Source of the DNA: Marchantia polymorpha subsp. ruderalis | Taxonomy: Eukaryota; Streptophyta; Marchantiopsida; Marchantiales; Marchantiaceae | Assembly (NCBI GenBank): GCA_037833965.1 | Contig: AP031351.1 | Coordinates: forward strand, 6,708,501 to 6,772,500 | Length of the DNA: 64,000 nt | Direction: 5' to 3' | Part shown: positions 1 through 64,000 of the stretch, one piece after another | Layout of the letters: every line of letters begins with the position of its first letter | How positions within the stretch are numbered: position 1 is the stretch's first letter | Made by a program: the position numbers and the translations under genes | Notes under the pieces: model-generated | What the model was told of the DNA's origin: nothing | The model's input: only the letters and a program-made list of their open reading frames with translations | The model's database searches: none

Positions 1-158
1 AAGCATCTCCACTGACTTAATTCGGATGCAGTGAGACGTCTGTAGTCTGGTAGCGCTTTAAGAGCTACTCTTGGGCTGACAATTTCTCGTGACCAAAATG
101 CGCTGTGCGAGTTTGAGACGTATCGTACTGACTCGAATATTTTGTATTCCTCTTGCAG

Positions 159-2391
159 GTGCAAGAACTCGCGAAGCAGACTGGTATGAATGAAACTGTC
201 CAGGATCTGTCTGTTTACAAGGAGACTGAAGAGGAATTGCCACTAGATGTGAACGAGAAACTTCTACAATCTGTTTTGAAGCTACAAGCTATGTTCCGAC
301 TTGCAGCTGCAAGACGAAAGCAAGTTCTCTCCAGGTCTACGAGGAGATCCTCGCGACGACTTTCCGCGAGGGTTTTGGATCAACTCTTTGGAGATATCGT
401 ACCAGAAGATCAACGAGGACTTACCCCTGTCGAAAATGTCGTTCAGTGCCTTCAGCTCGAGAGGTCGTGTTCAGAAATTGGTATTGTTCGATATGAGTAT
501 TGTGAACAGGCGTATGCGGCCATGATGATCCAGGCCCTCTGGAAAGGTTATTCAGTGCGAAAAATATTCGCCTCACGTACAAACAAGCAGCTAGTTGATT
601 GTAAAGAGCAGCAACTAGTGAATGGTACAAATTTCGGCCCAGAGAAACTCAGAGCAGACGAACTGAGCGCTGGCCGTACGATATTCAGATGGCTTACCTT
701 CTGGAGGGAACGCTCTCACTTTGTAAAGATAAAGAAAGTCACAGTGTTCATTCAAAGGCTTATCCGTGGATGGCTGTGTCGTTGTAAATTTTTGCAAGCA
801 AGAAAGTCCGTCGTATGTATTCAGGTTAGTGATCCTGCTTCGAACGCGTTCTCTTGTTCTCTACTATGATTCGTTCTATTATTGACTACATCGAGAGTTC
901 TTATGATAATTTGCTTCATGTTTCATTGTTTTCAGGCACATTGGAGGGGCTTCTTACTGCGTAGAGAGATCAGTCTGGTCAACCAAGAACTATTGCAGCT
1001 CCGTCAGCGAATTCAGTGTACAGCAGCCAGTGTACAGGACAGCGATCGCCTGGGAAATAGACTGACTGAAGCATTAGCACTTCTTCTGGGCCAGAAGACT
1101 GTGACCGGCATATTGAGTATATGCCGAACAATAGGTATAGAGGAATTTATCTTGCGAAGGGTGAAATGACTAAGAGGCCTTTGAGTTTTCAGACTTCCAA
1201 GTTTTCAGGTTTTCAGATGGTTAAGTTCATTCACTGTGTCGTTTATTTTCATGCAGACGTAGCAACGCATCACTCGAAAAGTTGCTGTGACCGATTAGCT
1301 GAAGCAGGTGCAGTGACGAAAATTTTGAATCTGATTCAAACCATTAATCGCAGTCCTCCTCACGAACAAGTGTTGAAGCACGCTCTGACAATCCTGAAGA
1401 ATCTTGCTCACCATCTGCATCTGAGACTACGTATTGCTGAGGCTCCAGGTGCTATAAGTATAATCACTGAACAGCTCCACATGTTCAGGTATTTTACAGA
1501 ATCCAAAGCCTCACTCATCTTAATGCCAAAATTATTTTCTTCTCTAAGATTTTCTATGATAGGGGGTGCTTCTAATTGTGGAAACAAGCAATTACAGAAT
1601 TTAACTCGAAGGGGGCGATGAACGCAACTCAGTTCTCACAACTCCGCGATGGCCCCTCCTGTGAACTGGCAGTAGGGAGACAAATTCTGATCAATAATCT
1701 TGCAATGACTATACTCCTTTGCAGATACAAGGAAGACATATTCATGAGGGCAATGGAAGTTTTGAAGCAAGTATGCGAGCTTCCCGTAGGAATCGCGGTC
1801 TTGCAGCGTGAACCGCAAATTTTCCGACGTCTTCAGCTCGTTGCTCAGTCGTTGGATCGTAAGATCCAAGTTGAAAAGAGGTATGACTCATGCTGAATAT
1901 GGATACTTTCCAGGAGGTTTTTGTGATACTCAACTAGATAGTGCAACTCTGCATGTGATCACTGCATCCCGCTACTGGAGTTACTTATCTCTCAGGTTAA
2001 AAAACAACTGAAGAATCGATTTGACGTAAGATGCGTATCATGTGTACATGGTATTGATAGTCAAATCGGTCGTTTTGTTCTTGACATTTAAGCGACTAAC
2101 CTATGGAAGTGTCGCAGAAATCTCGACAAATTACCTCCTTCCACGGCTCCTGTACAGAGGAAGCTAGCCGAGAAGAAGCTTGTCGAGGCGTCGGGTCAAT
2201 TTTCATCCGTAATGTCCCTCTTGAAGGGGATCACCCAACTCGAGCACAGTCAGAGGAGGAAGACCACGCCGATGAGTGTACCTGTCCCCAGCGTTTCAAA
2301 GCAAGTGCCTCGAAGTTGCCACCGGCCGTCTTTGGCCCCAAGACCTTCTCTGGCACAACGGGTTCCCCTCCAAGATAGAACGAACTGGTGA
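159..2391 (+). CDS. ASPM: ASPM-like (abnormal spindle) protein, 3' part, five exons visible
   Basis: C-terminal 508 residues of a plant abnormal-spindle homologue, a microtubule-associated protein of spindle and phragmoplast arrays; the gene starts upstream of the window. Exons are 159-824, 936-1134, 1257-1488, 1725-1880 and 2118-2391 (TGA at 2389). All introns are GT-AG and all phases join. The first visible exon follows a polypyrimidine-CAG acceptor at 156-158. Four calmodulin-binding IQ-type motifs are readable: LKLQAMFRLAAARR, MMIQALWKGYSVRK, VFIQRLIRGWLCR and, across the first intron, VCIQAHWRGFLLRR. An armadillo-like helical region follows, with the plant-ASPM signatures ATHHSKSCCDRLAEAGAV and VLKHALTILKNLA. 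The tail is basic and Ser/Pro-rich (KLPPSTAPVQRKLAEKK). The calponin-homology domain expected in this family would lie outside the window. No frame lesions are seen. The family call is firm; the upstream exon structure is unknown. Confidence 0.85.
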
Positions 2392-3409
2392 TCTCGGAGC
2401 TCGCCGTGACTCTAGACTGTGACCTGTACATTAGACCGTAGCTGCACTCGGACTGATAATCTATCACACGAAGAGTTCAGAACAGACTCAGTCCGGACAC
2501 GACCGCTTTGACCGGTTCACAAGTGTAACATTATTACCATTTCATATTGAAGCATTCGGGGTATACGCCCCTTCCAAAGCGTCCATTCATTGGCAAGTAT
2601 CGAGTGTGGTTGAATTTGATGCCCATGCGGTTCTGCTCGGAGTAAAGAAGGTGATGGTGGTCATGCCTCCAGTCGAAACGGGAATCTCATTGTCCAACCG
2701 TGACATTGGAAAGCAACGAGTTTTCGCTCCACATGTTGACTAGCGCCATGTTCTTTTGTCCCGTAGGTGGAGAGCAAGTTGACAAGAGTGACACGCCTCA
2801 GGGAGCACTGATTGAATGATTCGACCCGCGGCTTAGCTCACAAAATTCCCAGGACGCAAGATATTAACAACCGTCGACACGACTCGGGAGGAGTGCGCGG
2901 ACCGGAGCCCGCCCGGAGCCTATCTGATTCCCGTCTTGCGTCCTCGTGATGTGGAGTCTGTGACTTTCAATCTGCCAGAATCCTCTCGGGACGGGGACGG
3001 GGCCGCGTTAGTCGCCTTTGTACCCCTCCGTATGAGTGAAAGTCAAACCCTCCATTAAACAACTGCCGTCGCCTTGACCCGCCAGCAACAACCCACCCGC
3101 TTTATCCGGTCTCCAGGATCCGACCCGACCCGTCCCCACCCGGTCCGGCCCGGCCTTGCCTTGCCCTTCCCTGCCCGCCCTGCCCGGCCCTTGTGTCGTC
3201 TGCTTGTCTGTGCGCGCTGGCTGGCTCCTTGCCTGCTTTCTGCGACGTCGGCTCTCTAAGCGACGCGGAAAGGAGACTTCACCAACTCTTCTGTCTCTTC
3301 CTCCATCTAACGATTCTCGGAGTTCGAGAAAGCATGGACCGTGCACTGTCCTCGCCAGCCCGGCTGCCGTGAATCCCTAGGCCCGAGCCCCTCTCACGCA
3401 AAACTCCTT

Positions 3410-3444
<35 letters not shown>

Positions 3445-3760
3445 TTGCTTGACTGCCTGCCGGGAACCTTTCTCTCTTGTCCGGCGCAGCCATTCACGAG
3501 TTTTCTGTCTGGCATTCGTTCTGTCGGGGCTCTTCCTTCAGGCACTTCTTTCTTCTTTCCTCCATCCTGCGTTCCCCTGACAGTTCTGGCTGAACCCGAC
3601 AGCCTCCGAGCCTCGCGACTGAGTCCAGATCGCGATATTGTTGGGGTGTCTTTTTACTGTCCCGTTCGAACACCGGGACTCGTTGTGTATCGTACCAAGA
3701 GTTCATGGGAGAGCGTAAACATTCAGCGATAGGCCTACAAAGTAACGAGTCCAGTCATGT
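2392..3760. other. ASPM 3' flank followed by a GC-rich, pyrimidine-rich island
   Basis: No gene recognised. The first few hundred bases are presumably the 3' UTR of the ASPM-like gene. From about 2880 to 3740 the DNA becomes GC-rich, with strings of C-rich Pro/Arg-coding triplets in every frame and a long CT microsatellite, then drops abruptly to AT-rich DNA near 3760. The open frames here (for example 3008-3346 on the minus strand) are low-complexity and look like by-products of composition. The texture matches the 5'-UTR/promoter DNA of the RING gene near 28080-28500, so this could be a promoter or first exon whose gene I cannot see. Confidence 0.5.
3413..3440 (+). repeat. (CT)14 microsatellite
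   Basis: An uninterrupted run of fourteen CT dinucleotides inside the GC-rich island. Such tracts are common in plant 5' UTRs and core promoters and are also length-unstable. Confidence 0.95.
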
Positions 3761-4559
3761 AATTTTTTGCAAAATAAATGGATGCGGGACAATTAAAAAA
3801 AATTATTACTTTTATCTCGTGTCTAGGATCCAAGCGGTACTACACATGATACTGTAACTAAAAATAGAAATTTCATTGACATACAGTTCTAAAGATTAAA
3901 ATGAATATATATATGGTTTGTCTCAGCTAGTCTATGTTCGCATACACAAAGATTATTTAAACACTAATTTGTATCACGAAGATATCTGATAAATTGTCTT
4001 GAGATATTAATTGATTCATCATTGGTAAATTAACAATGATTACACAGACTTGAACATCTTACTCCAAGTCATGTTTTGATAATTGTATCATCTATATGAT
4101 CATTCTGTTCAAATTGTATATACTCTAAAGAAAATGAAGAGAATTTCGTGTGCGAATACTTGGTTCAACACTGAAAGTTTTTCTGAAGAGATCAATAAAA
4201 ACAATGTATGAAAACATCTTTAGCCAAGAGGAAACATCAACCATCCAAATTCATGATAAGGTTTCAAAACTTCAATTAAGTATATCTTTAGTGAAAATCA
4301 TCCCAGAGTTCAGAACTAACAAAGCATTTTTCATCCAAACATTAATCATCATGTCATGAATTTTTTTATATATATTTCACTATTTTGAGCAATAATAATT
4401 ATGACTCTTCTTTGACTTTTCAAAAATACTGTTAAGTCAAACTTTACTTGTAATCCAAGATTACATTTCATCAAATTGTAAAAAGATTTGTAAACTTAAT
4501 AAAGATTGAGATTCTTTAAAATCCAAATTGTGTTTGCATTTAGGCATATATTCATTATT

Positions 4560-4760
4560 ATGAATTGTGACACCAGATGTGGTAAGTATTAAATAGTATT
4601 ATTAGTAGTCAAGGATTTCATCATGGTTAACTTAGGTATGATTAAATCTAACTAGTTATGACTTGTTTCATCAATGAAGAAGTGACGATTTTTAGTATCT
4701 TAGAGTGTTGATGTGTGTGTACTTGAATGATGAATGAAGAGAATGTGTGAGAGTGTGTCG
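4560..4760 (+). repeat. segment similar to an LTR-like region at 55165-55370 (opposite strand)
   Basis: Read on the plus strand, this stretch resembles the minus strand of about 55165-55370. Shared blocks in the same order include CTTGTTTCA-N-N-AATGAAG-N-AGTGA, a TTTTTNAGTATCT block and ATGTGTGTNTACTTGA-like and GAGAGTGTG-like stretches. The similarity fades on both sides. It is best explained as a diverged copy, perhaps a solo LTR fragment, of the second LTR family suspected inside the Copia element at 50686-57292. Confidence 0.45.
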
Positions 4761-5111
4761 GAGATATCAATATGAGGAGGAATGTAATCATCTTTAGTTT
4801 GATTAGGAAATGTAACCATCTTTAGCAATTCAAATTATGGATTTGAATTGCGAACGACTCGATCTGATTTGGTTCAACACTTATGTAGAAATTAGAATAT
4901 TATATCGACGGAAGAGATTGTGGAGAGAATTTTTTGTGAAAATTTATGGAAAAAAATATTATAGAACTTTGATAAAATCACCTATACTTTTGATGATTCT
5001 TTTGTTGAGAGTTCAAATGTGATTATACCTACTTGTGTTAGAGTGAGTGTGAGAAAGCATGGGAACATAAGTTTAAATGGATGAGATTCCCCAACGCAAT
5101 CATGACGGAGA

Positions 5112-5166
5112 TGAAGAAGTTGAGAAAAGTGACAGTTATTGACAATCGCTTTTCTCAACTTCTTCA
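5112..5166. repeat. perfect 18-bp inverted repeat (hairpin), 19-nt loop
   Basis: Arms 5112-5129 and 5149-5166 are exact reverse complements (arm TGAAGAAGTTGAGAAAAG) separated by 19 nt. No gene is associated with it. Confidence 0.9.
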
Positions 5167-5449
5167 ATCAATGTGATCAAATCATACCAAACAACAACCC
5201 ATGGAAGATAAAATCTTTGCATTGAAGAGTGAGACGGTAGAGAGAGAAAGAGTTGGAGAGATGAAAGTTGAGTTTCAAGTTCAAGCTTTCCATGTTTAGT
5301 CGATACCAACTCCTATTGATGCACCTAAGTCATCAATTGATCTAATCAAATCAAAACCAGATCTTCAAGAGATTGAAGATCAAATAGATTTTTTGTTTCG
5401 AATGAAAAAATCTTGTAAGGTAAAAGCTTACAAAACTGCAGGCTAGAAC

Positions 5450-5473
5450 AACCCCGACCATATGATCGGGGTT
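5450..5473. repeat. 24-bp imperfect palindrome
   Basis: AACCCCGA at one end pairs with TCGGGGTT at the other, and the centre CCATATGA is palindromic except for one base pair. It lies at the edge of a less AT-rich block and looks like a cruciform-forming site or the remains of repeat termini. Confidence 0.85.
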
Positions 5474-7543
5474 TTACGGCATACGATGACCGTCGTGACG
5501 GTGTCAACTTTCAGCAGGTCCAGCACTTAACCAATAGTCAATGCACCCTGGTTATGTGAACACGTGTCGACTATCAGATAATCACATTAATCCTACTCCT
5601 GCTCTAGCTTCTTCGTCCTTTCACATCAGAAATTCTGCCCACAGAAGGCCACTCAGGCCTCGTTTGTCTGCGACTCGTCCTCACGCAGTCTAAGTGCACT
5701 TGCAGATGATCGTCATCTTACGGAACCAGTCACGCAAAAAAGTAAAAGCCACGCAGTCTGCATGAGCCAAACGACGATTATCACATCATTCAATCGTTCA
5801 AGTGCAGAAACGGAGTACATGATCCCATAGCAGGATTGAAACCTGACTCTGATACAGAGAGCTTTCTCCAATCTTTTGTTGCTCTTTGACGTGAATTTTG
5901 CTACACAGTCTGATTTTACCATGAGTGTTGATTAAGAGTTCCATGAAAATGCTTGTGGGAAAAAAAGCATTGATTTGTGCTCCCGGCACAATGAAGATGA
6001 TCGTTAGGTTCATGGTTGTGTGATTCAAAATGCATCTTGCGTTCCTGTATTAATTTTAAAATTGAAACTTTTTGGACGAGTTCTTTTTAGTACACTTGTA
6101 CAATCACACATAGAAACAAGTTGACGAGGAATGATTAGTTTCCATTGTTACAAACTAGCCTTTGTGAGTAGCGACTTGTCTATGTCTATCCATCTCTTTG
6201 TTTGTCTAACCAGTGTGTCTGCGTGTGTGCCTACCTTCACACAATCAAGCAAGCCACGCTAGGCACAAGCGGATAACTTGTGAATCATACATATAAAAAG
6301 AAAATCGATTCTTCTAAAAATAGTCGTCAAGCTGTCAGCTCGAACAACCCATTAGGGGCATTAAATCACAACACTTCTCATTTGCACCCCACCTATGGAA
6401 TCTGAAAACAATTATGTTGTACTCACTATGATGGTTTCTATCACACTGAGATATCACCTAGCTTTTGACATGTAGTTTACAATCTATTCATCAATGACAA
6501 TGTCAATGATCAATGTGGCCGAGATCCATATCTGTAAAAGAACCATGAATGCTACTTTCTCAGGGTTACGGACTGAATAAGAATTATGCATTTGAAACAA
6601 TGCAACATGTCCATTATAAGCTTTCTTAGAGTGAAGCAACATCAAGTAGTGACCTCAATTTCTATATTTCCATTTCAAGACAACAAATGCGTACATTTAG
6701 AAGAAGCACGTCACACTCACAGCAGGTAGGTTCCCCAGATGAGAATAATGTAAATTTTATGAAGAACAAATACAACAAGAACAAGACCATAACAACAACA
6801 TTATACAGAGTTGTCACAACTTGAATATCTTCAGTTGCTATCTCCGCTTGCAACAAGTTTGACGTGCTGAGAGGTTTGTGCAATCATCTGGTTAGACAAA
6901 GTTGTTAGGACTTCCATGACTTCTGCCACTAATCCCAACTACAAGAAGTGCATTCATTTGAAGAAAAACAAGATCACTTCCAAAATTTGTCATGTAGTGT
7001 ACAAAATTTTTTAATTGCTTGATTTTTTTTGTGTTTATCAATGAGGCTTCAATACTAGCATGTTTGCCTCACTATCTGCTGGAAAAAAAAATTCTGAGAT
7101 TTTTTTGGTATAACTAGGTATACACTAGCGAATTTTTGATACATCTCCACGGGTGTAAAATGATGAACAGAACTCCCACTGATGTATTTAGGACTTTTAC
7201 ACCTTTAGGTGCTGCTTGAACTAGCTTATCATGTCTTCATGGGCAGATTTCACCTACTTAGTACTATTTACATCAGATCTAATTGCCCAGCCATGTACCA
7301 TCCCAAGAAAGATCTTGAAGGAGCTTGCCACCTGAGCCATGTAAACACAATTAAGACTCACTTTTAGTGCCTCGCCGCAAGGATACAATTGCAAATAAAG
7401 ACTCAAAGTATGCAGTATACTCAACTGGGAGACTAATTGAGGTTACATAATATAGATTTGGCTTCATTGTCTGCAGCAAGGCTCTGAGCCCGTTTGTAAC
7501 ATGGAATCAATGAGTGATATAGAAGGAAAGTATGCCATAATAT

Positions 7544-7839
7544 CATGAGACTCACGGTCAATTGTACAACTAGGCAACATAATAAATAGTTTGTGAATGT
7601 AAAGCCATGCACTTCCCCGTATGATGGTAGTTCTCAAACTTCGTCACTGTGATTTTAACTTTTAAGATTTCATTTCAATGACAAAAACATGCATGAGACT
7701 CACGGTCAATTGTACAACTATGCAACATTATAAATAGTTTGTGAATGTAAAGCCATGCACTTCCCTGTATGATGGTAGTTCTCAAACTTCGTCACTGTGA
7801 TTTTAACTTTTAAAATTTCATTTTAATGACAAAAACATG
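7544..7839 (+). repeat. tandem duplication, two 148-bp units
   Basis: Unit 1 (7544-7691) and unit 2 (7692-7839) start with CATGAGACTCACGGTCAATT and differ at only about five or six positions, so the duplication is young compared with the surrounding decayed DNA. Four bases (CATG) of a third copy follow. The units have no evident coding content. Confidence 0.95.
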
Positions 7840-8513
7840 CATGCGTAAATCAGTTGTGGAGACGTTAGTAAAACATAATGGTAGTTATTTAGTACAAAGA
7901 GATGAAAAGAGGGAAATTTAACTCAAGTTCCTACAGATCTTTGTTCAATACACATGAAGCCAAGTTATCACGTACCTCTAGTCCGGAAGAAAGAATAATC
8001 TTGGATTCCTCGGCTTTTTGGCAGTTACTTTGTGATCAGTTACAGGATTACTAAATTGAACGGGCACTTTGAATGTTGAACACCATGGTAAAAACTATTA
8101 TTCAGACTTCCACACTGTTTCAACTTTTCTTTGGTAGATATTAGTGTGATAGGTCAGTTTTTTTGTTTTTTCAGAAATAGAATACTAGGTTGGAAAATTG
8201 AGGTCGTTTTTAATCTTTTAGGGTAGAAGTAATTAGATTAGAATAGAAAAGCTTTGTTATGGTGGAGAGTAGGTAGTAGTAGCAATTCAGAGGGACCTTC
8301 AGCCGGAGCGATGGCCTTCAGGACTGCGGTGAGGTTTGAATCCAGAGGGACAGATCGGGAAGAAGGAAGACTTACCTTCTCTAAATACCCAGACAGGTAC
8401 TAAGGAGAGGGTACTCAGCGTGCACGAATGAGGACCTCGGAGCTTCGCGGTCACATGAATGATGAAGTACACCTGTGGACGTAAAAGATAGTGCCGCACA
8501 GGAAAGAATTTGA

Positions 8514-10860
8514 ATGGCGGCACCTTCAAATCACACACATGGAAAACCGTTGCGACGACGGGGTGTGCCCAAGGAGCCGAGAGCTCGACGCTCGCATTTC
8601 ACGAACACATTGTGCAATCGACGCGGGATAGAGGCACAAAGACGAGAGCGAAGGGAACCAGCGATGGCGCGACCGATCAAATTGCATGCTTTGCGAGTGC
8701 CCGAAGTCGGATTATCGCCGCGATTTGATCCACACAAAGATGGATTTCCTGTTGTGGGGTTGGAATTGGACGAGCGACGCGATCGTTTAGGAGTGAGATA
8801 ACAATGGGTTGCCGAAGCCATCGGGCTATCGAGGCAATCTCAATACTTGGCAAATCTGGGACTGGAAGAAGGTCCTTAATCGGTGCGGAGGTGACGACGG
8901 TGATCTTACATTTGATAGCGAGAGTGTTCGAGTGACGAGAGAAGAGGTAAAAGCTTATGTTGACGTGTTCAAGCATCGCCGCATTGGGATAATTGTTAAC
9001 ACACAGTGTGGTAGCGTGACTGAATGAGGCGGAACATCGAGATGGCTTTGATGCAGATTCTTTGTCCGTCTCAACCAACCTATATGATGACTTGGTAGGT
9101 GGGATTCATCGAGAGAGCATTGCGAGGAGATCGTATTCATTAGGCTTATATCTTCTAGACAGCCACCCGGCAACACATCCGGTTGATTCAAGGAGGGTCC
9201 GCTTGTTATTTGTCTCCGTTCTTGATCAACTTCTACACGCGTATGGGAATATTGACTCTTCAGAGATTGAAGTCTTTCCATCACGAGTAGTGTCATGCTC
9301 ATCCTTCAATTAGTTTAAATATGTGTATAGGTATATATATATGGAAGGGCTAATTATCCCTTGCCCCAATAGAGGAAAAAGTGATCAAGAGGCCGGCAAG
9401 ACTCACAGCCGAGGAAGAAACGAAGAATCGATGAGGCCGCCTTAGCAGAGTACCGGTTACAACGTGCGGCTCCCATTGAAATGCGATCACCAAACTTTTG
9501 GGCCAGGTCAAAGATGAAGGCCAAAAGGTTGATTTTGAAAGACTGTAGTAGCACGGAGAGTAGGATGGCTGCGGCGAGAGGTCGTCGTGTGCATGAAGCA
9601 GGGCCAACGGAGAGCGCAACCATAGAGAAGAAGAAATCAGAGGGAAAGAAGCCCCGAATTATAGAAGGACGGCCGACACTTGGTAACCCACAACGGGCTT
9701 CAAAGAAAGATAAGGGAAGTCGGTCTTGATTGAGGAATTTGCCTTGAGGCTGAATGAGGTTCCTTCAGAGGGCATCCGAATGAAGGTTCCTCGCGAACGG
9801 CTCGCTGAGGTACTGACGATGTCATCAGATACTAAAGAAAAACCTGTGGCATTGGAGGAAGTTGCGGCGAAGGCCGTAGAAGACGTAGCAACAGTTAAGA
9901 ATGGACCGCAGAAGGTAGACTCACTCCGGACCTCCACTTACATAGTCATACTAGAGACGGGTGAGGAACTCTCAGCGGAAGAAACATAGTCGCCAATCCT
10001 TGATGCCGCCGACATGTTTTGTGTGCAGGTACTTCCGTTGCTCTAGTGCCTCGACCGGAAGCGAGAGAAGTATGCAAACGGCCGCACCAATGAGTACTAC
10101 GTGGAGATAGTGCGTAATCGGACATTAACCAAGGTAGCGGTGGCGGCTGAGGTCGCCGCGAAGGAACGTAAGAGTCAGCCAACAGAAGCGAGATACCAAG
10201 CATTTCAGAAGAGACTAGCTGAGGAAGTTGAGAAGCAAAGACAATCAGAGCAAGTCGTCGAGGGTCTTCAAAAGAACGTGCAGAGAATCAAGTGCGCAAG
10301 TTTGGACCTCTTGAGCATGTTGAAGGCATGTAGGTTGATGAGTCATTGAAGGTTGATGAGTTGTTGGCTCCCGTGAAGCAGAAGGAGCAAGAGTATCAAA
10401 TCGAGTTGGCGGTAAGGGCGGAGAAGCTGACCGATTACGAAGCTGCGCGGATCTCGGACCTAGAGCTGATTGAGAAGCTAGAGGCTTAGTGCAGTAAACT
10501 GAGGACGCAACAGTCGCAAGCTGAGGAGCAGTTATGCGAGTTGGAAGCGAAATTGACGGAGACCGAGGAGAAGAATCGGCAACTATCCGAGGGGACGCGT
10601 GATGCCTTAACAGCGAGAGTGAAGCGGTGTTTGCGCGGATATGTTTTGTGGCAGATCGAATCACACTATGGACTTCTGTTACGCGAGATTGAGCATCGTT
10701 CAGCTGAGTTGATAGTGCGAAGAGGACGGAGGCATCGTCGGATAACCAAGAAGCTCAAATCGTATCTTACAAGATTGAGAAGCGGTGGCGAATCTGAAGT
10801 TAGAATTAGTAGATGTTTTGAGAAGATTAGGTTTAGAGCTGAGGTTAGAGTGAGCGGCAA
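8514..10860 (+). pseudogene. decayed coiled-coil protein gene, probably repeat-borne
   Basis: At least five frame-shifted pieces read in a consistent order on the plus strand: 8514-8801 (basic N-terminus, then PIKLHALRVPEVG), 8809-9027 (NRCGGDDGDLTFDSESVRVT), 9062-9313 (LVGGIHRESIARRSYSLGLY), about 9400-9729 (RAAPIEMRSPNFWARSKM), and 9726-10349 (RTNEYYVEIVRNRTLTK, then a helical segment). A last piece to about 10860 is strongly coiled-coil (QAEEQLCELEAKLTETEEK, then ARVKRCLRGYVLWQIESH). In-frame stops lie at 9987-9989 and shortly after, and again near 10487. The intact gene would have encoded a protein of some 750 residues with a globular N-terminal half and a coiled-coil C-terminal half. My impression is that it belongs to a multi-copy bryophyte family, but that is memory, not proof. 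Its position next to Copia debris suggests spread by transposition. No catalytic motif is visible. Confidence 0.65.
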
Positions 10861-11385
10861 CTGCCAACTCCGTAGGTGTAGAACCTGTTCGGTGCTCGCA
10901 TCGCAGCGGGTGACAATTTTGATAGTTATGAATAAAGTAGTCCATGTAAGTAGTTTCTTAGTTTTAGAACTCTGTATTCTCCGCTCATTTGTGAGTTGAG
11001 TGTGTTGATCAGAGCGTGAGAGGTACTTCGGTTTGACGAAGATACCGCATCCGAAGTAGGAGCTTCAATTGGAATGTTCTGAAATAGTGATTGGCTAGTG
11101 AGAGGATTTAAGCAAATTCACAATTGGCAGTTGCCTGCATGTCGTCTGAGTGTACTACTTGGGAATTTTTCCCCCTGAATCTTAAGTTAAGGTCGCGATC
11201 GACTTCTGAGTTGTTGCAATTGCTTGTTTTAGGTGTGTGTGTGTGTCTTACGTTGCATTGTGTGTCCTCCGAGTCAAACACCTGCAGTACTTCTGGGAGT
11301 GAAAGTAGCTTGAGAATTCAAACTCCTCAATAGATTGTTAAGAACGTGACAATTGGTACTCTTTGTGTTGTTTTGATTGGTACCA

Positions 11386-12687
11386 TGAGCAGATGGACGT
11401 CGTCGGAGATTTTCTTGAGTCTTTCATGAAGGGAGAGGTATTTGTCAAAGTTCCTCCATAGTGGACAGAAGGTGGTAAGGAGACTACCAAGGAATTCATC
11501 TTGCATGCTTTTGAAGGCTCTTTTTGGGCTTAAGCAATCTCCAAAACTCTAGCAAGAAACTCTTTCCAAGTCACTCATCAAGCTTGGCTACAATCCGCTG
11601 TCCCATGATTCATGTGTCTACTACAATGAGAAGACAAAAGTAGCAATTGTCACGTATGTGGATGACATGCTTCATTTGGGTGCCTCAACAAAGGCTATTG
11701 AAGATCTCAAAGCCAAGATCGCCCTTGAATTTGAAGTCGACGACATGGATCTTGCTAAGTACTTTCTTGAAGTGCGTATTACACGTGATTGAAGCAAAGG
11801 CACTATTTCACTCTGCTAGAATGCCTATATCTTGAAGATACTTGATAAATTTGGCATGTTCAAGGCTCGTCTTGTGGATTCTCCAATGGATTGTGGTATG
11901 AAGAATCAAAGGTTTTCAATATTGCTCAAGCCTCAAAGCAAGAGATCGAGTTGTATCAGTCAATGATTGGATCATTGATGTATCTCGCCACTCACACTCG
12001 ACTAGATATCTTGTACACGTGTGGTGTACTATCAAGATTCTTAGTCAATCCGTCCAAAGACCACATGTTGGCAGCCAAGAGAATGTTTCATTACCTGAAA
12101 GGCACTGTCTTCTTAGCAATTAGCTACGGTGGTGAATATGACCATACGGTCAATTCCATGGATATAAAGATGCAAATTCTGCGAGATGTCCTGCAACCTA
12201 TCGTTTGACAACCAGATATTGTTGGTTTTTCTTTGGAGGTATTGTAAATGTCAGATCAAAGCGCTAGTACTGCGTTACCTTGTCCACAACTGAAGCTGAG
12301 TACGTTGCTGCAGCTATGGCATCTCAAGAAGCTACTTGGTTTCGAATTGAAACCAAGTATCGATACAGGATATATCAAAACTTTCGATATATACTCAAGT
12401 ACTTGGGTTACTTCGACAAGAGTGTTCAATCTTCACTGCTTTTGGCTGATAACCAAGGTTGTCTCAAAGTTGCGGAGAACCCTGAGTTGCATCAGAAGAG
12501 CAAGCACATTGAAGTAAAATATCACTATATTCGTGAGCAGTTTGCAAAGAGCAATCTACGACTACAATTTGTGAGATCTGCAGATGAGATTGCAGATGGT
12601 CATACCAAGCCTCTTCCTCCAGCAAAGCACAAGATTTTTGTTCAACAGCTTCACCTCCAGCCTCTCAACTTGACAGAAACAACTTGA
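11386..12687 (+). mobile_element. Ty1/Copia retrotransposon remnant (RT and RNase H)
   Basis: Reverse transcriptase begins near 11386 (QMDVV) and includes ALFGLKQSPK and the catalytic YVDD box at 11655-11666. The connection follows: SMIGSLMYLATHTRLDILYT, then LAAKRMFHYLKGT. RNase H follows with LSTTEAEYVAAAMASQEATWF, the DNQGCLKVA block, KSKHIEVKYHYIREQ and a C-terminal HTKPLPPAKHK. The frame is broken by several stops and shifts (for example the stop near 11789 and the shift near 12150), so it is dead. Integrase, gag and clear LTRs were not found. The RNase H part carries a small palindrome at about 12337-12359 (CTTGGTTTC / GAAACCAAG) next to an apparent insertion in the conserved sequence. 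Confidence 0.88.
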
Positions 12688-13103
12688 AGATCATGGAAGT
12701 TCGCCATGACGGTAGAATCAATGTGATGGAATTGGGAGCAAGAGGTGATATAGAATGGAATGGAAGTTGGTATTAACACGTTTTGATACACGGGTGCCTT
12801 GCGTGTTTAGGAAGGTACAATAGAATTTATTTTTTTTGCTTATTTAGAGCTATTTAGAGCTCTTCATTGTATTTAAGTTAGTCTACTAATAAGACCTGCC
12901 CTCTTGCGCCATGCCTAAGGGGTGTCTTGTTAGGTGGTAGCCATGGCCTTATGGATCGTTGAAGGGTGCTCTGGCCTTAGGGGTTCTTGAAGGGTGCTCT
13001 TACACCGGCCTTGGTGTTCTGCCACTCCATTTTGCAGCAGCCTACACCGTCGTACATAGTATTTAGTCTTAGTTTTGGTGCAGTCCTCAGCAACCCAATG
13101 TAC
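12688..13103. other. Copia 3' flank with a short repeated motif
   Basis: No coding sequence. It may include part of the 3' LTR of the preceding Copia remnant, but I see no matching 5' copy. A motif GAAGGGTGCTCT occurs twice within about 40 bp near 12960-13000, each time near GGCCTTAGGGG- or GGCCTTGG-like sequence. Confidence 0.4.
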
Positions 13104-16100
13104 TCACCTTCGAGCATTCACAACCCTACATCGTGATGAGTGTAAGAGAATTGAATGCCTTCTCTTTGCACCATGATACTTGTCAACGATCCCGAGTCTT
13201 CTTCTCAATGTCAAGCCACTTGGTTTGATGAACATGACGACAGTTGTGATTCTGTCCTTTCTTGAATCTAATTGACATTGTTCCTGAACTCTCAAGTCAT
13301 GCAAAGATCTATTCATTACAGCTAGTGTGTTGTTAGCTATGCTATCACTACGTGAGGTCATTATTTCTTTTTGCATCCAAGCTTCTCTTGACTTCTAAAC
13401 ACAAATGTTTCTCTAACTGAACGATGATTCCAACATAGGATATTCTTCCGTGTGCAGTTCTGCATCACACTCCACAGGAGAATGAGTATTTTCTTCTAAC
13501 AACTGTACATCAGTATCAGAAATCAATACTTCATATTGCGACCCCGCCCAAGTTCCATGTTGCTGAATGATGGACCCTCCTTGGTGCCCTTTGCACATCA
13601 AAGCCTTGCATTGATGTTTGCAGATATTTCCTTTCACACCCACGAACAGTCATATGAAGGCAGCATGGAATAACAATCTCGAACAATGCACTTAGTTTTA
13701 GATTTTGAACATATCAACTCAGCAAAGTTTGGCTTTAAGGGGTCTGGAAACGCCACATGAATACAACATATGTAACTTTTCATTATTAATGATCAAAACA
13801 CAAGTTATGCATAGTCATAGCTCGGATATTGCAAGCAAAAATGAGTGAACACAAATGCAAAATCATTAAAATTTTCACCTTAGCGTATTTCATTTTGTTT
13901 TCTGCTGCCCATACATTGGAGATAGCAACTTCTTCCTTTCTCCAATTCACTACCAATCCCATTGCCTTCCTACGAATATTATAAAGAAAGAATGGCAGCA
14001 TGCTTCCAAAAAGCATGTCTAACAATCTGTCCAATTGACGAGCTTTTAAACCACCTATCATTCTTTGAATCATCTTTTTGAGGGTCAAATGCCAAAAATC
14101 TGTTGCACCATTTGTCATTTGGTTTGCGTGATCAAAATTTCGGCAAATCATCAACCATTTGTATGTGAAGACAACACACAAGGAATGTAAGATATCATCA
14201 TTGCTATGAAAATTGTCCATGTCTGTGAACTACATGTTCAGAATCATCAGCCAAAAATATCAATAAACTTTTACTTCACGTGACTCATCTAATAGAGTTC
14301 AACACTTCTTTCATTTGGTACTTATATTAAATGCAATTGGCTAAACCAAGTCTTTTCATGGACCTTCCAACTGTAATGAACGGGTGTTTACTTACATTAC
14401 AGGCTAGATTAACTCTGAGAACAATACAAGAGAATTATCATAGAATTACACTACCTATTCTTCCGACTCATTCTTGTTTGAAGTAATTCAGAAACTCAAT
14501 TTCTGAAGAAAATCTAGTTTGAAATTGCATCCAACGTTCCCACATCAAAAGTTCACTGTCAGCATACATCATTTCTCCCATAGCATCGAACATTTCCAAT
14601 AGAAGCGTTCGGTTTTTCACTTTTTGGATAACATTTTACTTCCATGCCCTGCAAACAGTTCCAACATGGTTGAAGATTTTAATACGGATTGAAAATATCT
14701 ATAGAATACTCTAGGTGTAACGATCATCAATATACATCAATTATATTGGCATTTTTTATACATAAATCTATAAATGGACAAAAATTCAAAAGTATCTTCG
14801 AATATAAAATGTACAGAAAGTCACAACTCCTAAAAATACAGCTTTCAAAGCAGCCACCTCTTGAGAAGCACAATCAATTATAAAGCAACTTGACTTCCAA
14901 TCGGCCTTCAATTTTAATGCTGCATCTTTGATATTTTGCAAAAAGTTCACTATCATATGTGTTGTTTCTTTTTGTTGAATACTCAAAGCAACAGGTAATT
15001 CCATTTGACGGCTATCAAATGCAATCAATGTAGAAAAAGGAAACTGCATGATAAGAACACATAACATATAATTAGTTATGTCCAGTATGGATAAATGCAT
15101 AACTTAGTCCAAAACAAGCAAACTCTTGTATCACAAAATTTGATGGAACGAGCGATCAGTTAAACTCTTTCAAAATGCTCGACCTTCTTTGTCTTCTTGC
15201 TTGGCTTCCAAATAATATTTGAACATAAAAGAGCACTTGTGACTCACTGGTACTATTTATTCAAACAACTACTATACAAGACAATGCAAAAGACTAAACC
15301 GTGTGCAGACCTATATTCAAAACTCTGCCCAAAAATGTACAAACAAGTATTCAGTCTTTGACCTTGTAAAGCTCATGATAAAATGCTTCGGGTCAAATAT
15401 CAAGTGCTACAGATCTTGGAAACATGTCCCAGGAAGACATGGAAAAGATGGTCCCAAAACAACAGTCTTGGAAGTGAAGGATACGAGATGGGAAACATGA
15501 ACTCGCAATTTCTATCTTGAACCCAAATGCAGCTTGACTCTGCACAAGAAATAAAGCTACTAAAATATATCCGTTTGGGATCTAACTTCAAAATCAATGT
15601 CAACATTAGCTTCTAACATATGAGAGTTGAACATTGTACTTAATGTAAGCATGTTATTTTTTCTTCAAGGATTCTCTTATTAGCCTTGAGTTATAGTGTA
15701 CTTAACTACAATTCTACACTAATTAGTATCCTGGAGAAAAAGTGAAACTGAATGCAGCTTGACTGTGCAAAATTAGTTGGAGGAGAAAAGTGATAGAGGC
15801 TAGTCAAACTATACATCTAACTACAAGTGGCCATGTTACCATCTGTTTGATCGACTTTTTATTGTGAAGTCGATAGCATGTGTTCCACGCTTGTAGGCCG
15901 TCCTTTTGTTAAATAGGGATTACCTCTCTAAACTGATTAAATTTCCGGAAGAGTTTTTGTATTCTTTTACAAATAGGCTGTTTCATCCTGCACGTAGTAC
16001 ATGCAAAATCATGCAAACAGTGCATGTACTACGTGTAGGTATCTTCTGTAATATGCACATAGACAGGATGTGCCATTGTTCTTTGTATCTGTATAGTGAG

Positions 16101-18043
16101 TACTTGAGACTCAAATAGAGTACTTGGATTCTTGCAGTCAAGCATGTTCGTTTGGAGATTAAATGCTATACTCGCCATTGTCCCTTCCTTACGACTTTGC
16201 CACCAGGGCGGACTCCTCAAAGCCTGTCTTACAATAAGTTAGGGAATAAACAGCAAACATGACTTATTGCATTGCCACAAGATCTAAGAACATCTTGAAG
16301 AAACCTATGAGGTCCAAGTCTTCAAGTTTGAGAGGAACTAGAAGATCTACGAAGAACACGTCAAAAAAACTAGATCAAGTGTGCTAACTATGTGCTTGAT
16401 GTGCATTTCAGAGTTGAGCAGACAAATGTACAATACAAATGTGACATCCTGCTAAAGCTCCACACGTAATGCAAGTAGATCCATATGATACTTGTGTATT
16501 CTCGCAAAAAAAATCATTAGAAATTTTCTTCACAAGATAGTAACCAGATACGTAGGTTCAACTCTAGGCAATCCTATCTCGATACCCGTTCCGTGAGTTT
16601 TCTTTTGAGCACTGGTTACGTGCAAAGTGTTTTAATAAGGAGCTAAAATCTTGTCTCCTGACATTCACCAGGTTCATTCCAAACTCGGGATTGAATCCTG
16701 AGCTTGCACAGAACAAAAAGACCCCTTTTCCAATAAACTATAAAGAAAAACTACTTATGTTTTTCTTTTCTATGTTTTTCCTATCAATGTAAAAAGTTTA
16801 AGTTAGAGCAGATTTACAAGACCATGTTCAAGCAAAAAAAAACAGAAAGAACAAAGTTAGATGTGGAGGAGAAAATTTGGCACATACCTCACATAAAGCA
16901 TACACCCACCAGATAAATCTGAACTGAAATGGCAAAAGGCAAAGTGATCCACGTGCAATCTATGTACCAAAAAATGACGCTGATCTACTGAAGTTCAATC
17001 CAACTGATATACTGACAATCAAAATCAGAAGAATTAAAAAATATCTTTCACTACACAATGTCATATAAATAAAATCAATAACTCAAAATACTACCGAAAC
17101 AAAACTTACGTCATACTTGGTTCTCGCAAACGTGCTGTCCAACGCAAGAGGCTTATTTTGATAGTATAAATCATCATACCCAACTACTATTTCGATTGAT
17201 GAACCAACCTGAAATCTTGGTACGGATTTGCAGATATATACTGTTGATGTATAAGCACAAAATGCGGATGCGCATTAATTCAAATTTGCACAAACTGTTG
17301 GTCGTTTTTATGAAACATATAAGTTTTCCTTGCCATCTTTGCTTTTGTGTTGTGCAAATCTTTCAAATGAATCGTGTCATCTTTTGCTCCTCTTATGGAC
17401 CATGAAAGAGTTGCAGGATCATTAAAAGGACAGTCTGGACCTCCTACTTGAATCTGTTCTTTTAAATGCATGTCAAAAACTTGTGGAATTGTCCAACCTC
17501 ATCTGAATAGTTGCTCTATGTTTCGTCTGAGCTCGTTTGTAATTCGTGGAACATATGCAAACTTTGGACTTCAAGGAACAACCTCATTTTCTGCAATTCT
17601 TCGGTGACATCATTACCCCCCATCGTGATCTACTATTGTCACCTATACCGAGAGGTGGATAGATGCATTTCCTTGGATATCGTGTCTGGAATCCGAGAAG
17701 GATGGTTGAATGGTACAAAAGCACACCAATAAGTTATTGTTTTTATCCAAACAGTTTTTGGGCCTGGTCTATAATTGGTTTGTCTTTTTCAAAAGCTTGT
17801 TTCAAATTCTATATTTCTTTTGCCTTCACCATCCACATAATCGTCTACCCTTTCACTTTGAATACGAGCTAACTCCACAAGAGAATTATGCATTTCCCAA
17901 GCCCATTGCAAATCATCCTCATGGAATGTTGCTGTAGGAGGTGATTGAACAGGAATTCTACTGTCCATTGTGACACAAGTGTTCCTTTTTTGTTGAAGAA
18001 AAAAAAAACCAGGATCTAATTCTGATTGGGTAAACGTGGCCAA
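13104..18043 (-). pseudogene. MULE-type transposase with SWIM zinc finger (ZSWIM-like), broken
   Basis: Pieces of a Mutator-like/ZSWIM-type transposase in order on the minus strand. N-terminal exon 18043-17789: SPPTATFHEDDLQWAWEMHN then VDDYVDGEGKR. Zinc/DNA-binding region about 17471-17280. DDE core from 15043 (after a CAG acceptor) to about 14800: FPFSTLIAFDSRQMELPVA, then SSCFIIDCASQEVAALKAVF and a CTFYIRR block. Next from 14648 (again after CAG) to about 14470: EMFDAMGEMMYADSELLMW. Then 14220-13840: NQMTNGATDFWHLTLKKM and RQLDRLLDMLFGSMLPFFLY. SWIM finger 13643-13590: GVKGNICKHQCKAL. Tail 13376-13104. Acceptor-like CAGs at block starts suggest a formerly intron-containing gene. Stops (after the IRR block; in AWK-stop-NVI) and a frameshift just before the SWIM finger show it is inactive. 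Such proteins are transposases or domesticated derivatives. Terminal inverted repeats were not identified. Confidence 0.78.
15991..16035. repeat. perfect 15-bp inverted repeat, 15-nt loop
   Basis: CACGTAGTACATGCA at 15991-16005 is exactly complementary to 16021-16035. It lies in an intron-like gap of the MULE pseudogene and is much better preserved than its surroundings. Confidence 0.9.
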
Positions 18044-18249
18044 GGAAATCTGTGGAGACAGACGATAGACACCTCTCGTTTCCTTCAGCAGCTAGCTGCC
18101 TTGAGGTATATCCATGTCTAAAACCTAACATGAACTATCTCCTAAACAAAAAAAATCACAATCAGCATATTCATCAGCCTAAACCCTTATCATATCTTTG
18201 ATCTTACACCTCGCGAGCACCCCCAAAAATGCTCCCTGCTTTGTGAATA

Positions 18250-18830
18250 GTGTCATAAGTCCACCATGATAGATAATATCAGATAATATAGACTCAATAA
18301 ATTTCATCACAAAGTACAATTTTGATAAAGTGATATCAATGTGATTCATTCAACTGTCCATCATTTTTATTTGTATCAAAATATAACAATATAGAAAGAT
18401 TGACATCTTCAAGTTTCAAACTCATTTTTTTATAAGTCAATTCAACCAAATGAATTTTATTTTTCTACTTCTTTTCGGTTATATTTATAACTACTGTTGT
18501 AAACTTAGCTATGCAATTTTACAAAGCAGATTTCTAACTAATGCATCCATCATCATCAGATGTAAACACATATGAACTATTGTAAATTTTCATTTGTTTA
18601 TAATCATCATCAATGTAGCATATCAAAGAATTGCATTTGTTAAATAAATCATCAAGTAAAATATTTAATACTCTTTAAGTATCTTAAAATCCATTTCACA
18701 GCTTCTTAATTTTGATTACTTGAATTTGACATATACGTGATCATTTCACTCAAACTAAATTAATATCAGATCTTGTTCATATCATCAAATAGTAAAAATT
18801 ACCTATATTTTTGTAGTAAAATATTAATGA
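18250..18830 (-). mobile_element. highly decayed Copia pol fragment (RT end to RNase H)
   Basis: Translated on the minus strand with gaps, the Copia order is still legible: a TRSDI box (family TRPDIA), RICQIQ (family SRYMSNP), a YIDDDY block (family YVDADYAGD), SYVFTSDDDGCIS-KSAL (family SGYLFTFAGGAISW) and finally YHFIKI (family HIDVRYHFIRE). Nearly every line has stop codons, many consistent with C-to-T change, so this is an old copy. Its limits and LTRs cannot be set. The AT-rich DNA up to about 20000 may be the upstream part of the same element. Confidence 0.6.
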
Positions 18831-21800
18831 CATCTTTTTCTTCTTCAAACTACATAATGAACATTGAGATGCAAAAGATCTAAATTTTACTTTCAAAAAA
18901 TTCAAATCCTTCTTCAAGCTACGAAATGAACATTGAGATGCAACAGGTTTAGATTATGCTTTTAAAAAACTCATATTCTTGTCAAAGATGTTAGGCACGC
19001 AGAATATATTTTTCTAAACTCAATACTACTTTTTCTCTCAAATATTTATAAACATCTAACTTCAATACACTTTTGAACTTACTCAAATCCTTCATCTCTA
19101 ATGCAAATTTTAACAATTAGGAATGCAATTGTTGATGTAAATTTTTTAATTTTTCGTCAAAATAAGCATGGAATCCAAAGAAAGTATTAAAATAGTGAGA
19201 TTCAAAATTTCATTATTTAGTCGTCATGTAATCACATAAATTGTATATGTTTTTTGCTTTCATGAACTCAATACTTACTATCTACTGCATATGAACTTGC
19301 AATAATTTATATAATGATTATAACTTGTCTTGATTTTCTAATTTCAATTTGTTATGTGATGTAAATGTATTATTTTAAATATAAAAATATATTGTGACAA
19401 CATTCATTTGAAATCTGGAATTATCAATAAATGAGATATAGTTCACTTTTCTAAAGAGTGAAGAGTTTGGAAAAGATTTCTACATGTCATTGAGTACAAA
19501 CTTAAGTAACTCCTTGAAAACATAAGTTTCAACAATAATTTTTTTGTAATAGTTATCTTGAACACAATATTCACAAAATTCTAAGTCAACTTTGTGTATG
19601 TAAAGGAATGATTCTTACTTCTTTATATCACAAAGGGGTGTAAAATAACTATTTCTCTTTTGTTTTAGTCTAGATTGTCATACATGAATCATCTAATGAG
19701 AGGTTTAGGAAAGTTGACTTCATAAAAAATAATAATGCTTTGCAGCATGCTTCTTGTATCTTGTCTTGTGTCAATATTTTTTATTTTGAAGTTTATGAGC
19801 TTTAAGAAGATTTACAAACTATTTAGCAATAATATCAAAAATTATAAAGTACAATGATCATACTCTAGCACTTGCTTTGTGATAAAAATTTACACATATT
19901 TTATAACTAAATTCACAAATTTTAAAAATAAAGATATGAATCTTGAAAAATAAAAATGTAATAAAAATTTTGATATCAATAACTTGCTCAAACCTATAAT
20001 TTGTCTACTTATGTTTGACTTGGCTTTCTTAGTTCAAATAGTCATCATGTACATCATATATGATTATGTCATATCCTACTCCTTCAAACTTGAAAGGTAT
20101 TGACTTGTTTTATCAAATTGTACTTTGTGCCATCTGTTAAAATGATTTTTTTTTCCATCAATGTTAAAAGCACTATTCATCCTCGATACAATCTTGAGAT
20201 TTAGAAGTAGATAATCGAAAGATGCATGGCTACGGTCAAATTTTCTTAAATGCAAATCAATTTGTTATAACTAAGCGTATTACTTTTCTTCTTTGCTTAC
20301 TTTTTGGTTTCAAAAATGCTATAGAATTTATTTTTTATTGATGTTTGCCATCAAAATTGCTTCATGTCATAACAAAAAAACTTGTATACAAATTACTTCG
20401 ATTTTAAAAGAATTAAAGTATTACTTGTCATGATCTTTCTTTTAGACTTTTTTCAATCTATGACGTTTGTCAACTTGAATCTTTTCAATGTCCACAAATG
20501 CAATGTTGTTCATAACACACGCACACATATCAAGATGACATACATATTTCTAGCATCTAATACAATCAAATTTTGACAACAATTCAACTTAAGTTTCTAG
20601 GTGATATGTAATGATTGTAAAAATTTGTAAAAGTTTTTTATTGCATATTTAAATGATTTTTCAATAATGTAGATATAAAAAAATTTGCGTCTTAAATCAC
20701 TCAAATGTTAATCATTTTGTGCATGCTTTAGGGTTAGAAAATTTTCAAGATCAAAAAAGTCAAAAGAGCAAAATTACTATAAAAAATGCACCCATAGCTA
20801 AAACTTACTTGCATCATTTGAGTTTTGTTATTTGCAATGACTAACATGAAAAGACTAGTTTTAAAAAAGCAATCCAAGAGCAATTTTTATTAGCTTGGAT
20901 CAAGTTTTTTGTATATTGCGCATGATACATGCTTGCTTTCAACCTTTTATTGTTCAACTTCTTAACACATTTTCTCCACTTCCACAAACATCAATTAAAT
21001 TTATGCATATATAAAAAAATTCTCTCTTTATCATCTGCTTTATACTTTCAACATACTTTTTTTTCACTTAAAAGTTGTATTCTGAGTATTACTTGTGGAT
21101 CAAAAATCAACACCATGATACTACAACATCAAACGACATGAAGTCTTATATAGCACACTTCAATCATCATTTGCTTCAAATTTCTAAAAATGAAGCAATA
21201 AGATGTCTTAAAAAAGCAGAAAACAACAATATCAAAGTGCTTATGTTCAATCATGCGCTAGTCACCATTTAGAATTGAAAAAGAACAAAAAAGCCAATGT
21301 CGACATAGTGGTCAAATTCAAATTTGCAACATTGTTCAAAAACTTAAGTTGTCATGTTATAATAAAAATTGTTGGAAGCAATCATCAAATAAAAGCAAAA
21401 AACACATGAGCATTCACATCAAAACGCAAACATTTCAATATTTCATTACAAATTACATACATAAGATCACAAAAATGCTTGATTTTCAATAAAGCATTGA
21501 TGAAAATCAAAAAACATTGTTCAAATTTGTTGCTACTTTATTTTTATGTGACAACATAATCTAAATATTAACTATAATTGAAGTACTCACAGTTAAAATA
21601 AACATAACTTCTTAGCAACTCTGTTTAGCAACGTGTTTGATGTCTTGCACAAGCTCAACTCGACTGCGCAAATGCAATCAAGTTAAAGTTGTAACTTTAA
21701 GACAACTTTATTCAATTCAATAATCAAATTTTCTTGGACAGAAAAATGACTTAAGAAGGCATGAGCAGCCTTATAGAACATCTCATCGTTCATTTTTAAA

Positions 21801-22339
21801 AAAATCCTCTTGACAGGAAGATCAATTGTATGCAAAATAAGTTCTAAACAACTATTCTTTATTTAAAAAAAAATTAATAAATTTTTCCTGTAAATTAAGT
21901 GTATTTGAAGGAAAATAAATTTTTTTATATATTTTTTGTTTCGTTTATGTTTTCTATTTTCATTTATAATTTTTTCACTATTTTAAAACTTTTCTAGATC
22001 ATACACATATATTACAAAAATTAATCTAGAATATTTATTTTTTACATTGTATATAATTTTACTTGCATTGTGATTCTATATGAATTAAATACTTCTCATG
22101 GTATATGTAGATTTACACTTGTCACACCATTTTTTTTAGTGAATTATTAATTTTCTACTTAAATGAATTGAACATCCTTGAAACTAATTTTCATTTCAAT
22201 GAGGAATCAAATTTCATATTACAAGGATAAACTCAACCAAATTCACATCTTTTACTTCATTTTAGATAGAAAGAAATTGAATCATATCAAATCAACAATC
22301 ATCCAGACTATAGTAAAGTCATCTAAGTAACTCAGAACT
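18831..22339. other. very AT-rich DNA, probably decayed retroelement
   Basis: No supportable gene. Open frames are short and AT-driven. The part nearest 18830 probably continues the decayed Copia element. Beyond about 20000 nothing can be assigned. Confidence 0.5.
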
Positions 22340-24760
22340 ATGTCAAAATCAAGAATCACAGCAACAATCATTGCTCCAGATCAAAATAGCATCTTTTGCT
22401 CAATGCTATCATGTCATGATGAAATAAGAATCTTATCAACGAGGTTGGGTACTTTTTGTAAAAGTGTTCAAATTGACAAGGAAAACTACTTGAGGAAGTC
22501 TCAAAGAATATGTTTTGATGAAGACGACATCGTGATCGATAAACTCATACAAAAATTCCAGCTATTGCAAGTAGCTCGGAACTTTCTGATCACAATTACG
22601 GCTCTTCGTGATTTGCAAACGTACACTTTTAAATCTCACATATGACTTATGTGATAGATATACACCAGACAGTCTGACGCTTAGAAGCATAAGTATTAAT
22701 TTACTTTGGATGTTTGTCCAAAGCGGATATTTCACGCGTTTACCCTAACCTTATAGTCTCTTTTCAAGAGATGCGCATAGTATACGAACATACCTAGATT
22801 CTTTGTTGAATATGGCGTAGATTTCGTTTGCGTTTGCACAGGAAAATAGTATACTGTAGAGAAAAAAAAGGCATGAAAGCAGTTGGTGATTGAAAATTTT
22901 AATAGTACGGCCAAATAAATTCCGTATATTTCTATAGAACGGTATGAAGAGGGTATGTAGAAACCAACGGATTAAACGACTTATCCATGAATAGTTGTTT
23001 GTACATCTTAAAAATCTACGTAACTCTCCGGATTCCCATCGGTCCGAGTGCGTTGTGAGTTTCTTTCACCCAGGTTTCAGAATGTTCAAAGTGACAAGAA
23101 CAACATTCACGCGCTTGAGAATTGCAGATTCCCTCGAGCAAGAGCATCCAGTTGCTCTATGGATGGTATGCGTTTTCAAGGTCTACATGTCATTCCAATA
23201 GTATGTCTATCTCCCTCGTAGTCTCAACAGCACTCAGCAACTGGATTTCGGTCATACTGATGTCAGAAAAGCTCAAGATAGTGATTCTCGTTATGATTCT
23301 ACCTTGTATGTGATTATGCAAACCCGGATCTTCCGGGTTTATCCAGTTTCATATAGTCTTTTAATATACTCAGTTGTGCTTATCTATGATGTAATGCACG
23401 AAGTCATTATAAGAATTTTAATATACAATAAGTATAAAATATATAGATAATTTAAGCTAATAATAAATTCTAAAAAAATATAAACCGTGCTCTTTCTTTT
23501 TTTCCTGACCACTCCAAATTTTTAATTGACTCGCGTCGCTAAGAGAGGCATGGGTCTCGATAATCGTGAGAAAAGATTAAGATCAAGAGATACGAGTGAA
23601 AAAGTATGACAAACAATAGAAGTGTATCGACGTTGGTGCATATGTATTTTCCAGGCACCGGCACAGTCCTCGAAAGATACAGCAGGAGAAGACTTCTTCA
23701 GATCTCCGCATTTTGTGCCTACACGCACCGCGCTAACACATCGTGATACATTTAGAAGTGACATAAGCATCTAGACAAACGCGTGGATTGTAGAGTCGGT
23801 TGTTAAATCTTGGAGTTTACGTAGTGAAAGATTCTGGTTATATGGAGCTTAGCTCATCCGGCACACCTAATTTCTATCCATGACATTTTGACCACTTTGG
23901 CATCAATCCCTTCCTGCACCTTTTACAGGAAGGTGCAGTACAAGCTCGGAGCTCCTCGTGACGGAAACCCTAAACTTGAACATCCTCTTTTCTTTGTAAT
24001 CGAAGAAAGCTCATCAAAGTGCTTCAATCGTGACTCCTGTACATACGGTCTACAAATAAATGCTACCTAACAGCGTTAAGTTTGAATCGATCCTCAGCAG
24101 ATACTGGTAAACTCGTCCGATTGTTCATGCACTCGAGCTGGGTTTCGGGCATGACGTCATGAGTCCCACAGAATGGTGAGAAGAGCATGTTTCTTCAGAA
24201 ATTTGAAGACCAGAATTAATAGATCATGCCTAAGTTAGGTCATGTATGATTTTAACAGAATCTGTAACATCCCAAGCGAATGAACATATCAATGAAGCCC
24301 GAGCGATCTCAATCTTGCCAACCAGTGATCAGCCCTATTAAGAGATTTTATTTTATTATGATTGTTGAATGCAGAATAAAGGGTGTTGACAATAATAGAA
24401 GAGAAAAAGTGCGTGGACAATCATTATCCTACTTGTATGGGGATTGTTATCCAACAGCATCAAATACAGCCAAGACGGAGGACAAATCAGTTGGGATCGT
24501 ATTTGATTCTTCTGTATAAGGGCTCAAAAGTCACTGGGCACACCAGCAATCCTTGAGATTGGTGTACAATATTCTTCTAGGAGCGGACAAATCTAATAGC
24601 CTTGCCCTCCGTGGAGGGTAGGATCTCCCTGCGATTACACTCCTCTCGGTTTTGTTTTGTTTGGGAAAAAGACACAGAGTAGGGAGAGAGCTATCGCATA
24701 CGAAATGAACCTTGCATGACATGGTAACATTTATGCGTGAAAAAATATCTCCTTAAAGTG
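22340..24760. other. unassigned region of moderate GC with short open frames
   Basis: GC rises relative to both sides. The 101-residue plus-strand frame at 22340-22645 and the minus-strand frame at 23522-23770 have ordinary amino-acid composition but no family I recognise, and no splice structure links them. Small perfect stems occur at 23320-23340 (AAACCCGGA / TCCGGGTTT, 3-nt loop) and about 23915-23939 (CTGCACCTT / AAGGTGCAG). It may be an unrecognised old insertion. Confidence 0.4.
23320..23340. repeat. 9-bp perfect hairpin with 3-nt loop
   Basis: AAACCCGGA, loop TCT, TCCGGGTTT. Same geometry (3-nt loop) as the longer hairpin at 37431-37477, but unrelated in sequence. Confidence 0.85.
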
Positions 24761-27540
24761 GTTCTCATCGATGGTGAGAAGCCTCCCGTGGAGTTAAGTG
24801 GCAGTGGTCCAGGGATAGAATCATAGATATCCTATGTCAGTTGCAGCAACTTGTGTATACTTTTTGTATATTTTGTTAGCAATCAATCTTCAATTGAGAG
24901 GATTTAAAAGAATTCATAATTAAACTATATTTTTTTGGATTTCTTGCCTTGTAATGAATGCGATCTACTGTGAGTACAATTCATCATATGAGTTAACGCA
25001 CATGGATTATTATATCTTTACGTCTTAGAAGCCTATCACATTCGTCCCATTTGATTTCTTGACTTACTATGGAACTATTCACAATTTATCTTCTTTTGAT
25101 ATATATGTTTATATCTATAAGTTTACATCTATCAGTCACTTTTTAGTAGATTCGTCGAATAAATATATGATATTTTATTTTAAAGAGAATTTTGGAGTAA
25201 AAAATTGAACATATAAAAATTACTGCAAACCAAAATCACATTGATACAAAATTGTACTAAAAAATAAATATTATCTATATAAATTCTATAAATTTAAGAT
25301 ATTATAAAAGTCATCCAAATTAGAGTTGATAAGACATAAGTACTTTTTTTATTCAAGATTTTTTTTATATGCTACTAACTATCCATACTTACTAGTTGCA
25401 AGTAACCTACTTGATATGATGATTTCATTCTTTAATTTATTACAAATAATCTAATTATCAAATAAAAAAATTATTAAATATCATATTTAATTTTATTAAT
25501 TTATTAAATTCCATTATTCAAAGCAAAAAATATTTATAAAAAATAGTAAATCTTCATATTATGTTAATTAAAATAATGTTCAACATTTCACCTCCTTCAA
25601 AATCCAAAATGAAGCATGTAATTTTATCAATGTTTTAAATAAAATAAAAATTATTTTATTTTAGGCGTAATCTATATTATTATAAATTTTTATTATGAAA
25701 AAAATCATTAATGAGTTGGAAAAATTTGAAAATTATGAACTTCAATTTTAATGTCAGGAATTTTCAAAAAAATTAATATAAAAGATATTAATAAATCATT
25801 GTATTTTTGTTTTTTTGTGTCTAACTAAAAAAATTGTATATTATCTTAAAATCATAAATTGAAAGTGCAATAAAAATTTATCTTATATTTAGTATTTTTT
25901 TATATATAGGAAAATATTGCACTATACACTATTGATTACAACATTCTTGTTCAATAAGATCGAAGATTTGGTAATTTTTAAAATTAGTCAAACAGCACTT
26001 TTTAGCTCACTTTAATCAAAATTGAAACAACAGTTGTAACTATATTTTTCATTTTGTCCAGATCTATATTATAAAACATCTGTTTGAAAAGATTAAAATG
26101 GAGGTGTATATTGTCTAGGATCTAAATTTATTTTTTCAAATTTCTTATTATTGTGTTTGTTTATTGTCAAATCTAAGTATTTGATTAAAATATTTTAATT
26201 TGCAAGAACCTCGGCGTAGCGCACACTCGGCTCTATGAATCATACGCAGCGACTTCATAGAAACTAATTGGAATCTACCAGGCAACTTTAAGAAATTATT
26301 CGACACCGTGAACCATGGCATTCTCTGCCACATCATGAAACGTAAGATCCGAGACAAAAAATGATGATTTTTAATACTAAAATTACGATCTGTATAGACA
26401 CATATTACGTATATGATACACAGAACAAAATAATTATAAAACATGAGGTTAACATTATTAATGATGATTAACATTTCAAATTAAGAAAAGATTCTATACA
26501 AGTTCTAATGTTGTAAACTTACACACACACAAGCACAACTTGAACATGTATAAGCACAACTCTTTGTAATATCCCCTTTAGATCTAACTCTTGTAGTATA
26601 GTAAACTCATGTATGAAGCAATACATTTTTTAATATACATTCATGATAATTTTTATATTAAAAAATAGAAGAAATTCACCCGATTGTTTTGTTGATAATG
26701 CTATTTAGTGCTTTCAAAGTTTATATTTGTTAACAAAATAATATGTGTTGTAGATTCAAAAATTATATTCATAATATTAAAATGCATGAGTCGAAAATCC
26801 ATTGCATCTATTTTTGATAATTATACTATCTAGTTTAGTTATCAAATACCAGTAAGATTTTTCAATATGAGTATGAAGGTCACAAGTTTACCTTTATGAT
26901 ATTCGATTCATAAGACATGCTGTAAGTTTAAACACAACTGTTGTATTTTGAACTCATTATGTGATATTGATACATATCCCGAAATTAATTCAAGTTACAA
27001 AAACTCCAAATTTATTAACAATAATATATGTATCACACAAACTCACAGGAAATTAATTTTGGAGTGAGTTTAGAAATTTCTTTAGTACTGAATCCTAAAA
27101 TAGTTAAGCAATACAAGATTCAATTGATCGGAATGTTTAGTAAAATTGTTGAAGAAAAATATGATAAGCACATTTGTGATATTAAAATCCGTGAGTCTGA
27201 TATTGTAAATTTATTTCAAAAAGTAATATTATTTTTATTCTGTTGAGAAATGAAAATCCAAATCTCATTTATATATAGGATGAGCTTACTAAAATAGATG
27301 CCAATCTTTGTAGTTTATCGTGTTTATTATTTGAATAAATATTTAAAAAAAACTCCACAATATATATCGTACATTGAAGATCATCACGTTAGATTATAAT
27401 AATTTTAGATAATTAAAATAATAATTGATAATTCTTTGAATGCTATATTGTTTGAAGAAAACTTTAGGCGACCAGATATAAAATAGATCCTCTAGTAGAT
27501 ATATTTCTTATTATGATACTATTCTGGCCTAGCCGCTTGT
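24761..27540. other. very AT-rich intergenic DNA
   Basis: No genes can be supported. One short GC-richer island at about 26200-26350 lies within a 108-residue minus-strand frame (26148-26474) whose middle (MPWFTVSNNFLKLPGRFQL) looks like real protein, but no family was recognised. Confidence 0.55.
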
Positions 27541-27580
27541 GACCGTTTCATTTTATCTTCCCGTCGTTATTGCAATTTAG

Positions 27581-27731
27581 TTGGCCCCTTCATGAAATCT
27601 TAATTTGAAATTCGAATCTATTTATAAAAGTAGGTTCATCCTGTTTGCTATTTCCTTGGCCCCTCGGCCATGGAGTCTTAATTTGAAATTCGAAGCTGTT
27701 TTTAAAAGTAGGTTCCTATCCTCGCGTTCCT
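27581..27731 (+). repeat. imperfect tandem duplication, about 75-bp units
   Basis: TTGGCCCCT starts each unit (27581 and 27656), and both carry a CTTAATTTGAAATTCGAA block and AAAAGTAGGTTC. The units differ by several substitutions and small indels. It lies at the boundary between AT-rich intergenic DNA and the upstream region of the RING gene. Confidence 0.85.
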
Positions 27732-27839
27732 GCCATGACGATATCTGTTTGCACGATCGGAGTCTACCGTGTACAGTCGGTATCAGGTCTGTGGAAACCC
27801 GTTGGGATATTGGTGGGATGAAAGGAGATGGAAAAGTCT

Positions 27840-28919
27840 TTTAACTCCGGGGTGGAATCACTGACGGTTAGATGGATCGGACGAAATGACGGACGGCGTC
27901 GACGGAGGGGAAGAAAAAGTTACAGAGAGTACGACAGGAAGATAACTGGCCGCCTTTCGGGTGACTACGAACTTGCGGACGGCGATGACGTCCGTAAGGT
28001 TCGAGAGACGAGACGACTGCCCCACGCAATGATTCAAGTTAATCGGGAAAGCGACGGAGAGGAGGAAGTAATTCTCAAATGCCGGGGCCGGGGCGGGCCG
28101 GGCAGGGGACGGGAGGGCAGCGTGCGCCTGCTGGGCAGTGCTGGCTGTCTGGCCTGTCGTCGATCTGGGGCATGGCGCGGGAGGTGGTAGGGCCCGCCTC
28201 GTCGATTGCCATCTTCTCTCGCAGTTCGTCGTCCTTGCGCACGGCTCTGCTGCTAGTGCTATGCGCTGCGCTCGGCCTCTCCCTTCACCCCTCCCTCGCT
28301 CCCTCGCTCCCTCTGTTCCCTCGGGAGCCCTACCTCTTTCATGTCCTCGCGGAGCTTCTCCTCTTTCTTCCCTCCGCTTCCAGCCCCGACACCATGGTGT
28401 GCTTGCTTTCCTTTCCGTGTGCGTGTGTGATTGATCGTTCTCGCGTCCTCGTCGTCCAGTGCCGTGCTCGCTGCTCCAGTGCTCGTCTCTGCACGTACGT
28501 CGCCTGAATCCTGTGTCCGAGGAGAAGCCCATCAGCGCAATCTCTTCGTTCGACGAAACGGAGGGAGATGGCGGGTCCGTGGAAAGTGTTTTTGCGGTTT
28601 AATGAAACTCTCGGGGCTACTCTGTTACATGCGGATGTAGCCAAATGGAGTTAAAGGTATCGAGCGATCGAAGGTGGAATTAGCAAGAGAGCCAAGAAAA
28701 GGTCGTACGACCCAGCCACGCACGTGGGAGCTCTCTGCGGCGTGTACTGTAATTCTAGTTGCAGAGGGGATTACTTCTTGAGCTTTCTTCTACATTTCGC
28801 CTTCTTCGGGTGCAGGGGGGAAGTTGGGGCTTCCGGAGGCCGAGTCCATTGAGTTGTTAAAATTCGCATCGCAATCTCCTAGCTTGGTTGCACACAGGAT
28901 TCGATTGCGAACAGGCGAA
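27840..28919 (+). promoter_or_regulatory. RING gene 5' region: GC-rich promoter / 5' UTR, possible leader intron
   Basis: This GC- and pyrimidine-rich stretch directly precedes the RING start codon. Overlapping long frames on both strands (27858-28532, 28079-28507) are low-complexity Arg/Pro/Ala/Ser strings and look like composition artefacts. A polypyrimidine run ending in GGTGCAG at about 28800-28816 resembles a splice acceptor, so a 5'-UTR intron with a first exon in the C/T-rich block near 28250-28500 is plausible. The transcription start is not determinable by eye. Confidence 0.5.
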
Positions 28920-31900
28920 ATGGGATCCAGCAGTAGCCGACACGCTGCGGATGCTACTGAGCGACGGGATCGGGGAGACTACCCCGCTGCCAGAAGAGAC
29001 AGTAGTGCGGGTGGCCTTAATTTTACCGGTGCTTTGGACCGATGCACCTCTGAGGTTTGTTCGCAGTGCCTTTGTTATGAGCCTGATGTCTGTCTTGAGT
29101 ATGATCAATTTGGCCAGTTACCAGCGGTGGTTATGTGCTTCTTTTGTGATACTCATCAACGTGACAAAAGGGGCCCCTTTTCAGTCATCAGTGGCCAGAA
29201 GCAGTCTCACATGCTAGTATATGCTGTTTAAGCGTGCTCTTACAAACACCTCTTCTACATCGTCGACAGCGGTTGCTATTTGAAAGGTTACCGGGTTCCT
29301 TAACAAGTCATAGTCATATTTACAGACCCGTCGATAGCCCGCAACTGAAAGCAACTCTCGGTTGGATACTCCTGACAGTATTTCTAAAGTCTTCCTGGAA
29401 TCGTGACCTTAGTCTACGTTACGCAAGTAATTAGAAAGTGGTAACGCTACCTGGATGTGATATGCCTCTTTTCTCTGTCAGCTGGGTCTTTCTTGCACAG
29501 TGTTCTATGGTGTTTCTTTTTGGACTATTTTCGAGACGTAAGTTTCAACGATGGTTCTATGAGCAGGAAGAATCTTTGTGGTCCTTCTGCCCGAGTGTCT
29601 GATCGTTACTTTGGTGCCGGGTTACGACATAAGTCTGGTAGTTCCTTTCCACATGTAGTCTTACAGTTGATCCTCTTACGTTCAGTCAATCCGAAGGCTG
29701 CAGCATGTTTCGTATTGAAGGTGACCCTTGTAATTTAGAGATTCTCATGCGGGTGAGAATGTCTGCGTTCTCTATGGCAGAAGCTTGCTCTTGCACGGCT
29801 TGCTCATGGCGAGGAGTTTAGGCTTAATCCCAAGAATTATTGTGAAATTATGCGAAGCTGCTCCACGGTCAACAATTGGAGACTTCTGCCTACAGTATAC
29901 GCGAAATTGATGGGGTCGAGCTTGTAAAAGAAAAGGGTTCTCTCCTCACTGCCTCGTTTTGATCTCGAAGAAAACTCCTGAACCTCCTGAAGAAAATTTC
30001 GGACATACTTTTGAGGAAGGAAGTAGCGATATACGTCGAGTTTTCAGAGAATATACTGATACCGGCGGCTTGCGGCTGTTTATGTCACCCCTTCACTTTC
30101 CAGCCTCAGGACCTCTCTTGGGCCGTGTCTCTGACCCGGAGAACGGATTGTATTCCTTTTTCTTTCCAGGGCGAACTATCTTGTGAATCTGTGTATCCGT
30201 TCACGGAAACTAGGTGTCTTGATTCTCAAGAAGGCAGTAGCTGTCTATCTTTGATTGTATTCTTACAAAAGACATGAACCTACGGATTCAGGATTTTGAA
30301 GCCTGTAGTCATTTCACCCCACCACCTCAGCAAGCCACTTTTACTTCAACGTTCTGGGTAAATGTAGTTCGAAATTGTATTCATGAGACGTAGCTGTGTT
30401 CAGTAACGAGTCATCTATGATAAGAAGTTTGATTTCGGCGACGAGATTTATGGACTCACTCTGTTCTCCGTTTCTTTTGAGTTTGAGTACTCGGTGAGAG
30501 TTTTGTTGGGTGAAACTAGAAACATTATGATGAGTTCGAATTCGGAGTTTTCTAGTTTATTGAATTGATAAGTGCTTTTGGGCAGTCTCAACCTCGGAGG
30601 GAGTCTCAGCGTCGAATTCGTAGTGGACTCAGATCTGCGAGACAACCAGAAGTTCCCGCCTTTATTCCACTTGCAAGCACATCGAGCGGATCAGGTACAC
30701 TAAAAAACAGTTCTTCTAGTGGAGAATTAACATCCTTGGAAAACCCCGCAGTAGATCAGCTCGCCTCTACTGTGTCAGCATCCGAGGGCAGCAGTAGCAG
30801 AACAGCACCGACCACTCATTATGGTGCACAAGTTGAAATCACGAGGGCTCTCGAATCTGCAGGGGCTAGTGCGGTTTTGGTGGTTGAAGCTTTTCCGAGT
30901 GAAGTTTCGGAGACTCCTTCTGCAGGTATTGTAGAAGGTGGACATGCTAGAAACACTGGAGGGTTGGACTCGCACAACCTGTGGTTGGAAGGCCATCCTC
31001 CTTGGAATTCAAGATTCAGTTCACCATTAGGAAGTAGTGCATCTGAGACTCCTAGCTTGATAGGCCAAAATCTGCAGGCCGTATGTGAAACTACTCTACA
31101 ACAGCATCGTGTAAACGAAATGCAAGAACGACTTCGAAGATATGCTGGATTTCCACCCTCGTCTTTTGATTATTACGACCTAGAAAGGAGGGGCATGCTT
31201 TCTGCAGAATCATCTGGCGCGCAAGATCACAGAACAGAAAGCAACCTCGAAACTGGGGATGCCAGCTCATCCGTTTCAGGGAGCGAAAGGGATGAGTTTC
31301 CATTCCGGACACCGGCTTCTTTACAAGCTTGGGAGATAACAGAAGAAGGCAGGCTAATAGAATACAGACGCTCCGTTTACACAAATTCTGAATCTTGGGG
31401 TGACAGACACTTGGCGTTCCATAGGTCTGAACTCCATAGCGGATCCACTGAGCGTTCCAGCACACCCCCTGGGCCTAGCTCAAACCCCATATCTACTGCA
31501 GGCAGAGAATCTCGACGAAACGGTGGAAGGAGGTTGTGGGATGCCTTGACAAGAGCAGCCTCTCATCGTCGAACTTCTACACCTATGACCGCCCCTACAT
31601 CTGAGAGCGTCATCGAGAGCTGGATGCAGAACGAAGATGATCACATCGATTTTGGTGGGTTTCAAAGCAGGAGTCTCGATCTAGAGGAAAGGAGGAGACG
31701 GGTCAGGTCACAGGTGAGTTTTAGGACTTGTGAACATGTCTGATGTTTCTCGCACCCGTCAGGTCCTTTTATTGAATTTGTTTTTCGGTGAAAATGTGTC
31801 ATGTCTTTACTTTTGCCGTCTTAACTCTTGACAACGAGTATTTTGTAGCATAGATCTGTCCGCTTGTCAACCTTCGTCCTTCCATGTATATCCTGGATAG

Positions 31901-33350
31901 AGTGCTTAATCTTACGGTTTTCACTTTTTAGTAGACCGAAAATTATTTACTGCGAAGGTTAGCAGTTTTTTACAAACCTCAGATTGGAAGTCGAATCTTT
32001 ACCGAGACGGACTTTAACGTTGTAGGCAATTTACTTCCGCTTTCTGTTCTGAACCTCAAGACTGTCAAAAATCCTCTAGGACCACATCTCTGCTCCATGT
32101 CTGAACATGAATGTGACTTTTTGTATGATTATACAATCTGCTTGGAGTCCCTGTTCTTGCAGTTAAAAGAAAAAGGTCTCATATTGAGTAAATTGCCGCA
32201 GTAGGCACTGAGTATTGACGAACTTTGAACCTTGTACGATATCGTCAGGTCTGGGCTCTACAGTTACTTAGTAATGGGCTGGAGGGAATGCCTGGTTTCA
32301 CCCGTCCTTGTGTCTCTGGAGGACACCATCATGGTCATTGTTCTTGCGATGTGCATGGGGGTGCTGGTGAAGACACGAGTACCAGGGCGAGCATATCTCG
32401 GATCATAATGCTTGCTGAAGCGTTGTTCGAGGTATATGTTTTTCCATCTGCCGTCCATGCCTTAATGCAGATCTTGGACTTAGTCTAGGATCCTGCTATG
32501 TAATTCATGACGTGTCTTGTCGGTTACAGTCGGATGTGTAGTCTATCTTCCTTTAGCGAAAGTTTGACGATTTGCAAATGGATTGTTAATCGCTCACCAG
32601 TTTTTAACTTGGAATCACTGAAGGTGTTGGACGAAATTCATCGCCAGTCTATTGCTCTATCAAGAACTTCAGTACCAATTGCATCACTACCCGCCCCCGA
32701 TACAGTTGTCAATGCGATTCCAACCCGAAAAATTTCAAAGAAACTGCGTGAAGAAGCAACCCAGTAAGTGATCTTTCTTTGAAGCCGTGACTATTTTGTG
32801 GACACATCTTCCGCACCCGCAAGGAATAATGGGTTACAATAGAGAATAAAACCCTAATCGATACAATTATTGTTCGTTGTGTATCAAGTTTGCTTCTGTT
32901 TGCATCACTAACTCTGTGCTCGGAACAGGTGTAATATTTGTCTTGTGGAGTATGAAGAAGGCGACAACGTGAGAGTTTTGCCTTGCCATCACGAGTATCA
33001 CGTAGCTTGCGTTGACAAATGGCTCAAAGAAGTCCACAGGTATTTATCTCATCCTAAGAACATTGTTGTTACCATGGTCTTTTTGGGTCTCCAATTGTTC
33101 TCGGAAACCTTACTTATTCTCGTAGGAATGACCGTTCAGACTTCCGCTCAGCCGTTTTGCATGTATCGCCTGTCCATGTTAGTCTTCAGTGGTCATGGAA
33201 ACTTAAATTTTCGATAGGATTCTTCAGTTGCGGTCGCTCGAACAGGTTTAGGGTCATCTCATCTTGTTAACATATTGACCTTATCTTTTGTGCAGGGTAT
33301 GCCCACTGTGTCGAGGCAACGTCTGTGAGGCCAACTCTGTGGCCCTCTAA
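28920..33350 (+). CDS. RING-H2 E3 ubiquitin ligase with N-myristoylation signal, six exons
   Basis: Proposed exons: 28920-29054, 30586-31713, 32249-32431, 32624-32763, 32929-33039 and 33296-33350 (TAA). Together they encode 583 residues with every phase consistent. The N-terminus MGSSSSR fits the N-myristoylation consensus, suggesting membrane attachment. The middle (about residues 46-420) is long, Ser-rich and low-complexity. The family block [24 protein letters not shown] spans two exons. The C-terminal RING-H2 runs CNIC...[16 protein letters not shown]...VCPLC, with all zinc ligands present, so E2 binding and ubiquitin transfer are expected. The block order matches plant RLIM/RNF-like ligases. 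Exons 2-6 are secure. The first exon and the 1.5-kb first intron are inferred from the start signal, the phase and the acceptor at 30585; extra small exons inside that intron are possible. Confidence 0.82.
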
Positions 33351-34953
33351 AGTGAAAGACGAGCAGTGATGCGTCCAAGTATTGAAGAAATAGATGGCTA
33401 GAACTTCCATCGATCCTCTAGTCCCCAAGTTCAAAGTTATCGACCTTGCTCAGCCCACTTTTAGAACCCACCCATACAGGCAGCTGTCCTAAAGTTTAGT
33501 GGTCCTCCTTTTGTTTTACGCAGCACTTGTCATTTGTACTATAGTCTAATAACTTACCCAGTTGCTACCTGAGATGTGAATTTGTACATTCAAGCCAGTC
33601 TTCGATAGAGCTGACGATATTGATTTGTTGCTTAAGACGTGAAATTGTACAGTCGAGCCTGTCGTTGTGATAGATCTTAAGCGACTGGTCATCCTCCTGC
33701 ACACAGTGCGAGTAATCTTCGTACTTTTCTGGCCCTTCAATGCAGCGAACTTTTGCTGTTAGCTATTGTTGAAATATCCCCCGCATAGCAAGGGGTTTCA
33801 GCTAAGTATTCGGCGTTGCTGTTGTAAGCGCCTTCTCATGGAACCATATAATCCATCTGACTCTTACTGGATTCGTTCTCTACTAGAATTTTGTTATTCA
33901 GTGAGGAAACTCTCGTCTTGTGTTTAAGTAAATCCTCCTGCACTTCAGCGTTTGGAGTATGCCTCACTGAAGTTGGACATGTACTGCGTTTTAGAAATGT
34001 TGAAAAGCATGTGCGAAAATGAGCGCAGTTTTTTCGCATGTTGTGGCGATTCAAGTTGTCGACCCATCTGCATTTTTTGGTTAGATATCACAATCAGCAG
34101 AGACTTGACTTCTTGTCCCACGGTATCGTGTCAATAAATAACGCTTAGTGCCTGAGGTGCTTTGCTTGATGACGGTTGAAATTAAATGTAATTAGATGGT
34201 TGTTATGGTGGAGGTGTTTTGAACCAGTTGAAGATCAGCGGTCTCTTTATCTCTGATCGCGGTGTATTTAAAACCAGCTTGAATTTAACATGAACATTGT
34301 TGCAAGACGCCTCCTGAGGTAGCGATTTATGTCCAGTTCTCAAATTGTGACGCACGAAGGAAAATACTGCCGCAGGTATTTTTTTGTGTTTTCTTCCGAA
34401 TCAAGGGAGTACAAGGTTCCAATATAATCCCGTAATCTTTTGAAGGGCCCTGCCATTATGGATGTGTACACCGTGGAAGAGTTCGGTACAGGATCTTAGA
34501 CGCGTATGAATTGTAGCAAATCACCGAACACTTGATTCAATGGGGTGGGCGTTGTAAGAAGACGTCGTAAACGCTCGGAAGAAGTAAGAGCCATCCCTTG
34601 GTTCTCCTCAAGTGCACTCCATGCTTGATTTCAAAAGCCCTTCGCGGCCACGCTTGTATATAACTCGTAACGATATGAGTACACGAATCTAGTTGATACA
34701 GTCGTGTAGGTAACCAGCCTCATATCATTTTTTCGAACTGAGCTAATAACAGCCAATCGTCTCATTTGCTCATGTAATTTCTGTGCATATGTTGTACAGA
34801 TACATCCACGCGTTCATCACAATTTGCTACACGAATTGAGGATTATAGACAGAGTAAACCTATATCTCTCGCCGTATCATGCTAGATAACATGCTTTTTC
34901 ATCATGTACCCTAGTAGTAAAAATAACATTGTAGGGCCTCGCATCAGTGCACA
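33351..34953 (+). other. RING gene 3' UTR and downstream flank
   Basis: No gene seen. The open frames are short. A polyadenylation-like AATAAA at 34133-34138 could mark the end of the transcript. After it the DNA carries no feature I can name. Confidence 0.45.
34133..34138 (+). terminator. possible polyadenylation signal of the RING gene
   Basis: AATAAA about 780 bp downstream of the stop codon. Plant signals are degenerate and other sites are possible. Confidence 0.25.
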
Positions 34954-35565
34954 GTGTCAGCCATATTTATCAGCCTAAGTCTAAAGATGAGTCGCAAACA
35001 GTTGACGATGATGTGTAGAACAACTCCAAGATGCAAAGTATCTAATCAAAATGCTTTTGGAATTTCATCTCAACGATACATAAATAGTGCGGATATTTCA
35101 GATGACAAGCAGACGGAGATGGTAAAAAATATCGGTCGTTATAAAAAATGGGGAGTCATGTATACTTCTAATTATGAAACTCTCAAGCTTCATAGTGTTT
35201 GAATTCTAGAGACTGTAAGATATTTTGAAGAGGAATATTCAACGGTCTGAGACGCTGAGGGAATGTTTCATTGGTTAAATGAAACATCAATCGTGAGAGA
35301 AATAAGTAACCCTTTCAGAACGATCTTAGAACTCTCAAAAACTCTTACATTGATGTTTGTTCCTGATATTATCAAAATCGTTTTTGATATTAATGATAAG
35401 GTCACCAAGCCCCATCTTTCGGAAGTTCAGGAATACAAGGCCATGCAATTTCTCTTATCAAATTCACTGTCTACACTAGGCGCTCGAAAGAGAGATGATG
35501 TGCGTTAAATAGACCTTCCGGATTTCAAGAAGCTCGGAAGAAAGTCAGGCTAGAGAGCAAGAACT
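34954..35565 (+). pseudogene. unrecognised decayed protein-coding stretch
   Basis: One reading frame stays protein-like for about 610 bp and is interrupted only by stops at 35200-35202, near 35250, at 35506-35508 and near 35550. Legible blocks include KQTEMVKNIGRYKKWGVMYT, MFHWLNETSIVREISNPF, FDINDKVTKPHLSEVQEYK and IDLPDFKKLGRKSG. After a frameshift, YVQHHMRDTDHIIDIYKFF continues to about 35690. Amino-acid usage is normal for a soluble, mixed alpha/beta protein and quite unlike the shadow frames nearby. I recognise no domain. It could be a dead host gene, a gene fragment carried by an element, or transferred DNA. Confidence 0.45.
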
Positions 35566-36224
35566 TAAATATAAATATGTACAACATCACATGCGTGACA
35601 CTGATCACATCATTGACATCTACAAGTTTTTTAGTATTTACGATAAGGGTTTTGAAAGGTATCAAATTACACCTGCTATGAGGGTATGGTGATTGATTTG
35701 AAATGTCTACGTCATGGTCTCAAAAATACTTGTTCGAGCATATGGATGGCTTCGTACATGTTTTGGTTCAAATTCTTCTAAAAGTGGGGGAAAAGGAACA
35801 AATATGATCTTGCAAATGATGTATGATGTGTAAGCATTCAATTTCAACTTGAACTTGTGGGAAATGCAGATCAGGCTGGATACAATATGTTTAAGTTGGC
35901 AAGGATACAATATCATGCCAGCCATGTCCTCTTAAGATTGCGACCTTCGGTACAGAAGCTGTAACTCAGAGAAGGAGCACAAGCCGCCTCCAATGTTGAT
36001 AGTAGCAGTCAGGTGCAAACTACTTTCGCCATGATGGTATCTTGATGGAACTTCGGAGGATATGATGTTTGCCCGCAGTGAGGTCCGTCACAGCGTGCTG
36101 CTCTAAACCATCCTACATACAACAAAGAAAGCACAGAAGGAATACAATAAAATATTGGAAAATCACTCTTCGTATGGTAGAACTCGATTACTTCATCATC
36201 ATGACGTTGTACCAATAGTCAAGA

Positions 36225-36389
36225 ATGAGTTTCTATGGTGGCTGGTACAAGGTAGCGCATTATATGACATCTGGGCGTAGGTTCATTTCCCAAGCAGAAG
36301 CAGATATTTGGAGGATTAATGTGATCGGTTCTGATGGACAGGCCGCATACTTCACTGTGTCAAACATTCGTCTCATTTCAGGGACGTGA
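36225..36389 (+). other. short protein-like open frame (54 codons)
   Basis: Starts at an ATG and reads MSFYGGWYKVAHYMTSGRRF, then a DIWRINVIGSDGQAAYFTV block, ending at TGA 36387-36389. The composition, rich in aromatic and beta-strand-forming residues, is that of a genuine C-terminal domain. A stop lies just upstream in frame. It may be the last exon or remnant of the decayed coding stretch at 34954-35690, but no splice link could be established. No family recognised. Confidence 0.3.
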
Positions 36390-37430
36390 TTTCGAGCAAA
36401 GTTCGAGTTTTAGACGGAGGTACATAGAATGAAGTTGCAACATGTGAGTGATGGTTAAAATGAATAAAAAAAGTAAATAATTTTACTATTTTTGTGACCA
36501 ATAGTTTTTCATCGTTTTATAGAATATAAAATATTCGTGTTTTACATATGATAATAAGAACATACTTGTCATAAATAAAATTTAAAAAAAAACTATATGT
36601 ATTTGTGAAATGACCATTTTCGTTGTTATAATTAAGAAAATAAATAAACTTTTATACACTCATGAGATTCTCATATTTTTTTAGAGTATATTGTTTCATC
36701 TTGATAATTCAAATAAATTTACAACTTAGTTCTCACTATGAAATGTTTAGAATACATTTTGGGAGTATTGAGAATATTCGCATTATTCTAGGCCCCTTCT
36801 TCTTATTTGGTTTTTTTTTCTTTCATGATATCAAGGAAGCGCGATCCCGTCTCCGTCGTCTGACATTCCATCTTCACACGACACTGTATAGCGTGGAGCC
36901 CCGGAAACCGAGCGAGATGCTTTGGGCGAACATTGTTCTTGAATCTACGAGAATGGCGGATTTGTGTTGCGGTGGTACAACAATCATCAGCAGATATTCA
37001 GCGACTTGGCTACAATTCGAATGTTGGCGAATATCATGGGCAATAGTGAGGTCTATGTAGAGAGGACAGCACTACTTGATCGTGCGTGCGTCGACTGTGG
37101 GTGTCTGATATCCATCTGCAGCGCAAGGTTGCATGATGATGATGACGATGTCGTGATTATACTTCTATGCAATGCCTTGTTCCTTCTCTAGATCCAGATC
37201 TTCTGGATTCCTGCAGATGCATGCATTGCAATCATGATTACTGACTGACTGCATGAAAGTACGCTCGACGTGGCGATTAGTAGTACTCTTTAACCCAAAT
37301 TTGGCACCGAATTTTCAGCTTTGTCGATGAAAGAATTCTCCGCCAGCTTCTAAAACCTCGTGGATACAGCTGGAGAGCATTGCTTACCATCCCATGGGAC
37401 TGGCTTGTCTGCAGCATCGAATGCCCTCCT
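36390..37430. other. unassigned DNA, AT-rich then moderate GC
   Basis: AT-rich to about 36830, then a moderate-GC block to 37200 with a frame at 36964-37191 (RWYNNHQQIFSDLATIRMLA) that reads like protein but matches nothing I know. A 7-bp stem, ATCCAGA/TCTGGAT, lies at 37192-37208. Confidence 0.35.
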
Positions 37431-37477
37431 CGAATTACGCGAATGGACTTTGCCGCAAAGTCCATTCGCGTAATTCG
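37431..37477. repeat. perfect 22-bp hairpin with 3-nt loop
   Basis: Arms 37431-37452 and 37456-37477 are exact reverse complements around the loop CCG. Each arm begins or ends with the CGAATTACGCGAATGGAC core. Mismatch-free preservation next to decayed repeat DNA means it is either recent or maintained. Confidence 0.95.
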
Positions 37478-37746
37478 AATTGCCCCAACCTTTGCCCCTC
37501 CTCTTTCATTTCATGGTAACAACTCTTTTTTTTAGGTCCCTCACACTCCACATCTACAGCAGGTTAGAAGTTTTGGCAACACAAATCACACCTTATGATG
37601 AAATTCTTTGATGGAGTCTTACCACACTCTTTGCTATATAGCTTGGCCCTCTTCTTCTTTTCTTATAATATGATGGGAGTAGTGCAGCTGGAAAATTCCT
37701 CAACCGCTGGTTACACTCGTCTTTCTTTTCTTTCTGCTTAGTAGAA

Positions 37747-37774
37747 TATTGGGCAACTTAATCGTTGCCCAATA
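37747..37774. repeat. perfect 11-bp hairpin, 6-nt loop
   Basis: TATTGGGCAAC, loop TTAATC, GTTGCCCAATA. Second of three clean hairpins within 450 bp. Confidence 0.9.
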
Positions 37775-37846
37775 AGAATCGTTGGATCGTACTGCTATTT
37801 TGGAGCTGTCGAACAACAGCTTTTTGGTCTGCTGGTCATCCCTGCA

Positions 37847-37874
37847 AGCTCTACAAGTTATGACTTGTAGAGCT
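37847..37874. repeat. perfect 12-bp hairpin, 4-nt loop
   Basis: AGCTCTACAAGT, loop TATG, ACTTGTAGAGCT. Third of the local cluster of hairpins. Confidence 0.9.
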
Positions 37875-37899
37875 TTGTGAGGCCATTGATTCAGTCATA

Positions 37900-40800
37900 T
37901 CATATGCTGTCAATACTTTTGTGAAATTTAACATTGAAAGATTTATTGATTCATTGCAACACTAAGAAGTTGCAAGCTGATACAAAATGGAGTGGAGTAA
38001 CTAAACCTATAATCAACCTGATATATTCAAACCTGGGTTTAAGCACTAAAAAACATGGAAATATAACTATGTTATTCTAAACCAAGTCTTTTAGCGAGTC
38101 TACTCAGTTAAAATCTACCTAGTCTTACAACATAACCTCCCAAGAAAAACACTCTCCTCCAAGCCTCATTAAAAGTGTCATTTTATTAATAAATGTCACC
38201 TTTGCCACAATTAAAATTAGGCTAATGCCACAATTAAGACTCCTTCTCAAGTCACTCTTTGGCTCTAATTGAGGTTTGTGCGTGCAAATTTTAAAAAATT
38301 TACACGAAAGTGGTTAGGACCGACAATCATAATTTTCGAAATTAAGACATTAAAAAAGACACTTTTGAAACCAATAAGATTCATAAAAGCTCTTTTCAAA
38401 AAAAATGCCCAAAAACCATGCAAGTAAAAAAATAGCTAATAAATGAAAAACAGATATCTTCAAACTTAATTCAATATTAAAAAAGTGAATAATTTTGTAC
38501 CAAACGAAAACCAGGATAATTAAAAGCATTGAAGTTTATTCTTTTTTTTTGTCAAAACCTCCCCCGTGCGCCAGAAAGCTTTTTTCACAGCGTGAAGTTT
38601 ATTAACTGTGTGACAGATTTAGAAAGCGATTGCAGCTGCAATTGAGGCTTGACTATGCAAATTTTAAAAAAATTTGCACGCACTTCATAAAGTATACTAA
38701 GTGTGTGACCTACCTAGAAAGTGATTGCGACGATTGTGCGATTCATGTTTTATGCCAACAATAGTCCTGAATCAAAATCGTTCATTTTCAAAAATACTAA
38801 CATGAAAACATGCGATTGTTTTGTTGGCATTTTGTTCTTACTTCCATTATTGAATGAGAACAAAGATGAGTTGAATTCAATCTCGAATGATATATATCAT
38901 GTATAGTGACTATCATCATCTAGTATAGTGACTATCATATATCATGTATCAGTGCATGATGGACTAAAAGAATAATAGTGTGTGAGATTGCTACATGTTT
39001 CAATAGTTTGATGTTACGTGAAATATTATTTGATAAGGTATATAAGATTCAATACAGCCAATTGCAAAGTATTATTCTCGCAACAAGAAGGTGAAAACTA
39101 TCCAATGTTAATTTTGCATACTCAAAATGGAAGAAATAATTGAAAAGATGCTCATTAAAGAGCATAAAAAACATTCATTTATTTCATCCCCGTTTTAATA
39201 TGAGCTATAAACAAAACATCTTAAGACGCAACATGAAAACAATTGAGAAGCATATTAGCATTTGTCTCTTGAGTACAAGAAGAATAATCTTGTACTAAAA
39301 AGCTGAATAGTGGAATATATTTGAATATGGATTGTGAATCGGAGGTTATTACTTTCAAAATCCCCAATGTGAAAATAATCAATGATTTTGTTGCCAATTT
39401 ATTCTTAAAGCCAAACTTGGAGTAAACAAAGATAAAATGAAACCGATCTCAAAAACAAACACAATGAAGTTGTTCAAACTAGAAAATGAATGAAAAAGTT
39501 ATCAATTATATCATTCAACAATCCATTGTAATTTTGGTTGTCTATTAATCATACAAAAGTGGATATGTTGTTTAGCCAGACTGCTATTGTCATTACCCAA
39601 CATCTCGATTATACTTAAAACGTCAAATTGATCAAGATATCCAAACATATGGTTGACAAGTCATGCTTGCCATTTCATTACAACTAATTTTGGCAATATT
39701 GTGCAAGTAGTTCACGTGAATGTTCTCGTTAATTGCTTATTGTTCAACACAATAAGGATTTTTGTTGTCACATCTATAAATTTGAGTATGTGTTAACAAT
39801 ATGTTAATGAACTTGCATGAACTACTGTTATTATTTTAGTATCATCATATTGCGGTGAACTACAATACGTTGATCAACATGTTATTGAATGTGCTTAACC
39901 CAACATGGATTAACAAAACCATTTCTATCAGCTTTAGGAATGATTAGATCAGATTAGATTGCTATTGGCGATTGAAATGATTAGATCTTGTCGTCAAGCG
40001 AACGAACAACAACGTTGAAGGTGTCAGTTTTTACAAAAAAAATTCATACAATTTTATTTTACTTGTGATTGCAAGTCAACATGATGTACAATATAGAAGG
40101 ATTAAAATGTTTCCAAGATACAACAAGACGCGATAATACGCACTTGGTAATCTATTCAAATGGATTTTAGGGAACCAACGACAAATTTATCTACACATAT
40201 AGAAAAAATGCTTCATGCATCGTCCATAAGTAGTTGATCATTGTTGCATTTTTTGATTTGCTTTTTATAATCATTCAAATCACATTCAAGATAATGAGAC
40301 ACTCGACATGATAATTTTTCAACCATGTATTAAACTAGACAAGTTTATGATAAATATATGCGGCTAAAGCCATATTCGTTCAAAACATAAATACTTCTTC
40401 AATGAAGTAGAAGATGAAAAATTAAAGCTCATGTTGTTAAAGGCAATAAATTTGTTTGATTTGATTTGTGATCATAATGATAATCAAGATTCATGTACCG
40501 CTAGATTTGCGCGATACTATCAAGAAAATTATACATTCTGCTTTGTCAATTGTAACATAAGCGCATATGATTAGGCAAAGCGCGATTTAAATAATAATGC
40601 TAGTAAGCCTGAAACGTCAAAATTTATGCTTTGTCAACACTATCAAGTTTCCGAAGTAAAAATTTATAAGTGACATTTTGGATAGGTTGAATGCATTTTA
40701 GACACATTGATCATCAAAATACATCAATCAAATCAAAGAACAAAAAGTTGTTGAACGCTTACAAAAATGAACTTGACGTGAAGGCGTAGCTTCAAAATCA

Positions 40801-40970
40801 CAACAAAAAAATATTTTTCAACTATTTTTGAAAATTTGATCAAATCAATAATAAAGCATTGTTTCACACAATTTGTAATGTTGAGAAATTTCAATGAAAG
40901 TTTGATCATCGGCTTTGCAAATACATGTTGGATACATGCTAAACCTTAAACCCCTCTTCTAGAGTTTCAA
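37900..40970. other. AT-rich DNA, probably the decayed body of a plus-strand Copia element
   Basis: No genes. Because it leads directly into a plus-strand Copia pol 3' end at 40975, at least its right part is probably the decayed interior of that element, but no RT motif survives that I can read. A near-repeated AT block (TGCAAATTTTAAAAAA) occurs at about 38284 and 38657. Confidence 0.4.
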
Positions 40971-40974
40971 ATCC

Positions 40975-41320
40975 GACAACTCCGTCTTAAAATGGGAGAA
41001 ATTGCATTTGATTGCATACACAAAAATGACAATCCAGTTGATTTTTTAGTATAGTTCTTGCCACAACACAAATATAACAAACATCTACACTTAATTTGTA
41101 TGTGATCATTGGCGGAATCACATGAGGTTTGCTAGTCTTTTACTTTTGCTGTCAACTTTGCATGGAAATTTGCTTCGAAGTAGTAGATGCAAATCATCAT
41201 CATTCACTACCCTCGCTTTGATATGATGGTGTAAAATATAAAACTCAATAGGTTTACCGGTTTCAGCGCATACTTCTTAGTGTGCAACACTTAGAAGTTG
41301 CACATTAATATACAACAAGA
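40975..41320 (+). mobile_element. Copia pol 3' end and adjoining terminal region (left arm of inverted repeat)
   Basis: The plus strand reads MGEIAFDCIH, then NPVDFL and LPQHKYNKH, the RNase H C-terminus of a Copia polyprotein (family pattern ADLLTK-LP-HKF-KH). Non-coding sequence containing CGCTTTGATA follows. It is homologous to the reverse complement of 41356-41720. Confidence 0.6.
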
Positions 41321-41355
41321 TTTAGTTTAGTTTGATTTATATAAATTTTTCTACT

Positions 41356-41720
41356 CCCTCGTTGTGTATTAGTGTGCAATTAATAAGTGTTGCGCTGAAT
41401 TAATAAAACTGTTCATTTATATATCTCACATCTTCGTATCAAAGCGAATTTAGTGCACGATGAAGATTTGTGTTCACTCCTTTGGAAAATATTTCAATAC
41501 ACAGTTGGCAGCAATTGTGAACGACTAGATTAGCAAACCCACTAACAAAGCTCATGTAATTCTGCCAATGATTGCATACCAATTAAATGTCAATGTTTCT
41601 TAAATTTGTGTCGTGGCAGTAGCTTTGTTAGAAGATCAACCGGATGGTCGTATGTGTATACAAAAAAGTGAGATTTTCCCTACTTCATCAGCTTTCAAAA
41701 TTATATGAGTACGTAGTTGG
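41356..41720 (-). mobile_element. Copia pol 3' end and adjoining terminal region (right arm of inverted repeat)
   Basis: On the minus strand it reads LRTHIILKA, then HPVDLLTKLLPRHKFKKH, again the end of Copia pol, followed by the same non-coding block with CGCTTTGATA as the left arm. The right copy is better preserved. The two pol ends face each other across about 35 bp of AT-rich DNA. Confidence 0.65.
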
Positions 41721-41801
41721 CTGTGCTATGGTATAAACTTCATAGCCTCATGCAACACAAAGACCATGCAAGTTATCGTTTCACTCATATCCATATGTAC
41801 A

Positions 41802-41838
41802 CATCGTTGTTTCACTTCAGTAGAAAGAAACAACGATG
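41802..41838. repeat. perfect 12-bp hairpin, 13-nt loop
   Basis: CATCGTTGTTTC at 41802-41813 pairs exactly with 41827-41838. It lies in DNA upstream of the minus-strand Copia end. Confidence 0.85.
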
Positions 41839-42967
41839 AGGTTAGTAGACTCCAACTGAATCTACACAGATACATCAGATATGTGTAGTGCATAGCACGA
41901 TTCACAAAGGTACGACATCGATGATCGAACGACTAATGTAATAAGGGGAAGTTCTGTCCACCCGAGCCCAACGCTCCCAACTCTTTCAAGTGAGGCCTTC
42001 TGTCGTCACCCTTTCGATCACTACTCGCTTCCTCGACGGATGAATGAAATCCATTAAGCCAATCACACCTACATCGCCTTTTGGCAGATGAAGGGACTTT
42101 TCATTTCAAGCATCACATAGCGCACTTCTTAATCAAACTTACACTTCATCTGTTCTTCGATCAACTGGAAAATCAACAACAATCCACCACAGGTCTCACA
42201 ACACTACTCTCAATAAGAGATCCAAATTTACAGGTGCCAAGCGAGAATGTCACGGATGCACTCCATCCCTTCTTCAGGATGGAGGGGGTAATATCAACAT
42301 CCCCTCTGTGGAAAGTAACCGCTTTGGTAGGTTTTCATGAGAGGCATCAATCAAACCCTTCAAATCCAATCGATATTCAACCAAACAATTCCTGGTACTC
42401 CCAATATTACTCTTATTACCACCCGATGGTTTAATCTAAGAGCTGTATGTACTTTCAAAGAACTCTTTCTTTCCTCAACAAATTCTTCCAGTACATAGTC
42501 ACCACTCGAAACGTGAATAGCTCCAGCTACCTCGAGGTCAAGTGCTTTAGTACCGGAAAATGATACAGGGCGACAGAGCAGAAAAAGAGCTTGCCATCTC
42601 TTCTCCGTAAATTGTCATTGAATACACTGGAAATTTCTAGTCTTAGACAACCCTGTAAGAAACTAAGTTCACCTGGTTGCTCCCGGCCTTTCGAGTAGAT
42701 TAAGTATCACCTGTTTCTAATCTGCTTCAAAATGGCTGGGCGGGCCTTCAACAAACCTAGGGAATTTTACAGAATTTCCTTGACCACCATGCAGGTTGTC
42801 ACGTGCATTTCCCAACCGGTAATTGTTAAAATGTTGGTACAGTGTTGGTGGGAACCTACAACTCCTAAATAATCTATGTTTCACTATTGCATCTCAAATG
42901 TACATAATATATCAGTACAGAAATCAAAAGTTCGAAGAGGACAATGATACATGGTACTGCAAGCAGC
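41839..42967. other. SUFB downstream flank
   Basis: Contains the 3' UTR of SUFB at its right end. A 117-residue plus-strand frame (42081-42434) has no ATG at its start and no recognisable domain; I do not call it a gene. Confidence 0.45.
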
Positions 42968-45007
42968 TTATCCTACACTGCCTTCCAGTTTCAAGCTCAT
43001 AAGCTGGTTCACTTCGGCAGCAAACTCCAAAGGCAATTCATTAAACACATCCCTGCAGAAGCCACCAATTATAGCTGCAACTGCCTTCTCCGCGTCAATT
43101 CCTCTTTGCTGGAAGTAAAAAAGTTGGTCTTCGCCAATTTTTGAAGTACTTGCTTCGTGTTCCACTCGCGCCGTAGGATCCTTCACCTGAGAATCACGTA
43201 TTGCACACAAATGCTCGTTAAGTTGGTTTCCTGGAACGAGATCACAGACCGCGCGACGTTCTCCTAGTCAAATTGAATTACACGAAAAGAGATTACTCTA
43301 ACTGGTGGACGAGGATGAGACAACAAGGGTAAAAACTGACGAGTGGTGCCAATGACTGCTTCTCAGATGCTGGTGAGTGTTATAACTAAAACATTAGGTT
43401 CATTAAGAAGTAACGAGCACGAATGTCTCGTGCAGAGTCTATAGGCAGTACCGACACCACAGGGAGAAACATACCTGGATGTAAGGGTAAGTGTTCGCTC
43501 CAGCTTCGTCTCCAATCAGCATAGAATCACACTGAGAAAAGTTCCTGGCATTGTGAGCAGTTGGCTGGACCTGTACCAGACCTCTGTAACAATTTACAGA
43601 ACGACCTGCAGATATTCCCTTCGAGACAATACGGCTCTTTGTGTTCTTGCCCACATGGATCATCTTCGTCCCTGTATCAGCCTGTTGCATGTTGTTCGTC
43701 AAAGCAACGGAGTAAAACTCCCCAACTGAGTTATCGCCCTTCAAAACTACACTAGGATACTTCCATGTGATTGCTGACCCAGTTTCAACTTGGGTCCAGG
43801 ATATCTTAGAGCTCTTGCCGTCGCACAAACCCCTCTTAGTGACAAAGTTGTAGATTCCTCCAACACCCTGCTCGTTTCCCGCGTACCAATTTTGGACAGT
43901 GGAGTACTTAATTTCTGCACCTTCCCCACAGTAAAGCTCCACCACAGCCGCATGCAGCTGATTCTTGTCGTACGATGGTGCAGTACACCCCTCTAAGTAG
44001 CTCACAAAACTCCGGTCGTCGGCGATTATCAGCGTTCGCTCAAATTGGCCAGTTTCCATAGCATTGATTCGAAAGTATGTTGAAATCTCCATGGGTGACA
44101 CAGTATCTTTGGGGATGTAGCAGAAGGAACCATCACTGAACACGGCGGAGTTCAGTGCAGCGTAGTAATTGTCAGCGACAGGCACGACCTTTCCTAGGTA
44201 CTTTTTAATAAGATCAGGGTATTCCCGGATAGCCTCTGAGATAGAACAAAAAATTACACCCGAGGCCATGAGAGTTTTCCTGTGAGTGGTGGCAATGGAA
44301 ACACTGTCGAACACTGCATCCACAGCAACATTCGCGAGTCGCTTTTGCTCTGTGATCGGAATTCCTAGCTTCTCGAACGTTTCTAGAAGATCTGGATCGA
44401 CTTCGTCAAGACTGGCCTTCTTCTCTTTTTGCTTGGGTTCCGAATAGTAGCAAATATCTTGAAAATCGATAGTCGGATATCGGTTGTCTGACCAGGTCGG
44501 CTCCTTCATCTTCAGCCACTGCCTAAAAGCAGACAAGCGAAATTGCAGCATCCACTCTGGTTCTTTCTTCTTCGCAGAGATAAACCGCACTGTATCTTCG
44601 GACAAACCCTTGGGAATGGAGTCCGACTCGATATTTGAAACAAAGCCCCATTTGTAATCCCTTTTCAGAAACTCCTGTACGGTGTCATCACTGGAACTGG
44701 TGGTCTTAACAACTGCAGGGGGCCTGTCCATCACAGCCGCATCACTTCCATCCTTTCCAGGAGCTGCATCGCATCTCACTCCCACAACACCGGCCGCGAA
44801 TTTCCTGTTGCCAGCCCACGGTCCAGAATGCAGCCTGGCTTCAAATCCAGCAGCAGAGCCCAATCCTGCACCGCGGAGGAACCCCAACCTGGAGCATCCA
44901 TTGGCTCCTTCCACGCCCTTACCATCGCTGTTGCATCTCGATGATTTCGCACCAGCTATGGCTGTGGCCGCGGCTGCTCCTCCAAATGGCAACGCCACGG
45001 AAGTCAT
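42968..45007 (-). CDS. SUFB: chloroplast Fe-S cluster scaffold subunit SUFB, two exons
   Basis: Subunit of the plastid SUFBC2D scaffold that assembles iron-sulfur clusters in the stroma. Exon 1 is 45007-43475 and exon 2 is 43186-42968 (TAA), joined in phase 0 across a 288-bp GT-AG intron inside the conserved [20 protein letters not shown] block. The product is 583 residues. The first 80 or so are rich in Ala, Ser and Gly, an apparent transit peptide. The SufB N-terminal block ([20 protein letters not shown]) and the SufBD beta-helix core follow, including [46 protein letters not shown] and [14 protein letters not shown]. The end is [19 protein letters not shown], the normal terminus of the family. 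No lesions are seen, so the gene looks functional. The start chosen is the ATG at 45007, which gives a full transit peptide. Confidence 0.96.
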
Positions 45008-45930
45008 AATCCTAGAGCTGCTCCCAGTTCTCTTCCTCCGACCTTCGCTCTTCCGTCTTTATTTCTCGCTCTGCTCCCACACACCGTCGAAATTGCCCTC
45101 TTCTCTTCCTCGGCCTCGTGCAACCTCGAACCAGAAACAATTCCTCGACACGATTCCTCGACACTACGATTCTATCCGCCTCTCGCTGCTCCTCTGAGTA
45201 CGGGAAATTGTCGCGTGTGCCGGTGGCGTGTGCTCTGGACGCCTCGTTGAGCAATCCTCTCCTCCACAGGGTTGGCCAAACTCAAACTGAGCAGCGCAGA
45301 TCTTTCGAGAGTCCAGATTCGCGGCAGAACGTCTTCTACCCCCTGCGGCGCAGACCACCGCTGATGCGGCAGCGGCCGCAGTGCCGCGGCGTGGGGCCTC
45401 GATGACGATCGACGGCTTGCTGCCGTCTCTACCAACTTTGCGGCGTCGACGAGCCGGACTGCGATTGACGCACGGAGGCAAGTCTCCGGGGATGACGCAT
45501 GCGACGTCCGAGGGATATGCCACAGCGAATGAACCGCTGCTACCGCTTCTTGCCAGCGTTGGTGTGCCTATTGGCCGTTCAGCTCGGAGTCGTAGATAGA
45601 ATTCTAGATATGTTCATGTTCCCGACTTCCCCCTTCGTGGCCCGGTGCCGAATCTGCCTCCACTGAACCGCGACTGTGCACCGCGACCACGTCATTACCA
45701 CGTTCTTTGTCAACAGCATTGTCCATCGTACTCCGTACCCTGCCTTCCTCTCTCGGTTCCCACCTGCATCGTTGAACGGAGGAACGTCTTCCTTCGTCGA
45801 CCTCCTTATTCTTCTCATGCGTACTGTACTACGGGGAATACTGGGTGGGCAGCTTTGATTAAGTGAGAAGGGAGACGCATGGAACAAATGCGCGACTGTC
45901 TGTTCAGGGCCTTCCATGGATTTCCATAAT
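45008..45930 (-). promoter_or_regulatory. SUFB promoter and 5' UTR region
   Basis: GC-rich DNA directly upstream of SUFB, falling to AT-rich DNA near 45930. Frames on both strands (for example 45164-45523 minus and 45381-45599 plus) are Arg/Ala-rich and unrelated to known domains. No clear TATA box was found. A divergent gene sharing this promoter cannot be excluded, but no coding support exists. Confidence 0.5.
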
Positions 45931-47308
45931 ATTTTTTAAGTCGTGACAATTCATAAATTTAGAGCCATTATACAAAAGCACTGCATTGTTTTCACCCTAA
46001 CACACTAATACATCATCCTTCATATTTTATTCGTTCCCGCTTTCCATTTTTACAATATTATCTTTTAGTCTCTTCAAACCAATGATTGAGTACAAATTGC
46101 TGAAAATATTATATTATAACCTGCGTCCGAATGCATCAATATGATGAGACGTTCGTATATGAGACTAAGAGGGCTTGTATAGTTGACATTATGCAGGTTG
46201 CAAGTTTTGCTTCTACGCATATACTGATTTTAGCCTCTGTACCTTCCCCGTCTCTTATCCAGCGGCGAAACCTGAGCAAATCATCTTATGTCTAAGTTGC
46301 ATCCATGTTGACTCCCTTCCATACTCTCCTTGTTTTATCTTCCTTCCCGGTTCACATTAGACTTGCCAGTACTCTCGCACGAACCCATGGATGGTAATCG
46401 TTGCTGTTTGTATGTGAATAGATTACTCCACCGACGACCGTGCACTGAAAACTATATTTAGGAAAACCAAACGTTATGTTTCATGCCATCAATTTCATCC
46501 TGGGAAATTATGTCGGTAGAATGTAAATATGGCAAACTCGTGAGAATCAGGTTATGAAGGGATTTATTGTATACTTACTGTATGCAATGTACAATTCCTC
46601 ATATGCAGACATTTGTCTTCTAATGAGATTTTATTCGTTAAATGAAAGTAGAACCATCGGAAAACTGAACTGCAGGACAAACTTAGTCAACTTCAGGGTT
46701 GAAACTTGAAATGAGTCCTTTCCCCGCTTTATTCTTTGATGGGACCTCGAAGTTGAAATTGCTAATGCATATGATAATATTAATGTGACGCATTGTATAC
46801 TTACAGCCGTGGATTTACAATCACACTACTTTTGTTTCTTCTTGATTTTACATCAAACATATAATTGATTGACATGCAATTAACAAGTTGAGAATAGGCT
46901 TTGTGTACAATAATTTCGCGGAGAGTGTAATTATGGCTCACTTAGTGCTAAATAGCCCTCATTCTCTATGTAGAATTATCTAATTGATACATGAAGGGTA
47001 ATAGAGGGTCTTGGATGAGTAGCAACTACTTCCAATATAGAATGTTCAACCAATCAGAGACACTTCGTCTCTGATTTTTTTCTTATTATTTTTTTCTATA
47101 TGATTTTCTTATTGGAATCATTGGTCCAAGAGCTATGGGAGATAGGATACGGGTTGAAGTGCGGGTTAACCCTAGGATTAACCTGGATGAGACCCATAAA
47201 CCCATTCCATCTCGCCCGAACAGGTTATCCACACTAAGTGCCTATGGTTCCGTTGGTCTAAAATTTTAGGACTTTACAATTTCAGGTACCCGGTAAAACA
47301 AACAAACT
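45931..47308. other. intergenic DNA without recognised features
   Basis: AT-rich and non-coding. The only structured item is a 10-bp hairpin with 5-nt loop at 47052-47076 (AATCAGAGAC / GTCTCTGATT) followed by a T run. Confidence 0.5.
47052..47076 (+). repeat. perfect 10-bp hairpin followed by T-run
   Basis: AATCAGAGAC, loop ACTTC, GTCTCTGATT, then TTTT. It looks like a bacterial terminator but lies in plant intergenic DNA, so no such function is implied. Confidence 0.8.
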
Positions 47309-47310
47309 TA

Positions 47311-47334
47311 CAGTAAAGCCCCCGCTAAGTTATA
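47311..47334 (+). repeat. left terminal inverted repeat of the pogo element
   Basis: 24 bp starting CAGTAAAGCCCCCG, preceded by the TA target site. Confidence 0.93.
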
Positions 47335-47524
47335 ACCCCTCGTAAGTTATCAAAAATTTACGGAACAAACATCGTTCTATGGGGACTAAGTTATAAAGCA
47401 TAAGTTATGTACTCAATGACCAAAATAACTTTTTAGAGGTTTTTTATTACTGCTTAAGCCAGCCATCGAGCGTCGCTTGTTGGAGATTTTCGAATCGAAT
47501 GGTACTTTGGATTCTACGTAGCTG

Positions 47525-48978
47525 TCAATGTACTTGGTGCTCCACAGGATCCGCTGGATTTAACATTGAAATCACCACGGATAACCCTTTTAGCTTTTCA
47601 GCACGTGTAAGTTGTGCTGGTTCCTCCTCCTCAGGGTCTCCAATGGATGGGTTATTCTCCTGGCCAGTGACAAGGTTCGCGATCTCCTCGTCATTCAGAA
47701 ACATATGCTCCACACCGCTTTCCTCGATCGGATTCAACAGCGATGCAATTGACATTGGATCCCGCAAAGGTAACCTGTGTAGAGCATCCGTGAGCTCTTC
47801 CTCGACCTGCTCCTCTTCTAAAAACGCCCGACGGTCGTCTTCTACAGCCTCGAACAATCCTGTGCGGCGAAAGCAGTTCTCGATTGTCTGCTGCGATATT
47901 TCGTTTCATGATGCGAGGCACCACCTCATTGCGGTAAGTTGATCAACTTTGTAGAGGTTGACCTCATTCTTCTCATCACGATCCAATGCATTTTGCAAGT
48001 GGAAGCGTTGGTAATGTCTCTTGAAAGCAGCGATAATCTCGGTGTCCATGGGCTGAATCTTTGACGTCGTGTTTGGCGGCAGTGGGCATACTTCAACATT
48101 TGGAGTTTGTCACTCATCAGTGATATGTGAATGTGCATTGTCCATCAACAGCAAGATGTGGCGATTTGCGGCACGCATCTCTGCATCAAAGCGCTTTAAC
48201 CACTCTTGGAAAAACATCCCAGTCATCCAGGCTTTTTTTTTTGCTTAGTAATAAAATCCAAGCTGTTCGCTAGTTTTGCGATTGAAGCAACGAGGTTTCT
48301 GGGCGTGTCCAATGAAAAATGACGGCAGTTTGTGAGACCCATTGGAATTTGCAGTGAGTGCGAGAATGATCTTGGTTTTGTCCTTTTAGAACCAGCAATA
48401 CGTTGTTGGACAATTGTCGTATCTGGCACCATACTATAAAAAAGGCCCGTTTCGTCCATATTGTAGACATCTTCCGGATTGAAGGCAGCGATACGGGCCC
48501 GTAATGCTGGCATTGCCGCTTCGATCGCATCATCATCGACTGATCCGGCTTCACCATGGATTTTAAAGCTCTTTAGTTTGTTGCGGAACAGGAACTTATA
48601 CAGCCATCCATTTGAAAATTTGATGATGCCTTCAAGTATTTTAAGTATTTTTGCAAATCGTTGACCTTGCGCTTTGATGAGATCGTACGTAATGAAGACA
48701 TTCCGATGCTGGCACTGCAGGACCCAGAGTGAAAGTGCTTCTTCAAGATCGGGAAAATTCACGGTTCTCGGCCTTTTCGCGTGAAGCTCGTATTCATCCA
48801 TTAGCTCATAATCATGCTTCTTCTTTAGAATCTTGCTAATGATGACTTGCGATGGTGCCGTTGTAAGCCCAAATTTTCCCTTGGTCCATGCTGCAACTTC
48901 TGCATGCGACAACAAAATGTTGGCTTCCTTATATTTAGAAATTTGAAGGCGTTGCTCATAGGTGAAGCGTGGTGCCAT
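47525..48978 (-). pseudogene. pogo/Tigger transposase, frameshift plus stops
   Basis: Starts at ATG 48978 with an N-terminal Psq-type helix-turn-helix (FTYEQRLQISKYKE), then a CENP-B-type DNA-binding domain (EEALSLWVLQCQHRN...SNGWLYKFLFRN). The DDE_1 catalytic domain follows. The three acidic positions are all Asp, as in pogo: NMDETGLFY (codon 48454-48456), LLMDNAHSH (48140-48142) and QPMDTEII (48044-48046). An acidic C-terminal region with a DPEEEEPAQLTRAEKL block ends at 47525. Lesions: a one-base loss near 48381 after SKRTK, and in-frame stops in the FYY-stop-AKKKAW, ITDE-stop and LAS-stop contexts. Full length would be about 485 residues, normal for Tigger transposases. The catalytic triad is intact but the protein cannot be made in one piece. 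Confidence 0.92.
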
Positions 48979-49238
48979 GCTGCTGCCGATGAAAATAGTA
49001 GATGAGCAAGGAGTGCGAAGAAAAGCTGAGTGAAGGGGCGAAGAGCTGAGAACGAAGAATTGGGAAGAGGGGTAGAAGGGCGAGGGAGTGCGAGGAGCGA
49101 GCTTCTAATATTACACTGCCTAGATGACGTACATAGTCAAAATGCACTTAGGGTTTAGGGTTGGCTGATTGGCTACGGTACATACCTCCCAAAACTTATA
49201 ACCTCCCGTAAGTTATCAAAATCCCCTTCCACCGAGGC

Positions 49239-49262
49239 TATAACTTATCGGGGGTTTTACTG
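49239..49262 (-). repeat. right terminal inverted repeat of the pogo element
   Basis: Read on the minus strand it starts CAGTAAAACCCCCG. It differs from the left repeat at two positions and is followed on the plus strand by TA. Confidence 0.93.
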
Positions 49263-49264
49263 TA

Positions 49265-50685
49265 GTAGAATATTTGAATTTGCAACTTCTGTTTAATACA
49301 CGTGAGTTGAAAATATATTTAAAGAAAAATTACACAGGTTAATACTTATTTGATTGTGTAAGTGAAATATTTTTTATATATAAAAATTATAATTATAACA
49401 TTTTATAAAAACTATAATAAAAATGATCATGAACAAATTTATGTTATGCATCAAACTGAAACTTTAATAAATTTTATAAGTTTGGTATACATCAATATCT
49501 AAGAAGCAAGTTAATGAAGATGTGTAATGTAATTACTTAATATTAATAATAAGCATTGGTTTTTCTTATTGAAGACATGTATCTTAGCAAGAATAATGTA
49601 AATATAATATATTAAATTAAAAAATATTATTTGTTTTAAAAATAGTTTTACCAGTCAAATGACATGCACAAAAAATGATATTGTTTATAATTTTGAATTC
49701 ATACAAAATAATTTAAAAATATAAAATTTTGGAATTTAGAATCAAAATAGCATTCAATCTTCAACCATTTGATGTAGAAAGAATCCATCGATTTTTTCTT
49801 GGATAACCTCACTATTGTTCTTACTGAGGTTCTTTAATGTAAACATAGATGTTACTCTCAAGGTAACAGGATACAAACATAATTCATATTTGGATGTTGA
49901 AAATCTGTCACATTTGATCAATCTAAACAAACAAACAAACAATCATCATAAGTGGTAAAGAAGATTGGTATTTTTTGTTTAATTCTAGATAATTATACGT
50001 CTATGAAGAGTGGACTAATAAAAGACGTTTGATATAAGACAAATGGAAGCATCTAATTCAAGATGAGTAAAAGTAATAATGATAAACAAATTTTTCACTG
50101 AATGAAATTTGATACACATACAAGATCTACTAGAGGAAAGTAAGATGTTTGGATCGAGAGTGATAACATTGACAAGAGTCATGCTTCACATTTTATTCTT
50201 ATCAGATTAATCTGATGTGCTACAAGTGGTAAGTAGAGGATTGTATAGTTATTTAAAATAGAGAGTTTCACAAATCTCCAAACGACTAACCAAGTGTATA
50301 AGCCTCAAAATCATCCATGAGAACTACGACATTATGAATGGTAAGTTCACAAAAAGTGAAGTAATTTTGCAATTGAAACTTGCATTTTCATACCAGAATT
50401 TAGGTATGTCACCACTATGTCACAAACAACATTGAACCATGAATGTAGTTGACAAATCATGACTATATTTGTAGAAGTAAGGACTCAAGAAACAATGAAA
50501 GACGAGAGTCATCTAAACTTTTTTAAACATTGAAAAAATGTTCAACAACACTCTATCCACGTAATTGAACATATTCATGAATTCATTAGGCATGAAATTT
50601 TGCTTTTAGATTTTTCATACATGAGAGTTTTTATAAAATAACATGTGATGGTTTTTTTAATCAATAAAAAAACATTATTTTTATA
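49265..50685. other. AT-rich intergenic DNA
   Basis: No gene, repeat pair or motif could be supported between the pogo element and the Copia 3' LTR. Confidence 0.5.
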
Positions 50686-51003
50686 TGTAAGATCCAACAA
50701 TCAAGATAAATCATCACGCACGACAGTCACAACACCAAGATATTGTGGCTCACCTTCCACATGCTACATCCACGGACAAGAGTAGAAACTTCATCAAAGC
50801 AAAAGTGTATACTCGGTGTCTATAGTCAAACTCTACTCCTGCACTCTCAAAGTGCAACTCTAAACTATACATAGTGAGAAACTCTTACTCTTTTCTATAC
50901 AAGAAGAGATAATGAGCACATCTTAGCTAACCTAACCACACTTAACTTCTTAAATCATGATTATGGCTAAATGGAGTTAATACAAGATAAAATTAACATA
51001 ACA
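50686..51003 (-). repeat. 3' LTR of the Copia element
   Basis: 318 bp with TGTAA...TAACA ends on the plus strand. It aligns along its whole length with 56968-57292, for example the shared CTTCATCAAAGCA, TCTATACAAGAAGAGATAA and CTAAATGGAGTTAAT blocks. By eye roughly three quarters identical, so an old insertion. Confidence 0.88.
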
Positions 51004-51979
51004 AACTCCCCCTTGATCCAAGTCTTGGATAGATAACCAATGCAATCCACATGGATCTCTGGGTAAAGTTTTAGAAGGTAAAGCTAAATCACGCAATCTC
51101 TTTATAACCAAGAGTTAACTAAAACTAAATTGTAGTAGGCAAAAACCAGATGGAGAAGACAAGTAAAAAAGTTACTAGATTAATCATCCATATGCAAAAT
51201 TTGCAACTTTGCACTATGCTTGAAAAAAATCTCCAACAAAATCACTTTGATCAACGCGTTAGCAAGGTTGAACTTACCATCAATTTTGATGAGCTTAAGC
51301 GCACTATCAAACACCGTTTGTCTGATATAATGATATCAAATGTCAATGTGCTTCACCTTATCATCTATCACATTATTTGATGCTAGATGAAGTGCATTAT
51401 GTCACAATAAAGTTTCACATCACTGTGTGACAGCCTCATCTTAGTGGCCAACTTAATCGACCATATAGACTTCTTCACTTCTTCTACTACCGCAACCTAT
51501 TCAGCTTATGTGGACGATTGTAAAATGCATTTTTGAAGTATAGATTTCCAACTTATGCATCCATCAATAATTAAGTATCAAAAGAATCCTTGATATACCT
51601 CATTTTCCACTTCATAGCTTCCTAATGATCTCGTCCGGTTTTGACATGTATCCATTCATCTTTCTAACTGCATTGCTATATCAGATTTAATGCGTACTAT
51701 TATATACATAATGCTGCCAACTGCACTTTCATAAGCATTGGAAGACATCAATATTTTTGCAATTGCATATATTAGATATAAAACTGTCAAAAGCTTAAAG
51801 TGTGCAACTAATTGAGTACTTACAGCTTTAGCATTTGACATGTTAAATCTAGCAAATACTTTCTTTGCGTACTTTGTCTTTGTCAACCAAAGTTTGATTG
51901 ATGCTTCATACTTGTATATTTTCATGCTTACAATATGCTTAGCAAGACTTAGATCTTTCATATTAAAGTCAGAACTGAA

Positions 51980-54490
51980 CTAAACTTTGAGTTGAATAAC
52001 ATTTAATCTATCATGTCAGCTTAATATTTCCCCTCATAGTCGTTGTAGTCAAAGGGGTAGCTTAGCACTGAGATTTAAGACCCAGTACACTTTCTACTTT
52101 ATCTTTGTCTTAAACACTCAGTTCTTCCCAAAATGCTCTTTCAGTTCGTCCTGAAATCTCCTTCCCACTCTCTCACTCCTTTTTGCAATATTTTCCTAAG
52201 GAAATTTCTCTCTTTTCCTTATTTGTTCCTCCAAATTCTCCTCCCTTTTCCCCTTGCAAAATGTCTTTATCCCCTCTCTAATCTCCTTTTTGTCACGTCA
52301 GAATTCTCTCCTCTTCCTTTGGAATCTCTTACTCTCTACCGTCACGAAATCTCTCTTTAAGTGAATTATCTCTTCCTCCTTGGAAAGTACTTCCTCCTTC
52401 TTCATGTGGAAATTTTTTCCTTCCACCTGCGGTAATCACTCTTTCATCTTTTACTTCGACAAAATCAACCCAACCCGCGTTTAGCCGCACCATTAGTAGC
52501 ACCGTCCACACCAGCACCCTGCAGTAGCTCCGTTCAAATGATCACTGATATTCCACAATCTCCACTTCCTCCTCCACCCATCGACTTCCCGCCCCTCGCC
52601 GGACCTGCGCCGCCCACAACATGCGGCCATAGGCCCTAGAACCCTCACCCACTCGGCAGGCGCCACATGGCAGTAGGCTAAGGTCGCCGCCCAACATACT
52701 CCACACAATGGATGACACATGGCAGCAAGGACCGTTGGCCGCCAATCCGCCGCAATCGCATCACTGCCTGGCCGTCGGATGGTCATTTCTTTGCACCGCA
52801 GCCCCGACCTCAATGGCCTACGGCCGCCTTCGGCCGTAGCTTGCGGTTCACTCAGTCGTTGATGTCCCATACTGATACTAAACAATCTATCAAAAAATAT
52901 ACCCTCCTCTCCTAAATACTCCTCCTCTACGTGTCATCTTTCGAATAAATTGTTTCTCTAGTCGTCCACCTCGTCAATCTGTCTTTCGTTTCTCCACCTC
53001 AATTTTGCTGAGACTTTTGCGAGTAAAGAGAGGGCGGTCGTTGGTTTAGCAAAACCCAAGATCAGATAAATTTTGGTTTCTTCTTAGATTTTGCAGATTG
53101 ATGCCATTATTTGTCTTTGCCGGTGCTTGAATACACCAGACACCCTTGTAACTACTTCCAACTCCTAGATCTACCATTTCATTCTCAAAATTTACTTTCT
53201 CATATGAACTTTTGCTTCATTGCCCGTCTTCATAACATCTCCAATAAACCTTTCTCTCATGAAATTCTCTCCCTTTGTTCGATTGACTTGTATTCTACTT
53301 CTTAATCTGCTTGACACTCGTCTCCAGATCATTTTTTGACTAATGTGGAACATCAATCCCTACTCTCTTTACTTCAGATTGGATTATTTTATCCACATCG
53401 TGAAGGCTGCTCATAAGTTTGAAACTCACATGAAATTTACGAGTGCATGCAAACTTATGAGCGTACGTGAGCAAACGTGATGGGTATCCATGATAGAAAC
53501 ATACATCTCCCTTTTGACAAGGTTGCAGTTCCAGTCATCAGATTTCCAGTTCTTCAACCTAAGGTTGTTCAACTGAAGCCATGTTTCCTCTTCACCAATC
53601 AATGATGACAAGAACTTCGCAAATAAGTACCTATCACGTTGTTGAATATTATCCACATTCCACCACAATCCTCTGCAAAAGCCTTTTAGGCAAGATTTAG
53701 ATGCAGCAGAATCCTTGTCTAAAGTTTCCCCATTTCCAACTATTTTAAAATTATATTTTTTTTTTCTATTGGAAATTTATATGGGATTTCCTAATACAAT
53801 ACAAACAACACTAACTCCATCCTTGAGTAGTTCATCAAAGTAATCACAAAAGGAATTGATTCATCTAATATAGCCATAGCTCTCTACTCCCTGGTACACA
53901 CAATGAATCTTACCCTCGTCATCATCTTCTCCATCATCCGAATGATGATATCAATCTTCAATTGAAACTTGAACCAACCGAGGTCACTTTCTCTGTTTCA
54001 GCATTTAGCTTGCCATCAAAATCTTCCGCAAGTGATTCTAAAAGCGACTTCACTCCGCTTCATTTGTGTGCCGTCGGCAGTGCAATCACTCCACAATTGT
54101 CACAAAAGGTGACACTGTGGAATTTATGTGGCGATGATGGTACCAAGTGAAGTTTCAGTTCTGCCAAATTACTCTTACTCCTCAATGTTTTATCCTTGTT
54201 CCGCAAAGATTAATTGACAACCTTATGTCACTACTCTGCACAATAAAAGGAAGTCTCACATTTGATTCTTGGGGATTGACTTATTACTTTTTCTTAAAAC
54301 TCCACTTTAAATTCTATTGTATTGGAGTCTAAAGAGAATATAACATCCAAGCCTTGAGGTACTTTGGATAACCTAATCTTCAAACCCTCTTGTTTATTAT
54401 TTTTTCATAATGTGAAAACCACTCAAAATACCTCTCCCAGAATTGCTATTTACTTGGCAAAAACTGCGAATAAGTGAATCCAAAATTTTT
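51980..54490. other. non-Copia interior: CT-rich and GC-rich blocks
   Basis: From about 52090 to 52450 the plus strand is strikingly pyrimidine-rich, then GC-rich to about 52880, including a 9-bp perfect stem at 52818-52839 (CTACGGCCG / CGGCCGTAG). An 80-residue minus-strand frame at 53426-53668 has a protein-like composition (RDRYLFAKFLSSLIGEEETW) loosely reminiscent of a gag, but it cannot be assigned. Confidence 0.4.
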
Positions 54491-54508
54491 GCTCTCTTAT
54501 ACCAATTT

Positions 54509-55855
54509 TGTACACCTTGAACTTAAAATCAACATAACTTCCTCTCTAAACGTGATTTTTTGGTGAAATTTTGACTCACAAGTAAATTATTTTTCAATAC
54601 ACACTTGTACAAAGTTTCAAATGCTAACTTGAAATAGAAAAAAATAAATTAACTCTGTACAAACTTTCTCGATATCAAACTCTTGGTATTCGTGAAAACC
54701 CCCTTAACTTCTAATACTCATATCTTTCTGTTAACATATGATCTAGACCTGAAATAAAACCTATAACAATTTCTATCTTACACTCTACAATCAATAAAAA
54801 ATTTCAAAAATTCTTTCAAAGATACTTTTTTGATATCTAATATCACTCTTATCTCAAAATAGCGTATTTACGTGAAAAAAACATACAAAATCATTTCTAA
54901 GTTATCAGATACTACTAGATAGACAAAGGGAATTACACTCTCAAGCATACTTTCCGCTCTTTCATTCTCCAACGTTAACTCCAAGTGATTCCTCATGAAC
55001 ATTTTCTCTCGAGCTAGAAATCGAATCCTAAACATTCCGCCTTTTAGATTGAGGTACCGGCAACGGAACCAAAAATGCAACCTCCAGACTGACTCTCACT
55101 CAGATTTACCTCATATGGCTTTGTGATTGCTCATCATGGCTCTGGAAGACTATAATTCTCACTAATACTTGTGTTACAAACACCTCTTACACAAACTCTC
55201 CATACATCACTCAATTCACACAAACTCAAACACACATCGATACTCCGAGATACTGAAAAACCTCACTACTTCATTCCTGAAACAAGTACTCACAGATGAC
55301 TCCCCAAACTTGCTTAACAATTACTACTCTACCTCTCTATTTATACTTATTGAGAAGTTACCGTAGTAAAATGTGGTAATTTCTCATAATTCACTTTTAC
55401 CTAGGTAAGTTTGACTAATCCACTATACGTGGCAACATGTCATTGGCCTAACTATATCTTCTAGAAGTTTCCAAAATCCGAGGTTGAGGTGGGGACATGC
55501 CATTGGAAGCTTTAAAACTTCTAGAAGCTTCTTAGCCATTAAGTCAACCTTAGACTTAGGTTAGCCAATCATCTTTCATACATTAATCAAACAAATCAAA
55601 TCCAAATTTGTAGTCAAAAGACTAATACCTTGAATATAAACCTTTGTAAAAGACAAATTAGAGATGCTCACTCCACTATTATAGAACTCCGCTAATTATT
55701 CCGCCAACTAAAGACATTATAGCTAAGTTTAGTCATGACTATATAAACTTAGTTATGACTAACTAGTTTAGTCATAACTAGCTTGACTTAGCTATAACTA
55801 TCATAACCATGATAAACTTCTTGGCTACTTCTAGTTTTATTTCACATGTACAACA
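54509..55855 (-). repeat. candidate LTR of a second, nested element
   Basis: On the minus strand this begins TGTTGTACATG and ends GTGTACA, followed by ATTGGTATAAGAGAGC at 54491-54506, which resembles a Met-tRNA primer-binding site. A TATAAATAGAGAG box lies near the middle (about 55335-55350), where an LTR promoter would be. Part of it recurs at 4560-4760. No partner LTR was found downstream, so the boundaries are tentative. Confidence 0.4.
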
Positions 55856-56967
55856 TCTAGTCTTATAGTTCCAAAATGACTTCAAGAGTATATTTGGAAA
55901 GAAAGTTAGAAACCTCACTCCGTTGTCCAAATGCAAGAGTTCAACATCTTCCACAACAGTTGGAACAAGTTAATGCCGTCGTTTCAAGCTATTCATGCCT
56001 AGAAAGCATTCACAGTGTTTACAATTTTGAACACTTAGTCTTAAGAACCGTCAAAAAATAAAAATTCTCATAATTAAAGTCTGAAATCACATATCTATAG
56101 CTCACAAGATAACTCACTTGAATGTGAAAACTGTTTGTCAAAATCACTCATGAGTAAAACGTTATTTATCCTAGAGTTAAGGAGGGTAAAAACTTGAATT
56201 TGGACTATCAAAGTCATATTTAGTACCAAAAATCTACACGACATATGCTTCCAAAACCATCTTTTGTATCGCGTGCTCAACTTTCTTAAAAATCATCTTA
56301 AAAATTTTGAACTCAAAACGGGCGTAGCTTGCTTGGCCTAATCTATCCAAATATCCAAAAAAACAAACTCTATGTTTGATTACTTTTTGCCAAAATTCTT
56401 CACATGATGTGTTTTTCCTGTGAAGCGTACTTGACACCTTCTTTATACTTCTCATTCCAAGTAATTCAAAACGCCGTCCATATCATTTGTTCAAAATTAC
56501 ATCAAACCCTAATTTTTGATTCTGTGTCCCTATTCATCATGCTTCCACCATGGCTGCATTTAATTCCAAATTTCAAACGGTCATAACTTCGCTACTTTTC
56601 AACTAAATTTGACAAAATTAATATCAAAACGATTCTTTCATAGATTAGATCAAGCTTTTGTATCCAAAATCAAAAAATACAGTGATGAAAAATTTAGATT
56701 TTGAGAAATCCAGCGATTTCTTTTATTGTATAATGTAATAGATATCTTCCGCTTCAGATTTCAAAATTTCTATGATCATTTAATGAAACAATTCCGTTCT
56801 TTCATCAAAATGTAATTAATGTCTTTGTCTACTCTTCTATGGAAAATTAGAAAACAATTATTTCAAATTGCAAGTAGAAATTATGACTACGCTTCCACGC
56901 TCCCTGGTTTCCAAAAAAATGGTGGAAATTAGAAATGTGCGTGCATTGAACTAGCTTTGATACCAAT

Positions 56968-57292
56968 TGTAATGCCCAACAATCAAGATCCATCTATTAT
57001 GCACTAGAGTCAAAACAGCAAAATAATGTAATTCATCTTCCACATGCTTTGTTCAGGATCAAGAGTATAAACTTCATCAAAGCACAATTGTATACACGGA
57101 CTCCATAGCCAAGTTCTCCAACTCCGTGCTCACTCTCAAAGTGCGACACTAAATTGTACGCAGTGAATGTCTTTTTCTCTCTTCTATACAAGAAGAGATA
57201 AAGTGCATATCTTAGTTAACCTAACCACACTTAGCTTCCCTAATCATTATTATCGCTAAATGGAGTTAATCCAAGTTAAAATTAATTTAAGA
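56968..57292 (-). repeat. 5' LTR of the Copia element
   Basis: 325 bp, partner of 50686-51003. Its outer terminus (plus-strand right end) has decayed from the TAACA-type end. The primer-binding site follows on the inner side after two bases. Confidence 0.87.
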
Positions 57293-60190
57293 CTATGTAG
57301 TCCGTGCATTTAAGTAAAATACAAAATATAATATCATGTAAGTAAACATAATCTCTCTAACACGTTAAAGTTAACATGTGAACATATTTTGCATCTAATA
57401 TATATTCCAAATTCACATTTGAATCATAAAGATATAAAGAAATTGATAGATTTAATATGTGATTTTATTGATATGTAAAGTAACTTGTTTAAGTTTAAAA
57501 ATCATTAGGTGTAAACAATATCAACAAACATACATCCTTGCATGAGCAAGAATTACATCAAATACTTTCAAAAAGGTTTGACAATACATTTGAAAAAATA
57601 TCTTAAAGCATAATAACTTCTTTTCTTCATTAAAAAACATTATAAATATACAATTCAATTTGTTTTCAAGATAAAAATCATATCACTTTATTATGTTATT
57701 TAAAAGGTTAGCAAAGGTATTAAAATTATTTTTAAGTATGATAATAAAATAACAAACTCTATATTCATAATAATATAGATTTTTTTGAAAAATTTATAGA
57801 GATTATGATTGAATTGAAATTTGTGAGATATAAAATGTAATAATATTTTTATGAATCTATCCTTATGGTACTCATCATTGTAAATCAAATGAGTAAATTA
57901 GTATTTAATGAAATACTAATACTATGGATTATCATCAATCCAATGTGATGAAAATAAATTCTATAGCATAATAAAAGATGAATAACTAAATTTTTATTTA
58001 ATTTGTATTGAAAACAGGAGTTTAGGTGTGATTAGGAATATGATTTAAAAGGAAAATCTATTTAAATATTTTTACATAAATATTTATGTAATTTTTAGAA
58101 AAAAAATAGATGATATTTCATTTAAACATATTTTACAATGAAATACTAAAACTCATCAATAATGAGATGTAGATGATTGTAAAAAACATAAATTGAACAT
58201 CTTCACAAAGTTGTAAAATTTATTATACATCAGTTTAAATTATACACTACAATTATATTTTGAATACATAATTAATTAATTAATTCCAAATATCTATACT
58301 TGATGAATCAATGAAATAAAAACTAACCTTTTTTCACATGAATCTCAGGTAAGTGATTTTCTTTGTTGGAAAAAAATTTTAAATGATTGATACAGATTCA
58401 GACGAAGCAATCAAGGTACTTAGGATTAAATTGGACAAAAGAACACATCTCTTCTAAACATACGTATTTCCGGCCAAATTTTTTTTTATGATACACAAAT
58501 TTTAATATAGTTCCACCATTAATTGAAATCAGCGATGTTACAAAAGATTTAAGCTAGGAAATCAGTGTAGTCAAATCAAGTTAACATCATGAAAAAATTC
58601 TCTATATATAATGTGAGAATAAAAGAAGATGATACTAAGATTAAAAATTTATTATTATTTAATATTTTCAATTATTTTTTGTATATTTATCATACATACA
58701 ACAACGAAATAAGTTTAAAACACGCTAAAAAATTATACACAACAACCTTTTTTGCAAAATCGAAACCACAAAATATGAAAAAGTTTAAATCGTCAATTTA
58801 ACTCAAAAATTTCAAATAAAAACCTTAGTTAAATAAACATTCGAATTTTGTTGGGAAGTTTCAAAAGAACAGAAAACGAAAGAGATCTTACAATTTTAAA
58901 ATATAGGAATCATTGGATTTTTTTTATCAATTGATTTTTGAATTGCAAGATATTACAAAGTTGCTTAGTTAAAATAGAAATGATATCGAAATACAACATT
59001 TAATAAAAGGATGCACTCGTATTATCTGCAAAACTAAAGAAATTGAAAAAGATGATTGTGGTGAATATATTAGGTTAGAGTGATTATGTGTTGTTTTGCG
59101 ATCAAATACAGTGAAAAAATTTCAACTGCAACTATATAATATTTTCTTTGAAATACTAATATAAACTATGCCAAAGAATGAAAGAGTAGGAAACTGTTGA
59201 TTGATGTAGGAAACTGTTGATTATGTTGATTTTAAAAGTCGATAATATATGGAAGTTGAGACATTTTTGCTTTTTAACAAGCTTATGTACAATGACATAC
59301 ATGATGAGAAAACAATGATCATGATCAAAGGATTTGTGAAAACAGTGCGTAGTGCATATATCTGTTAACAAAATAGAAGATAGAAACACCTAGACTTTAG
59401 AACAATCATCCAAATAATATTAATAAAAAAGCACATAAAAACTTGTGTGTGATTATTGTAATCTATACGCGATGACATAACTTGAAGTGTTGCTTCATGA
59501 CAGTATGATTAGAGAAATAAAGTAGAAAATTGAAACTAAAGTGTCACTGCGTGTGCACTTGTTTATCAAGTTGTTTTGCTCTAGTGAAATAAGTAAAGGT
59601 TGTTAGTATCATAGAGTGATACGTTTCTCTATGAATGATGATTTCATTGAAATATCTTAATTTGCCCATAAAGATAATTCGTGTGTGATTTACATGTACA
59701 TGAGCTGAGAGTAGTGCAAGGAAGTAAGAAGAATTGATGAGCAATATTAGAGTAGAGTTTTTCCGACGCATATGAAATATGAATCCGCATGTACGACATA
59801 TCTTTGTAAAATGCATCATGTAGATGGAAGTCTTCGAATGGATGAACTATATCGATGCTTTACATATATCTGGAGACAAGGATGAACGACTTCACAATAA
59901 TAGTTCTTAAGGTTCAAGTATAGAATATGAAGATCTTAGTCAAGTAATCAAAGTCATTATAAATACAATCAAATCGTACCAGAAAGTGTTTATCAACGAA
60001 ACCAGCAATGACATACAATGAGCCGGGCAGATAGTAGCACTCTACCAGTATATCATCGTGGAATACAAGAAGTGGAGTGTAGAACGGTGGGACTCCATGT
60101 TAAACGAAGGAGAGAAGACTCCGGATGCAATATAGACCTCACTCGAGGAATGATAATGTACATAACTCCACACCACTCTCTAACCTATTT
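57293..60190. other. very AT-rich intergenic DNA
   Basis: No gene or element recognised. A 20-bp unit containing GTAGGAAACTGTTGATT is tandemly repeated about twice near 59186-59222. Confidence 0.5.
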
Positions 60191-60923
60191 CAAAGATATA
60201 TAAAAGTCCACCCCATTCTCTAACTTATTCCAGATATATGTGCAATGGAGGCACTGATGAAAGTCTTGTCGCCCTAGGATTGCGAGACCATGGATGACTG
60301 GGACCGAACGTCATTGGGTGGCGACTCCGAAGTAGCGACAAATAAGCGCTCCTAGAGTTTATGAGTATTGTCGGCATCGCTGTAATGGCTGTAATCAGCG
60401 TGTTGAGGATGGCATGAAGGCGCCACGAGCCCTCTCGGAGCGAAGCAAAGAAGCGAAGCTGCTTCTCCCGCCGTGCCATCCTCCCTCGCGCTTCGACGAG
60501 AGCATTCTTGCGTCTTTCCGAGGAGGCAGGATCGTCTCTACCGAGTGGAGGAACTTCGCGGATGGAGGTGGTGTCGGAGCGTCCACATTTCTTGAACCCA
60601 TAACTTGTCGGATTTTTGCAATTACGAGCTGGACCCATACAACGTACGCATAGCAGATGGATTTTGCGGCCCCGATGAGGAGCGCAATTGTGTTTTTGCA
60701 TTGAACATTGAAGTGGCGCGGGCAGAGTTTTTTTGAATCTCCCACAAATGCTGCATCGGTTCTGTTTTGGAGGAAGTGTGGCACTTCCTGCACGCGCTTT
60801 TCTGGAGAAGTTCGTTGCTTACAGAGTTGAGAAACATGTCTGAGAAGGGTTTAAGGGGTAAGGTTTTAGCTCAGGTTTGAGCTGAGAAGGACATTACTCC
60901 GCGCATGATCGAGGGGGAGAACC
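60191..60923 (+). promoter_or_regulatory. NUP210 upstream region with TATA-like box
   Basis: A TATATAAAAG sequence at 60197-60206 stands at the end of AT-rich DNA, followed by GC-richer DNA up to the NUP210 start codon, suitable for a promoter and long 5' UTR. The long frames here (60225-60701 minus, 60414-60653 plus) overlap each other and carry no recognised domain. Confidence 0.4.
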
Positions 60924-63900
60924 ATGATGCTGTTTGGTGTGTTTGTCCTGTTACTGAATGTTTTAATTTCGGGACTTCAAAGCCCAGCACAGGCAGCACT
61001 CAGTGCAGGACAGCACCAAGGTCCACACATCAGTAGTCTGAACCTGCTGCTCCCCCCTCGAACCACACGCCCTGTGCGCTATCGGCTACATGGTTCAAAT
61101 GGCTGCTTCACATGGTGCGTTCAGAGATCTTCTCGAATTTTTCGGTCGTGATCAGTGTGAGCCTGACAAATGAATGTGCGCTTTTTTTGATCGACTTGGG
61201 TTGAATGGTTTTAGTAACTTTCTAACCCGACGATCGTGAGCAGGTCCTGGGACCATCACGACCTTTTGAGCGTCGAACCTGAATTCAATGGCACAGTTAA
61301 ACATTGCTCTACAAGTGCATTGATCACTTCAATCGCCTCGTATGCGGGACGAAGAGCTACTGCTGTCCATGCCACCGATATCATAACCGGGCAGGTGCTT
61401 CGCTGTGAGGTCTTCGTGGACAAGCTTTCTCGCATTCGTATCTTTCATCATTCCCTGAAGCTTGATCTCGATGGACTTGCAGCTTTACGTATTCGAGCTT
61501 TTGATTCTGAAGGTTTGTGCTCTGTCTCATTGTATGAAATTTTAACTCTTGCTTTTGGCTTAACATTAGTCTTTTAAAGCGTCCTGCGCGTAATTAGATC
61601 ACAGATATGAAGGTCCTAATTATCGCTGTCTCTCAAAAGCTGCTGTGCGGAGTGATCCGTACCTGTATGAGTCCCCTGCAGGTGGCCTTATCTGTCAGTT
61701 TCTGATTTCAAATCGCAAAACTCACAAGAATTTCCAGGCTCTGATGTATTGCTCTTTTGCATGTCTGGAAACGTGAGCTGTCTCTTCAAGCTCTTGTCAC
61801 TACCTGATCTTTGGAACTAAAGATAGAAAGAATGGAATGGAAGGAAGAAAGAAACTACTTTTTGAGCTTAAGCAACTTCTTCGCCCATCCTTTTAAGAAG
61901 ACACCTTCATCCAGAGCAGATTTTTATTTTCATATTTTTCCCGAAACGAATTTGACAATGTTTTTTGTCATAATAAAGTCTGTTTACGCGAAAATTGTCC
62001 CCACTCTTGGAATCACGGGTTGTGATCGAAGAGGACTAAGATGTAGAATTGGAAGCTTAAATATTTTCAAAAAGCATCTGCTTTCAGGGATGAGTTCCTC
62101 TCTTACTAAATTGTGGCCTTGTTTATGTGGACCAGTGCCTTCTTTTGGTTCTTCTTTTGAATCTTGGTCTCCTGTTAACAGTCAGTCGTGGAATCGATGA
62201 CGTCCCATCATGCTGCGCAATATCGTTTAACCTGCTGCAGGGTAGAATATTTGTGGCATAGAAAAAAAACTGAGCTAAGATGAATTCGTCTCCTTTTCAC
62301 TCTTTGAGCCTCATTGTTTTATGGAGTGCTTCAGACATCCATGTATGTCCAAATAATTTTAGCTGAATCAGCACATAGTTTTGCGTGAGATTATTTGTCA
62401 GTCATAGGTGCAAGGCGCTACATTCGTTTAGCATTGTGCATTCCTGTGGTGATGTTGGGTTTGACTTTCGTTCTGGTCGCGTATTTCAGCGACGCTATGT
62501 TTCTATTTCGGCACTCGTCTGGATCTAGTTATTTTGCCACTAATATCGTGTAAGCGACCGCGGCGATGCAGAAAATGTATTTTCTTCTTTGGTCGGGCTG
62601 CAATTCATGTGGCAGTTGTCACCCTTGAATCCGGTTGGTGAATCTTTATCGCACAAATTGACGCATGTGCCTTTAAAAGACACTGCCCTTGAAGATGAAG
62701 AAATTGAAACTCAGATTCAACTGGAGCAAACGGTAAGAGTTCAAAGTCGCCCTTTGGCAGTTCAATCACCGACTCAGAAACTAAATTCATTCATCGTGAT
62801 GGATCTATGGATTGCCTTAGAAAGAAAGAGTTCTTACCCGTAGCAAAAGGAGCAACGAGGTCTATTGTCTTCCGAGTGATTATGTAGATTTGTTTCCTAT
62901 TTACAGTTTCTTTTCTTGGCTTCTATGATCGTGTGTTCTGAAGTCGAGTTCCAGTCTTAAATGGTTTTGGTCATTAAATCTGTTGAAAATATATAAAACT
63001 TCGAAAGAGCCGTCAACCAGTTTGGGATGGTTATCCATCAAGCCTCTTCAACCTTGGATACTGATATGAATTGTCCTACTCGGGCTGGACGATAATCTTT
63101 TGCAGGGTCTTGATTCTGATCTCTACGTTGTGCGAGGAATCAGTGCAGGTCAAGAAAGAATAACAGCACAATTGTTGGAACCCAATTTTGAAGATTTAGT
63201 GGACGTTGTAGTCTTGACGGTCGCTGAAGCTGTGTCTCTGGAACCCCCTTCTCCTTTGTACATCATCCCTGGGACACACCTTCAGTATACTTTGAAGACC
63301 GTGAGAAGGAATCAGGCTACAGGTTAATATTCCTCTCTTAAAAGAAGTGTCAAGGTTTTCACTTCCAATCAAGAAGTTTAAGAACGAAAGACATGATTGC
63401 TGCTATACTGCGATTTTCAACGTGGTCCGTTCATTTCGTCAATATTCTAGGTCCGTCTACAGCTGACGTCCATGAGGGTTGTCTCGGTCTAGGGCAAACT
63501 AGGTTCGGTCTATTGGCATCTAGTTTGACTGCACAAACGCATGAATAACACTCTGCTATTTCTGATATGCAAATCTTTGTTGTCATCCTACAGTGGTGGA
63601 GCTGCCATCTCCTTATCATCATTGGTTTATCATAAACTCAACTGTGGCAGAGATTGACCCCTTTATGGGTACAGTGGTTGGACGTACTCATGGTGTGACC
63701 ACTGTCGTCGTGGAAGATACAAGAGTCGCTGGTCACCAACAAACTTCAACCTTGCATGTTGTAACTCCAGTGAGCTTGCGCCTATATTTGACGCCTTTGT
63801 CCGCCAGTGGAGTTGGTGCCAGGCCTCTCATCAAGGAGCCTCCAATCATGTCATCAGATGTTCCCTGGCAACTTGTTGTTGGAAGGAAGTATGTCGTGCA

Positions 63901-63952
63901 AGTGTTCACTTTTTCCCGAGAGTCTGGTACACGTCCTTTGCAGCTGACGAAG
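60924..63952 (+). CDS. NUP210: nuclear pore membrane glycoprotein NUP210/gp210, 5' part, five exons visible
   Basis: N-terminal 399 residues of the large single-pass pore-membrane nucleoporin that lines the lumenal side of the nuclear pore; the gene continues past the window. Exons: 60924-61114, 61244-61512, 62572-62732, 63106-63322 and 63594 to about 63952. All junctions are GT-AG with matching phases. The start MMLFGVFVLLLNVLISG is a hydrophobic signal peptide ending near QAALS. Family blocks follow in order: GPHISSLNLLLPPR, YRLHGSNGCFTW|SWDHHDLLSVEP, RIFHHSLKLDLDGLAALRIR, AFDSE|ENVFSSLVGLQFMWQL, SDLYVVRGISAGQE, VLTVAEAVSLEPPSPLYI and TTVVVEDTRVAGHQQTSTLH. These are the lumenal Ig-like repeats. 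The end of the fifth exon is placed at a possible donor (AAG|GTGCAT), but the window stops 48 bases later, so that edge is uncertain. Confidence 0.93.
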
Positions 63953-64000
63953 GTGCATCTCAAACGCATTTTCATTTTGGGGGTTCACCTAAATTACATG

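Follow-up and report, generated by a model that had tools for sequence, protein, structure and literature searches.

The locus lies in a stretch of 64,000 nucleotides of the liverwort Marchantia polymorpha subsp. ruderalis (hereafter the 64-kb window). Positions 47311–49262 of this window hold a complete DNA transposon of the pogo superfamily, 1,952 bp long and with both ends present. Its terminal inverted repeats, CAGTAAAGCCCCCGCTAAGTTATA on the left (47311–47334, plus strand, the 3' end of the coding strand) and its counterpart on the right (49239–49262, minus strand, the 5' end of the coding strand), agree in 22 of 24 positions, and TA target sites, read directly from the sequence, flank them (47309–47310 and 49263–49264). 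The initial annotation had reported the same repeats and target sites, and re-measurement returned identical values. With up to three mismatches allowed, the right-hand 24-mer occurs twice in the window versus 0/100 shuffles. The 8-mer ATAACTTA is clustered in the left subterminal region (47326–47408, minus strand; units, on the coding strand, at 47326–47333, 47343–47350, 47387–47394 and 47401–47408), and subterminal TAAGTTAT/ATAACTTA copies are also found at the right end (49209–49247; units 49240–49247 and 49209–49216). The whole window contains TAAGTTAT or its complement 10 times, six of them inside the element. These subterminal repeats are candidate transposase-binding sites.

A broken transposase gene of about 510 codons occupies 47447–48978 on the minus strand, from an ATG at 48978 to a TAA (47449–47447) that is the likely natural stop. 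Two domains were recognized on separate open pieces of this gene, both on the minus strand: a CENP-B-type HTH_Tnp_Tc5 DNA-binding domain (48568–48756, E=2.1e-12) and DDE_1 (E=5.3e-11), the latter matched at 47870–48376 with 147.3 bits and 3 in-frame stops in the genome profile search. All three catalytic Asp codons survive (48454–48456, 48140–48142 and 48044–48046), the second and the third being 32 codons apart, that is, with 31 residues between them (DD31D). A nearly full-length transposase with its catalytic Asp codons, as first described, is what we located; as for its decay, the single frameshift (at about 48.38 kb) stands, while the three stops reported earlier have to be replaced by four premature ones, all after the frameshift (48247–48245, 48112–48110, 47908–47906 and 47527–47525). 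The window copy cannot encode a complete transposase by itself.

Several features of the surroundings deserve a brief comment. The element sits approximately 2.25 kb upstream of a SufB-like Fe-S cluster assembly gene (43439–45058, minus strand; SUFBD_core, 2.2e-57). Farther away, an ORF on the plus strand (12268–12687) resembles by eye the RNase H end of a Copia retrotransposon and has no Pfam match. A piece of about 50 bp in the left flank of the element (47012–47061) recurs at 13 other sites of the genome with 84–93% identity and reads as a short dispersed repeat or a MITE end. When the unoccupied site of the window copy was sought in the same genome, 18 matches were obtained and none was an empty duplicate: two were the element's own flanks and the other 16 were no longer than 130 bp. 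Since no empty site was found in the genome, we infer the insertion of the window copy from its TA sites and from flanks that vary between the family members.

The element is not alone in its genome (241,466,482 bases in 9 contigs). A DNA search with the whole element gave 10 matches. The window family consists of seven complete copies and a partial one, distributed over 6 of the 9 contigs; two further matches are weak (65 and 68%), and one of them overlaps L042, a locus of a related lineage. The six other complete copies are 93–95% identical to the window copy, whereas the partial copy, L008, reaches 90% over 854 query bases; only one of its ends is clear, the other being doubtful. Complete copies measure 1,938–1,967 bp, their flanks differ from each other, and six of the seven are bordered by TA/TA, L002 having TG/TG instead. 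TAAGTTAT or its complement occurs 6–7 times in each of them, grouped at both ends; a 15-bp subterminal unit of the left end is present once less in the window copy, its second unit being kept in 6/6 other complete copies. A 26-base end pattern (up to three mismatches) was matched 15 times genome-wide versus 0 times in the backwards control, and these 15 matches comprise both ends of every complete copy (14) plus one end of L008. As all of them belong to the 8 copies, this pattern search found no short derivatives (MITEs) with window-family ends. The copies L002 (G000:C8:12002561-12004504) and L007 (G000:C8:12073492-12075417) are separated by about 70 kb, share their orientation and have different flanks, possibly as the outcome of a local hop. 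The search for terminal repeats and copies that the initial annotation had proposed thus revealed relatives of the window copy. Its further expectation, that intact relatives may exist, fails within this family: on the coding strand, open frames in L001–L007 extend to at most 293, 244, 245, 294, 153, 172 and 268 aa, respectively, and none of the seven complete copies could make a full protein in this assembly.

The divergence among the copies is informative about their history. Pairwise K2P values within the family lie between 0.045 and 0.065, which makes the family moderately recent, in line with the fairly recent activity proposed at the outset. Each complete copy carries 26–45 changes of its own, while the shared columns number 52, so that the divergence is star-like. 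Where phasing of the frame was possible, copy-specific changes are distributed over codon positions 1/2/3 as 52/49/51 and shared ones as 11/9/10. C>T or G>A accounts for 134 of the 248 copy-specific changes. The context of these changes is uneven: C>T was counted at 41/158 CHG versus 60/537 CHH sites (Fisher p=1.6e-5), with a weak enrichment at CG (33/188, p=0.03 uncorrected), while C>A/G showed no enrichment (CHG 11/158, CG 6/188, CHH 38/537; CHG vs CHH p=1). CHG methylation is a hallmark of plants. Given the star-like divergence, the even use of codon positions and the CHG bias of C>T, a single episode of spread, followed by neutral decay in a plant nucleus, is the most likely history of the copies. 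The same substitution pattern points to silencing of the family by methylation.

That the assembly represents a plant genome follows from 45 matches (among 85 candidates, many of them stop-free) to the chlorophyll a/b-binding (LHC) domain; clusters of such genes, whose domain scores are identical or almost so, lie at about 8.47–9.63 Mb of G000:C8. With copies on most contigs and plant LHC genes in the same assembly, the view of the element as a resident of a plant genome holds, and contamination is very unlikely. Eight of the contigs are 24–33 Mb long and C1 is 5.6 Mb. Near contig ends there are arrays of 5S genes (at least 38 matches, with 47 of 8,200 candidates scored), arranged in steps of 7,797 bp in part of C1 and of about 15.7–17.3 kb elsewhere. 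The only genome match to GAGA_bind (BPC) is located on C1 (1 match from 2 candidates, domain confirmed). The available text of PMC9516144 describes Marchantia as having about 220 Mb in nine chromosomes, with tracts of rDNA terminating the sex chromosomes and with BPC encoded on the U chromosome. The assembly thus has the look of a Marchantia-like liverwort.

Which pogo family does the element belong to? Membership in the superfamily, as originally assigned, is borne out by the inverted repeats with TA, DDE_1 with the DDD triad, and HTH_Tnp_Tc5. For the more specific label, Tigger, we find no such backing. In the accessible part of Gao et al. 2020 (PMC7386202), Lemi elements are characterized by HTH_Tnp_Tc5 alone or with HTH_ABP1_N and by DD29-42D; Tigger and pogoR by CENP-B_N plus HTH_Tnp_Tc5, or the latter alone, with DD29-36D for Tigger; and Fot by DD35D almost always and a mostly TAA target duplication. 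Fot does not match, the window element having DD31D, TA and 24-bp ends as opposed to DD35D, mostly TAA and ends of 40–60 bp, and the DD31D spacing does not match PlantMar (DD39D) or Tc1 (DD34E) either. In the window family, HTH_Tnp_Tc5 scored above its cut-off in 4/4 copies scanned, and the same four copies gave HTH_ABP1_N matches below the separate cut-off of that domain (14.3, 15.0, 21.2 and 19.4 bits versus 22.5); four sibling copies share DD31D. HTH_Tnp_Tc5 with a sub-threshold HTH_ABP1_N and DD31D is a combination that fits Lemi. Across the genome, HTH_ABP1_N gave 8 matches among 43 candidates (E from 9e-5 to 1e-3). Seven frames from the other lineages extend as far as the N-terminus; HTH_ABP1_N was above its cut-off in four of them (L024, L026, L027 and, barely, L034) and below it in L044 of the DD29D sister lineage (19.8 bits), with no match in L048 and L062.

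An alternative scenario would have a Tigger element of the animal type arriving in the plant, and two properties of the window family agree with it: DD31D falls inside the published Tigger range, and HTH_Tnp_Tc5 alone is also known in Tigger. However, none of the four scanned copies contains CENP-B_N, and a genome-wide profile search of moderate sensitivity had no match to it at E<=0.001 among 25 candidates scored, while two of the 14 named genomes used as controls did give a match. Because domains this short are detected with limited sensitivity in a genome search, the missing CENP-B_N is a moderate argument. The N-terminus is instead HTH_ABP1_N-like, at a sub-threshold level in the window family, and the hosts of Tigger given in the accessible text of PMC7386202 are animals and three red algae. 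We thus regard the arrival of an animal-type Tigger as improbable. Judged from sequence, the domain make-up appears to favour, rather than to prove, Lemi over Tigger; it is this make-up, and no phylogeny with named reference elements, that places the family in Lemi. Overall, we consider it highly probable that the window copy is a decayed member of a small resident pogo family, most likely Lemi, in a liverwort genome.

The window family is surrounded by a diverse set of pogo relatives. At least 150 rows above the cut-off were obtained in the DDE_1 profile search of the genome (150 of 340 candidates scored, 150/150 passing), rows being more numerous than copies since some copies are split in two. 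An unrooted tree of 34 rows, all from this genome (30 loci of the DDE_1 search plus four fetched), united six rows of the window family (DD31D) with a sister group of five DD29D rows with a joint support of 98/99. Another 16 rows formed a further group (support 98/96), and L047 (DD42D), L048 (DD32D), L051 and four DD43D rows were distant. In this tree, 11 of 31 inner branches are open and the deeper order is unsure, with a long-branch warning for L051 with the DD43D rows. Two of the lineages, those of L027 and DD43D, combine uninterrupted frames with complete ends, and it is outside the window family that the expected intact relatives do occur; uninterrupted frames are also present in L044 (550 aa) and L048 (562 aa), with no ends found for either.

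The first of these lineages is represented by L027 (G000:C9:10346212-10348327), a Lemi-type element of 2,112 bp whose ends match at 16/16; the scan that located them had TA and a minimum of 13/16 as its conditions. Its 578-aa stop-to-stop frame contains HTH_ABP1_N, HTH_Tnp_Tc5 and DDE_1. Among the solved structures listed at E<=1, the protein matched the DNA-binding part of fission yeast Abp1 (2.6e-10), that of human CENP-B (0.0074) and one unrelated chain (0.52). Genome-wide there are 78 matches to the end pattern of L027, versus one in the backwards control, and these ends pair into 35 elements, of which 33 measure 527–679 bp and two about 2.1 kb, leaving 8 ends unpaired. We compared 11 of the 33 short partners (e.g., L075–L085), which were picked for perfect ends, so that their TA flanks follow from the choice. 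They have in common with L027 a left end of about 209 bp and a right end of about 246 bp (main segments 89–98% identical), their middle of about 200 bp has no match to L027, and their mean mutual difference is 3.3% (2.1–5.0%, 55 pairs). L027 and its short copies would appear to make up an autonomous/MITE-like pair.

The DD43D lineage has two copies of 3.3 kb, L062/L067/L069 (G000:C6:30035534-30038836) and L063/L068/L070 (G000:C4:22060205-22063415), which are 99.5% identical over 3,096 bp and have different flanks. Each has a stop-to-stop frame of 634 codons (576 from the first ATG) and an inverted repeat of 25 bp, TA included. The DD43D end pattern was found 344 times genome-wide versus 0 in the control. 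Since the seven short copies examined are only about 80–88% identical to the DD43D ends, such copies would be older or derived from a sister element.

To the directly observed ends, TA, domains, triad, copy set and decay pattern, we would add the following life cycle of the window family. Its single-ORF transposase, when functional, would have bound the TAAGTTAT subterminal repeats and the inverted repeats via the N-terminal HTH region, and the DDD triad would have cut at the element ends, presumably by cut-and-paste chemistry, with insertion at TA and duplication of the TA. One amplification would have produced at least 8 copies, which would then have accumulated changes neutrally, C>T being driven by methylation.

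Where such a family came from is a separate matter. It might have arrived horizontally from a fungus, recently or long ago, and then undergone one burst in the plant; being about the origin of the family and not its identity, this idea overlaps with the preferred reading of a resident, probably Lemi, family. It finds encouragement in the 32 fungal species from which Lemi is known (PMC7386202, accessible text), in the fungus-to-moss transfer proposed for other Tc1/mariner elements (PMC7466625, likewise in part), and in the few copies with their star-like burst. The presence of the DD29D sister lineage in the same genome speaks against it, however, as does the decay of the copies at CHG sites in plant fashion. 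We deem a fungal arrival possible yet rather unlikely, although several pogo lineages could have arrived separately, so that an old transfer from fungi is still conceivable. Hardly credible, finally, is the notion that the plant kept the transposase as a domesticated gene. The window copy does retain all three catalytic Asp codons, but no complete copy in the family has an unbroken frame, the copy-specific changes lack a codon-position bias, and the window copy still has both ends and the TA. Relatives of the transposase were also sought in IMG/VR (1 and 22 pattern-matching stretches) and in GTDB contigs (42 such stretches), and none was confirmed there by tblastn.

How does this compare with what has been published? 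In the accessible text of Gao et al. 2020 (PMC7386202), land-plant pogo is represented only by Lemi, in 23 eudicots; that of Dupeyron et al. 2020 (PMC7325037) contains a dicot clade and two Selaginella sequences. The moss elements PpTc1 and PpTc2 are DD34E Tc1 elements and not pogo (PMC4054914, available part), and a later moss paper, as far as its available text goes, sought their relatives in Marchantia and reported none (PMC7466625). The same text implies that unrelated mariner-like sequences from Marchantia stand in its tree; as the tree apparently includes some, such sequences are not new to databases. A literature search, made mostly without subscription journals, found no paper announcing a liverwort pogo, which is weak evidence of absence. 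The element itself is of a known kind, and its liverwort host may be the part that is new.

Taken alone, the window copy is a dead transposon of an ordinary sort. The variety of pogo elements in its genome matters modestly, given that the two surveys, in their accessible parts, list only eudicots and Selaginella among land plants. It is tempting to suppose, as a tentative idea that we hold for less probable than not, that liverworts keep a living multi-lineage pogo community, composed of Lemi-type elements that have an intact transposase frame and MITEs as partners, a young DD43D lineage whose ends number in the hundreds, and decayed families like that of the window. If so, pogo would be an old resident of land plants that disappeared or became scarcer in most later lineages or, alternatively, bryophytes would repeatedly acquire pogo from fungi. 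With the liverwort lineages it becomes possible to test how old pogo is in early land plants, whether it was transferred horizontally and whether it is mobile today, and also whether autonomous elements pair with MITEs in plants other than flowering ones.

A pair of this sort, Lemi1/Emigrant of Arabidopsis, was reportedly described by Feschotte and Mouches in 2000. The L027 lineage is similar in that it joins an intact-looking element with short copies having its ends, from which the window family differs by having no short partners. With Tigger, as described in the accessible text of PMC7386202, the window family shares TA, short ends, DDE_1, HTH_Tnp_Tc5 and a spacing inside DD29-36D, but it has a weak HTH_ABP1_N match in place of one to CENP-B_N. 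The Selaginella and dicot pogo sequences (clades 38 and 52 in PMC7325037), known here by description only, are likewise land-plant pogo. Lemi is the closest in its features, with TA, ends of up to 40 bp, HTH_Tnp_Tc5 plus DDE_1 and a spacing within DD29-42D; the likeness is one of description only, and the land-plant hosts in the accessible text are 23 eudicots, whereas the host here is a liverwort.
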